Assembly: GCF_030052815.1 (NCBI RefSeq)
Contig: NC_079499.1
Location: 69,889,760 to 69,953,759, forward strand
Length of the DNA: 64,000 nt
Source of the DNA: Hevea brasiliensis
Lineage: Eukaryota > Streptophyta > Magnoliopsida > Malpighiales > Euphorbiaceae
Reading direction: 5' to 3'
The position numbers were made by a program, and so were the translations under genes. This document shows positions 1-64,000 of this stretch, one piece after another. Under the pieces are notes generated by a model. That model ran no database searches, was not told the origin of the DNA, and was given only the letters and a program-made list of their open reading frames with translations. Position 1 is the stretch's first letter. Every line of letters starts with the position of its first letter.

Positions 1-827
1 TCTTCTCAAGTTGCCTAGATAAGCTTTAACTATGGTGGCTAATTTTTCTATGGTGAAATCTTATGATTTTCAAGCTCAAAATTGAGCTTTAATGGAGTTT
101 GTGGAGAGGGAGAGGGTGAGGGAGAGAGAGTGACGTTTTGGAAGAAAAAGATTTGTGTTTTAATTTTTTTTTCTTTTCTTTTCTTTAATCTTATCCCCTT
201 TTTGAAGACCAAAAATCCCCAAATTAATAAAATAAATCAATTAAGCCTTTTATGACATCATACATGATGTCATCACTTTGACTTTTCCATCTTCTTTCTT
301 TTTTTTTTCTTTTTTTTTTCTATTAGTTCTTTAATTTAATTCTCGATTCTGAAATTTTCTTTTCTCCGATTTTATTTGACAGTTAGGTCAGGAGTCAGCT
401 CTCGGGGTCAATTGACCAAATCGCCCCTCGCCGGTTCATCCCTGTTTGCAAATAATTACATATTTCTTCTGGCTCCCTGACCTAATTATTTGACTGGCTT
501 AACAGTTCTTTTTCGTGATTTTCTTTTTTCCACTGTGTTCATAAGGGTCCTAAGGACCGCAGCGTCACTTTTTACGGTTCGAAATTTGAGTTTAAAATGA
601 CTTGTGATGCGTTCAGGAGGTCACTCATCATTTGTGACTCTCGGCTCGTTTAACTTCTTATGTTCTGTTTTTCTTGTTTATACTTAACTAATTGAACATT
701 ACTAATTATTTGTGTTTATGGTTTATCTAGTTGTCTTAAGTGTGGTTCTAATCCCCTTAATTGTCCGGACCGACACCGGTCACCGAAACAGTGAAATATA
801 CCAGGCTATGCAATTAGGGGTGTTACA
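1..827 (-). repeat. 3' LTR of element A (partial, cut by window start)
   Basis: It matches 8600-9435 almost base for base, including the TGACATCATACATGATGTCA palindrome region and the terminal GGTGTTACA. On the minus strand it begins TGTAACACCCC directly after the purine tract. About 2.9 kb of this LTR should lie left of the window. It holds no gene. Confidence 0.93.
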
Positions 828-842
828 ATTCTCCCCCCCTTA
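828..842 (-). other. Polypurine tract of element A
   Basis: On the minus strand a run of seven G within AAGGGGGGGAGAAT abuts the LTR start TGTAACACC. This is the expected plus-strand DNA priming site of an LTR retrotransposon. Element K has the same tract at 58135-58149. Confidence 0.85.
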
Positions 843-979
843 AAATAAATTTCATCTCGAAATTTTACCTGGTATCAATTTCTGAACAGCTGTGGGTGCT
901 GTCTCCTCATGTCCTCCTCTCGTTCCCAAGTAGCCTCCTGGCCCGAATGATGGTTCCACAACTCTTTTACCAATGGTAT

Positions 980-2306
980 CTACTTGTTTCGTAGCTGCTT
1001 TACCTCATAAGCCAGAATCTCAATGGGTTCTTCTTCATATGTGAGGTCTGGATTCACTTTAATTTCCTCTACTGGTAGTACATGAGATGGGTCTGATCGA
1101 TACCTCCTCAACATAGACACATGGAAGACATTATGTATCTTCTCTAACTCTGGAGGTAGTGCCAACCGATAAGCCAAAGGACCCACTCTTTCCAGAACCT
1201 CATATGGTCCTATGAAACGAGGACTTAGTTTCCCCTTTCTGCCGAATCTCATAATTCTCTTCCAAGAAGAAACTTTGAGGAAAACTCTGTCACCCACTGC
1301 ATACTGAATATCTCTTCTCTTCAGATCAATGTAGGACTTCTGACGGTCTGATGCAGTCTTAAGTCGATCTCGGATCACCCTAATCTTCTCTTCGGTTTGT
1401 TGAACAATTTTGGATCCAATCATCTTTCTTTCACCCACGTCATCCCAACACAACGGGGTTCTACATTTTCTGCCATACAAAGCTTCATATGGAGGCATCC
1501 CAATGCTTGATTGGTAGCTGTTGTTGTAAGCAAACTCAATCAAAGGCAAGTGTGTATCCCAACTGCCCTCAAACTCAATCACACAAGCCCGTAGCATGTC
1601 CTCCAAGATCTGAATTACCCTCTCGGGTGGCCATGCATGCGTGGGTGGAATCAGTACTGAAGTTCAATCTAGTTCCTAGGGCTCTCTGAAGACTACCCCA
1701 GAATCTAGAAGTGAACCTAGAATCTCTGTCTGACACGATGGATACTGGCACTCCATGCAGTCTCACAATCTCATCGATGTATAACTTGGCCAATCTTTCT
1801 AAACTGTAGTCCATCCGAACTGGCAGAAAATGAGCAGATTTAGTCAGTCTTTCAACAATGACCCAAACTGCATCATGACTCTTCTGTGTCCGCGGAAGTC
1901 CCATTATAAAATCCATCGTTATTCTTTCCCATTTCCATTCTGGCACTGGTAGTGGATGTAACAACCCAGTGGGTACTTGATGCTCTGCCTTTACTTGCTG
2001 ACAAGTTAGGCATTTGGATACAAACTCTGCCACATCTCGTTTCATACCCATCCACCAGTAATGCTCCTTTAGCCCTCTATACATTTTTGTGCCACTAGGG
2101 TGCATGGCAAAAGGAGACTCATGTGCTTCTTTCAAAATGATCTGTCTCAAATCAACATCATTAGGAACACATATTCTGCCCTGGTATAGCAGTAGACCAT
2201 CATCTCTGATTGAGAATTCTGGTTTCTTACCCTGCCGGACTTCTTCCAACAGCTTCTGATACTTCTGATCATTTTGAGCGGCCATTCTAATCTGATCAAT
2301 CAACAC
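980..2306 (-). pseudogene. Element A integrase and chromodomain (frameshifted)
   Basis: Two reading frames cover one integrase. The upstream part (2306 to about 1640) has the HHCC zinc region ([11 protein letters not shown]) and the first two catalytic aspartates (MDFIMGLP and SDRDSRFTS). A frameshift near 1640 falls just before the block holding the catalytic glutamate. The second part (1606-980) has the integrase C-terminal region with the GPYEVLERVG motif and the start of a chromodomain (EEPIEILAYEVK). A TAG at 980 sits where relatives read Gln, and the chromodomain continues in frame beyond it to about 860. The chromodomain is thought to steer insertion to heterochromatin. The product as it stands would be inactive. 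Confidence 0.9.
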
Positions 2307-2333
2307 TGGCTGTACATGCCATTCAACTGCTGT

Positions 2334-2757
2334 CTACCCATCATCATTAATCTCTAAGCTGGCATGCAATGATCTTAACTCATGTACCAAAGACAAAGGA
2401 GTAACCCGTAGACTTGCCATAGTCTTGCGACTTAAGGCGTCAGCCACAACATTAGCTTTCCCTGGCTGATAGTCTATCAGACAATCGTAGTCTTTTATCA
2501 ACTCTAACCATCTCCTCTGTCTCAAATTCAGCTCTTTCTGGGTGCCTAAATACTTTAAACTCTTATGATCTGTGTAGATGTAACACATTTCCCCATACAA
2601 ATAGTGCCTCCAGATCTTAAGAGCAAACACAATAGCTGTAAGCTCCAAATCATGTGTTGAATAATTCCTCTCATGCGGTTTTAGCTGGCGTGATGCATAG
2701 GCAATGACATTTCGATCTTGCATCAACACACAACCTAACCCATTGTGAGAAGCATCA
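2334..2757 (-). pseudogene. Element A RNase H domain (broken)
   Basis: The translation shows the gypsy RNase H block: [20 protein letters not shown], then KIWRHYLYG, then the [11 protein letters not shown] motif and the [10 protein letters not shown] end. RNase H removes the RNA strand of the RNA-DNA hybrid made by RT. The start of the domain is disturbed by frameshifts between about 2755 and 2805. A TAG at 2334 separates it from integrase, which follows in the same frame and is probably a mutated CAG. Confidence 0.88.
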
Positions 2758-3585
2758 TCAGAATCGTATATTCTTTACAGGTGTAGGTAAAGTCGGGTGG
2801 AGCTTGATCAAACATCTCTTCAATTCATCAAAACTTTGCTGGCATTTGTCCGTCCACTGAAATTTCACATCCTTTCTAAGCAACTTGGTCAATGGAGATG
2901 CCAACATGGAGAATCCCTTCACAAATCTATGGTAGTATCCAGCTAAACCCAGAAAACTGCGAATTTCTGTGACATTTGTGGGTGGCCTCCAATTAAGGAC
3001 AGCTTCAATCTTACTTGGATCTACTTTAATGCCCTCTTCTGATACTACATGCCCCAAAAAGGATATCTCCTTCAGCCAAAATTCACATTTTGACAATTTG
3101 GTGTATAGCTGTTTCTCCCTCAAAGTCTGCAGTACAATCCGCAGATGTCTGTCATGCTCTTCTGCATTCCTCGAATAGACCAATATATCATCGATAAATA
3201 CCACAACAAACTGGTCGAGGTATGGTCTGAAGATAATGTTCATCAGATCCATAAAAGCAGCCGGAGCATTAGTTAACCCGAATGGCATGACCAAGAACTC
3301 ATAATGGCCATAGCGGGTTCTGAAGGCAGTTTTAGAAATACTCTACTCTTGTACTTTCAGCTGATAATAACCTGATCTCAGGTCAATTTTGGAGAACATA
3401 GCTGCACCCCTCAACTGATCAAACAAGTCATCAATACGGGGCAATGGATATCTGTTCTTTATTGTCACCTTATTCAACTGCCGATAATCAATACACAAGC
3501 GGAGAGTGCCATCCTTCTTCTTTACAAACAATACTGGCGCTCCCCAAGGTGACACACTAGGGCGAATAAAGCCCTTGTCAAGCAA
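2758..3585 (-). pseudogene. Element A reverse transcriptase (stop-interrupted)
   Basis: Typical gypsy RT blocks appear in order: [68 protein letters not shown], the catalytic FIDDILVYS (in place of YVDD) and the connection motif [16 protein letters not shown] at 3343 interrupts a single otherwise open frame and is probably CAG to TAG. The frame is lost near 2805. RT copies the element RNA into cDNA in the cytoplasmic particle. Confidence 0.92.
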
Positions 3586-3588
3586 CTC

Positions 3589-4284
3589 TTATAATTGTAT
3601 TTTCAACTCTTTCAATTCTGCAGGTGCCATTCTATATGGCGTTATGGAAATTGGGTCCACACTAGGCATAACATCAATCTCAAACTGCACCTCTCTTTCT
3701 GGAGGTAATCCTGGTAATTCATCAGGAAACACATCCGGAAAATCACATACAGTAGGGATGTTCCTTAGTGCTGGACTCCCCACATGGGTGTCTATAACAT
3801 GTGCTAAGTATGCTTCACACCCCTTTCTGATCATTCTTCTGGCTAGTGCAGCCGAAATGATGTTTGATGGCAGTAAATGCCTCTCCCCGTGTATTACCAC
3901 ATCACCGTACAAAGGGAGACCAAAAGTGACTGTCTTCAGTCTACAGTCAATCATGGCATGATGCCTGGCTAACCAATCCATGCCCAAGATGATATCATAC
4001 TCTCTGAAGGGCATTTCAATCAAGTCTGACGGGAAAACATGTCCTTGGATCACCAAAGGACAGTCTCTATAAATTTTGTTGACCAGGACTTCTTGTCCTA
4101 ACGGACTTGTTACTAGCACTTCAAAATCCATTTGCACACATGGAACAGCAAGTGAACTAACTATGCTAGCACTAACATATGAATGGGTTGAACCCGGATC
4201 AAACAACACAAATACTTCTTGTTCAGAGATAGAGAATGTACCAGCTACCACATCAGAAGTCTCAGCCTCTTCTCGCTGTCTCAT
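3589..4284 (-). pseudogene. Element A aspartic protease
   Basis: The active site reads LFDPGSTHSYVSA, the gypsy form of D-[ST]-G with Pro next to the Asp. The flap-side motif DIILGMDWLARHHAMIDC follows about 80 residues later. The protease would process the gag-pol polyprotein. It lies in one frame with gag upstream and RT downstream; the TAA at 3589 (where relatives read Gln) cuts it from RT. The 4284 start is just the first Met in an open stretch; the true product begins in gag. Confidence 0.9.
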
Positions 4285-4293
4285 AGTATAGAT

Positions 4294-5526
4294 TCTGGTC
4301 GAAGCACTTCCTTGTCCTGACTGACTAACTGTGCCTTGACTGCCTGAAGTAGTGCTTTTACCTCTGCCTCTTCCTCTGCCAACTGACTGTGAACCTCTGA
4401 GAGCAGGACTCTGAATAGATCCCTCGGCAGTAGTAGGAGCTAGACTATATCTTGGAGCACTAGTAAAGTCTTTAGCTATATGGCCCTTGCCTCCGCAGTT
4501 AAAGCAGGCTCCAGTGGCCCAGTAACATTCCCCCCCATGAACCTTGCCACAAGTCTCACAGGGGCGGGCAGAATATGAACCCTTGCTCGACTGCTATCCA
4601 GACCTAGGGGGTATCTGTCCAGAAAATTTGCCTCTACCAAATCTTCCACCTCGACCCCTGCTGGGTCCACTAAACTTCTTCTTCTTTCCAGAGGTAGCAC
4701 CAGAACTTTGTTCAACTGATTTTTCCCCCTCGTCTTTTTCTGATTTCTCAGCTTTTTCTGATTTTTCTTTCCTTGGGGTTGCTTCTGATTCAATTCTCTC
4801 CAGTTCAAGTGCTTGAGACATAAGTTCTGAGAAGTTGCTGTGTCGGAATCCCACAACTTGCATCCTTATGCTGGGCTTCAAACCCGTCTCAAATCTCTTG
4901 CACCTTGCTTTGCTGGTAGTAAGGAGACTCCCCGCATAGTGACTCAGGCGGGAGAACTCCCTCTCATACTCTGCCACCGATCGGTTTCCTCGTTTTAGAC
5001 TCAAAAATTCTTGCAGTTTCTGGTCAACGTATGCATCTGGGATGTATTTTTGTCTGAATTCTATGATGAAGTCATCCCAGGTCAACACTGGTGGTTCAGC
5101 CAAGCTGTGGGGGATGGTCTTCCACCAATCATACGCATCCCCTTGCAGTAGCGACACAGAGTACTCAAACTTCAGCTCATCTTGGCAATGTAGCTTCTTA
5201 AATACTATATCCATTCTTTCAAGCCATTGCTCTGCCTCTAAAGGGTCCACTGTACCCTTAAATTCTGCAGCCCCATACTTCAATAACTTGTCGTACTATC
5301 TGGCTGAAGGCAGTGGTTGTGCCACAGGTGGTTGGGGTGGAGCTTGAGCAGGCATACCCCTAGCCATTTGCTGAAACATCGCAGCCATCTGCTGTGCGAA
5401 TTGTGCAGGGAACTGCGGCATTTGTGGGGCTGGTGTTGCTGACCCATTGACATTCTGTAAAGCTGGGGCTTCCCCTTGTGCCTCAACTTCAATAGACTGC
5501 TCAACTGAGCGATCCCCTTCTTCCAT
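4294..5526 (-). pseudogene. Element A gag (capsid and zinc knuckle, two stops)
   Basis: The start at 5526 (MEEGDRSVEQ) opens a proline- and glutamine-rich N-terminus. A TAG at 5296 interrupts it, then the retrotransposon gag core follows in frame (YGAAEFKGTVDPLEAEQWLE, LLQGDAYDWW, then SVAEYEREFSRLSHYA). A Lys/Glu-rich linker and an Arg/Gly-rich stretch lead to a TAG at 4594. Beyond it a double zinc region is in frame: CETCGKVHGGEC, then CFNCGGKGHIAKD with Phe where the last Cys of CCHC should be. Gag would form the particle and bind RNA. Confidence 0.88.
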
Positions 5527-5695
5527 TTCAGGCTGAAGTTAGGGTATCTCCTGAACAAGTAACACATGGAGATTTCCCTCCGTTAGTTCATATTCATGAT
5601 GTAATGCACTGTATGTAACAAAAATGGACATTGAGCAGTTATACTTAACAAAGAAAAAACACAAATTCACAATTTAAAACATACTTCAAAAACTT

Positions 5696-5707
5696 GCTCA
5701 GATACCA
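5696..5707 (-). other. Primer binding site of element A (tRNA-iMet type)
   Basis: On the minus strand TGGTATCTGAGC lies eight bases inside the 5' LTR. It matches the 3' end complement of plant initiator tRNA-Met (TGGTATCAGAGC) except for one base. It marks where minus-strand DNA synthesis would begin. Confidence 0.85.
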
Positions 5708-5715
5708 CTAAAACA

Positions 5716-8700
5716 TGTCACACCTTACCTCTCTGTAAGGCATAACATGATCCCATAGAATACTTAATGAACTACTGAACTTCACCTACCGATAACTCAT
5801 TAAGTACCCTACAAGGGATTTTGAAACGATTTTCTTACATTTTGGAAGTGGTGAGCATTTTTGGTAGGAATTAAAACCATTTATTCAAAGTTTAAATACT
5901 AGTAAAATTTTTTTTTTCCATTTAAATTTTGCCGCAAATTCTATAAAAATTTTGACAGAGTTTCCTCTGTATTTTGAGAAAACCGTTCTTCAAATACCTG
6001 TAAAAAGCACTTCTAAAAATTTTTCTCAACCACTACTTCGGTTTCACAATCAACTCAATCAATTTCACAATCATTTCCTTAAATTTCTCAAGTTCAAAAT
6101 TCAATAGTCCTCAAGGTACAGTCAATCAATTTCATACATTCATATTTCTTTAAAGATAAACAATTTATGTATACATCATACAAAAATTTACATTAAGAAA
6201 ATCCAAACTAAAGTTTATTACAAATTTTATACAGATTTTGTACAAGCTGCTCAAAACCCATCTTCACATGTCCATACATTTCTGTGCATTACATACATCA
6301 AAATAAATATTTACGATCAGGGTATAAATTATACCCGATAGCTTCAAAGCAGAACGATCCTTAATCCTCAGCAGCTCAGTCTGCTGCTCCTCTAGTCTCT
6401 GTATCTGCGACAACAATAGAAGCTATTGCTGAGTACTAGGACTCAGTGGTGCACAACATACTAAAATAATCTTTATGCAAAACTTAAATCACATTTATTC
6501 AAAAATTTGACTAAACATGAGCATTAAACACAAAAACATAAACTATGAGATTTTAATGCAAATTAGGTTCATTTCAAAGTATCAAAACACATTTCATAAA
6601 ACCCACAGTTAGATCATTCCATTCGAAACAAATAGAATCTCAATAGCCAGAGGTTAAAGAGAAATCATATCACAAGGCTAGCTAGCTCAAATATATGGAT
6701 ATCCATTCACATCCTCTTCTACTGGCACACCTCAACACTTCTCTAGAGAAGGAATCAAAATTCGAAACTAATTACCCCCACTAGTCATGCTAGTGAGGTG
6801 TTCAAATATATGGTCATGACACTGTGGTTTCAAAACTTATCTTAGCAATTTGTTAAACATTTTCATTTCAAATATACACAATAACTTTCAACAATTTAAG
6901 TCAAAACATCATAAATAATGTCACAAATAAATTTTCAACAATTCGAAGCAAATGTAAAATATATATTTCATTCACTTTATCAATAAACTTTAAAACATGG
7001 TGATGTTGTGCACAAATCTCAAGCGAGTCGCCTCTTAGCCTCGACTCGGTTCCTCGGGTTCCTTCCCGATATTCTTTTCAATTGAAACACACAACTTTAT
7101 AATGTTTCAGTACTAGAACTTAACACAAATCCAAAATAAATTTAACTTCACATTTACTTAGTTCTAACGTATTAAATTCGACGTTCTTTAAATTTTGTGT
7201 TTCGGGCTACTATTCACTGCACTATTTAAGTCAAATAATTGACTTTCTAAGACTTAATAGGTATGGGAACTCCAACTTCACCCACATACCACATTTTGGT
7301 CACTAAACTTGTTGGTTTTGGTCATTTTCTCAAAGCTTAGGTCATTTTGGCAAAATTGCCAATTTTCGGTTTTGGTGCTCCGAAGTTGCACTGTTTCATT
7401 GGTCGGTCTACTGTTGGAATTTGACAAAACTTCCTTCAAAGAAAATGTTCCTTATTGTCTTAAGTGTATTCTCATTTTTGGATCACCTCAATCAGAGTTT
7501 TGTAACTCAAGTTATGGCCAAAATAAGTTTACTGTTCACGTGTACTGTTCATACTGGTATTTTGGGTTCTGGCAGATTTTGATCCAACTTTGGTCAGTAA
7601 TTTGACTAAGTTAAGTTCATAATTTGGTCTGACTTTCTTCATATGAAATGTTCTACTATGTCTTAGGTTTCCATCGGTTCAAGAATCGCCTAAATCCGAA
7701 TTTTCTAGAGAAAGTTATAGCCATCCAAACATTACTGTTCAACTGAAAATCTGCAGAGTTGCAGGTTTGGTAACTCAACTTTGCGCAATTATTTGAATGT
7801 GTTAATGGCATAATTTGGGGTGATGTTCTTCATGAAAGTTTTAGGTCTATATGCCCTCTAACCCCTGGCCAAATTTCAGGTCAATTTGACCTGTCCAACT
7901 CGAGTTATGACCAAATGAACAGTTACTGTTCATTTGGTCAAATTGGTGCAGTGGCATCCTGCTATCATTTCACTTTGGTCAATTGTTTCACCGAGTTTTG
8001 GTCAGTTTTTGGCCATGGTTCCTTAATGAAAATTGTACTCTTTTATGTCTATTTTCATCTCCAATTGGTGGCATATCAATTGGACTTGTAAAATTTGAGT
8101 TTTGGTCCTTCAAAGTGGGTTTGGTCATGCTGCCAGCAGCATGACCATTAACCTACGAATTTGGTTTAATTTCCTAACATTCTCACACAATCCATTTGGT
8201 CATAATTGACCATTATTTCACTTCACAATAGGTCAAACATTCCATTTATGCATTTCTCCAAATTTTGGTTCATAAACCCTAGCATTGAAAACCCTAACTC
8301 ATCATTTTCATGCCTTTAACTACTTCTAATGGTTTAATTGTTAATCATTTAACTATGTAAAGTTTCTAAACTCATTCAATTGCATCATATTCATGCAAAC
8401 CATACTCCTCCCAACCAGGCCAAATTTCAGCAATGGTCATTCTCACATGTTTGTTTCATTTAATCAAGTTCTAAGCTCACTTTCAACCATCACATATGCA
8501 TTTAAATGGATAAATAAAGAGTTTAGCATACTAACCTTTGTGTAGCAATTTTCTTCCTCCTTTCCTTCAAATTTTCCTTCTTTCTTTCTTGCTCAATCCT
8601 CTTCTCAAGTTGCCTAGATAAGCTTTAACTTTGGTGGCTAATTTTTCTATGGTGAAATCTTATGATTTTCAAGCTCAAAATTGAGCTTTAATGGAGTTTG

Positions 8701-9435
8701 TGGAGAGGGAGAGGGTGAGGGAGAGAGAGTGACGTTTTGGAAGAAGAATATTTGTGTTTCAATTTTTTTTTTCTTTTCTTTTCTTTAATCTTATCCCCTT
8801 TTTGAAGACCAAAAATCCCCAAATTAATAAAATAAATCAATTAAGCCTGTATGACATCATACATGATGTCATCACTTTGACTTTTCCATCTTCTTTCTTT
8901 TTATTTTTTTTCTATTTATTTTTTTCTATTAGTTCTTTAATTTAATTCTCGATTCCGAAATTTTCTTTTCTCCGATTTTATTTGACAGTTAGGTCAGGAG
9001 TCAGCTCTCGGGGTCAATTGACCAAATCGCCCCTTACCGGTTCATCCTTGTTTGCAAATAATTCTATATTTCTTCCGGCTCCCTGACCTAATTATTTGAC
9101 TGGCTTAACAGTTCTTTTTCGTGATTTTCTTTTTTCCACTGTGTTCATAAGGGTCCTAAGGACCGCAGCGTCACTTTTTACGGTTCGAAATTTAAGTTTA
9201 AAATGACTTCGCAGTCGTTCCCGAGGAGGTCACTCATCGCTGTGACTCTCGGCTCGTTTAACTTCTTATGTTCTGTTTTTCTTGTTTATACTTAACTAAT
9301 TGAACATTACTAATTATTTGTGTTTATGGTTTATCTAGTTGTCTTAAGTGTGGTTCTAATCCCCTTAATTGTCCGGACCGACACCAGTCACCGAAACAGT
9401 GAAATATACTAGGCTATGCAATTAGGGGTGTTACA
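5716..9435 (-). repeat. 5' LTR of element A (3.72 kb)
   Basis: The boundaries are TGTCACACC on the left and GGTGTTACA on the right in plus-strand reading. Related full LTRs lie at 47456-52078 (I) and 58150-61602 (K), with the same ends and the shared words near the left end (GTAAGGCATAACATGATCCC). It holds no gene. It contains the conserved LTR hairpin (6429-6446) and many AT-rich stretches. It would supply the promoter and poly(A) signals of A. Confidence 0.92.
6429..6446 (-). other. Conserved LTR hairpin, copy in A (CTGAGT / ACTCAG)
   Basis: CTGAGT (6429-6434), a six-base loop and ACTCAG (6441-6446) form a perfect 6-bp stem next to GTGGTGCAC. Equivalent stems with different paired bases sit at the same place in eight other LTRs of this window. 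Confidence 0.7.
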
Positions 9436-10166
9436 ATTAATGAAATGATGGATATACCAGTACCAAACAAACAAATCATACACATTCTATACATATTTAT
9501 TTTCTGCTATTTTCTTTTATTATATTATTGCACCACTAAGCATTATTGCTTAGCGCGTTGCTTTTGCCATGCGTAGGTACTGGAGATACAGATCGTGAGC
9601 CCAGTAGACCACAGACTGGGTGAGTCCATCCTGCAGTTCTGCACAGTGTCCGTGTCACCTCAACTTCTGTAGTGCATTGGTAGGGCACTAGGTGTCATTT
9701 TGTCATTTTGTAACTAAATTTTTATTTTCTCATATGTAATTACACTTGTGTAATGTATAATGATGTTCATGTAAATTATGAAAATTGTATTTGTCAATGG
9801 AAAAGTAAATATCTATTTGTGATTTATACTTGATTATAATATGTGATGGATGATTGAGAAATGTTATTGAGATCTTGATATTGAGATTTTGTTGATGAAT
9901 TGAAGTTGAGATTGTTTGGAAATTATTTGGAAGTGTTTTTAACAGGTTCCGAAGAACTGTTTTCTCCATTTTTAGCCGGTATTCCGCCGGATTTTCTATA
10001 AAATTACCAGAACCTCAAATAAATTATAATTTCAATAAATGAACTATATTTCATAAACTATATTCAAAATTATGACAAAAAATTGATTAAGGAAAAATAG
10101 AGTGTGCCGATACACCGTGTGGCATTGTTTACTCGGGTATACTGTGCACGGGTAAGGGGTGTCACA
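9436..10166 (+). repeat. 5' LTR of element B (right part, after insertion of A)
   Basis: It matches 17293-17406 joined to 32130-32746 nearly base for base and ends GGGGTGTCACA. The left part lies beyond element A, outside the window. It contains the LTR hairpin at 9536-9553. No gene is seen. Confidence 0.92.
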
Positions 10167-10171
10167 TTTAG

Positions 10172-10183
10172 TGGCATCAGAGC
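10172..10183 (+). other. Primer binding site of element B (tRNA-iMet type)
   Basis: TGGCATCAGAGC begins five bases after the 5' LTR end. It differs from the complement of plant initiator tRNA-Met at one base. Confidence 0.85.
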
Positions 10184-10293
10184 ACGGTTTAGGCGTTTCT
10201 GGGCCTAAATTGAGTCCATACCATGCATTGCATTTGTAAGAGTCGAGGTGACACTAATGCAGATCTGTTTGTCTTTCTTATTTTGAATAGGAT

Positions 10294-11565
10294 ATGGATC
10301 CTTCATCTCAAAGAGCAGTCGAGGTGGAAGTGGAGAGTCATGCTCTACCTGCAGCAGCTGAGACTGGGGGCATGGGAGAACCTGCTCCGCTTGACTCAAG
10401 CGAGCACCTTTCGGCCTCCACAGGCCATGTTCCAGCAAATGGCCGATTTCTTTATACAAATGGCCGGAGTAATGCCAGCACCACCACCACCTCCACCTCC
10501 ACCGCAGAAATCACACCTGGAAAGGCTAAGAAAGTTTGGAGTAGTGGACTTTTTTAGTAAGAGAGAAGATGACTCTGTCGTAGCCGAGAATTGGTTGAAC
10601 AGAACGGGCAGAGTTCTAAAACAACTCCACTACACCCCAGAGCAAAACCTAGAGGCTGCCATATCCCTGTTGCAAGATGATGCCTACGAATGGTGGGATA
10701 CTGTGTCGATGAAATCTGACAGAACTTTTGGGACTTCTTTCTCTCAGAATTCAAAAAGAAATATGTGGGTACTGTATACCTAGAAGAGAGAAGAAGAGAG
10801 TTTATTAACCTGAGGCAGAGACAGCTATCAGTGGCCGAGTATGAAAAGGAATTCGTCCGATTGAGCCGCTATGGAAGGGAGATAGTCCCTAATGAAGCTG
10901 AAAGATGTAAGAGATTTGAAGAGGGACTAAATGACAACATAAAGATTCAGCTCACTACCTTGGGAATCAAAGAATTTAGCAAGTTAGTGGAAGCTGCAAT
11001 AAGGGTTGAAAAAGTGAGAATCAGCGAGCAGACCAGAAGGGATAGACAGCAGAAGAGGGGCCCGGGTCAGTCTAGCTCATCTCCTGCACCTGGGAAGAAG
11101 TTCAGAGGTCCACCTGCACAGAGTTCAGGTCAGCCACATGGTCAGGGTCAGTCTCAGAGGCTCAGGCCATAGTTCACCCCTAGGAGAGGTCAGTCCACAC
11201 CATCGGTGGGCAGCTCTCCAGGGATGGGGTTCAGGGGACCAGCCCCAACATCTTCTGCATGTCCACACTGTCTGAAATGGCACAAGGGGGAATGTTGGAG
11301 AGTAACTGGTGCCTGCTTGAGATGTGGGTCGACAGAACATCAGCTGAGGAACTGCCCACGCAGAACTACTACAGCTGCTCCAACACAAGCAAACAAACCT
11401 GCTCCTGCACCACAGAGGGGTAGAAAATCTGGCAAGTCTGAGGCTGTAGGACCATTGCAGAGGCCTGCATCTGAGCCAGCAGAGAGGCCAGATAACAGAC
11501 CACCTGCCAGAAATTATGCCCTGAGAGCTCAGGAGGAGCAAGATGCCCCAAAAGTCATCAGGGGT
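10294..11565 (+). pseudogene. Element B gag (two frameshifts, one stop)
   Basis: The start at 10294 (MDPSSQRAVEVEVE) follows the leader. The frame shifts near 10410 into one reading FQQMADFFIQMAG and a proline run, then the gag core (ISLLQDDAYEWWDTVS). It shifts again near 10730 into the frame running on to EYEKEFVRLSRYGREIVPNE. A TAG at 11170 interrupts it. The nucleic-acid-binding end follows in the same frame: CPHCLKWHKGEC then the CCHC knuckle CLRCGSTEHQLRNC. No complete gag can be made. The boundary with protease is approximate. Confidence 0.88.
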
Positions 11566-12106
11566 ACATTCTCCCTCTACACTACACCTGTGCATGCATT
11601 GGTGGATCCAGGATCCACTCATTCCTACATTTGCATCAACCTACCCGTAGAAAGGGGGATACTAGTAGGGGAGAGCGACCAAGACATTCTGGTCACTAAT
11701 CCATTGAGCCACAGTGTGGTAGTGAACAAAGTGTACAACGGTTGCCCGTTAAGGATTCAGGGGTATGAATTCTTGGCAGACCTGATTGATTTGCCCTTCC
11801 ACGAGTTTGACGTGATTTTGGGAATGGACTGGTTGTCACGTCATCAGGCAATAGTTGATTGCAAATTGAAGAGAATTTCTCTGAAAACTTCTGAGGGTAA
11901 TGAGATCACCATTGTGGGTGAAAGGACAGATTTCTTGTCTAATGTCATCTCAGCCACAGTTGCAAGAAGAATGATGAGAAAAGGCTGTGAAGCCTACCTA
12001 GCACATGTGGTGGATACTAGGCAGGCTAAGCCAAACCTGAGTGACATACCCACAGTAAGAGACTTCCTAAGTATTTCTGAAGAATTGCACAGTTTGCCAC
12101 CGAGAA
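11566..12106 (+). pseudogene. Element B aspartic protease
   Basis: The active site is ALVDPGSTHSYI and the downstream motif is DVILGMDWLSRHQAIVDC, as in element A. It lies in the same frame as the gag zinc region. The open frame continues past a frameshift near 12107 and ends at 12129 in unrelated residues. Protease would release gag and pol proteins from the polyprotein. Confidence 0.87.
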
Positions 12107-13460
12107 AGGGAAGTCGAATTTGCTATTGAGACAACTGCCTGCACACCCATTTCCATTGCTCCTTATAGGATGGCACCCATTGAATTGAGGAGTTGAAAAC
12201 TTCGGTTGCAAGAGTTGCTTGATAAGGGGTTCATATGCCCCATGTGTCACCATGGCGAGCTCAAGGTCTTGTTTGTGAAAAAGAAGGATGGGACTTTGAG
12301 GCTTTGTATTGATTACGTGAGCGCTTGAATAAAGTGACTGTGAAGAACAAATATCCGTTGCCTAGAATTGATGATCTGTTTGATCAGTTGAAGGGAGCAG
12401 GAGTATTTTCTAAAATTGATCTCAGATCAGGGTATCATCAGTTGAGGGTGAAGGATGTAGATGTGCCCAAGACTGCATTCAGGACCCGGTATGGGCATTA
12501 TGAGTTTCTGGTGATGCCCTTTGGCTTAACAAATGCACCAGCGGCATTCATGGACCTTATGAACCGTATCTTCCATCCATACCTAGATCGGTTCGTAGTG
12601 GTCTTTATTGATGATATTCTGGTGTATTCCAAGACCAGGGAAGAACATGATGAGCATTTGAGGATTGTTCTACAAACCCTAAGAGAAAATGAACTGTATG
12701 CTAAGTTGTCCAAGTGTGACTTCTGGTTAAATGAGATTGCATTCCTTGTACACATAGTGTCAGCCGATGGGATTAGGGTGGATCCCAAGAAAATAGAAGC
12801 AGTGATGGAATGGAAGCCTCCCAGAAATACAACTGAGGTCAGAAGCTTCTTGGGGCTAGCTGGGTATTACAGAAGATTTGTGAAGGGATTTTCTTTAATA
12901 GTTGCTCCAATGACCAAGTTGTTACACAAGAATGTCAGATTTGACTGGAATGACAAGTGTCAGACCAGTTTTGAGAAGTTGAAGGCTATGTTGACAGAGG
13001 CACCAGTGTTAACACAGCCAGTGTCAGGAAAGGACTTCGTGGTCTATAGTGATGCTTCTCATAATGGGTTAGGGTGTGTATTGATGCAAGAGGGGAAGGT
13101 GGTCGCTTATGCTTCCAGACAGCTAAGGCCACATGAACAGAACTACCCTACCCATGATCTAGAGCTTGCAGCAATTATCTTCGCACTGAAGATATGGAGG
13201 CATTACTTGTATGGTGAAAAGTGTTACATTTACACGGACCACAAGAGTCCAAATACTTGCCAACTCAGAGGGAGCTCAATCTTAGAGAGAGGCGATGGAT
13301 TGAGTTCCTGAAGGATTATGATTGTGTGATTGACTACCATCGTGGGAAGGCAAATGTAGTTCTTGATGCTTTGGCGAGAAAGTCCATCACGACTTTGAGA
13401 TCATTGAATGCCCGTCTATCTTTGATTCGAGATGGAGCTATTTTGGTGAGTTGCAAGTGA
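12107..13460 (+). pseudogene. Element B reverse transcriptase and RNase H (frameshifted)
   Basis: The first part of RT (12107-12324) is broken by several frame changes, but [18 protein letters not shown] is recognisable. From 12325 a long open frame carries [41 protein letters not shown], catalytic FIDDILVYS, then the RNase H start [11 protein letters not shown] and [20 protein letters not shown] frameshift at about 13245 within TDHKS moves RNase H into the next frame ([15 protein letters not shown], ending near NVVLDALARKS). Confidence 0.9.
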
Positions 13461-13661
13461 GGCCAAACACACTCTGGCAGATTTTAGATGGGCAAAAAGT
13501 AGATGAAAAGTTCACGGCTATTATGAGCAAAATCCCGGAGGAAAAGCAATCGACCATGAGGTGAAAGCGGATGGGTGTACGTATTACAAAGGAAGACGTG
13601 TGTACGGATAATGGGGAATTGAAGGCGATATTCTAAAAGAGGCACACACGGTGTATATGCT
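13461..13661 (+). other. Degraded spacer between RNase H and integrase of B
   Basis: Intact relatives encode the integrase zinc HH half here. Only scattered matches remain, with several frame changes, so the N-terminal zinc domain of integrase is partly lost. Confidence 0.6.
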
Positions 13662-14915
13662 ATGCACCGGGAAGTACAAAGATGTATCATGATCCAAGCT
13701 TGGTATTGGTGGCCTGGTATGAAGAAGGACATAGCTGACTATGTGACTAAATGCTTGACATGTCAGCAAGTCAAGGCAGAACATCAAGTTCCATCAGGTT
13801 TGCTACAGCCTATACGCATACCTGAATGGAAATGGGATCGGGTCACCATGGATTTTGTAAGTGGTCTACCTCTCACCCGGAAGAAACATGATGCAGCATG
13901 GGTAATAGTGGATAGATTGACCAAGTCAGCACACTTTACGCGATTAGGGTCGACTACTCCGGAGAAGTTAACAGAATTGTATATCAGTGAGATAGTTAGA
14001 CTGCATGGAATTCCACTTTCCATCATATCTGATCGAGACCCAAGGTTCACATCGAGATTTTGGAAGAAGTTGCATGAGTCCTTGGGTACACAACTCCACT
14101 TCAGCACAGCTTTCCATCCTCAGACGGATGGGCAATCAGAAAGAGTAATCCAGGTCCTTGAGGATATGCTGAGGAGTTGTGTCATTGAGTTTGAGGGAAG
14201 TTGGGATAGATACCTCCCACTGGCAGAATTTGCATACAACAATAGCTACCAAGCTAGCATCCAAATGGCCCCATATGAAGCACTGTATGGTAGAAAATGT
14301 AGAACTCCAGTGTGCTGGACTGAATTGGGCGAAGACAAATTGGTAGGGCCAGACCTGGTGAAACAGACTGAGGAGAAAGTGAAACTAATCAAAGCAAATC
14401 TGAAGGTTGCCTCAGACAGACAGAAATCTTATGCTGACCTGAAAAGAAAAGAAATAGAATATGTGGTTGGCAACAAAGTGTTCCTCAAGGTGTCACCATG
14501 GAAGAAAGTATTGAGGTTTAGAAGGAAAGGTAAGTTAAGCCCTATGTTCATTGGCCCATATGAAGTCATTGAACGTGTGGGTCCAGTGGCCTATAGGCTA
14601 GCTTTACCGCCAGAGATGGACAAGATCCACAATGTATTTCACGTATCCATGCTCAGAAGATACCGCTCAGATCCTTCACATGTCATCTCCAGGGAAGAAA
14701 TTGAAATACAACCGGATTTGACATATGAAGAAGAACCTCTACGGATCCTGGCTCGGGAAGTAAAAGAATTGAGGAACAAACAGATTCCACTGGTGAAAGT
14801 GCTTTGGAGGCACCAAAACACCGAGGAGGCAACTTGGGAAAGTGAAGAGACGATGAGGCAACAATTCCCTCAACTGTTTGCATCAGGTAAATTTCGAGGA
14901 CGAAATTTAAATTAG
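13662..14915 (+). pseudogene. Element B integrase with chromodomain (long open frame, 5' end damaged)
   Basis: A 417-codon open frame starts in the CC half of the zinc domain ([11 protein letters not shown]). It keeps all three catalytic residues: D in MDFVSGLP, D in SDRDPRFTS, and E in TDGQSERVIQVLEDM. The C-terminal GPYEVIERVGPVAYRL block and an uninterrupted chromodomain (about residues 360-410, EEPLRILAREVKELRNKQ to EATWESEE) follow. Only the first part of the zinc domain is missing. The Met at 13662 is an accident of the damaged upstream frame, not a native start. It ends 12 bases before the LTR. Confidence 0.9.
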
Positions 14916-14926
14916 AGGGGAAGAGT
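14912..14926 (+). other. Polypurine tract of element B
   Basis: TAGAGGGGAAGAGT directly precedes the LTR start TGTAACACC. It is the plus-strand priming site. Confidence 0.85.
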
Positions 14927-17406
14927 TGTAACACCCTCCCGGTAGCAACTCCGTACATTCTACTGTTTCGGTGACCGGTGTCGGTCCAGACAGCTAGAAC
15001 GTACGGAAAAATATTTAAACTAAAGTGAGGAATGATAATTAACTCAAATATTAATAAGAAAAATTTAGTAAAAATTTTAGAAATAAAATACAACCGAGTT
15101 AAACGAGCCGGTGCCCTAGCGATGGGTAACCCAGAGGGAAGTTGCGGTTCTAGCAACTAGGAGCCCTAGACCCAGGGGAAAAATTATAAAATAATTTTTG
15201 GGACTCCAGAGAAGGGTTATTGAGGTTCCCATGGCATTAGAATGCCAAGAAAATACCTAGAAAAATTTTTCAATCGGTACAGATAATTTTGACCCGTTAA
15301 GCCAAACGGAGGGCATTTTGGTCATTTCACCTTCAGAGGTGATTTTTGGCCGACTTGTCCAGTTGAGTAAATAATTATTATGACATAAAATATGAATTAA
15401 TGTTGATGAAAAACTAATTTAAAGTTAGTAGAAAAGAAAAGAAAAGAAATTGAATGAAAACTTGAATTATGACATCATAATGATGTCATCAAAAAGGCCT
15501 CCACCAATCACACTTTAACAAGCACTCTTAAACCACTTAAAAAGGAAAGAAATGAGTTAAAAATTAAACAAATTTTCTGCTCTTCTTCTCCAAATTTCGC
15601 AGCCCTCTCCCTCACCTCTCTCAACCTCCATGAAAGCCTCCTTGTAAGCTTGATTTCTCCCTTCATCCCACCATAAAACCCCATCTTCCTTTCACAAAAA
15701 TTGGTCATCACAATTTGTGCAATACTTGGGCAACAAAAAGAAGTGAAAATAAAGAAGTTTTTTTCAAGCTTGGATTGGCATACAATAAGGTTAGTGCACA
15801 TATATACTTAAATCTCCTTTATTCCATGTTAAAGCCTTAAAGTGAGTAAGAATTTGTAACTTAAATGAATGAAATTTATGTTTATGCATGCCTTGAATTT
15901 CGGTAGCCCTAAGGAAGGAACAATGATGGAATGTTTTTGATGGTTTTAATGGACTTAGAATGAATTGGAGATTATGTTTAAGCTATATATCTACATAGAT
16001 AATGAATTAGTATGCTTAACTAAGGTGTATGGGTAAATTGAAATGGAAACTAGGGTTTTGAGGGTGAAAATGTGGACTTGGCTTATAAAATTGTTAAAGG
16101 ACATTCTAATGGTCAATTAGTGACCATTTGAGGAAATTTAACCATAATTTGGACTGAAAATTAGCATGGCAAAGTGAATGACTATGCTGCCTAGGGACAG
16201 CAGCAATGGTGACTGAGATTCCAGTCCAATTAGACAGCCATAACTTTGGCTGTGTTGGTCCAATTGGTGTTTGGCCAATTGGACATGAAACTAGGCTTAT
16301 AATGGCACATTTTTGCTGAAGAAACCATGCCCAAAAGACCAAAGCAAGAGGACCAAAAGTTGGCCCCAATCCGGATACCCTGCAACTGATTCTGCAGAAT
16401 GACCAAATGAACAGTAACTGTTCATTTGGCCATAACTCACTGTAGATTTGGTCAATTGACCTGAAATTTTTACAGCAACAAGTTAAGACATAGAAAAACA
16501 ACTTTCATGAAGAAACCTACCCCAAATTATGTCCAGAACCTAACCCAAATGGCAGTCACAGTCACTGTTCATGTTACTGTAGATTTGGTAACTCTGCAGT
16601 TTTGGCAATCCGGCCAGCTGTGGTTTTTGGACCATATCTGGAGCTACAAAACTCCAAATGGAGTGATTCAAAAAAGGAAATTCAACTAGACAAAATAAGG
16701 AACAACTTTCATGTTTACCATTTCCTCAAATTCCCACTGCAACAGTGCTCAATAAAACAGTAAAGTCAGGCTTCAAAATCTGAAAATTCTGCTTCCCTTG
16801 GTTTAAACTTTGAAATGGTATAAATGCTTAATGCCAACAAGTTTTGAATGCCAAATGTGGTATGTTGGGAGTGCCAAAGTCAATGTACATATTTTCTATC
16901 CAAAAGTCAACATTTTTGTTGACCAATGAGGTGAATAGTAACACCAAAACTTGAAATTCACAAATTGAAGAATTTAAAAGTTTCAAATGCCCTAGTATAC
17001 CTAACAAGATTGGTTTGGATAGTTTGGCATGCCAATAGGGTTCAGTTAGCAGTACTGCACATGGCAATATGCCATTCCGTGATTTTATGGCTTTTAGCCA
17101 TTCTGACCTTGCATTGAGATTTGGCCTTGTGCCTGATGTATTCTGACTTGTTAGTCATTACATTTGCACAGGAGATGCATATGTGACCGATGGTGTGACG
17201 GCGAGTACTAGGTACCCAATGCGGTTTACCCGTTATCGATCAGTCATCTAGTGTAGGTTACTTGGGCAACCAAATGAATGAAAGTGAACAAAGTTAATGA
17301 AATGATGGATATACCAATACCAAACAAACAAATCATACACATTCTATACATATTTATTTTCTGCTATTTTCTTTTATTATATTATTGCACCACTAAGCAT
17401 TATTGC
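14927..17406 (+). repeat. 3' LTR of element B, left part
   Basis: It starts TGTAACACCCTCCCGG after the purine tract and continues to the insertion point of element C. The last five bases (ATTGC, 17402-17406) are the target duplication of C. Middle sections resemble the inner LTR repeats of D, F, G, H and L (GACCAAATGAACAGTAACTG type words). No gene is seen. Confidence 0.92.
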
Positions 17407-19022
17407 TGATGCGTCCCAACCGCAAGTGCACGGGTCGTACAAGTAGTATAGAAAAATATCGATCCCACGAGGAGTTGTGTTAATGATTGAATTTTTGATA
17501 TAAAAGTTGACTAAATTGAAGTATTTATGAAATTAAAATAATGAATTAATGGGTAATGGAGTATGAAATCTAAATGTGCAAAATTAATATTCTATTCAAC
17601 AATGTATTAATTAAACTAAAATTGCATCAAATTGAAATAAGCAAGTTCAAATATGGCAATATTTAAAATGGCAAATGATTAAATTCGATTAGAAATTAAC
17701 AATGGTAAAAAGGTGATTCCGGAGTTCGGGATTTCATATTCGAGCTATTTTGGGATTTTAAATTGGTTGTCCAATCTTATGAAACTTATGAGTTTTAAGG
17801 AGATTAATTCTTAAATCCTTTGAATTCCCTTTCGAGTGAGACAAAGAGTGCCTTAATCAAACTAATCCTACTTTCGTGGACTTAGAGTTAATTAAGATTT
17901 ATTAATTTCTTTAATTAATCTGTGAATCCTTTTAATCCTTAGCCTATTTCTAGGTCTAAGTTAATTAAGTCCAATTTCCTGATTATCTATCACAAGGCCT
18001 TCTCCTTTCGGTGCTTCAACCATGGATTAAGAACATTACTCAATGGGATCCTACACTAAGCATGTCATTAAGCATACAAGAAATGAATAAAACTCATTAA
18101 GACCACAAAATATGGATTACCCAATCAAAATCCACAAAATATCTCAAATATTACAACCCTTACTCCAGAATCAAAAGTAAACTACTCACTATCCATAATG
18201 CTTACAAGATATGATGAGTTTAAATGGAAATAAAGCTTTAATCTAAGCTAAGAAGTAAGAAATTAAACACTAGAAATGTAGAAAAATGTAAGGGAAGAAA
18301 GAAATCTGCAAATCTTGGTTGAGAATGGTGTGGAAGGTGAAAGTGACTCCTCAAATTCTGCCTCTCTTCTCCTTTCCTTTTCTGCTCCTTTTCTCCCTCT
18401 CTAAAATGAGAAAATGGGACTATTTATAGCATTTTTCTGACATGGAGCCCTAAAATAGTATGTTCTAGGAGGAATTGATTGAGGGAATCTTCTGCCAGCT
18501 CATTAATGAACTCTGTATGGGACTGCATAAGTGGACTGCATAAGTTATGCGATCCCTTATGCGATTTTCAGCTGGTTCTCGAGTCACTTATGCGAAACTA
18601 CATGACTTGGTGCATAGGTTATGCACAATTCCGTGAAGGTGCATAAGGGAGGCGAGAATGTGCATAAGCTATCTTTGTCTCCTCATGCACATTTAATTTG
18701 GTTCTGGAACGATGATCTTTCTCCTTATGCAGATCTGCATAGCTTATGCGCAAGTTATGCACAATTTGGTCAATGCATATTTCAGCTTGAAAACTTGTTT
18801 TTGACATCTTTGGTCAGAAGACACTCCTCAATGGCAAAATTCTCTTCATCCTTCAAAAACACCATTTTTCCTACAAAACAAAGTAAAAATTACAAATTAA
18901 TCCAAAATTGACAATTATGGAAAACTAACTAAATAACTAATGAAATTAGCTAAAAGTGACTAATAATCAAATAAAATAGCTATGAAATTAAACCTAAATG
19001 ATTATGCAAAATGTATGCATCA
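17407..19022 (-). repeat. 3' LTR of element C (1616 bp)
   Basis: It is nearly identical to 30512-32124. It contains several GCATAA / TTATGC words in inverted pairs (about 18525-18770) that recur in the internal repeat array. No gene is seen; short open frames here are chance. Confidence 0.95.
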
Positions 19023-19040
19023 AATACCCCCAAACTCAAG
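19023..19040 (-). other. Polypurine tract of element C
   Basis: On the minus strand GAGTTTGGGGGTATT abuts the 3' LTR start TGATGC. This is the usual form for Athila-type elements. Confidence 0.8.
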
Positions 19041-19832
19041 CTTTTGCTTGTCCTCAAGCAAACTTTAAAATGAAATGCAAAAATTTTTAGGGTGCCTTAT
19101 CCAAAGAACTATGAAAATCACCTATTAAAGTAACTTAACACACCTTCACCATACCAAAGAATCCATATACCCATCCTTCAAAATGCAAAGAATCTAATGC
19201 TTATCCAAGCTTTCACCGCTTAGCCATCAAGTCAATTATCATTCAAAATCCCCAAACCAACAAATCAAAAGAGATAGTCATGCTCAAAAAGAATTCTAGG
19301 ACAATTGATAACCAAAGTATCTCAACATGGAATGATAGAATTGAATGAATAGATGAATAGTTTTCCAATCCCATAGGCAAATTCCCTACTCCTATCTCCA
19401 CTAATGTAGCAAGTACTATCAAGAGATCAAAGGTCTTTTTAGGGATGTAATGCGGCCATGGGGTTTAAAATGAGGCTAAGAAGAAAAATGGGTAAAAAGG
19501 GTTCAAAGCATGAGAATATTTTCAATTTTGACAACATAAGGTACACTTTATTAAATCTTTTTCTCTTTTTTTTTTTTAATATAGGAGAAAGAAATACACA
19601 ATGAGGATTGTCAAGTGCTAGCATATTTTACAAGACACATAAAATGGAGGGACATTTTGATACTTTAGACTTGTATTTTGCATTTTCTTTTGATGCTTGT
19701 CCCTAGAATTTGCCACCCCTAAACTCATTTCTTTTAATACTTTGGGTGGATTTCTTTCATTTTGAATGGCAATAGTGAAAAGCACATATACTAGCACTTT
19801 TTACAAGATGACAAACATTTCTTCTCCCTTTT

Positions 19833-19892
<60 letters not shown>

Positions 19893-20856
19893 GAAAGTGT
19901 ACCTAACATTCAATATTATTCTCATGAAAAGGGTTGGAGTGTTTGGTTCATTGGCTAGGTAGCAATAAGGATTTCAAGAAAAATTAGGGATAAAAAGGCT
20001 CAAAAGGGGTTTTCGAAGGTTAATTTTAATTAGGAAAAAAAGGCCAAAGGTTTAAAATGAGAGGGTTTAAATCAAAGAATGCCTAATCATTTCTCTTTTC
20101 AAGTATAAGCTGGTATTTCGCCTTGAAAGGTTTAGAAAATTTGTTCTAGGATTGGTGAGACATCATTTGACTACCTTATATTCAATAACTCCCTCTAAAC
20201 ACTTCCATCTCCAAATGACTAGTTGGGTGGCTTTTTGGCTAAGAAGATATAGGCAAGGGATAACACTTTAAAACTTTGCACCTTTTAGGAAACTTTCAAT
20301 CCACAAACCCAACTAAAGGTAAGTCAAATCACTCTCATAGGCACATTTTCAATACTCAAGGGATTTGGCAAAAGATTTTAATGCATGATGCATCATTCCT
20401 AAAATGAGTAATGCATTAACTAAATGGGGGGAGTCTATTTGTATGCAATGTGTACAATTTCTAAGTGATGTATAATGTGTGTGTAAATGTATTATGTATA
20501 TGTATGTGTGGAAATGTATGTAAAATATTTACAATATACGTAAATGAAATAGGATGAGATGTTCCTATACTCAAAATGTGAAAAATGAAGCTAAAAATCA
20601 AAATGTGCACCCCCAAACTCAAAATTTGACATTGTCCTCAATGGCTCAAGCAGCAGATAACCAAAACTCAAAGCAAATAATATTGACCAGGAATTGTAAA
20701 AATTAAGAGCAAAAAGAAAGAGTTACCTGGTATGAGAATTCAAGATAAAGGGATGCATAAGAAGCTGCACAGGTTGTGCAGAGTTAAGAGCTTTCCAGAA
20801 CATGTGCATAGGTAAGGTGCATAAGCTATGCGGTGCTGCATAAGAGGCAATATATG
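19041..20856 (-). other. Element C 3' non-coding region
   Basis: It lies between the env-position ORF and the 3' LTR. It is AT-rich with no credible ORF and holds the TA microsatellite at 19836-19889. Long non-coding stretches here are usual in Athila-type elements. Confidence 0.7.
19836..19889. repeat. (TA)n microsatellite, about 27 units
   Basis: An unbroken TA run of about 54 bases lies inside the non-coding 3' region of element C. Its length is probably variable and hard to assemble. Confidence 0.95.
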
Positions 20857-21018
20857 TTGCATAGGCTATGCAGGATAGTGGCATAAGGGGAATACAACCT
20901 GTGCAGTTCTGCAAAAGTAGCAGAAAGAGTTGCATAGGCTATGCAGGACAGTGGCATAAGGGGAATACAACCTGTGCAGTTCTGCAGAAGTAGCAGAAAG
21001 AGTTGCATAGGCTATGCA
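20857..21018. repeat. 73-bp tandem repeat, two full copies and a partial third
   Basis: Copies start at 20857, 20930 and 21003 with TTGCATAGGCTATGCA, an inverted repeat. The two full copies differ at only a few bases. The period equals that of the larger array at 23131-24075, and the strand-reversed copy shares words such as TTCCCCTTATGC with it. Confidence 0.9.
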
Positions 21019-21337
21019 AAAGTTCTGCATGAGGAAATTCATAGCTGTGCAGTGTATACAAAAGCTGCTGCATGGGAATTGGCAAGGGGAAATGTACAAC
21101 CAGCAGTAAAAGTATTGAAATATAGACAGAGTATGGGCAAATATGTACAAAAGGGCAATAAGTGCAATGAAAATCAAAGAAGACTAATGTAATAGTTATC
21201 CAATAAAACTTCAAGAAAAACAGAATTTAAAACAAACTAATTCAGAACTAACAAACATAATCCAAAACAAATTATAAATGTTTGAACATATTTACAAAGG
21301 AAAAGTCCTACAAGTTGGAACAAAAGTAAAACAAACA

Positions 21338-22921
21338 CTAATCTAGTTCTATTGTCTTGCCCTTGTCCAAGGATGTTGCTAAGGGGCTGGTGGCTGCTGC
21401 CGGCTGTCGAAAAGATGGTGCTGGAGGAGGTGATGGAGGTGGGGGTGGCATGCCCAAAAAGATCATGAGTTGCTTCACCATCTCCTTCAGTTCTTTCTGT
21501 TTGTCCCTGGTTTCCATGACAAGGTCAAATAGTTGATCATGACGATCCTTGAGTGTATCAAGACCAGTGTCAAGCTTCCTATCCACAAAGAATATATCAT
21601 CACTAAGCCTTTCAAGATAGGTGAATAAGGCTTTAGTGTTGAATGTAGGAGGTGCTGTGGATGAGGAAGGTTCATTGTATAGGAGGTATGGGTGAGCAGG
21701 TAGCTGGAATGTCCCGAGCGGTGAGGGTGGGGTAGGTGTAGTAGGGTGCTGTGGCACTGATGTGAAAGGTTGGGTTTCTGGTTGTGCAATAGGCTCAGTT
21801 TCTGCTGCAGGGTGGACAGTATCAAAACATGACAAATTGAACCCTGTTTTGGTTAAGTGTGCAGTATCAAAATATGAAGTGTCCTCAAGTGCTGGTATTG
21901 AGTGCTCTGCAGGATTAAAACCAAAATGCTTGGCTATGACAGTGATGAGCCCACCCAAAACAATGTCACCTATGGATTTGGTGGCAATATGCAGCACATG
22001 TTCACAAAAGAAATAACCAGGAGATACCTTAACTTTGTGAAATGCACAACATAACATAAATAGTTCAGATTTTCCCACAGCACCAGAACTAGTCCCTCTG
22101 CCCAATATGGTGCTAGCCATCAGCCTATGAATAAACCTAAGTGCAGGGTCAAGTATTTGGGATGTTTTTGATCTTCCAGCAGAGAAAGTTTGAGGTTGGT
22201 TTGTTATGATTCTCCAAAATTGGGCAGCATTCCAAATGCCCTTGTTGGCTACCTCTACTCCAGTATGTGGTACTCTAAATAACCCATCAATAGCAAAACC
22301 AAAAATGCTATTAAATTGGTCCAATGACAGTTCTCTATTTTGCCCCAAGCATCTAAATTTCATAATTGGTTTATGGTCTACATCATGTAAGTTGAGGGTA
22401 GCAGAGAATGAAGAAATAAACTCCAAAACTAGAATTAGATAAACTATCTCTTGCTTATGCACAAATTCAGTCCAACCCATGCCATCAAGATATGCAACTA
22501 CATTGTCAAATAAACCAAGAGATTGTAAAGCATCAGCAGATATATACCTAGTGGGTTGTACCTTCCTATCCTTAAGTCGCTTAAAAGCTGCTTTTTGAAT
22601 CGTATCAGGGAGAGGCCAGGGTAGCTTTGATACAAATGAGGTTGCCGAAATTGTCTTTTTGCTGGAAGAGGGTGTAGAGGCTGGAGCTTTTGGCTTTTTG
22701 GGAGGCGGTTCCGACAATGGGGTGGGTGGGTCTTTGCGTTTGGACAGAGGAGGGGCAGAGGACATGGGTCGCACAGATTTGGACCAAATTTTGCGTTTGT
22801 GTGTGGTTGGGGGAGGTGGTGGGGGTGTCGCTTGTGGAGGAGAATTGGAAGTGGGGGGTATCGATGACAATGGAGAGACTTCGAGAGGAGAGGCTGGACG
22901 GGAGTGGGGAGGTGACTCCAT
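21338..22921 (-). CDS. Athila-type env-position ORF (527 aa), uninterrupted
   Basis: The ORF is downstream of pol, where Athila elements carry their extra gene. The first 95 residues are proline- and serine-rich with basic clusters. The core (about 95-360) contains WPLPDTIQKAAFKRLKDR, YISADALQSLGLFD, the RCLGQNRELSLDQFN block and GLITVIAKHFGFNP. This resembles the plant family annotated as ATHILA ORF-1 / putative plant transposon protein. Residues about 430-485 look like a coiled coil, followed by a proline run. I see no clear signal peptide or classical membrane anchor, so a true envelope function is not supported. It has no stops although gag-pol in the same element is broken. Function unknown. 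Confidence 0.85.
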   Translation of the reverse strand: MESPPHSRPASPLEVSPLSSIPPTSNSPPQATPPPPPPTTHKRKIWSKSVRPMSSAPPLSKRKDPPTPLSEPPPKKPKAPASTPSSSKKTISATSFVSKLPWPLPDTIQKAAFKRLKDRKVQPTRYISADALQSLGLFDNVVAYLDGMGWTEFVHKQEIVYLILVLEFISSFSATLNLHDVDHKPIMKFRCLGQNRELSLDQFNSIFGFAIDGLFRVPHTGVEVANKGIWNAAQFWRIITNQPQTFSAGRSKTSQILDPALRFIHRLMASTILGRGTSSGAVGKSELFMLCCAFHKVKVSPGYFFCEHVLHIATKSIGDIVLGGLITVIAKHFGFNPAEHSIPALEDTSYFDTAHLTKTGFNLSCFDTVHPAAETEPIAQPETQPFTSVPQHPTTPTPPSPLGTFQLPAHPYLLYNEPSSSTAPPTFNTKALFTYLERLSDDIFFVDRKLDTGLDTLKDRHDQLFDLVMETRDKQKELKEMVKQLMIFLGMPPPPPSPPPAPSFRQPAAATSPLATSLDKGKTIELD

Positions 22922-23130
22922 TACGGATGAAGAAGATGGAAAAGATAATGGGGAAAGAAGAAAATCGAAGAAGAGTGAGAATTAGGGCAAATGTAGTGAG
23001 AATCGAAATGGAGGAGAAGGTGTGAGAAGGAGTTATGCCGGAATGAGGATTGTGAGAGAGGAGGGGAAGTGAACAGGGTTTATCGGGTTGAAGGTGGGAA
23101 AGAAAAAGGAAAAAATTTTGATTTAAATGA
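22922..23130 (-). other. Leader upstream of the env-position ORF
   Basis: This short non-coding piece lies between the 73-bp array and the ORF start. The plus-strand open frames here (22659-23025) are mirror images of the proline-rich ORF start. Expression of the ORF presumably needs splicing or an internal promoter; neither signal is clear to me. Confidence 0.5.
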
Positions 23131-24075
23131 GTTATGTAAAAGACTGCATAAGTGAAAAATGATTTATGCATAACCTATGCACTGTTCGGCAGGTATTGAA
23201 ATCTTAGGTTAGTGGTCATGCAGTTGTGCATGAGTCATGCACCTTCCTTATGCAAGCTTCGGTGACCCTTGAAATTTTGAGGAGCGAAGTCATGCGGGAG
23301 TGCATAAGTTATGCATTCCCCTTATGCATCTCTCGGCAGAAGTGGTTGTTCAGAAAATCGGGTCATGCAGAAGTGCATAGGTTATGCACTCTGCTCATGC
23401 ACTGTTCGGCAATTTTTGGAATTTTGGGTTGGTGGTCATGCAGATGTGCATAAGTCATGCACTCTGCTTATGCACTCTTCGGTGGGTTTTGAGTTTCAGA
23501 GAATGAGGTCATGCAGTTGTGCATAAGTTATGCACTCTGCTTATGCAGGTCTCGGCAACTTTGGTTTTTCTGGGTTTCTGGTCATACAGAAGTGCATAGG
23601 TTATGCACTCTGCTTATGCACCCCTCGGCAAGTTTGAATTTTTGGAGTTCTTGGTTATGCGGAAGTGCATAACTTATGCACCTTCCTTATGCACCCCTCG
23701 GCAAGTTTGATTTTTCTGGGTTTCTGGTCATGCAGAAGTGCATAGGTTATGCACTCTGCTTATGCACCCCTCGGCAGAATTGGAAATTCAGAGTTTTTGG
23801 TTATGCAGAAGTGCATAGGTTATGCACTCTGCTTATGCAGACTTCGGCAGAGAGAGAAAATGCAGAATTTGAAGTTGTGCTAATGTGCATAAGTCATGCA
23901 CTCACCTTATGCAAGTTTTGATAGATATGAAATTTGACAAAATGAGGTTATGCAGAAGTGCATAAGCTATGCACTCTCCTTATGCACTTGCAATAAAGGT
24001 GGAAAATGGCAAGAATTGTGGTTATGCAGGATTGCATAAGCTATGCAGTTGCTTATGCACAAGTTAGCAAGATCA
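23131..24075. repeat. Array of about 13 units, 73-74 bp period, each with TGCATAAGTTATGCA-type inverted repeats
   Basis: The recurrent word GTCATGCA / GTTATGCA starts at 23215, 23289, 23362, 23435, 23508, 23581, 23654, 23727, 23800, 23874, 23947 and 24021, spaced 73 or 74 bases. A diverged unit starts at 23131. Each unit has the word, then GTGCATAGGTTATGCA (an inverted repeat), then CTGCTTATGCA and CTCGGCA, then a variable spacer of about 25 bases. It lies between pol and the env-position ORF of element C. The period is not a multiple of three, so the ORFs seen here are chance. Confidence 0.95.
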
Positions 24076-24825
24076 AGAATGCAATAGAACATGGATTGCA
24101 AGTGTGAAAAATACCCTAGAATGAGGAAATATAATTCCATGAAGCATAAACCATGAGAAGTTTCACCAAAAACACATCAATATATACAAAGTATATCAAA
24201 AAGGCATCACACAAGCATGTAAAAATGGATCCTACATAAAAGACCTTTGAGAACTATGCCATTTTAAGACAAATTCTGCAAATCAACATTTAGCACATAA
24301 AACTCCATAAAATTTGCATGAAGTTGCATCTAACCACAAATGAGAAATGAACTTTCCAAGTTTTGCCAAGAAAATGCAGCATTTCTACCTTGTATCTTAT
24401 AACCCAAAGAAGCTCAAAACTGCAAAAATGACTCACTTACCACCATATTAACATTATAAGCACAAGTATTAAAAAGTTACACACCCAACCTCACCAAAAC
24501 ACAAGCCATTTGCTGCAGACACCCTTTTTGCTGCAGATTTCATTTTTCCTCTGCATGAACTAGATTGCAGCTCCTGCACAGATTATGCAGCAAAAACTTA
24601 TCAGTTCTTTTGAAGGACAAAATTTTTCAAGTTAAGAATTACTTCCCCAACAGTTCACCAGCCTTTCGTCATTGAATTACATCTACAAGGGACAAGATTT
24701 AATAATGTCAAAAATTGCATTTGGGGAGATTTAAGATAAAACAAAATCAATGAAAATGAAAGTAAATTAGCAAAAGCAAAATAAAAGGACTTGGGATGCC
24801 TCCCAAGAGGGCTATTTTATAGTCC
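24076..24825 (-). other. Element C non-coding region between pol and the repeat array
   Basis: It is AT-rich with no credible ORF on either strand. It includes a cluster of CTGCA words near 24515-24590. It is likely 3' untranslated or intron-like sequence before the env-position ORF. Confidence 0.6.
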
Positions 24826-26598
24826 TTAGCTGGACTTTTCATGAATTTCACTGAAAAGAGGTGAGGGATTGGAGAGCTTGTAACAGCTTGCTCCTATTAT
24901 TGGGTCTCCAGTTATGTAATGTTTCAATCTATGCCCATTGACCTTAAAATTCCCAGATTTTTCACTCCAAATTTCAATTGCTCCATAAGGGAAAACCTTA
25001 GAAATTCTATATGGACCAGTCCACCTTGACTTGAGTTTTCCAGGGAACAATTTCAATCTCGAGTTGAACAACAAAACTAAATCACCTTCTTTGAATTCTT
25101 TTTTTCTCAGATGCTTATCATGCCAAACTTTAGTTCTTTCTTTGTAAATACGGGCACTTTCATAAGCATCCATCCTCAATTCCTCAAGCTCATTAAGTTG
25201 TAACAACCTTTTTTCACCAGCTTGCTTAAGATCAAAATTCAAGGTCTGAATGGCCCAATATGCTCTATGTTCTAGCTCCACAGGTAAATGACAAGACTTA
25301 CCATACACCAACCTAAAGGGAGTAGTTCTTATAGGGGTTTTGTAGGCAGTCCTATATGCCCATAAAGCATCATCTAGTTTGATAGACCAATCTTTCCGAG
25401 AATTGTTCACTGTTTTCTCCAAAATATGCTTGAGCTCTCTGTTAGAAATTTCAACTTGTCCTGAAGTTTGAGGTTGGTATGGGGTAGCTATCTTGTGCAC
25501 TACACCATACTTCCTCATTAAGCTCTCAAATTGCTTATTACAAAAATGGGAACCCCCATCACTAATTATAGCCCTAGGAGCTCCAAATCTGCTCAAGACA
25601 AATTTCTTCAAAAATTTCACTACCACTCTAGCATCATTAGTTGGAGTTGCAATAGCTTCCACCCACTTTGACACATAGTCAACCCCAACTAAGATGTATC
25701 TATTACCATATGAAGGAGGGAATGGCCCCATAAAATCTATTCCCCAAACATCAAATAATTCCACTTCAAGAATATTATTTAGGGGCATTTGATCTCTTTT
25801 TGACAAATTGCCACTCCTTTGACATTTATCACAATTCAACACAAATTTCCTCACATCCTTAAAAAGATTTGGCCAAAAGAAACCAACTTGCAAAATTTTA
25901 CTAGCTGTCTTAGAGATGCCAAAATGACCTCTATAATCAGAAGCATGGCAATGATGCAAAATACTCTGAACCTCCTCTTCAGGAATACATCTTCTAATTA
26001 GACCATCACAACATCTCCTAAAGAGTAAAGGATCATCCCATCTATAAAATTTTACTTCATGCAAAAACTTTTTCTTTTGTTGCCATGTCATTCCTAGAGG
26101 TAAAACTCCACAAGATAGATAATTCACAAAGTCTGCATACCAAGGTAGTTTAGCAACAAGAGAGAAAAGTTGTTCATCCAAGAAAAACTCATCAATAGGG
26201 ATTTCATCCAATTCTTCACCATCCAATTTCAACCTACTAAGATTATCAGCAACTACATTTTCAGCTCCTTTCTTATCTCTAATCTCCAAATCAAACTCTT
26301 GTAGCATCAGAATCCACCTAATGAGCCTAGGTTTGGCCTCCTTTTTACGGAGCAAACACCTGATGGCTGCATGATCTGAAAATATAACCACCTTTGAGTC
26401 AATAATGTAAGGTCTGAACTTTTCCAATGCAAAGACAATTGCTAAAAATTCCTTTTCAGTTGTTGCATAATTTGTTTGAGCCTCATCCAGGGTTCTACTA
26501 GCATAATAAATAGCATAAGCCTTTTTGTCCTTTCTTTGACCAAGAACAGCCCCAATTGCATAGTTGCTAGCATCACACGTAATTTCAAAAGGTAGGTT
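24826..26598 (-). pseudogene. Element C RNase H and integrase
   Basis: The frame is open from the stop at 26599 to 24826. RNase H starts with [18 protein letters not shown] and includes [19 protein letters not shown] and [11 protein letters not shown]. Integrase has the HHCC zinc domain ([13 protein letters not shown] and CDKCQRSG). Its catalytic residues are D in [13 protein letters not shown] in [11 protein letters not shown], and E in [15 protein letters not shown]. The [16 protein letters not shown] block follows. There is no chromodomain, as expected for Athila. The domain itself looks intact, but it is cut from RT by TAG at 26599. Confidence 0.93.
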
Positions 26599-26601
26599 CT
26601 A

Positions 26602-28870
26602 ATCAGGTGGTTGCATGATTGGTGCAGTGATAAGAGCTTGCTTCAACCTGCAGAAGGCATCCAAACACTCTTGGTCAAATACAAATGGTGTGTCATTACT
26701 TAACAAATTGGACAAAGGTTTAGCTATTTTAGAAAAATCCTTGATAAAGCGTCTGTAGAACCCGGCGTGTCCTAGGAAACTTCGAATTCCTTTGACATTG
26801 GTAGGAGGAGCCATCTTCTCTATCACTTCAACCTTGGCTTTATCAACCTCTATTCCTCTGTTAGACACCAAATGTCCAAGCACTATCCCTTCCTGAACCA
26901 TGAAATGACACTTTTCCCAGTTTAACACAAGGTCAGTATCTGCACATCACTGCAAAATTTTAGAAAGGTTAGCCAAGCATATATCAAATGAAGATCCATA
27001 AACAGAGAAATCGTCCATAAAAACCTCCATTATGTCTTCAATGAAATCTGAGAAGATTGCCATCATGCACCTTTGAAAAGTGGCTGGTGCATTACATAAC
27101 CCAAATGGCATCCTTCTATAAGCAAAGGTTCCATATGGACAAGTAAAAGTGGTTTTCTCTTGATCATTTGGATGGATAGGGATTTGAAAAAAACCTGAAT
27201 ATCCATCTAAATAGCAAAAGTAAGAATGCCTAGCTAGTCTTTCCAACATCTGATCAATGAAGGGAAGTGGAAAATGATCTTTTCTAGTGGCAACATTTAA
27301 TTTTCTGTAATCTATGCACATTCGCCAACTAGTCACCGTTCTAGTGGGAATTAATTCATTATTTTCATTTTTGACAACTGTCATTCCACCCTTTTTTGGA
27401 ACAACATGTACTGGGCTCACCCAAGTACTGTCTGAGATAGGATATATGATCCCTGCATCAAGCAACTTCAAAATTTCCTTTTTGACAACTTCTTTCATAT
27501 TTGGGTTCAACCTCCTCTGATGTTCAATAGATGGCTTACAATTTTCTTCCAAAATGATTCTATGCATGCAAAAGTGTGGGCTTATTCCCTTAATGTCATC
27601 TATGGTGTATCCTAAGACTTTCCTAAATTGTCTCAACACTCGTAACAACTTATCAGCCTCTAAGGTACTCAAATTTGCATTTACAATTACTGGATAAGTG
27701 TTATTAGTGCCAAGAAATTCATACCTGAGCTGAGAAGGAAGTTGCTTAAGTTCTACCTTAGGTACATCTTCTTCCTTGAATGATGGTTGCTTAAATTCGA
27801 CTTTTTCCTTTTGTGTGAGTTGAAAAACTGGAGCAGAAATGAATGGTGGACTTCCCTCTAAGTGTTGTGCATATGCAGCCACATGAGGGTTGTCATAATC
27901 TATGCCTCCTCCATGAACCAAACAATTTTCAAGTGGATCTTCTGGATATTTCTTTCTGAAGTGTTCTTCAACCAGCTCATCAATGATATCAACTCTCAAG
28001 CAAGTATCAGCTTCAGAATGATGCTTTTTCATAGTGTTATTAATATTGAAAACCAATTGCTCTTCACCAACCCTAAGAGTCAATTTTTCTCCCTTAACAT
28101 CAATCAATGCTCCTGCTGTAGCTAGGAAAGGCCTTCCCAAGATGATTGGGATATTAAAATCTTCCTCCATGTCCAAGATGACAAAGTCAACAGGTATGTA
28201 GAATTTCCCAACCTTCAGAGGCACATTTTCCAAAATCCCTTCAGGATACTTAATTGACCTGTCAGCTAACTGAAGAGAAATGTGGGTTGGTTTAAGATCT
28301 CCCATGTTGAGCTTCTCATAAATGGAAAGGGGCATAAGGCTAACACTAGCCCCTAAATCACATAAAGCTTTTGTAGAACAAGACTCTCCAATGTGGCATG
28401 GAATTGAAAAACTCCCTGGATCCTTGAGCTTTGGAGGAAGTTTCCTTTGGAGGATAGCACTACATTCTTCTGTCAAAGCTACAGTTTCATCATCTTCAAG
28501 TTTCCTCTTGTTTGAGAGAATTTCTTTCAAGAATTTTGCATAAGAGGGCATTTGTGAAAGAGCATCAACAAAAGGCACATTTATGTAAAGTTTCTTCAAA
28601 ACCTCTAAGAACTTCCCAAATTGCCTATCAAGCTTGGCTTTGTGAAATCTTTGTGGAAAGGGAAGTTGTGGCTTGTAGGGTTCAGGAGGTATATATTTCT
28701 CTTCCTTCTCTTCAATTTCCTCTTTACATTTTTCTGCACTCTCTTGTTTTTCACTCCCATCAGCTCCTTTTTCATTTTCTCTCTTCTCACTGTTTTCACT
28801 CTTCTCATCATTTATAACTTTACCACTTCTTAAAGTAATAGCTTGACACTGCTCTCTTGGATTTTTCTGG
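26602..28870 (-). pseudogene. Element C protease and reverse transcriptase (stop-interrupted)
   Basis: After a Lys/Glu-rich linker the protease active site reads CDLGASVSLMP, with downstream IILGRPFLATAGALIDV. RT then shows GIIYPISDSTWVSPVHVVPK, the WRMCIDYRKLN block, LDGYSGFFQI, MPFGLCNAPATFQRCMMAIF and catalytic FMDDFSVYG. A TGA at 26947 sits where relatives read Arg (CGA to TGA). The frame continues (LNWEKCHFMV, FLGHAGFYRRFI) to a TAG at 26599 where relatives read Trp. It is joined to gag only by a frameshift in an A run near 28855. Confidence 0.93.
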
Positions 28871-30376
28871 TTGACTTGGAAGCTTTCCAAAAGACTTAGC
28901 ACTTGAGGAGGATGCTTGTTGTGCAATCTGGTTTTCCAGCATTCTGTTATGTGTTTGCATCTGTTCCAGCCTTGCTTTCACCTCTCTCATCTCCTCATCA
29001 TGCTTATTTTGGTTAGCAAGTATCTGTTGCAATAAAGCTTCAGTGGTGGAATTTCGTTCTTGCTGTTTTGGTGGAGGGTTCATATTTTTCTACTGAAAAT
29101 TAGGCAGTGGTTGCCTATTTTGCTGATATGGAACTCCTTGTTGCTGATGTGGTTGAAAATTCTGATTTTGAACTTGATTTTGCTGATTTCCCCATGAAAA
29201 GTTGGGATGATTCCTCCAATTTGGATTGTAAGTTTGAGAATAAGAATTCCCCATTTGTTTGTTTCCATAATTACCAACATATGCTGCTTGTTCTCCATAT
29301 TCTACTCCACAGCTGGTAGTTTCCTCTGCATAAGCCACTTGTTGTGAACTTCCAGCTGATGATGTTGAACTAACCAACATACTCAGATCTTCCATCTTCT
29401 TAGCAAAGACATTTGTAAGTGCATCAAACTTTGCATTAATCATGTTGAATGGATCAAGATCATACATTCCAGCAGCTTGCCTCTTTTGAGTTGGAGCTGG
29501 TCCTCTTGGACTACTCCAAAGATGAGTATTCTTTGCTATTTTCTCTAATAACTCATAAGCTTCATCTTCATGCTTAATGATAAATTCTCCTCCTGTTTGA
29601 GCATCAATAATTCCTCTGATTGCAGGAGTGACATTTGTGTAGAAATTCTGATTTATCATCCATTTTGGAATGGCATGATGTGGGCATAATCTCTCTAATT
29701 CCTTCCATCTCATCCATGACTCATATAGAGTTTCATCTTCTCTTGGTCTGAAAGCTGTCATTTGATTCCTCAACTCTTGAGTTTTTCCAGGTGGAAAATA
29801 TTGAGCAAGAAATGCATCAGTGAGCTGCTCCCAATTTGTAATGGAGTTGTGAGGTAAAGAATCAAGCCAATCCAATGCTCTATCTTTCAAAGAGAATGGG
29901 AATAGCTTCAATCTTGCTGCATCATCAGACACTCCAGGTTGTTTTTGCATGTCACAGATCATAGCAAACTTCTTCAGATGTGTGTGTGGATTTTCAGAAG
30001 GATGTCCTCCAAATTGAGAATTTTGAATCATTTGAAGAACTCCAAAATCCATCTTGTAGCTATTTGCATCAATCCTTGGTCTTGCTATGCTCTCTCTCAA
30101 GTCATCAAAACGTGGAAAAGCATGATCCATCATACTTCCCCTAGGCAGATTAGCATTAACAACTTCTTCACCTTGGGCTGCATTTTCGTTGTTTTGACCA
30201 TTTCCAGCATTACCAACACCAATTCTAATCCTCTCATCAGCCATGTCTGCTTCTAATTCAGTTTCTCTCAATGCTTCTTTCCTTTTTCTGGTTTCTTTCT
30301 TGTTGGCCTTACAAAACTTTTCAATTTCAGGATTAAACAGTAAGGATGTGTCACTTGTGCTTCTAGCTCTTCTCAT
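28856..30376 (-). pseudogene. Element C gag (stop and frameshift)
   Basis: The start at 30376 (MRRARSTSDTSLLFNPEIEK) opens 428 codons. The retrotransposon gag core includes FPFSLKDRALDWLDSLP, WEQLTDAFLAQYFPP and TLYESWMRWKELERLCPHH. A Gln/Asn-rich C-terminal region follows. A TAG at 29084, probably CAG to TAG, is followed in frame by NPPPKQQERNSTTEALLQQI and a short coiled-coil-like stretch. A one- or two-base indel in an A run near 28855 then shifts the frame into protease. No CCHC knuckle is evident, which is common in Athila gag. Confidence 0.92.
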
Positions 30377-30488
30377 AAAAGATTAAGAGTACCTGAAAAA
30401 GAACAAACAAACACAAAATGAAAAGATAACAGAGATAAAACTAATAAACAACTAAAATAATCAAAAATTCAATATTAAACAAACAACT
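30377..30488 (-). other. Element C leader between primer site and gag
   Basis: This AT-rich leader of about 110 bases has no ORF. It is the expected site of RNA packaging signals, though none can be recognised by eye. Confidence 0.6.
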
Positions 30489-30505
30489 CCCCGGCAACGG
30501 CGCCA
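30489..30505 (-). other. Primer binding site of element C (tRNA-Asp type)
   Basis: On the minus strand TGGCGCCGTTGCCGGGG lies six bases inside the 5' LTR. It is fully complementary to the 3' end of plant tRNA-Asp, the primer typical of Athila-type elements. Confidence 0.93.
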
Positions 30506-30511
30506 AAAACT

Positions 30512-32124
30512 TGATGCGTCCCAACCGCAAGTGCACGGGTCGTACAAGTAGTATAGAAAAATATCGATCCCACGAGGAGTTGTGTTAATGATTGAATTTT
30601 TGATATAAAAGTTGACTAAATTAAAGTATTTATGAAATTAAAATAATGAATTAATGGGTAATGGAGTATGAAATCTAAATGTGCAAAATTAATATTCTAT
30701 TCAACAATGTATTAATTAAACTAAAATTGCATCAAATTGAAATAAGCAAGTTCAAATATGGTAATATTTAAAATGGCAAATGATTAAATTCGATTAGAAA
30801 TTAACAATGGTAAAAAGGTGATTCCGGAGTTCGGGATTTCATATTCGAGCTATTTTGGGATTTTAAATTGGTTGTCCAATCTTATGAAACTTATGAGTTT
30901 TAAGGAGATTAATTCTTAAATCCTTTGAATTCCCTTTCGAGTGAGACAAAGAGTGCCTTAATCAAACTAATCCTACTTTCGTGGACTTAGAGTTAATTAA
31001 GACCCATTAATTTCTTTAATTAATCTGTGAATCCTCTTAATCCTTAGCCTATTTCTAGGTCTAAGTTAATTAAGTCCAATTTCCTGATTATCTATCACAA
31101 GGCCTTCTCCTTTCGGTGCTTCAACCATGGATTAAGAACATTACTCAATGGGATCCTACACTAAGCATGTCATTAAGCATACAAGAAATGAATAAAACTC
31201 ATTAAGACCACAAAATATGGATTACCCAATCAAAATCCACAAAATATCTCAAATATTACAACCCTTACTCCAGAATCAAAAGTAAACTACTCACTATCCA
31301 TAATGCTTACAAGATATGATGAGTTTAAATGGAAATAAAGCTTTAATCTAAGCTAAGAAGTAAGAAATTAAACACTAGAAATGTAGAAAAATGTAAGGGA
31401 AGAAAGAAATCTGCAAATCTTGGTTGAGAATGGTGTGGAAGGTGAAAGTGACTCCTCAAATTCTGCCTCTCTTCTCCTTTCCTTTTCTGCTCCTTTTCTC
31501 CCTCTCTAAAATGAGAAAATGGGACTATTTATAGCATTTTTCAGACATGGAGCCCTAAAATAGTATGTTCTAGGAGGAATTGATTGAGGGAATCTTACGC
31601 GACTCATTAATGAACTCTTTATGGGATGCATAAGTGGATGCATAAGTTATGCGATCCCTTATGCGATTTTACTGGTTACGAGTCACTTATGCGAACCGCA
31701 TGACTTGGTGCATAGGTTATGCACAATTCCGTGAAGGTGCATAAGGGAGGCGAGAATGTGCATAAGCTATCTTTGTCTCCTTATGCACATTTAATTTGGT
31801 TCTGGAACATTGATCTTTCTCCTTATGCAGATCTGCATAGCTTATGCGGCAAGTTATGCACAATTTGGTCAATGCATATTTCAGCTTGAAAACTTGTTTT
31901 TGACATCTTTGGCTGTAGAAGACACTCCTCAATGGCAAAATTCTCTTCAGTCCTTCAAAAACACCATTTTTCCTACAAAACAAAGTAAAAATTACAAATT
32001 AATCCAAAATTGACAATTATGGAAAACTAACTAAATAACTAATGAAATTAGCTAAAAGTGACTAATAATCAAATAAAATAGCTACGAAATTAAACCTAAA
32101 TGATTATGCAAAATGTATGCATCA
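30512..32124 (-). repeat. 5' LTR of element C (1613 bp)
   Basis: It pairs with 17407-19022. Over most of its length I count only a handful of substitutions. Between about 31590 and 31950 a cluster of roughly a dozen small substitutions and indels occurs around GCATAA words. Confidence 0.95.
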
Positions 32125-32129
32125 ATTGC

Positions 32130-32746
32130 TTAGCGTGTTGCTTTTGCCACGCGTAGGTACTGGATATACAGATCGTGAGCCTAGTAGACCACAGACTGGG
32201 TGAGTCCATCCTACAGTTCTGCACAGTGTCCGTGTCACCTCAACTTCTGCAGTGCAATGGTAGGGCACTAGGTGTCATTTTGTCATTTTGTAACTAAATT
32301 TTTATTTTCTCATATGTAATTAAACTTATGTAATGTATATTGATGTTCATGTAAATTATGAAAATTGTATTTGTCAATGGAAAAGTAAATATCTATTTGT
32401 GATTTATACTTGATTATAATATGTGATGGATGATTGAGAAATGTTGTGGCGATCTTGATATTGAGATTTTGTTGATGAATTGAAGTTGAGATTGTTTGGA
32501 AATTATTTGGAAGTGTTTTTAACAGGTTCCGAAGAACTGTTTTCTCCATTTTTAGCCGGTATTCCACCGGATTTTCTATAAAATTTCCGGAACCTCAAAT
32601 AAATTATAATTTCAATAAATGAACTATATTTCATAAACTATATTCAAAATTATGACAAAAAATTGATTAAGGAAAAATAGAGTGTGCCGATACACCGTGT
32701 GGCATTGCTTACTCGGGTATACTGTACACGGGTAAGGGGTGTCACA
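32130..32746 (+). repeat. 3' LTR of element B, right part
   Basis: It continues B's 3' LTR after element C and matches 9551-10166. It ends TGTCACA at 32746. The target duplication copy ATTGC (32125-32129) lies just before it. No gene is seen. Confidence 0.92.
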
Positions 32747-35513
32747 CTTTTCCTACATTTAATTGATGGGAATTAGGATTGATTTGGTTAAATTGATGTA
32801 CTAGCAAATTACTTCCCATGTATGTATATTGAGCACTTGAATTTAGGGGTTTGGAAAGTATATTTGAAAGCCTTAGCAAACTGCCATTTTTGGCAGCCTT
32901 GAAGTGCATGGATTAGTGCTTGTTTTCATGAATTAAATTGATGAATCATGGTAATTATGGTTTAAGGGCAGTGTATGTGAAGTGATAGTGGAATTGTATG
33001 TATGAACTTAAGTGATTCATGTATATGTGTATGTTGAATTAAACTTTGAGAATTAGGGTTGTAATATGTGCATTAAGCACTTGTGTATTTTGCCCAAATT
33101 GACATAATTGAGTTGTGATTAATGATTATTATAAGTGCCATGTATGCTTATTTGGAGTTTTGAAGAAGGAGGAGATGGAAATTGGGAGTGCGTATTGCTT
33201 ACAGGTTGAGTTGTGGTTGAATCTAGTAGCTTTTTATTGCCATATCTCCCTTTGTGTTGCTCCAAATGGTATGAGGCCAATTGGAGGTGTTTTGGGACAG
33301 GACATCCAAACTTTCATTTTTCAAGAGGAAACCCTACCCAAATTTCATTTATAGGTTGGTCAAATTTTGGCTTGAATACGAGTAGCCTACTGGATTAGGC
33401 TCAGAATTGACCATATGAACAGTATGTGTTCATATGGCCATAACTTGCCCTAGGAAGGTTAGAATGACCTAAATTGTGAACCATTGAAAAGCTTAGACAT
33501 AGGGCTACAACTTTGTTGAAGATCACAGAACCTAGAAATGTCATTTACTAAGTCAAATTGCTTGCACAAATTGAGGTATCAAAACTGTCCAGAACCATTG
33601 CAAACCCAGAATTTGACCATATGAACAGTAGTTATTAAAATGACCATAACTCACGCAAAATAGGTCCAAATGACCTGAGATTTATATCAATGGAAAGATT
33701 ATACATAAAGCTATAACTCTTATGAAGACACCAAAGTCTAGAAATGACCAGAACCAAGTCAAATTGTTTTCCCAAATTAGGGTACTAAATCTGCCAGAAT
33801 TGAAATTGACCTAAAAATGATCTAAATTTGTAATGAGAATGCAAACTGTCCATCTTTAGTAAATTGACGATATCTTGGTCTATAGAACTCAGAATGACAT
33901 GAAATTAGTGGCAAAAATTCAATAAGACATAGACCTATAAAATTGCTTCTTTGACCAGAATCTAAAAATCAAGGGAAATAGGACATCTAGCTAGATCAAT
34001 CTAGCATACTAAAATTGAAAAATTTACATTATATGCAATAAGTCTTAGAAATAAAATTGGCAATAAATGCCAACTTGTGAGAATTATAAAATGTACTATA
34101 TTATCAACATATTGAGATGCAAAATGGAACTTGTTGATACTAGAATTAACCTATCCATGATGCATAAAAAGGTCAACATTTTTGTTGATCAGTGAAAGGC
34201 ATAATAATGACCTATAAACCTTAAAAATAAAGAATTAAATATTTTAGCGTGTAAATGCCCTAGTCTTGCTTAGTTGACTAGTTTGGATAGGTTGGCATGT
34301 CAATAGGGTTCTGATAGCTGTACTATAAATGGCTTCATGCCATACTGTGTTTTATGGCTTATTATGCCACACTGCGATTTTAATAGCCTATGGCTATACG
34401 GATTTTAATAGCCTATGGCTATACGGATTATGTTATTATACTCGGCTTATTGCCTGATTTATTATATGGCTTATTAGCCACACTGTTTGCACACTGAGAG
34501 GTACTTTGTGACCGGTGGTGTGACAGCTTGAGGTACTACATACCCAGTGCTATTTTAACCATTTATCCAGTCTGGTCAGTTGTATAGGCTACACGGGCAG
34601 TCAATTAAAATATTATTCAATTTAGGCAGTTAAGTTAAGTTAATTATAATGAAATTTCAGTACAATTAAATCAAGTATTGGATGAAAGGAGTAAAAGAGA
34701 TTAGCAATAGAACCATAACAAAAATACAATTTGTAGAACCGTAGAGACTTAAAATACAATACAGTTAGAATAATTTGTATACTAGATATTATTACTGAAA
34801 AGTTATAAACTTAGCACTTCAAAAGAGGAACAAACTAGTATATAAGATAGTCGATACTAAAAATACCATACCAAATTAAATTGATTCCTGACTATCCGAA
34901 TTATGATTTATTTCTTTCTTTATTTGTATATATTTTGTTGTATTATTGTATCACTAAGCAAAAATACTTAGCGTGATGGGATTATTTCCTTGCGCAGGTA
35001 CTGAAGGTAAAACTAGTAGACAGTTGACTAAGATTTTTAGAGTTCAGATCTGCAAAAGTGTCAGAAGAGTTCAAGGTTGCCACCTCCTCAGCAATGTATG
35101 TAAATAGGGCTCACATTAAGCATACTATGTATTTTGTATATTTTAATTATTTCTTATGTTGTAATTCAAATTAAGAAATTGTATTGAATACGTATATGAT
35201 GTAATCAATTTGCATAATATGTAGACTGTGAACTTATGTAATTAGTTGATAAATTATGTTACTTAATGGAATTGAACATTTTGATATATGAGTTGATTCT
35301 GAATATGAATGAGATTGAAATTGTGAATATGGAAAATATGTGATATTTATTACACTAGTCAGATTTAATAAACAATGTTAGTGCCTAAACCTTAGATAAA
35401 GATTTGAATAAAAATATCAAGAACTGTAATGAAATCAGATAAGATCAGGTGCTCCGGCACTCCGTGTGACATGCCTTGCTCGGCTGCACTGTGGATGGGT
35501 GAGGTGTGTTACA
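32747..35513 (+). repeat. LTR D, right part (Tekay family, host of B)
   Basis: It ends GGTGTGTTACA and carries, in the same order as B's LTR, the inner repeats mentioning ATGAACAGTA, the minisatellite-like zone, GTGACCGGTGGTGTGACAG, the hairpin (34954-34971) and GCGCAGGTACTG. Its left part lies beyond B, outside the window. It could be a solo LTR or one end of an element. No ORF is credible. Confidence 0.85.
34377..34426. repeat. 25-bp direct tandem repeat in LTR D
   Basis: Two perfect copies of 25 bases (34377-34401 and 34402-34426) each contain ATAGCCTATGGCTAT, an inverted repeat. They lie in the LTR zone that is variable among family members. Confidence 0.9.
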
Positions 35514-35979
35514 CTGTTGTTATCTAATATGCCAGCTAAGATGTTATAAGGTCGTGTGGTCATTTTATTAAATTAAACTGCAGAAAATAATAAGATTCCA
35601 ATTAGTATATTATATTGAGTATGTTACGAAAATGATTATGGTCTTTTAATCAAATTAGTCCTCCCACTAATTTAGTGAATCCTACACTTCCAAAGTAGGA
35701 AACGAAAATCTCAGTTGGGTTGGATTTCTAGTTGGTGATTGATTTCTTATAAATTGTTAATCATCCTCAAGTACATTTATTCTTGGATTCATAATAATTC
35801 ATAATTGAGTAACTCTTTACTCATTACATCTCATGTAAGGTTTAATCGATTATTTAGCCCCTAATGCTCAAAACCTCAGATACATCCATTTTTTGTATAT
35901 CTTGCATTAGTTAAGTTGAGCCCACTAAGTTAGCAACTATGCAAATTTGAACCTTAATAATCATAAATACGTCCATTCT
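35514..35979. other. Unclassified AT-rich sequence
   Basis: This piece between LTRs D and E does not resemble the Tekay LTRs. It has no ORF of note. It could be a fragment of another LTR element, but I see no diagnostic ends. Confidence 0.4.
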
Positions 35980-37887
35980 TGTAATGCTCTCACTGTAGGT
36001 AGTACGTACGTTCTACTGTTTCGATGACTAATGTCTGTTTGGACAATCAGAATGTCTGAAACTATACTTAAGCTCGAGTAAGGAGGCATAAATTGATGGA
36101 ATAAGTGATAAAAATACAAGAAAAATTAAGAGGAAATAAAAGAAATGAAATGCAACTAGGTTAAATGAGCCGAGATTCCGGCAATGGGTGACCATACCGG
36201 TAAGTCACTGTGTAGACAGTTGATGACCCCAGGCCAGCAAGGAACCCTAGGAAATAATTTTCGGGACTTAATTAAAGGTTTACTGAGGTATAAATGACAT
36301 TAAAAGTATCAAAGGAAATTCAAAAAAATTTAGTTAATCGGTACAGATGAAAATAAAAATGAAATAGACAGTATAAAAATTAAAGAAACCATCGGGTCAG
36401 GGATTTAGTCGGTATTACCGAAAAAGTTTGACTATAACCAGAAGAGATGCATTTTGGTCATTTGGCACATAGATTTGACTTTTGACCTAAATGTCCATTA
36501 AAATGAGTAACATTAAAATTTTGAAAAATCCCATTAAAACATGAAACTATATGTATAGTAATTAAAGGAACATAAAGGGAATTATTAGAAATGTTAAAAC
36601 TTTAATTATTATAATTAATAAATAAATTTTTAGTGGGGCATATATAGGTATAAGGTGACAAAAATCAACCACTTAAACATTTCTTCTTCTTCAACCCTCA
36701 CCATGGCTGAACCTTGCTCCCTTTTCTTCCTCCATGGATTCTCTTCTTCCAAGCCTTGAATCCCTTCCATTCTCACTGTAAAACTCTAAGTCCACTTCAC
36801 AAAAATTTATCCCCACACCTTGGGAAGTCTATAGGTAGCCAAGGAAAGAGGAAATAAGGAGGTTTTCACAAGGTTAAGAAGCGGCCATCAAAGGTTAGTG
36901 CATGTTTTCTCTTCCTTCCTTTGTTAAATCTTGAATTGAGGTTGAAATGAGTAAGTATAACATGAAATTGAAAGCAAATGGTAAGAAAATTTGGAACCCT
37001 CATTTCAGTAGGCTTAGCTATTCTGTTGCACACCGGGAGACACAATGTGATCGATGGTGTGATGGTCCGAAGTACTTAGTACCCAGTACCAGTTTACCCA
37101 TTTATCCAGTCTAGTCAACTAGTATAGATTACTTGGGCAGTATTAATAAATCTTACCAAACTTCAATTGAATAATATTGCAATAAACATTTGAGACTTAG
37201 TTCACCCAAAAATGTAAACATACATTCTGTACACATGTTTCTATTTTATTTTATTTTATTTTATTTTATTTTATATTGTCACCACTAAGCAGAATTGCTT
37301 AGCGCATCGCTTTTGCCACGCGCAGGTACTGGAGACATAGCTGGGGAGTCCAGCAGGCCTCATACAGGGTGAGCCTTCATATCTGCACTCAGAGTTCAGA
37401 GTCACCTCACATTACAGTGCATTTGGTAGGACATTAGGCCATTTTGATATTTTGATATTTTGATATTTTGTATTTTGTAACCTTCTGTAATGTATATTAT
37501 AAATTCATGTAATTATGCTTTTGATGTAAGTATCTATGGAATATGTTCAGTAATAAATTGAGCATTTTTCATTGAGTTGATTGTGTTTTGAATTGAATTG
37601 AATTTTTGAGATACTGAAGTGAATTGAGAAATTGTTGAGAATATATTGGAGGTTGATTGAGAATAATGTGATGATATTATTAGAAGTGTTTTTAACAGGT
37701 TCAGAAGAACTATTTTTCCAATTTATAGCTGGCACTCTGCCGGATTTTCTATAAAATTTGCAGAAAAATTTAGATTTATCAATGAATTAAAAAAGGATTA
37801 ATTGAAATTGAAACATGAATTGGTGTTCCGACACACTGAGTGGCATAACTTGCTCGGCTACACTGTAGACGGGTAAGGGGTGTCACA
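35980..37887 (+). repeat. LTR E (Tekay family, about 1.9 kb, internal deletion)
   Basis: It begins TGTAATGCTCTCAC, then TACGTTCTACTGTTTCGATGA as in B's LTR start. It ends GGGTAAGGGGTGTCACA. The middle (about 1.2 kb in B) is missing near 36990-37010, where the text jumps to CACCGGGAGACACAATGTGA. The hairpin (37285-37302) is kept. Short TTTTA (37243-37274) and TTTTGATA (37441-37470) runs occur. No matching 5-bp duplication is seen at its ends. Confidence 0.8.
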
Positions 37888-38724
37888 TAGACTTAGAACT
37901 ACAACATTTATGAAGGACACAGGCCCAAAAATACCTTTAACCAAACCAAATTATTAGCCCAAGTTAAGTCACAAAACTGTCCATAACCATATTGCCCATA
38001 AATTGCTAGACATAGGCTTACTTGACTTGTTTTGGCAAAAAAGCCATAACTTGATCTAAAAAAAATCGAAATGCAATGAAATTAGTGGCAAAATTTCCAT
38101 AAGAGATCAATCTATAATATTCTTGACCAAAACTTAGAAATCAAGGGAACTAGGTCAATTGGCTAGGTCAGTTTAGTATGCAAATTCTGAAAATTGCCTA
38201 AGTGACAACTTGACCCCAGAACAGTCGTTTAGTCATATCTCCCACTAGAAAACTCCAATTTGGATGAGCTATATTGTTCTGGAAATCTAAGGAGCAGGGC
38301 TCCAACTTTATTTCAGACACTTTCTTCAAATTATGAATGTAAGAATCCTAAAAGTTGAGTCAAAGTCACTGACCTGAACTGGAATCCTATTGGCACAGAA
38401 TACATGAGTCTAGGCCAGTGATTTGGCTATAAGTAATTCTAAAAAACTTGAAAAATTGCAATAAAAAATTCTAAGTGACCATATGACATAGAGCAACAAA
38501 TTATATGAAGAACACTAAGCCTAAAAGTGGCTGTAACATATTCAATTAAATTAGTAAAGTGTAATACCAAAATCTTCCTAGTTAAGGAGCCAGAATTAGG
38601 AAATGAACTAGTTATTGTCATTTGGCCGTAACTTGAGTTCTAAAACTCCAAATGACATGATTGAAAAGGGAAAACAAAGACAAGACATAGAGGAATAACT
38701 TTCATAAAGGAAGTATGGTCAAAC
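37888..38724 (+). repeat. LTR fragment F (Tekay family, inner part)
   Basis: It resembles the inner section of LTR D near 33496-33960 (phrases such as TAGACATAGGGCTACAACTTT and CAAAACTGTCCA). Neither LTR end is present. It is interrupted on its right by LTR G. Confidence 0.7.
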
Positions 38725-41700
38725 TGTAACACCCCTCATCCGTCTACAGTATAGTTGAGCAAGAAGTGCACATTCGGTGCCGGAGGACCCTATCTTATCC
38801 TGTCATGTCCATTGTTAATTTTTTAAACTTTGTAGAAAACATGTGGTAATATTTTTTTTATTACAATTTATTTCTGTGAAAATTCGGGCAGAACCTCCTC
38901 TAATTTGTTGGCATCTGGCGAGTTCCAATAGTTACCTATTAAAAATAATTTCATATCTGTATCATTTTTCCATGTACCATATCATATCATTTCAAGAAAA
39001 TGAAATTTAGTTCATTCATATGAAAATTTATATACAAAAATTACAAGCTTTATTTATAGTCCAAAATATAAATTCATTCAATTACAATGTTCAAAATTAA
39101 TATACATCTCATTATACATGAACTAAAATGCAAAACCCTAATTACATTGGGCCCTACCAAAATAAACATTATTGAGGTGAGCTCTGGACTGTAGCAGATC
39201 TGGACAACTGTAATCAGAGTACTACTGTGGGGGCTGTTGCTATGGCAGCTTCTGTGTCTAGTCTCCAGTACCTACGTGATAGAAAATCCAACGCGCTAAG
39301 CAAATTGCTTAGTAGTGCATAATCTTAAAGCAGAATAACTAAATAATTTAAAATGACAATAATATGTGAAATTTTATAATTCTAGGTCAATTGTATATTT
39401 CAATTGCACTTTGGGAATAATTTAATTATTAGTATCTTATTTGTGCATTTATTTCTTTCTCTATTTTTTAAAGTCATATAAGTGATCTCTTCATGTAATT
39501 ATTTAATTTTTAAAGCTTATTACTTATTAGTCGTTTCATAACTTTAGCTGCTCTATAGGAGCATATTAATTTACTGGGATCTCTTCATATAATCAATTGA
39601 TTTTTACAACCTATTACTCATATCTGTGATCTTTTTGGTACTTAATTAAATTTAAGACTCATTACTCATATTTGTGCCCAAGTAACCTATAATAGTCTAT
39701 AAAGACTGGATATATGGGAATATTCATCCTGTATACAAGTATCATGTCAGACACTAGGCCAACGAGTAGGAATATAATATCCTGTATATAACTTTCTATC
39801 AGGCACAAGGCCAGTAGGCAGGCATATAATATCCTATATACAATTGTCTGTCAGGCACAAGGCCAGCGGGCGAGCATATAATATCCTGTATACAATTATG
39901 CACAATGGCATCTGTCATGTCAGGCACAAGGCCAGTGGGCAGGCTGTTAAAGCCAAAAATACAATATGCAAAATGGTATCTGTCATATCAGGCACAAGGC
40001 AAGCAGGCAGGTTGTTAAAGCCAAAAATACAATTAGGCACAATGGCCAACGGGCAGGCATATAGCTTGTAGAACAATCATATCAAACATATATTGTCAGT
40101 CCATGACTTTCCATATAGGCAGTACTGCTATTTGTAATCCCTAATTGGTATACCAATCGATCCAACTATATACATATAAGCCTAGGTATACTTTAGGCAA
40201 ATTAATACTATTAAACACTTATAGTTTTATTATTTCATGCTATGTACTATTAAGGGTTCATAACATATTGTTATTTCACTTCATGCACTATCTATGCTTT
40301 ATACCATTTTCATGTCATTATAATGGGAACATAGGTCCCAAGTACATATTCATATAACTTATGTATTTATTACTCTCATATTTTATGTCATGTACTATAC
40401 CTATTCATAGTATTGTTATTTCATATATGATGGAAACATAGGTTCCAAGTGTGTTTTCATATGATTTATGTGTTTAACAAACCATTTAGGTAATTTATAT
40501 TTTATGTATTAACTGATTTCATGTCACCTTATAGTGGAAAAGTAGGTCCCACATATCTATTTCATGCAATTTAGTATGTAGTGACTTATTAGGGATAAGT
40601 CCTTACCAAAAACAATTTAACTCAAGAACCTTTCTTTAGGTTCAGTTTTACTACATATCAAGTTGAGCAATTTGTGACTACTGTTTAGCCCCACTTCCTT
40701 CATGGAAGTTGTTCTTCTATGTCTTATATTTATTTTCCTTTTCAAATCATATCATTTGGACTTGTATAACTCAAGTTATGGTCAAATAACCATAACTGAT
40801 CTTAAGTTATGGTAAAATAACCATAACTGATTCAGTTGCAAATTCTTGTTCCTTATATAGGCAGTTTTGGTATTACATTTTAGCAATTTATTTGAATAGG
40901 TTCTAGCAACATTTTTTCCTAGTGTTCTTCATAGGATTTGTTGCTCTATGTCTTATGGTCACTCAACTTTTCTAGTTGTAATTTCTTAAGTCATGTGGAC
41001 TTACTTATAGTCACATTATTGGCCTGGACTCAAATATCCTATACTAACATGATTTCCATTTAGGTCAGTAGTTTTGATCCAAAATTTAAGCTTCTTACAT
41101 TCATAATTTGAGGAAGGTGTCTAAAACAAAGTTAAACCCTTATTTCTTAGGTTTCCAAAACTATATGGCACATTTCAATTAAAGTTTTCTAGTAGGAGAT
41201 ATGCTTATAAGACTATGTTGGAGTCAAAGGTTACTTATGCACATTTCCAGAATTTATGCACTAAATTGGCCTAGCTAATTGACTTATATCTCTTGATTTC
41301 TGGGTTTTGGTCAAAATACCAATCTTATAGGTCTATGTCTTATTGAAATTTTAGCACTCGTTTCAGGGCATTTGGATTTCTGTGGACTAAGTTATTGCCT
41401 CTTTGCCAAAACTAGTCAAGTTGCCTAGACAAAGGCAATTATGGGTTATTTTGGTTCTGGATAGTTTTGGTGTTCCAACTTGTACAAGAAATTTAACTTA
41501 GTTAATGGCATTTCTGGGCTTGTATTCTTCACAAAAGTTGTAGCCCTATATCTAAGCTTTCCAATAGTATAAATTTTAGGTCATTTGGACTTGTCTAGAG
41601 TGAGTTATGTCCAAATGAATAAACACTGTTCATTTAGTCAATTTTCTAGGTTCATTAATTGGTAATTCAGATTAGGGCAACATATTGGTCATTTTCTGCA

Positions 41701-43181
41701 CAAAATTTGGATATGGTTTCTACATGAAAATTAGACCATTTTAGGTCTAGTTTTACTTTCAATTAGCCTCATACCAATTGGGGTCACACAATTTCACTTA
41801 TGGCTCAAAATATACACTACCCTAAAACATACTCAACCTGCACAAAAATTTACACTTTTGATTTCATTCTCCAACTCCCAAATTCCACATTTACATTCAT
41901 GGAACTTCTAATATCATTAATTCACAACCCTAATTCAAATGGTCAAGGTCAATAATACTCACATTCAATCAAATTTCTAGCACAAGTATTTTCATTAATC
42001 AATACATAGCCTACATTTACTTATTCATCAACATCACAATTAACCATTTAAATTCATGAAATTATCAATGTCCCATGTTCTCAAGGCTTCCAAATTGGGA
42101 CAATTGCATAAAGCCTTTAATACTTATCTCAAAACCCTAATTCAATTGTCATCCTCAACATTCACATGCACTTAAGTTCTAATACATATAATTACCTTAA
42201 TCAATGTCACAAATCACCTTTTCATGTATGAATCAATCAATCTCCTATACCTTTCATGGCTGTCAAATTCATGGCTCCCCAAATACTCATTAATTTTCTC
42301 AATTTTCTTAGTATATCAACTCATCCCAAGCTCAAAAAAAGAATTAATGAAGAAAAGTAGGAAGATTAAGCACTAACCTTTTCTTGAGCTTGTTTAAACC
42401 TTGGAATTACTCCTTCCTTTTGATGCCTATAGTCTTTCCAAGAAGTAAGGACAAAGTTTAATGAAGGGACTTATGATTTTAGGTTGAAAAATGAAAAGAT
42501 CTAAGCTTTGCATGAAAAGCTTGCATGGGGGATTTAGGAGAGAGCAATTCGGCCATTGTTGATGAAGTGAAGAAGAAGAAGAAAGTGGGTTGTGATCTTG
42601 TCATTTTATGGATTTATACACCCCCACTAAGTATAATTTAATTATTATTATATTAAAGTTTTCATATTTGCACTTAATCCCTCATTTTTTCCTTAATTAC
42701 TTTACATGTATAATTTCACATCTTTATGAAATTTTTAAAATTTAATACTACTCATTTTTAACAGACGTTTAGGTTAAAAGTCAACTCTAGGTGCCAAATG
42801 ACCAAAATGCCCCTCTTCGGTTCATATTATAACTTTTTCGGTAATACTGATTAAATCCCTGATCCGACGGTTCTTTTATTTTCGTTTTTATCTGTACCGA
42901 TTAAATAAATTTTTTTTGACATTTTTAATGTCCATTATACCTCAATAGACCTTTAATTAGGTCCTAAAATTATTTCCTAGGGTTCCTCGCGGTCTTGGGA
43001 TCGTCAACTATCTACGCAGTGACTTTTCGGTGCGGTTACCCATCGCTACGGTTCTGGCTCGTTTAACCTAGTTACATTTCATCTCTTTTATTTTTCCTCA
43101 AATTTTCTTGTATTTTCTTATCATATATTCCATCATTTTATATCTCCTCACTATTATTTAAGTGTAGTTCCAGACATCCTA
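38725..43181 (-). repeat. LTR G (Tekay family, minus orientation, interrupted near its end by H)
   Basis: The left end is TGTAACACCCCTCATCCG, the reverse of the family 3' end. It runs for about 4.45 kb and stops at GTAGTTCCAGACATCCTA, where element H begins, about 50 bases short of the expected LTR start. It holds a minisatellite (39727-40064) and the hairpin (39296-39312). Short ORFs are chance. Confidence 0.82.
39727..40064. repeat. Minisatellite in LTR G (units about 52-69 bp)
   Basis: The phrase TCAGGCACAAGGCCAG recurs near 39799, 39851, 39919 and 39988, with diverged copies at both edges. Some units contain CATATAATATCCTGTATACAA, others GTTAAAGCCAAAAATACAA. Unit length varies. Confidence 0.88.
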
Positions 43182-46100
43182 TGTGACACCCCTCACCCGA
43201 CTGCAATGTAGCCGAGCAAGGCATGTCACACCCGGTGCCGGAGTACCTTATCTTATCTTACTTTATCTTTTAATGATTTTGGTTATCGTTTTATCTTAAA
43301 ATAAATTATTATTCTATGGAGAAACCAGCGGAGTTTCCCCTATTTTATTGTCGTTTTGGAGTATTTCCCTATTCACTTGCTTGAAAATTTGATAATATAT
43401 TGACAATAATAATCTTATCATATTAACTCATCATTTCATATGTCAATGTATTTCAATTCTCACATTCATTTCCATCCACTTTCATTTATACTCAACTCAT
43501 ATATCAAAATAATTGAAATTTCATAAATTCATGGTTTACATGATATATAAATTAATTACATATAGAGGAGCAAATTTATAAATTTACATCACATTCCTAT
43601 TAATTACCTGTTCATAATCTACATTACAATACAATATCTAAGAATTTTATACAAAATACAAAATATGATCTATATGGGCTCTATCTATATGCATTACTGA
43701 GGAGGTGACAATCTTATACACTTCTGACACTTCTGCCGATCTGGACTCCAAAATCCCAGTCTAGTATCCACTGGGCTTTATCTTTAGTACCTGCGCAAAG
43801 GAAACAAATCCATCATGCTATGCATTGCTGCTTAGTGGTGCAATAATATAACAAAGGAAATAATATACAAAATATAGATAGAAATAAAACATAGTTCATT
43901 GTAACATTTATTTAAATTATATTTCTATTACTAATCTTTTGTATCGTTTAATTCAATACTTTCTAGGTTATCTTAGATTATTTCATAATAATTAAAGTTC
44001 TCAGTGTCATTCAATAATAGATAAATTTTTAACATCAGTCCAGTTCATTTTAATTCTTTCTACTAAATAACTATTCTAATTTATTTTAGGTCGTCTTACT
44101 CATTTATTTAATTACTAATATTCTTAACTTATTTCAATAAACTTCACTGCCCAAGTAACCTATGACAGGCTGACTAAACTAGATAATGGGTCATTGGCAC
44201 TGGACACAGCGGTGCCTCGGGCCGTCATACCATGGGACACGGAACGTCAATCACATATGCAGTTAGTATGGCTAAAAAGTCATGATAACATATAATCGGG
44301 CATAAAAGCCATGAGTGCGAATATAAAGTCATGAGTGCGGGCATAAAGCCACGAATACAGGGCATAAAGCCTTACGCAGTACTGCTAAAACAATAAACTA
44401 TTAGCATGCCAATCTATCCAATCTGACACACGTGTCTAGGCAATATATGGGCACATAGTACCATTAAATGTTAATATATATTATGTTTTATGACTTCATT
44501 ATTTCATGATAAATTCCATAATTCATACATTCATTGGATCGCAATTTATATCAATTATCCTTATATCCCATTGTATTCAAAGTATATTTCCTTTCTCTAA
44601 TAAAGAGAATTACTATCTCATTTGTACATTAATATAATTCATTTATATAGTTCACTATTTATCAATCTCACTATCTATTTATCACTTACAATTTCTTATC
44701 TAATTTAATACATCAATTTACATGTACCTAGATTCAAGCAAATTTCATTTATATGTACCTAGATTCAAACATATTTATTTGTATTCATAAAAAGAATCTA
44801 AGTCTCAAATATTATTTTTACATTATTTACACCTTTAATATTTCATTTATAGTAATTTATAAATCACATTTCAAATTATATTAATAATGTCTCATAATTT
44901 AGGTATACATTAAATCCTTTAAGTGGGGTACCATTGACCCCATTAGCAACTTAAGTTTTTAATAGTTACTATTCACTTGACCATTTCCCTTCAAAGGTTA
45001 ACTTTTTAATTCATAATATGTATACAAATATTTGATACATATTTATACTAAATTTTAGGTTCTAAGTTTGTTGGCATTGATTGCCATTGCAAATTAAAGC
45101 CTTCTAGAAGTATTTTCAAAAATTCAGTTTTTGTGTCCTATGTTTAATGTTCCATTGGTCTAAGCTACAGTGAGAATCTAGCAAACTTTTCTTCATCAAA
45201 GTTGTTCCTTTATGTGTATTCGTTAATTTTCTTTTTGAATCACTCTATTTGGAGTTTTGTAGCTCAAGGTATGATCAATTTATCATAACTGGCCGGATTG
45301 GTCCTTACCTAGATTTTTAGGGCAAATTTGGTTCTGTTAAATTTGGTGTCCAAAATTGAACTAGCAATTTGAATTGGTTCGTTTTAGAATTTGAGTTTGG
45401 GTTCTGCATAAAAGTTGTTCTAAATTGTCTAATCTTTCAATTGATATAAAATTCAGATCATTTGGATATTTCTACATTGAGTTATGGCTAAATGAACAAA
45501 CACTGTTCATTTAGTCACTTTTCCAGGGCAGTATGTGTGTTACCCGGATTAGATTAATTTTTAGGGCAACTTAAGTTGGTTTTCTAGGCATGGTTTCTTC
45601 ACGAAAAATGTGGCTTAAGGTCTTAAATTTCATCTCTAATTGGCCTCACACTAATTGGAGCTATCTAGCTTTACTTATATTCATTTAAACACACTGGACT
45701 CATAGGTCCAGAAATCCTTGCACATGAACAACACTCCCAATACCACCTTCCCACACTACTACCATCCACAATTCACATTCCATACACTTCAATTAGTCCA
45801 TAATTGGTCTCAACATCAACAATTTATCCACATATCATTAAATTCCTAATTTTTATATCAAACCCTATCTCCAATTCAAGATTTACACAACACATGTCAC
45901 GTTAGGCATACTAATCAATTTCTAATTGATTTCAACTCATCCAACACCATTTCTAAAGCATTCAAATCCATCAAAACAATCAAAACTACTTACCCCATAA
46001 GGCTGCTGAAATTCATGGTATCCATACACATGGATTTTATTTCAATTCTTTGCAATTCCTAACTCAATTTATGCTCTTAATAATGAATCAAAAGAGAGAA

Positions 46101-46960
46101 AAGGGATAACTAGCACTAACCTCACTTGTGTCCAACTTGCCCTTGCCTAAACTTCAATTTCCTTTCACTTCTTGGCTGCCACTATCTTCCTCAAGGTATG
46201 GGATCAATTTTTATTAAAGTGATCTAGGGTTTTTACGGTGAGAAAGGGTGGGAATTCAAGCTTGGAAGCTTGAAAAATGGAAGAATGGCTAGTTGAGGAA
46301 GACAATGATCAGAATTGGTTTTCTCATTTTACTCATTTTTATCTCTTTTAATAGGGTTTTTAAGTATGTGTCACAATGTGATTGGGTGAAGAGTTTTTAA
46401 TGACATCATAGTGATGTCATAAGTCCATTTTAATTTATTTTATTTTCTTTTCTTTTTTACTCATTTTTAATTTAATTTTTAGCAATATATATTCATATTT
46501 TAGTTATATAAATTATTTATTTAATTGGACAAGTTGGCCAAAAATCATCTCTGAAGACGAAATGACCAAAATGCCCTTCGTTTGGCTTAACAGACTAAAA
46601 TTGTCTGTACCGATTTAAAAATTTTTCTAAGCATTTTCTTGGCATTCTAGTGCCATCGAAACCTCAAAGACTCTTTTCTGGAGTGGCAAAAATTATTTCA
46701 CTAAATTTCCCTCGGGTTTAGGGCTACTAGCTGTGAAGACAGCAACTTCCTGTTAGGGTCACCCATCACTAGGGCACCGGCTCATTTAACTTTTTTGTAT
46801 TTTATTGCTAAAATTTTTCCTTAATTTTTCTTATCATCATTTGACTTATTTATGACTCCTCACTCTAGTTTACATATAGTTCTAGATATTCCGACAGTCC
46901 GGATCGACATTAATCACCGGAACCATCGAATGCACGGACTAGCTAAAGTGAGGTGTTACA
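43182..46960 (-). repeat. LTR of element H (3.78 kb, 3' LTR in minus orientation)
   Basis: The ends are TGTGACACCCC and GAGGTGTTACA. On the right, ATTCTTTCCCTC (46961-46972) is the reverse of a purine tract and is followed by CCTCGAAATTTACC, as at the end of element B. From about 44405 to its right end it closely matches L (61603-64000). No gene is seen. Confidence 0.88.
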
Positions 46961-47135
46961 ATTCTTTCCCTCTAACGAAAATTTTGTCCTCGAAATTTAC
47001 CGGGTGTAGGTATCTGAGATAATTCCTTTACTTTTTTATTGTTCCCTCAGTCTACTCCTTTTATATATATGGTATTATTTAGTCTTTTCAAATCTATCAT
47101 TATACACTTAGGCATATCATAAAGGAAGGATACTT

Positions 47136-47455
47136 TACCTCAAATTCACATTTGGGGCATCTTGCTTCTCTCTGGCTTGGGTGACATTTGCAAGTGGTGT
47201 TACTGTTGTACCTGGTCCTTCCACGAGCTCTGCCTGGGTCTTGGTAAATTCCTCTTAGGACAATCTTTCAGACGATGGTCCATGGCCTCACATCTCTAAT
47301 AGGCTCCAGTCAATCCCCTACATTCACCTTTATGCCACTTGTTACAATGGCCACATTTTCTTACTAGTCCTGGTACACTCACTACTAGTATCTCTGGTTT
47401 ACCTCTTCTGGGTATTGGCCTGGGTCTAGGTCTCCTACTTTGATCAGATGCTTGA
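47136..47455 (-). pseudogene. Element H gag C-terminal remnant (zinc region)
   Basis: Minus-strand translation shows CGHCNKWHKGECRG, then a knuckle beginning Y-stop-RC and ending DHRLKDC, matching B's CPHCLKWHKGEC and CLRCGSTEHQLRNC. Stops and the lost first Cys show it is dead. It is cut at 47455 by the insertion of LTR I. Confidence 0.8.
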
Positions 47456-48320
47456 TGTCACACCCTACCCCTCCGTAAGGCATAACATGATCCCATAGTA
47501 TACCTAATGAATTACCAACTTAATCTATTGATAACCCATTAAAACACTTCAAGGGATTTTAAAACTTTTCTTACTTCTTTTTACAGTGGTGAGCACTATT
47601 GATAGGTGTTAAAAATTCTTTTAAAATTTGAAGTATTAATAATTTCTGTAAAAATTTTGGTAGAGTGCCATCTGTATTTTGAATAAAACAGTTCTTCAAA
47701 AACCTGTAAAAAAGCACTTCAAATATATAATTCCTCAATCCCAAAATCCAATAATTTTGTTCAACATAATAAATTTCTCAACATTATCAACTCAGTTTAA
47801 CAATCAATTTTTCAGTGTTTCAAAAGCTGAGATAAGATAAATATATGACAATATTTTTACAAGCCAAAATAATTTACAATTTTAGTTTACAACTGCTCAA
47901 GACCAAGTACAATATATACATACAGTGCAATTACATTACAACAAAAACTACAAAATATGGTATACTCAATATACCCAGTGAAATCTCAAAATGTGGTACA
48001 AGCAGACTACTCTGCTGCTCTGTCCGTCTGTCTACCTGCGACAGTAATGAAAAAGCTATAGCTGAGTAAAATTTACTCAGTGGTGCACAATAACAATTTA
48101 AAATGTGGTATATAAAACTTTTATTGACAATTTACAATCGAAACAATTCACAATTTTTCAAAGTTCATATAACACAAATTTGATCAAACAATTGAATAAC
48201 ACAGTGTTGCCAATCAATAACACAATTTGATCAAATAACTGAATAACACAGTTTTGCCAATCAATAACATAATTTAGGCCACGACACAAATTTTTTTCGA
48301 ACTGTAACACCCTAGGCAAA

Positions 48321-48362
48321 TCCCACATCGACAAAACACGGGAGAGATGCTGGGTTTATAAG
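48321..48362 (+). promoter_or_regulatory. snRNA-type promoter signature in TRIM LTR: USE and TATA, 24 bp apart
   Basis: TCCCACATCG (48321-48330) equals the plant upstream sequence element of snRNA genes. TTTATAAG (48355-48362) follows after exactly 24 bases. In plant snRNA genes this short spacing goes with RNA polymerase III genes such as U6, while polymerase II genes have about 33-34. The same pair is at 48542-48551 and 48576-48583. In the right half the TATA-like box reads TTCATAAG. Use as a promoter is inferred. Confidence 0.6.
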
Positions 48363-48523
48363 TTGGTGGTTCGTAACCCCTAGTGACGCGTTTTAAAACC
48401 GTGAGGGCTTCGGCCCAGAGCGGACAATATCACTAGTGGGCCGGGCCATTGCTCCGCGTGCAACCTTGAACGATGGTGGGTCAAACCTCAGCGAGGACGC
48501 TGAGTCCCATAAGGGGGGTGGAT

Positions 48524-48674
48524 TGTAACACCCTAGGCAAATCCCACATCGACAAAACACGGGAGAGATGCTGGGTTTATAAGTTGGTGGTTCGTAACCC
48601 CTAGTGATGCGTTTTAAAACCGTGAGGGCTTCGGCTCAGAGCGGACAATATCACTAGTGGGCCGGGCCATTACA
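48524..48674 (+). repeat. TRIM LTR (left half, second copy, 151 bp)
   Basis: It is complete, from TGTAACACCC to CCATTACA. It shares with 48303-48449 the text GGTTTATAAGTTGGTGGTTCG, which differs from both LTRs of the right half (GGTTCATAAGATGGAGGTTCC). Confidence 0.93.
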
Positions 48675-48680
48675 TTTGTA

Positions 48681-48730
48681 AAAATTTGGACCATTTCTCG
48701 ATTTGTGCGTGTCATCCTTGCGCAGGGGCC

Positions 48731-48762
<32 letters not shown>

Positions 48763-48782
48763 TCGGATGTCCCCGAAGAGAT
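48681..48782 (-). ncRNA. U6: U6 spliceosomal snRNA, full-length 102-nt copy (probably a retrocopy)
   Basis: Read on the minus strand, it matches plant U6 snRNA over its whole length, including the ACAGAGA box (ATACAGAGAAGATTAGC), the AGC triad region, and the 3' end GGTCCAAATTTT. U6 pairs with the 5' splice site and U2/U4 in the spliceosome. The only changes I see are in the first four bases (ATCT for GTCC). No USE/TATA pair lies at the correct distance upstream (TRIM LTR sequence is there instead), so autonomous expression is doubtful. Placement between two TRIM ends points to capture by reverse transcription. Confidence 0.95.
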
Positions 48783-48783
48783 A

Positions 48784-49175
48784 TGTAATGGCCCGGCCCA
48801 CTAGTGATATTGTCCGCTCTGGGCTGAAGCCCTCACGGTTTTAAAACGCGTCGCAATGGGTTAGGAACCTCCATCTTATGAACCCAGCATCTCTCCCGTG
48901 TTTTGTCAATGTGGGATTTGCCTAGGGTGTTACAATCCACCCCCCTTATGGGACTCAGCGTCCTCGCTGAGGTTTGCCCCACCATCGTTCAAGGTTGCAC
49001 GCGGAGCAGCTCTGATACCACAAATGTAATGGCCCGGCCCACTAGTGATATTGTCCGCTCTAGGCTGAAGCCCTCACGGTTTTAAAACGCGTCACAATGG
49101 GTTAGGAACCTCCATCTTATGAACCCAGCATCTCTCCCGTGTTTTGTCGATGTGGGATTTGCCTAGGGTGTTACA
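48784..49175 (-). mobile_element. TRIM retrotransposon, right half (complete, minus orientation)
   Basis: LTRs of 151 bp lie at 48784-48934 and 49025-49175. The 90-base internal region carries, on the minus strand, leader TTTG, primer site TGGTATCAGAGC (49009-49020), and a purine tract ending GGGGGGTGGAT at the 3' LTR. Its LTR sequence variants differ from the left half, so it descends from a different TRIM copy. Non-coding. Not Cassandra, as no 5S rRNA-like segment is seen. Confidence 0.92.
49009..49020 (-). other. Primer binding site of right TRIM (tRNA-iMet)
   Basis: On the minus strand TGGTATCAGAGC fully complements the 3' end of plant initiator tRNA-Met. It is four bases (TTTG) from the LTR end. 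Confidence 0.92.
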
Positions 49176-52083
49176 CGAACATGCTGTGTGTACATCACGA
49201 CAAGGCACACTCACCCCAATAATCAAAATCAATGAGGGAGGAAGCTAGCTAGATAATGAGAACTCATTCACACTCACCTCAAACTAACAAGTCAAAGAGG
49301 GGGGAATATAATCACACTCACCTCATAAATGTAGGAGGAAAATAGTCACACTCACCCCATAAATGGAGGAGGAAAATAGTAATATTGTCATGCCAAGTGT
49401 GAATCAAAACAATTCCAAATCACAATATTTAAATATTTCATACAAACCACAAAATCATATTTTATCTCAAAATTTCCATTTGCAAAGTAGGCAACACAAT
49501 AATTTTCAAATAAGATTCCCAAAGCCAAAACAATCAAATATTATTCATAACTCATTTCTCCAAATAAATTTTCTAGTAAAAACAGTGAATATAAAAAGTA
49601 TTATGCACAGACACAATTTAAAACTATAATGTTCAATTAAATTTTTAAGTAGAAAATGAGAAATCAAAATTATTGTGCACAAACCTTGTTTGAGTCGCCT
49701 CTAGGCCTTGACATAGTGTTCCTTATGCTTCTCAATATCCTTTTCAACTGAAACACACAATTGAAAGTGTTTCAATACTCAATGATTTTGTTTCTAACAA
49801 TAAAATCCAATATTTAAATTTTCTTGGCACTATTCCCTTCAATTCATTTCATTAGTCAACCTATAATGTTGACCCTTGATGCACTCTAAGTGAGTCAATT
49901 CTAATGTTACCAATATGTCACATTTTATAGCCCTTTAGTGTTGGTATATGTTACTAATTTCATTTCCAAGTGTATTGCATTTTATTGCAATTTACTGGAT
50001 TTCGGTGTACTATTTTGACCTAGCCGGACGACCTAGTTCCCTCTGTTTTTGGGTTTTGGTCCAAACTACAAACTTGTAGGTCTATGTCTTATTGCACGCG
50101 GGGCAAAGTTTCAGGTCATTCTGAGTTGTGTAGTCGAAGTTATGGTCAATTTACCAATGCTGGACAGAATGCACCAAAATGGTAACTTTAGGTCATTTTG
50201 AGGTCACTTTTGGTTCGGCCAGTTTTGATACCTGAACTTGTGCAAGCTATTTGGCTTGGTTCTGGCCATTTCTGGGCTTTAGTGTTTTCATAAGAATTGT
50301 AGCTCTATGTCTAAGCTATCCATGGTAAAAATTTTAGGTCAATTGGACCTGTTTTGAGTGAGTTATGGTCATCCTAATGACTACTGTTTATATGGTAAAA
50401 AATCTGGGTTATAAGGTTGCCATTTCGGATTTGGTCATTTTTCAAGTCACCTTCTGGGCAGAATTTTGGTAAGCTTCCTTCATGAAAGTTGGCACATTTT
50501 GTGCCTAGTTTCACCTCCAATTGGTCTCATACCAATTGGAGTCACATACTTAAGGTTCTAAGCTAAAACATACACTGCTTTGCTACAACTTCTTCATCAC
50601 TTACCAATTACACATTCAATATTTACCAAGCTAACTCTTTCATGCCAATTCTGGTTTGTACCATACCATTAACACACTTAACAACACATTTTGGTTATTT
50701 TGGATAGCTTGTAACCATTCTCAATATACACATTATAACCCAGAATTTTCCAAGTCCATTTACACAATTTAACCACATGAACATACCTCATTTACATGTA
50801 CAAATCCAAACTGTTATTCACATACACATGCTGCCACCATAAGCAACATAATTCAACAATATTTCATGAACTTAAATACTTCAATCTTCTTCATGAGACT
50901 GCCACAAGTTTACACATACTCATCAACTTCCATTTTCACTTTTCAAGCTTACAAATCAAACTTTACATTCATAATTCACACATACAAGAAGATTAAATTG
51001 CTAGCACTTCAAATGGACTCAACCAATGCTAATTCCCATCAATTCCCACCAACTTAATATAAGAAAAACTCAAGCAACTCACCTCCCGTGGCTGCCAAAA
51101 AAGGACAGTCCATAATTCAACCATTTCTTCAAATTTCTTCATCCAAAATACTACCCATAACCTCAACACAAGTTTTAATTAAGGAAGGGAAGAAAATAAG
51201 CACTTACCTCTTATTTGAGCTTGCTAAAACCTCACCCAAACTTCTTCTTTTTGCTGCCAATGTCTTCCTCAAGTTGAGTATGCAAGGCTTAATGAAGAAA
51301 CTTAGTGTAAAAGAGGGCTAAATGTGGAGTGCATGGAGGTTTTTCAAGGTTTGGCCATGGTGGTTCTTTAATGAAGCTTTCGGCTGATTTTTTTCTCAAG
51401 GTTGAAGATGAGTATTTTGCTATCCCAAAGGCTTATAAAGGTGTCCCAAATTATGAGTTAGTGGAGCATTAACTTGGATTAAAGAATTAATTATCCAAAG
51501 TTTCCTAAATTACGATTTTACCACCATTCTTTCACTATTAATATAATGTATCACAATTTAATTTTTTTTATGATATTTTCAAAGTTTAATATCATTTATT
51601 TTTAATGGATATTTAGGTCAAAAGGCAACCCGGGGTGTCAATTGACCAAAATGCTCCTATTCGGGTTGTATTCCCAATTTTTCGGTAACACCGATTTTTG
51701 TCGTTTTCTCAATTTCTTATTTTTCTTTGTACTAATTAATTAATTTTTCTTTGATATTTCTAATGATATTTATACTTCAATAGATGTTTATTTAAGTCCT
51801 AAAAATATTTTCTAGGGTTCCCCGCCGTCCAGGGCTAGTGGGTCCACGCCTCAACTTCCCGGTGCAGTCACTCATCGCTATGGTTCTCGGCTCGTTTAAC
51901 TTGGTTACATTTCATTGCTATTATTTTTTCTTTGTTTTTCTTGTATTTTCTTTTCTTGTATTTTATTATTTTATATCTCCTCACTAATATTTAAATGTAG
52001 TTCTAGGCATTCTAGCTGTGCGGACAGACACTGGTCATCGAAACAGTAGAACGCACTACCAAACATAGGGGTGTTACACCTGA

Positions 52084-52555
52084 CTTAACTGTTCTCTTGG
52101 CCTTTTATTACTAGACTGTCCAAATTTCCTCTTTTGTTGATCACCACTCCTCTTCAGTTCCTCTTAATGAACATAGCTAATATATTTCTTTCTGAACTTT
52201 ATCAGAAAGAATTCCCAAATTACGTTGGCTGGTAGCACTACCTTGGTTATGACATCCCACCACCGATATGTAGCTTCTTGTAACAATGAAACAACACACT
52301 CCAAACTCTATTCTGGTGTGCAATGGAGCTGCTGTAGGACTCTTTCAGTCCTTTCTAACCAATACTCAACAGCTAAAGAATCGTTTTCCTTTCTACCATT
52401 GAAATCTACAGCTCCATACTTTCTAATTTTTCCCAAAGGTGATTTTCGCTGAGACTATGGTGGAATAACCTTAGTCATCTGTCAAAAGAATTCAGTCATC
52501 TGCTCAAACAAGGCCTGTTGGGGTTGTACAGGCACCTCTTGAAGGAGAGGAAGCA
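52084..52555 (-). pseudogene. Element H gag N-terminal remnant
   Basis: Minus-strand translation parallels B's gag: FEQMTEFF, then GKIRKYGAVDFNGRKENDSL, then EYWLERTERVLQQLHCTPE, VVSLLQEATYRWWDVI and FRKKYISYVH, with several internal stops. It then skips to a Lys/Arg-rich stretch, so part of gag is deleted. It meets solo LTR I on one side and copia element J on the other. Confidence 0.82.
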
Positions 52556-54629
52556 TGAAAAACATAAGTTTAGATCATTGAATTCAAAAATTTTTCATCT
52601 AGGGTCACATGCATCATGCAAGATTCATTTTTATCTATTTAATTTCAATTATAAAATAGCATATTAAAAATCTTTTAATATGTTTTTGGATCTATATTTG
52701 CCATTTAAGATTTTAGAATTAACAGATTAATTCTTTAGAACCCTAGATTAGATCAAGAATAAGTGTACTAACCTTTTTGATTCACTGCAGTGTGTTTGGC
52801 AACTTTGGGATGCGCCTAGGACACCAAATGTTGTCCCTCTAGCTTGTCCACATCAAGATCACCAATGGCAGCCCTTGAACAGCTTCTAAAGCTTTTTTAA
52901 TCAATTAGAAAATCAAGTTTTGCCTTTTGAGAGATTACAGATGTAAACAGGACACTGAAAACGATTTCTAGTATTTTTAATTCAAGAGATTATTAGGAAA
53001 TCTCTTTGAATTGATGAGAGATGAAGAAGATGAGAAGAAGAACACTCCAAGGGTGGCGGCACCAAGAGAATACAGCAGCTTGTGTCTTTTGTTCTTTCAT
53101 CTTTACACTTATATAGCTAGGTCACCACTTAAAACCCTTGCCACATGTCACCTTCTAATTGGCTCTAGGTTTAATTGACCCAATCACATTGTGCCAAGTG
53201 TCAAACCTATATTTAATCTTGACTTTAATCATCTTATATGATTAAAAGACATATGGCAAGCTTATGTGTAGTGCCATGTGTCACCATCTCATGGTGCCAC
53301 ATGTCACCCTGTGAAATGACCAAAATACTCCTGTGTCTTAATTTTGAGTTCTCAACCCAAAATAATTATTTCTCTTCTTCTAATCAATTTATATCAAATA
53401 TAAATTAATTAATTAATCTCTATTAATTAATTTCTCATTAATTAAATTCATATTTAAACACTTTAAATATAAATTTAACTTATATTATACATCCAATAAC
53501 CTAGATTTGGTTTCAAGCCATGTTAGGGACTTTGTAATCTAATTGCAAACCAAACCTATTTAATTAATCAATTAAACTCTTTCATTAATCAATTAAATCA
53601 TATTTAATTTGGTGATTACTTGTGTATATGTGTGACTTACTAGGCTCATCACTAATTGGCAATGAGACATGATATCAACTCTTAATATCATCAGAACTCT
53701 TTCTTACCATAAATGATTTCTCTAAATCATTTTATGCACCTCATAGACCATGGTTAACATCTAGCATAGTATGCCATGGCCACCCAATCAGTAATAAGGT
53801 TTACCTTAAATGAACCTAGAATCTCTCTGTTACAAAATCCTAATTTGAGCTGGAGTTATGGTTTATGTCAAACCCCATTTGCTATGAATGTTATGTTCTC
53901 TTTTAATTTTAGTTCTTGATTAAAAAGATTTTCTCATCAGAAACTATTTTCTGAATAAATCTATCTATCCCAGCCAGGAACTTGAAACATCAAGAATAAT
54001 TAAATGAACATAGGATTTTATCCCTATTTACTTAAAGTAACAGATTCCATCTTGATCAACACCTATCTCCATATATAACTAGTAGGAGCCAACACATGCC
54101 CATATACACATACACAGTAAAAGTATGAAAGTAGTATCAAACTCAAACTACCTATATACAAGATAACTATGCTATCTTAGGTCTAAAGATTATATGCACT
54201 GATATGATTCATGATAATACATTGACATGAGTAAACTCCATGTGCTTGTCATAAATGTCACTGGTTCGGCCTACTTATCATGTATAAGTGCCTATCATGA
54301 TTGTTATATGGCATGAGACTCACCATTCCATCTTATTTATATCTCATATAAATAACTTGGGAACAAACATGATTATAATCTTTCTAGATAAGTCATGTCC
54401 TTATTGTGAAGTATCCTCGATTGTGAACCAATTTATGATACTTTGTGCTAGAAATACTATCACTCATATTCTTAACAACTTAAGAGTAATATTTCTAACA
54501 AAATATCAATGGACCTTTTTTATTACACATAAATATATTATATAAACAGAAAAGTGAAAATACCTTTTATTAATAAAAATATGTACAAGATACATACTAA
54601 ATTATATGCTCTAGGGCATACTACTAACA
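52556..54629 (-). repeat. 3' LTR of copia element J (about 2.07 kb)
   Basis: The right end is CTACTAACA, and the adjoining ATCTCCCACTAGC is the reverse of a purine-rich tract (GCTAGTGGGAGAT). The left end is placed at TGAAAAACATAAG, where H gag stops; with no second LTR this end is less certain. No gene is seen. Confidence 0.65.
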
Positions 54630-54643
54630 ATCTCCCACTAGCA
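54629..54643 (-). other. Polypurine tract of element J
   Basis: GCTAGTGGGAGATT on the minus strand directly precedes the LTR start TGTTAG, as in many plant copia elements. Confidence 0.75.
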
Positions 54644-54757
54644 CTAGAGCCATTCATTACAATATCTTATAGCCATCTTCTCAAGATATCAGTCTAGCTG
54701 AGTTTGTGACATAGGCTTAGTGAATGGATCAGCTGGATTTTAAGCTGATGCTATTTT

Positions 54758-55429
54758 CTACATGGCTACATCACCTCCCCCAACTATTTCTCTGATAATG
54801 TGGTAGCGCCTTTCTATGTGTTTGGATTTCTGGTGAGACCGAGGTTCCTTAGCCTGTATGACTGCTCCATTGTTGTCACAGTGAAGTGGAACTGCTGACT
54901 CAATGGAAGGAATTACTGCAAGTTTTGTCACGAACTTCTTTATCCAAACAGCTTTCTTTGCAGCATCTGATGCAGCAATATACTCAGCCTTGGTAGTGGA
55001 ATCTGTAGTCGTGCTCTGTTTGGAACTCTTCCAACTGACTGCACCTCCATTACAAATGAACACATACCCAGAGGTAGACTTTCTATCATCGATATCTGAT
55101 TGGAAATCAGAATCAGTATAACCATCCAATTGCAAGTCTCCACCTCCACAAATCAAGAATAAATCCTTAGTTCTTCTCAAGTACTGAAGGATATTCTTGA
55201 CAACTATCCAGTGTTCCAAACCTGGATTGGATTGATACCTGCTAGTTAAACTAACAGGATATGCGATATCTAGCCTAGTACACAACATTGCATGCATCAA
55301 ACTTCCAATAGCCGAAGCATATGGAATCCTGGCCATTTTATCTCTTTCTTCAGGTGTCTTTGGAGACATCTCTTTAGAAAGGTGGATACCATGTCTCACT
55401 GGTAACAATCCTCTATTGGAATCAAGCAT
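54758..55429 (-). pseudogene. Element J RNase H and RT C-terminal part
   Basis: It shows the copia motifs IPYASAIGSLMHAM, the SLTSRYQSNPG block, YTDSDFQSDIDDRKSTSGYV, STTKAEYIAASDAAK and the KSKHIERRYHIIREIV region. The last part (NPADPFTK) follows beyond stops. RNase H digests the RNA of the hybrid. It is separated from RT by a frameshift and a short deletion near 55440-55480. Confidence 0.9.
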
Positions 55430-55478
55430 GTTAAACTCTTTAACACCTTTTCCAAGTATAGACTTTGGGATAAACCTA

Positions 55479-56374
55479 TTATTTTTTTCGCTCTATCTCT
55501 ATAGATGCGAATCCCAAAATATAGGTTGCCTCCCCTAAATCTTTCATGGAGAATGTATTTGACAACCATACCTTTACAGTTGTCAACATACCTGTGTCAT
55601 TACCCATCAATAAAATGTCATCCACATATAGGACAAGGAAAGTGACAGCACTATCACTAACCTTCTTATATACACATGGCTCATCCTCATTTTTGATAAA
55701 ACCAAATGACTTAATGGCTTTATCAAAATGGATGTTCCAACTCCTCGAAGCTTGTTTCAACTCATAAATGGATCGCTTTAGCTTGCATACCTTGGAACCA
55801 TCTTGGGATTCAAAACCTCTAGATTGTTCCATGAAATTTTTTTTTCAATGTATCCATTGAGAAAAGCTGTTTTGACATCCATCTGCCAAATCTCATAATT
55901 ATAGTATGCAGCTATTGCTAATAGAATCCTAATTGATTTAAGCATGGTAACAGGCGAGAAAGTCTCCTCATAGTCAATTCCTTGCCTTTGGCGAAACCCT
56001 TTCGCTACTAGCCTCGCCTTATAGGTCTCTACCTTTCCATCAGAACCAATTTTCTTCTTGAAAACCCATTTGTTCCCTATAGGCATAATACCTTTAGGTG
56101 GGTCAACAAGAATCCAAACTTGATTCTTATACATGGAATCAATCTCGGATTTCATAGCATCAATCCATTTTGAAGAGTCTATATCTAATATAGCTTCTTC
56201 ATAGGTATGTGGATCATATCCATGTTCTACTTCTTCATGAGTAGAGAACTCTTGTTCTTCTTTATGAAGGAAACCATATTTCACTGTTGGGTGAGATACC
56301 CTGGTTGTTCTATGAGGAACAGCTGTAGATGTTTCATCAATAGGTGTAGGTTGACTAGATGGATATATATCCAT
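55479..56374 (-). pseudogene. Element J copia reverse transcriptase (frameshift in T run)
   Basis: Two overlapping frames carry one RT. The first has WIDAMKSEIDSMYKNQVW, the KWVFKKKIGSDGKVETYKAR block, DYEETFSPV and WQMDVKTAFLNGYIE. After a frameshift in a homopolymer run (about 55838-55848) the second has KLKRSIYELKQASRSWN and catalytic YVDDILLMG. Copia RT lies after integrase, as here. Confidence 0.92.
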
Positions 56375-56449
56375 CTAATCTGTTGGTTGGTCAGAATTCT
56401 CCAATTCCAACTCTATTTGCCTTCCTTTGCCTCCTTCTTGAACAAACTG

Positions 56450-57626
56450 TTATTTAAGAAATGTGGCATCTCTACTTATCACAACCTTTTGTGATGTAGG
56501 CAAATAAAAATAATATCCAAAACTATCTTTTGGATATCTAATAAATCGATCCTTTTCTGATCTGGTTTTCAATTTATCAGTGTTCAACTTTTTGGTATAA
56601 GCTGGACAACCCCAAATCTTAACATGCTTAAGACTTGGTTTTCTTCCATGCCATATCTCATAGGGCGTGGAAGATACTGATTTAGATGGAATCCTGTTCA
56701 AAATATACAAAGCTGATTCTAATGCAAATCCCCAAAAGGAGATTGTCATATCAGTATAGCTCATCATACTACGTACCATATCCAATAGGTACGATTTCTC
56801 CTTTCAGATACACCATTCAGCTATGGTGTTCCTGAAGGAGTCAGCTGGGAAACAATGCCGTGCTCTCTGAAGTATTCATCACATTCAGTACTCAAGTATT
56901 CACCTCCACGATCTGATCGAAGAGCTTTAATACTTTTTCCTGTTTGTTTTTCTACTTCAGATTTAAATTCTTTGTTTCAAAGGATTCATATTTGTATTTC
57001 ATCAAATACAAATACCCAAACCTTGATTTATCATCAGTAAAGGTAATAAAATAATGAAAACCACCTCTAGCCATTTCTTTAAATGGACCACATACATCAC
57101 TATGTATTAGCTCCAAAATATTTTCAACTCTTAGCCTTTGTCCAACAAAGGGTAATCTAGTCATTTCACCCTGAAGGCAGGATTCACAGGTTGGAGTAGA
57201 TTCAGAACCCAATGAGGATAGAATTCCCATTTTCTCCAGTTTTGCAATCCTATCTTCTACAACATGACCTATCCTTAAGTGCCAAATATATTTTGAACTT
57301 GAGTTGATTTTCACCATGGCAATGCATTCATTTAGATCACTTACATTCATTTTGTGTTTGTCATTATTATCCAAATAATAAAGACCATCATTCATATAAC
57401 CCGAACCAACATATTTATTTCCAAAATAAATATTGCAAACAGCATCTGTGAACTGAAATTCATAGCCATTTCTAGTCAAACTAGATATAAAAATGATGTT
57501 CTTAAAAGCATCAGGTACATATAAAATATTATCCAAACACAAAACATGTCCAGACATGTTAAAAGATTTAGATCCTATGGCTAAAGCTTCAAAAAGTTGA
57601 GTCATCGCCAAACCGGAGTCTAACAT
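56450..57626 (-). pseudogene. Element J integrase (frameshifted)
   Basis: The N-terminal part has the zinc-type region WHLRIGHVVEDRIAKLEKMG with ESCLQGEMTRLPF, then the catalytic D of LIHSDVCGPFKEMARGG. A frameshift near 56960 leads into a stretch (56786-56950) whose remains show RSDRGGEY and GVSERRN, the second D and the E. The C-terminal part has GFALESALYILNRIPSKSV and the LKHVKIWGCPAY block. Several frame breaks make it inactive. Confidence 0.9.
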
Positions 57627-57850
57627 CTTGAGAACGCAAGCAGCTACTATTTGCTAGTTCCTGCATATCATAAGAAATGTGAGAACTGACACTAGTATCT
57701 AAAACCCAAGCTGTAGATGAACTACGAGTACCATCAGAATCTAAATAACAAGATATGGACATACCTTCTGAAGGTGTATCCAAGCAAGATACTCTAGGCA
57801 GTTCCTTTTACAGTGCCCATCCTTCTGGCTGTGGAAACACTTTCCTTTAT
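57589..57850 (-). pseudogene. Element J protease and gag zinc knuckle remnant
   Basis: Minus-strand translation gives a knuckle CFHSQKDGHCKRNC, with Ser in place of the second Cys of CCHC. The protease site WVLDTSVSSHI follows, where copia proteases normally have D-[ST]-G; Gly is replaced by Ser, so activity is unlikely. The remaining gag is absent because the element is truncated just beyond. Confidence 0.8.
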
Positions 57851-57860
57851 TCCTTCAGAG

Positions 57861-57885
57861 AAGCAAGGCATGTCACCCTCGGTGC
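57861..57885 (-). other. Short LTR-like patch at the J/K junction
   Basis: GCAAGGCATGTCACCCTCGG resembles 43211-43237 near the left end of LTR H (GCAAGGCATGTCACACCCGG). It may be the surviving start of LTR L left of insertion K. It is only about 25 bases, so chance similarity is possible. Confidence 0.45.
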
Positions 57886-58100
57886 CATCTCATGTACTAC
57901 CAGTAGAAGAGATTGAGGTGAATCCAGACCTCACATATGAGGAAGAACCCATAGAAATTCTGGCATATGAGGTGAAGTAGCTACGGAATAAGCAAATACC
58001 GTTGGTAAAAGTGCTGTGGAACCATCATTCATGCCAGGAGGCTACTTGGGAACGAAAGGAGGATATGAGGAGACAGCACCCACAGCTGTTTAGAGACTGA
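57886..58100 (+). pseudogene. Element K chromodomain remnant
   Basis: It reads SHVLPVEEIEVNPDLTYEEE, then PIEILAYEVK, a TAG (57978-57980) where A reads Gln, then LRNKQIPLVKVLWNHH and EATWERKEDMRRQHPQLF. This matches the end of A's integrase. The TAG is a probable CAG to TAG change. It is only a C-terminal fragment. Confidence 0.88.
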
Positions 58101-58149
58101 TTACCAGGTAAAAATTTCGAGATGAAATTTATTTTAAGGGGGGGAGAAT

Positions 58150-61100
58150 TGTAACACCTCTATTTGCATAACCTGATATATTTTACTATTCCGGTGATCA
58201 GTGTTGGTTTGGACAATTAAGAGGATTAGAACCACATCTAAGACACCTACATTAGCCCTGAACACAAATAATTAGTAATTGCCAAATCGTTAAGTATAAA
58301 TAAGAAAAACAGGACACAAAAAGTTAAATGAGCCGAGAGTCACAGCAATGGTTGACCTTCTCAAGAATAACTGTAAGGTCAGTCTAAACTCAAATTTTGA
58401 ACTGTAAAATGTGACACCACGGTCTTTAGGACCATTGTGAACATAGTGGAAAAGAGAAAATCACAAAAAAGAATTGTTAAGCAGGTCAAATAATAAGGTC
58501 AGGGATCCGGAAGAAATATTGAATTACTTGCAAACCGGATTGAACCGGCAAGGGGCAGTTTGGTCAATTCACCCCTAGAGCTGACTCCTGACCTAATTTT
58601 CCAATAAAATCAGAGAAAAGAAAATTTCAGGATCAAGAATTAAATTAAAGAAGTAAAAGGAAAAGAAATGAAAAATCCAAAAATCAAAGGTTATGACATC
58701 ATGCATGATATAAGCATGATCTCATTAAAACTATAATTTTAACTTATGAAAATATAAGGATAATTACACATTAATAAAGATAAAACTTAAAAAGAAAATA
58801 CACTTCTTTTTCCCATACAATCAGCCACCCATCTCTCTCTACCTTTCTCTTTCTCCTTAGTTCCACCATTGATGAACCTAAAAACTCTTACAAACCTTAA
58901 ACTCTCACACTAAAATTCATAGCTCTCTCAACAAAACTTTGATAATCAAGCTTGGACAAGAGATTGGGCACAAGAAAGAGAAGAAAATTTGAAGAATTAA
59001 AAGGATAGAAAAGCTTCACACAAGGTTAGTAGTCTAAACTTGAAAATTTGTAGTTAAATGATTATGTTTTAGTTTAGTTAACTTAGATTTTAACTTAAAT
59101 CCAAACAAAAATAATTGTTGAGGGACCAAATAAAAATTCATTTAGCTAGGGTTAGGGTTTGATATGAATGAGTTTGATGGTTTTGAATGGTTATTTGAGG
59201 TGAATTAGGTGTGTAGAACATGAATACACACTTTAAATTGCATTAGATTGAGCTTTGTGTGTAGCTAGGGTTTTAAGCATGTGAAAAATTGAAGAAAAAT
59301 TTGAGAATTTGCCAAATGATGTTATTGACCTTATTTAAGTTGAGAAATGGTCAATTGTGACCATTTTAGGTGTGTATGAATTGTTGAAAATAAGTTTAAA
59401 TTCGGATTGGTGAGGGTCAATCTGTAGGCAGCTTGACCTAGGTCCCTTTCAGGGACCAGAACTGAAAATTTACTAACCCAATTGGCGTGAGGCCAATTGG
59501 AAATGAAACTAGACACAAAATGACACATTTTTCATTTCGGAATCATGCCCAGAAAGTGACCATAACTTAGAAATAATTAGGTTAAATCCGGATTGGGCAC
59601 ACTGACCTATACAAAAATGACCAAATAAATAGTAGTTACGTAAATGACCATAACTTGGTCTAGGAATGTCCAAATAACCTGAATTTTTACCCGTAGAAAG
59701 CTAAGACACAGCCCTACAACTTTCATGAAGAAAAGAAACTCAAATTTTAACCATAACCTGTTTGAAAATCCACTTGCAATTAACCATAAAAATTGCCAAA
59801 ATCCAGAATTTGCCTAGAATTCTGGGTAACACTAAATCTGGCCAGCCATGTTTAAATGGCTATAACTTAGGCTAAAAAACTCCAAATGGAGTGATTCAAA
59901 AAGAGAAATAAAGTTAAGACAATAAGGAACAACTTCTATGAAGAAAACTTAGCCAAATTATCACAGCAACATGACCAATGGAACTGTGCAAAACTGAACA
60001 CCAAAACTTAAAATTTGAAATTTGTGCCTAAGAGACTTGAAGTTTGAGAAAACAACCAAAACTAACAAATTAGGTAACCAAAATGTAGTATGGGGTGAAA
60101 TTAGAATTCCCATACCTATTAAGCATTAGAAAGTCAATAAATTGACTTGAATAGTGTCGTGAATAGTAACCCCAAAATACAAATTTCAAAGAATGTCAAA
60201 TTAAGCATATTAAATTTAGATTTGAAATTATTTTTAGACTTATGATAATTTATGGTACTGAAACACTGTGAAATTGTGTGTTTTAGTGGAAAAGAATATC
60301 GAGAAAGCACCAGAAGCATCAAGTAAAGGCCAAAAGGCGACTCGTATAAGGTTTATGCACAACATAGAATTTCTGCAAATTGTTTTGAATGAATTGAGAT
60401 ATTAAATTGTGATTCAATTGTATTGAAACGTTTATTATGCTTTTGACTTAAATTGTTGAAAGTTTACTTGTATGTGTTTGAAATGGCAATAAATGTTTGA
60501 TAAATTGTTAAGATAGTTTTGAAACCATAGTGCTATGACCATATATTTGAATGTCTCACTAGCATAACTAGTGGGAGAAATTAGTTTCGAATTTTGATTC
60601 TCTCTCTGGCTGAAGTGTTGAGGTGTGTGCTAGTAGAGGAAGAAATTGAATGAGTACCCATATATTTGAGCTACCTAGCCTTGTGATTTCTCATAAGCCT
60701 TCAGCTATTGAGATGAATATGTTTCGAATGGCATGATATAACTGTGTGTTTTTATAAAATTATTTTGAGACTTCCTAAATGAAATTGTTTGGACTAAAAG
60801 TTTATAAATCATGTTTTGCATCTAACTTTCATTTTTAGTACTGTATTTGAATAAATGTGATTTGAATTATGCATAAATATTATTTTAGTATGTTGTGCAC
60901 CACTGAGTCATAGTACTCAGCGATGGCTATTATTGCTGTCGCAGATATAGAGACTAGAGGAGTAGCAGAGTGAGTTACTGAGGATCTTGAAGCCATCTAT
61001 TGAGGATCTTGAAGCCACCTTTCCTGAAGTTTTGTTAGGTATATTTTATACCCTGAATGTAATGTTTATATTTGTGTATGTAACTGTATGTACATATAAA

Positions 61101-61602
61101 AATTAGTCATGAGCAGTTGTATGAAGTTGTAATAATATCATTTTGGATTTGCTAATGTAAAGTGGTTGATAAATGTAATTTGATTTTAATTTAATGAAAA
61201 ATGAATGGAAATATTGAGTTGTGAATTATTGATTTGAATTTTGGAGTTTGAAAAATTGATGTTGAGTTTGTTATGGTAGTGATGGATTTGATGAAAAGAA
61301 TTATAGGAAGTGTTTTTACAGGTTTTTAAGGAACTGTTTTTCACAAATACAGACGGCATTCTACCGAAATTTTTCTAAAATTTGCGAATAAATAAAAATG
61401 GACAAAAATTTTAACTAGTTTTTAAACTCTAATTAAATGTTTTTAATACCTGTTAGAAAATGCTCACCACTTCTAAAAAGTAAAAAAATTATTTTAAAAT
61501 CCCTTATAGGGTACTTAATGAGTTATCGGTAGATGAAGTTCGGTAGTTCATTAGGTATTCTACGGGATCATGTTATGCCTTACAGAGGGGTAAGGTGTGA
61601 CA
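58150..61602 (+). repeat. 3' LTR of element K (3.45 kb)
   Basis: It begins TGTAACACCTC after an AAGGGGGGGGAGAAT tract and ends GGGGTAAGGTGTGACA. It aligns with A (reverse) and I (reverse) over its length and keeps the hairpin at 60903-60920 followed by GCTGTCGCAGATA. No gene is seen. Confidence 0.92.
60903..60920 (+). other. Conserved LTR hairpin, copy in K (CTGAGT / ACTCAG)
   Basis: It has a perfect 6-bp stem with loop CATAGT, preceded by GTGCACCA and followed by CGATGGC. Other copies: 6429-6446, 9536-9553, 17393-17406 with 32130-32133, 34954-34971, 37285-37302, 39296-39312, 43818-43835 and 48062-48080. Confidence 0.7.
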
Positions 61603-64000
61603 TATCCAATCTGACATACGTGTCTAAGCAATACATGGGCACATAGTACTATTAAATGTTAATATATATTATGTTTTATGACTTCATTATTTCATGACAA
61701 ATTTTATAATTTATACATTCATTTGATCGCAATTCACATTAATTATCCTTATGTCCCATTGTACTCAAAGTATATTTCCTTTCTCCAATAATAAGAATTA
61801 CTATCTCATTCGTACATTAATATAATTCATTTATATAGTTCACTATTTATCAATCTCACTATCTATTTATCACTTACAATTTCTTATCTAATTTAATACA
61901 CCAATTTACATGTACCTAGATTCAAGCAAATTTCATTTATATGTACCTAGATTCAAACTTATTCATTTGTATTCATAAAAGGAACCTAAGTCTCAAATAT
62001 TATTTGTACATCATTTACACCTTTAATATTTCATTCATAGTAATTTATAAATCACATTTCAAATTATATTAATAATATCTCATAATTTAGTTATACATTA
62101 AATCCTTTAAGTGGGGTACCAATGACCCCATTAGCAACTTTAGTTTTTGATAGTTACTATTCACTTGACTATTTCCCCTCAAAGGTTGACTTTTTAATTC
62201 ATAATATGTACACAAATATTTGATACATATTTGTACTACATTTTAGGTTCTAAGTTTGTTGGCATTGATTGCCAATTGCAAATCAAAGCCTTCTGGAAGT
62301 TTTTCAAAAATTAGGTTATTGTATCCTATGTTTATTATTCCATTGGTCTAAGCTACAATGAGAATCTGCCAAACTTTTCTTCATCAAAGTTATTCCTTTA
62401 TGTGTCGTTTTTAATTTCCATTTTGAATCACTCCATTTAGAGTTTTGTAGCTCAAGTTATGGTTAATTTACCATAACTGGCTGGATTGGTCTTTACCCAG
62501 ATTTTCTGGGCAAATTTGGTTCTGCTAGATTTGGTGTCCTAAATTGGACTAGCAATTTGAATTGGTTAGGATCAGAATTTGAGTTTGGGTTCTTCATGAA
62601 AGTTGTTCTAAATTGTCTAATCTTTTCATTGATATAAAATTCAGGTCATTTTGATAATTCTACACTGAGTTATGGCCAAATGAACAAACACTATTCATTT
62701 GGTCATTTTTCCAGGGCAGTATGTGTGTTACCTGGATTAGGTCAATTTTTAGGGCAACTTAGGTTAGTTTTTCTAGGCATGGTTTCTTCACAAAAAATGT
62801 GGGTTAAGGTCTTAAATTTCATCTCCAATTGGCCTCACACAAATTGGAGTTGTCTAGCTCTACTTATATTCATTTAAACACACTGGACTCATAGGTCCAG
62901 AATTCCCTACACATGAACAACACTCCCAATACCACCTTCCCACACTACTACTATCCACAATTCACATTCCATGCACTTCAATTAGTCCATAATTGGTCTC
63001 AACATCAACAATTTATCCACATATCATTAAATTCCTAATTTTTATATAAACCCTAGCTCCAATTCAAGATTTACACAACACATATCACATTAGGCATACT
63101 AATAAATTTCTAATTGATTTCTACACGTCCAACACCATTTCTAAACCATTCTAATCCATCAAAATAGTCAAAACTACTTGCCCCATAAGGCTGCCAAAAT
63201 TCATGGTATCCATACACATAGATTTTATTTCAATTCTTTGCAATTCCTAACTCAATTTATGCTGTTAATAATGAATCAAAAGAGAGAAAAGGGATAACTA
63301 GCACTAACCTCACTTGTCTCCAACTTGCCCTTGCCTAAACTTCAATTCCTTTCACTTCTTGGCTGCCACTATCTTCCTCAGGGTGTGGGATCAATTTTTA
63401 TTTAAGAGATCTGGGGTTTTTATGGTGAGAAAGGGTGGGAATTTAAGCTTGGAAGTCTAAAAAATGGAAGAAGAACCCTTTCATGGTGGTTCGGCTGGTT
63501 GAGGAAGACAATAATCAGAATTGGTTTTCTCATTTTACTCATTTTTATCTCTTTCAATAGGGTTTTTAAGTATGTGTCACCGTGTAATTGGGTGGACAGT
63601 TTTTAATAACATTATAGTGATGTCATAAGTCCATTTTAATTCATTTTCTTTTCTACTCATTTTTAATTTAATTTTTAGCAATATTTATCATATTTTATGT
63701 TATATAAATTATTTACTTAACTGGACAAGTTGGCCAAAAATCATCTCTGAAGATGAAAATGACCAGAATGCCCTCCATTTGGCTTAACAGACTAAAATTA
63801 TCTATACCGATTTTAAAATTTTTCTAAGCATTTTCTTGGCATTCTAGTGCCATCGAAACCTTAATGACTCTTCTCTGGAGTCCCAAAAATTATTTCACGG
63901 AATTTACCTCGAGTTTAGGGCTACTAGCTGTGAAGACAGTAACTTCCCGTTAGGGTCACCGATCACCGGGGCACCGGCTCATTTAACTTTATTGTATTCT
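61603..64000 (-). repeat. LTR L (H family), truncated left by K and right by the window end
   Basis: It matches 44405-46815 of LTR H almost continuously, with scattered substitutions and small indels. It may be the 5' LTR of element H, but the connecting primer site is lost. It holds no gene; the short ORF at 62680 is chance. Confidence 0.87.

Follow-up and report, generated by a model that had tools for sequence, protein, structure and literature searches.

An inverted pair of SMART TRIM elements lying within one 5-bp target-site duplication (TSD), termed a TA-TRIM, is known from maize, the main text of the report giving one inverted example (Gao et al. 2016; PMC4717578). Complex LTR elements formed by template switching have also been described (Sabot and Schulman 2007; PMC1950507), and from work on retroviruses come the packaging of U6 and the proposal that reverse transcription of snRNAs is a source of pseudogenes (Giles et al. 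2004, as related in PMC4997597 and PMC4476161). Here we set beside these systems a locus of the Hevea brasiliensis genome in which two inverted TRIMs enclose a U6 copy; the window, that is, the whole stretch of DNA analysed, comprises 64,000 nucleotides (NC_079499.1, positions 69,889,760 to 69,953,759).

Results

The unit occupies positions 48298-49180 of the window and consists of a plus-strand TRIM, a full-length U6 copy in antisense and a minus-strand TRIM, with CGAAC on each outer side (TSD copies of 5 bp at 48298..48302 and 49176..49180, from reading the sequence). A sequence-only reading had put forward this arrangement, including the same LTR end on both outsides, and all of it was confirmed, both outer ends being TGTAACACCC. 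The left TRIM (48303-48674, plus strand, 372 nt) comprises LTR A (48303..48450, plus strand), a purine-rich stretch picked out by eye that we take to be the polypurine tract (48511..48523, plus strand), and LTR B (48524..48674, plus strand, 151 nt, TGTAAC...ATTACA). The final 3-4 nt of LTR A are deleted along with the leader and the primer-binding site (PBS), a 20-nt piece that includes the 12 nt of the PBS; other U6 palindromes checked keep this site, so the deletion was dropped as a trace of the mechanism. Beyond LTR B, the left TRIM runs into TTTG (48675..48678, plus strand), the exact leader that lies between LTR and PBS in the right TRIM, and its end is therefore an unprocessed cDNA U5 end; a single extra T follows (48679..48679, plus strand). 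The U6 snRNA copy (48680..48782, minus strand, with a 5-T tail) aligns to Rfam RF00026 over the entire model (positions 1-105 of 105; 106.6 bits). Compared by eye with L058, a candidate U6 gene of Hevea, it departs at two positions, nt 1 and nt 4. One nucleotide (48783..48783) separates the U6 5' end from the U5 end of the right TRIM (48784-49175, 392 nt), which is made up, all on the minus strand, of LTR C (48784..48934, 151 nt), an internal region with leader and PBS (48935..49024) and LTR D (49025..49175, 151 nt). Its PBS, the 12-mer TGGTATCAGAGC (49009..49020, minus strand), is the only one in the unit and is presumably of the initiator tRNA-Met type. An identical 12-mer is termed PBS in PMC7215508. 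Short length, two direct 151-nt LTRs, TG...CA ends, the PBS retained on the right and deleted on the left, and the tract seen by eye mark both elements as TRIMs, with the 5-bp TSD around the pair and not around each. A U6 gene would be preceded by an upstream element and a TATA of its own; here, a TRIM U5 end lies 0-1 nt from the 5' side of the window U6.

TRIM arrays and clustered copies are present in the genome, as would suit an origin from two TRIMs that landed independently next to a U6 pseudogene, or from recombination at a later time. However, neither window TRIM has a TSD of its own, in agreement with the earlier claim: the left TRIM stands between CGAAC and TTTGT and the right one between AGATA and CGAAC, a mismatch that contradicts two separate insertions. 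The junctions also extend 1-5 nt beyond the LTR end and the U5-U6 joint was found again at 23 loci, making this explanation scarcely credible. By comparison, an identical 5-mer at both ends occurred in 0.19% of 200,000 random stretches of equal length from the window. Between the two TRIMs there are seven differences, each common to both LTRs of its TRIM, which indicates that they derive from two source copies and rules out a single molecule folded back on itself. Differences fixed between the arms number 0, 2 and 3 in L003, L004 and L005, distinct sources being clear in the window unit only.

Across the genome, an exact-pattern search found the unprocessed TRIM U5 end joined to the U6 3' end at 19 places (control 0); since the pattern demanded both ends, the completeness of the U6 3' ends in part reflects the search itself, and since all pattern counts are of exact matches, mutated junctions were missed. 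With four further loci found by other routes (L005 has G for the first A), the number of U6 loci came to 23, a recurrence that the window alone could not show and that the sequence-only reading had proposed to look for. In all 23, TTACATTTG is followed by 0-2 extra nt before U6. Inverted TRIM sequence lies beyond U6 in 13 of the 23, and no inverted sequence of this TRIM stands directly at the U6 5' side in the other ten (L012, L013, L014, L017, L019, L022, L024, L025, L026 and L027), at which only the first of the two proposed jumps (see Discussion) would be visible. The U6 5' ends range from nt 1 to nt 72, as expected from copying that starts at the U6 3' end. Among the one-sided fusions, the flank AAGCA of L012 appears again 15 nt beyond the U6 piece, perhaps by chance; in L014, no second copy of the 5-mer from the outer border of the TRIM lies nearby beyond U6; and in L013, L017 and L026, the outer TRIM end was not recognised. 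Scans of viral contigs with TRIM words and of genome contigs with the left junction of the window gave 0 matches each.

Elsewhere in the genome, five near full-length matches to the window unit were found (86-91% identical, four with U6), as they might be if the TRIM-U6-TRIM palindrome were itself a replicating mobile unit, the new class that the sequence-only reading had envisaged. Against this, junctions, A-tail length, extra nucleotides, U6 truncations and partners vary from locus to locus, and the pairs with common junctions (L024/L027 and L036/L037) also have flanks or TSD in common and look like duplicates; moreover, a transcript starting in one LTR of the palindrome would be without matching R ends. 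A unit that moves as such thus found no support and is very improbable; because the loci differ in their junctions, the U6-containing pairs look like separate formations, made afresh, rather than a self-copying unit.

Insertion of molecules with a U3 end on each side can be followed in the TSDs. A perfect 5-bp repeat is present at 23 of 36 two-ended loci in the genome, compared with 4 of 1260 cross-locus pairs, from which it follows that U3...U3 molecules integrate; for the U6 loci of this set, the count is 9 of 13. Of the 13 two-ended loci with no perfect 5-bp repeat, ten have an inner-LTR flank (TGGAT or ATCCA) at the outermost recognised end on one side and three do not. These counts support the proposal, already made from the window, that an inverted cDNA chimera was built around U6 and integrated through two U3 ends; integrase likely inserted the window unit by its two outer U3 ends. 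Paralogous LTRs were considered as an empty site and set aside, because the alignment was unstable between aligners: with MAFFT, a single TTCGAAACAT falls at the site in each of the two paralogues, whereas with the pairwise aligner it does not.

The joining of U5 ends is not confined to loci with U6. A genome pattern search found 64 U5-to-U5 junctions with fillers of 0-30 nt (control 0); dimer formation at the tRNA-primer end is a recurrent event. In the 50 of these junctions that were listed, counts by eye gave 28 fillers of 0-4 nt and 13 fillers of at least 6 nt that start with TGGTAT, five of which are 18-19 nt long and so reach past the 12-nt PBS. The sequence after the PBS is CGCTCCG, TGCTCCG or CACTCCG in most element copies and CTGGTTT in three loci (L036, L037 and L048), the latter fitting, we presume, the primer tRNA and not the element. 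In these same three loci, the arm bearing the tRNA-like copy consists of a single LTR with the TSD at its border, as expected of plus-strand strong-stop DNA. Three LTR pieces (L006, L034 and L046) start at nt 81-82, as expected of strong-stop DNA from the predicted start site, with a fourth cut by its locus end; many other start points are also seen for LTR pieces within loci. Short fillers are typical of end joining, and some fillers contain TRIM pieces, so two linear TRIM cDNAs and a separate U6 cDNA might have been joined at their U5 ends by DNA end repair and then integrated by their U3 ends. This route is nevertheless rather unlikely, given the polarity of the joints (U6 3' end complete and 5' end variable in the loci found, in part through search bias) and the tRNA-like copies, which point to intermediates of reverse transcription.

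The position of U6, 0-2 nt from the first minus-strand DNA nucleotide, is that of the tRNA, and the left TRIM of the window is without a PBS; U6 RNA might accordingly have replaced tRNA-Met as the minus-strand primer. The last 25 nt of U6 do pair with the template at -12.6 kcal/mol compared with -9.2 (s.d. 2.3) for shuffled sequences, but within the LTR and not at the PBS. For the last 12 nt, the energy is -5.7 compared with a shuffled mean of -4.5, against -21.3 for the PBS-complementary 12-mer. The TRIM adjoining the U6 3' end moreover retains a PBS in L002, L003, L004, L005, L011, L036 and L037, and in L036/L037, U6 and a tRNA-like copy occur together. On the pairing energies and the retained PBS, U6 as an annealed primer was rejected, and we regard this reading as decidedly improbable.

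The LTR itself carries elements that resemble those of a U6 promoter. Comparison with U6 candidate genes revealed an upstream element, ATCCCACATCG, in LTR A (48320..48330, plus strand; LTR nt 18-28), which we take to be the element named USE, and 24 nt past it a TATA-like TTTATAAG (48355..48362, plus strand; LTR nt 53-60); in LTR D, the upstream element lies at 49148-49158 and TTCATAAG at 49116-49123. Of 10 U6 candidate genes, 9 have the two motifs 23-24 nt apart; among 137 TRIM LTRs picked by a pattern demanding both motifs, the gap is 24 nt in 130. Because these U6-type elements stand in the LTR at U6 spacing, Pol III is the predicted polymerase for TRIM RNA, as for U6, and a promoter type common to both may be a cause of their association.

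Discussion

Taken together, our data make it probable that the TRIM pairs with U6 between their U5 ends arose when reverse transcriptase jumped from end to end, from TRIM cDNA to U6 RNA and on to a second TRIM cDNA, the product then being inserted by integrase through its outer U3 ends. A tRNA-primed cDNA would be extended up to its natural end, the unprocessed U5 end whose sequence is present in the 23 U6 loci. The plus-strand 3' end would then jump onto a co-packaged U6 RNA at its oligo-U 3' end, and this RNA would be copied in full or to a 5' truncation. In a second jump, the 3' end of a further TRIM plus strand would be reached, possibly with the primer-tRNA copy still attached, as the tRNA-like copies seen at junctions suggest. 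The resulting molecule, with a U3 end on each side, would be inserted with the observed 5-bp duplication, presumably by integrase. A broader reading is more tentative, and we hold it at slightly under even chances: a TRIM with a borrowed U6-type Pol III promoter would make particles that regularly capture U6 at the tRNA-primer end and integrate by two U3 ends, and in this genome U6 pseudogenes would stem mainly from LTR elements and not from LINEs.

The retrovirological proposal that particle-packaged snRNAs give rise to pseudogenes by reverse transcription becomes visible here, in a single plant genome, at many loci, and U3...U3 integration appears as a recurrent event. The junctions also seem to record reverse-transcription intermediates of a plant LTR element, such as unprocessed U5 ends, tRNA-like copies and strong-stop pieces, and the putative U6-type LTR promoter suggests a testable reason for U6 as the partner.

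With respect to known systems, the maize TA-TRIM (PMC4717578) resembles the Hevea pairs in having two inverted TRIMs within one 5-bp TSD; on the other hand, its main text makes no mention of snRNA, and no mechanism for the inverted pair was found there. The statement that no plant element of this form had been described has therefore to be narrowed, inverted TRIM pairs with a TSD being already in print (Gao et al. 2016); a central U6 in such a pair did not turn up in the literature searched. The template-switch complex elements (PMC1950507) likewise fuse two co-packaged copies into one insertion with one TSD, but these are in direct orientation, have an LTR in common and switch at R, whereas the Hevea units are inverted and joined at U5 with U6 between. 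The proposal of Giles et al. (2004), as related in PMC4997597 and PMC4476161, concerned animal retroviruses and a few old LTR-associated snRNA copies; in Hevea, by contrast, it is a plant LTR element whose primer end is recurrently joined to U6. The TRIMp3 elements (Cassandra, Helenus and Ajax; Kojima 2024; PMC10886601) have a Pol III promoter in the LTR, such as is predicted for the Hevea TRIM; however, their promoters come from 5S rRNA or tRNA, whereas the putative promoter elements in Hevea resemble the upstream promoter of U6 genes. U6/LINE-1 chimeras, as presented in PMC13174262, PMC4476161 and PMC2104539, are likewise fusions of U6 with a retroelement, produced by template switching or by ligation of RNA, with U6 mostly in sense at the LINE 5' end; in Hevea, the joints are at LTR-element U5 ends, and instead of a LINE beside U6 and a LINE-type TSD, TRIM LTRs flank U6 on both sides within a 5-bp TSD. 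If the broader reading is true, U6 capture by TRIM would be the LTR counterpart of these chimeras.

Results

The unit at 48298-49180 of the window reads CGAAC, left TRIM (+), the leader TTTG plus one T, U6 (-), one nucleotide, right TRIM (-) and CGAAC, confirming the CGAAC-bounded TRIM-U6-TRIM arrangement noticed in the sequence-only reading. The TRIM LTR is 151 nt long (TGTAAC...ATTACA) and is followed in the right TRIM by TTTG and then TGGTATCAGAGC, a 12-mer that we take to match initiator tRNA-Met; because this TRIM runs LTR, TTTG, primer-binding site (PBS), the left joint, ATTACATTTG, is the U5 end of the cDNA prior to trimming by integrase. A passage of PMC7215508 names the same 12-mer as the PBS. 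The left TRIM is without 20 nt spanning the PBS. The two TRIMs can be told apart at 7 positions at which both LTRs of a TRIM agree, as against 2 and 3 positions differing between the LTRs within each, so the unit requires two TRIM source copies.

A genome search with this unit, in which scoring covered the 40 best of 3381 candidates, gave five more near full-length matches (86-91%) and many TRIMs, solo or arrayed. U6 is central in four of the five (L002-L005), and a partial LTR takes its place in L006. Overlapping TRIM matches cluster at G000:C15:66812596-66814979, C8:90338877-90340458 and C7:10522244-10523364, resembling head-to-tail arrays. The proposal that a chimeric inverted cDNA with U6 at its centre integrated through two U3-type ends is supported at other loci. 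The search of the same genome for TRIM-U6 junctions found an unprocessed U5 end joined to the U6 3' end at 19 places (control, 0), which with L005, L031, L036 and L037 make 23 U5-U6 junction loci, L024/L027 and L036/L037 among them looking like duplicates. At the 23 loci, the U6 tail carries an A-run of 4-7 and there are 0-2 extra nucleotides, the U6 5' ends range from nt 1 to nt 72, and inverted sequence of this TRIM lies beyond the U6 5' side at 13, in some as no more than a piece (L010, L018 and L023), and is absent at 10. At L012, L013, L014 and L017, U6, mostly 5'-truncated, is joined to a single TRIM U5 end, and no second, inverted copy of this TRIM stands at the junction; L017 has a further TRIM-like end and a PBS close by.

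Target-site duplications (TSDs) were assessed at 50 loci, leaving out L007, L008 and repeats of identical places. A recognised U3 end lay in range on both sides at 36, and a perfect 5-bp match in some end pair was present at 23 of these 36, versus 4 of 1260 cross-locus pairs, two of which are, by inspection, due to the L036/L037 pair. The match at L040 involves an inner end, and 9 of the 13 U6 loci in the test have a match. Among the 13 loci without one, the leftmost recognised end has the inner-LTR flank TGGAT at 8, and the inner-LTR flank ATCCA stands on the right at two more (L015 and L044).

U5 ends also face each other, the pattern ATTACATTTGN{0,30}CAAATGTAAT occurring at 64 places in the genome (control, 0). 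In a count by eye over 50 listed places, the U5 ends are 0-4 nt apart at 28, and at 13 the filler has at least 6 nt and starts TGGTAT; five of these fillers measure 18-19 nt and extend beyond the 12-nt PBS. At the loci examined, the PBS of most element copies continues into CGCTCCG, TGCTCCG or CACTCCG; CTGGTTT follows it three times (L036, L037 and L048), and this part of the filler we take to be tRNA-copied, by comparison with the presumed tRNA sequence. In L036 and L037, 33 nt of tRNA-like sequence adjoin U6 nt 38-103. At L036, L037 and L048 alike, the tRNA-like copy sits on an arm that consists of a lone LTR with the TSD at its boundary, a shape that would fit plus-strand strong-stop DNA. 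A spacing of 85-115 nt between U5 ends occurs at 14 places (control, 1), with U6 in 3 (L031, L036 and L037); the remaining 11 look like TRIM pieces.

A U6 survey of the genome covered the best 48 of 146055 first-look candidates, ranked by score: 10 were fetched as gene candidates, 11 were among the 23 junction loci and 27 were others. The short flank fetched contained a match (E up to 0.1) to part of the LTR of this TRIM in 18 of the 27; this TRIM's U5 end follows the U6 3' end in six of the 18 (L073, L078, L079, L080, L081 and L090), altered in L073 and L080. L068 has this LTR on the U6 5' side only. With the 11 junction loci, 29 of the 38 non-gene-candidate U6 copies among these 48 therefore touch a TRIM-type LTR. 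No LTR-like flank was found beside U6 in the short flank of L076 or L092, and several other U6 copies look to be flanked by ends of other LTR families. A palindrome of 648 nt at L094:731-1378 (G000:C16:25274300-25276400) belongs to another element family and has a central U6 and outer GTTTT repeats. At L096:700-960 (G000:C6:56478200-56480000), U6 lies between ends resembling two different LTR families, as if the RNAs of both had shared one particle.

Polymerase choice in plant snRNA genes is set by upstream-element spacing. Nine of the ten U6 candidate genes have a TCCCACATCG-like upstream element and, 23-24 nt on, a TATA-like box 30-31 nt ahead of nt 1; the tenth, L062, has neither. The TRIM LTR has the upstream element ATCCCACATCG (ATCCCACATTG in the inner LTR of the right TRIM, 48784-48934, -) and the TATA-like box TTTATAAG or TTCATAAG, 24 nt on in 130 of 137 TRIM LTRs, a set whose pattern demanded both motifs and hence measures spacing, not presence. 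This resemblance to U6 promoters may explain why U6 is the partner. A TRIM transcript start is predicted at LTR nt 81-84. LTR pieces begin at nt 81 or 82 in L006 (one being the filler), L034 and L046, a fourth being cut off by the end of L046; LTR pieces also begin at many other positions.

Elsewhere in the window, two 2.4-kb direct repeats with 91% identity (44415-46801 and 61603-63998) probably belong to larger nested LTR elements surrounding the TRIM-U6-TRIM unit. At 29670-29777, Rfam snoR71 is matched with 43 bits against a threshold of 40, probably by chance; the opposite strand there holds a gag reading frame. A gag frame of the window matches Hevea brasiliensis proteins at 91-96% over 25-44% of its length in several cases and less closely in others. 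A tandem array of 73-nt period occupies 23176-24060, its copies 61-81% like the reference copies.

Discussion

The sequence-only reading had envisaged a possible new class of mobile unit; TRIM-U6-TRIM seems instead to arise repeatedly as a side product when TRIMs are reverse transcribed, and not to propagate itself as a unit. Searches of the open-licence PMC literature turned up no LTR element of plants with a U6 copy in it. Inverted TRIM pairs with TSDs are already known from maize, as PMC4717578 describes, and, according to PMC4997597 and PMC4476161, retroviral particles contain U6 and a retroviral origin of snRNA pseudogenes has already been proposed.
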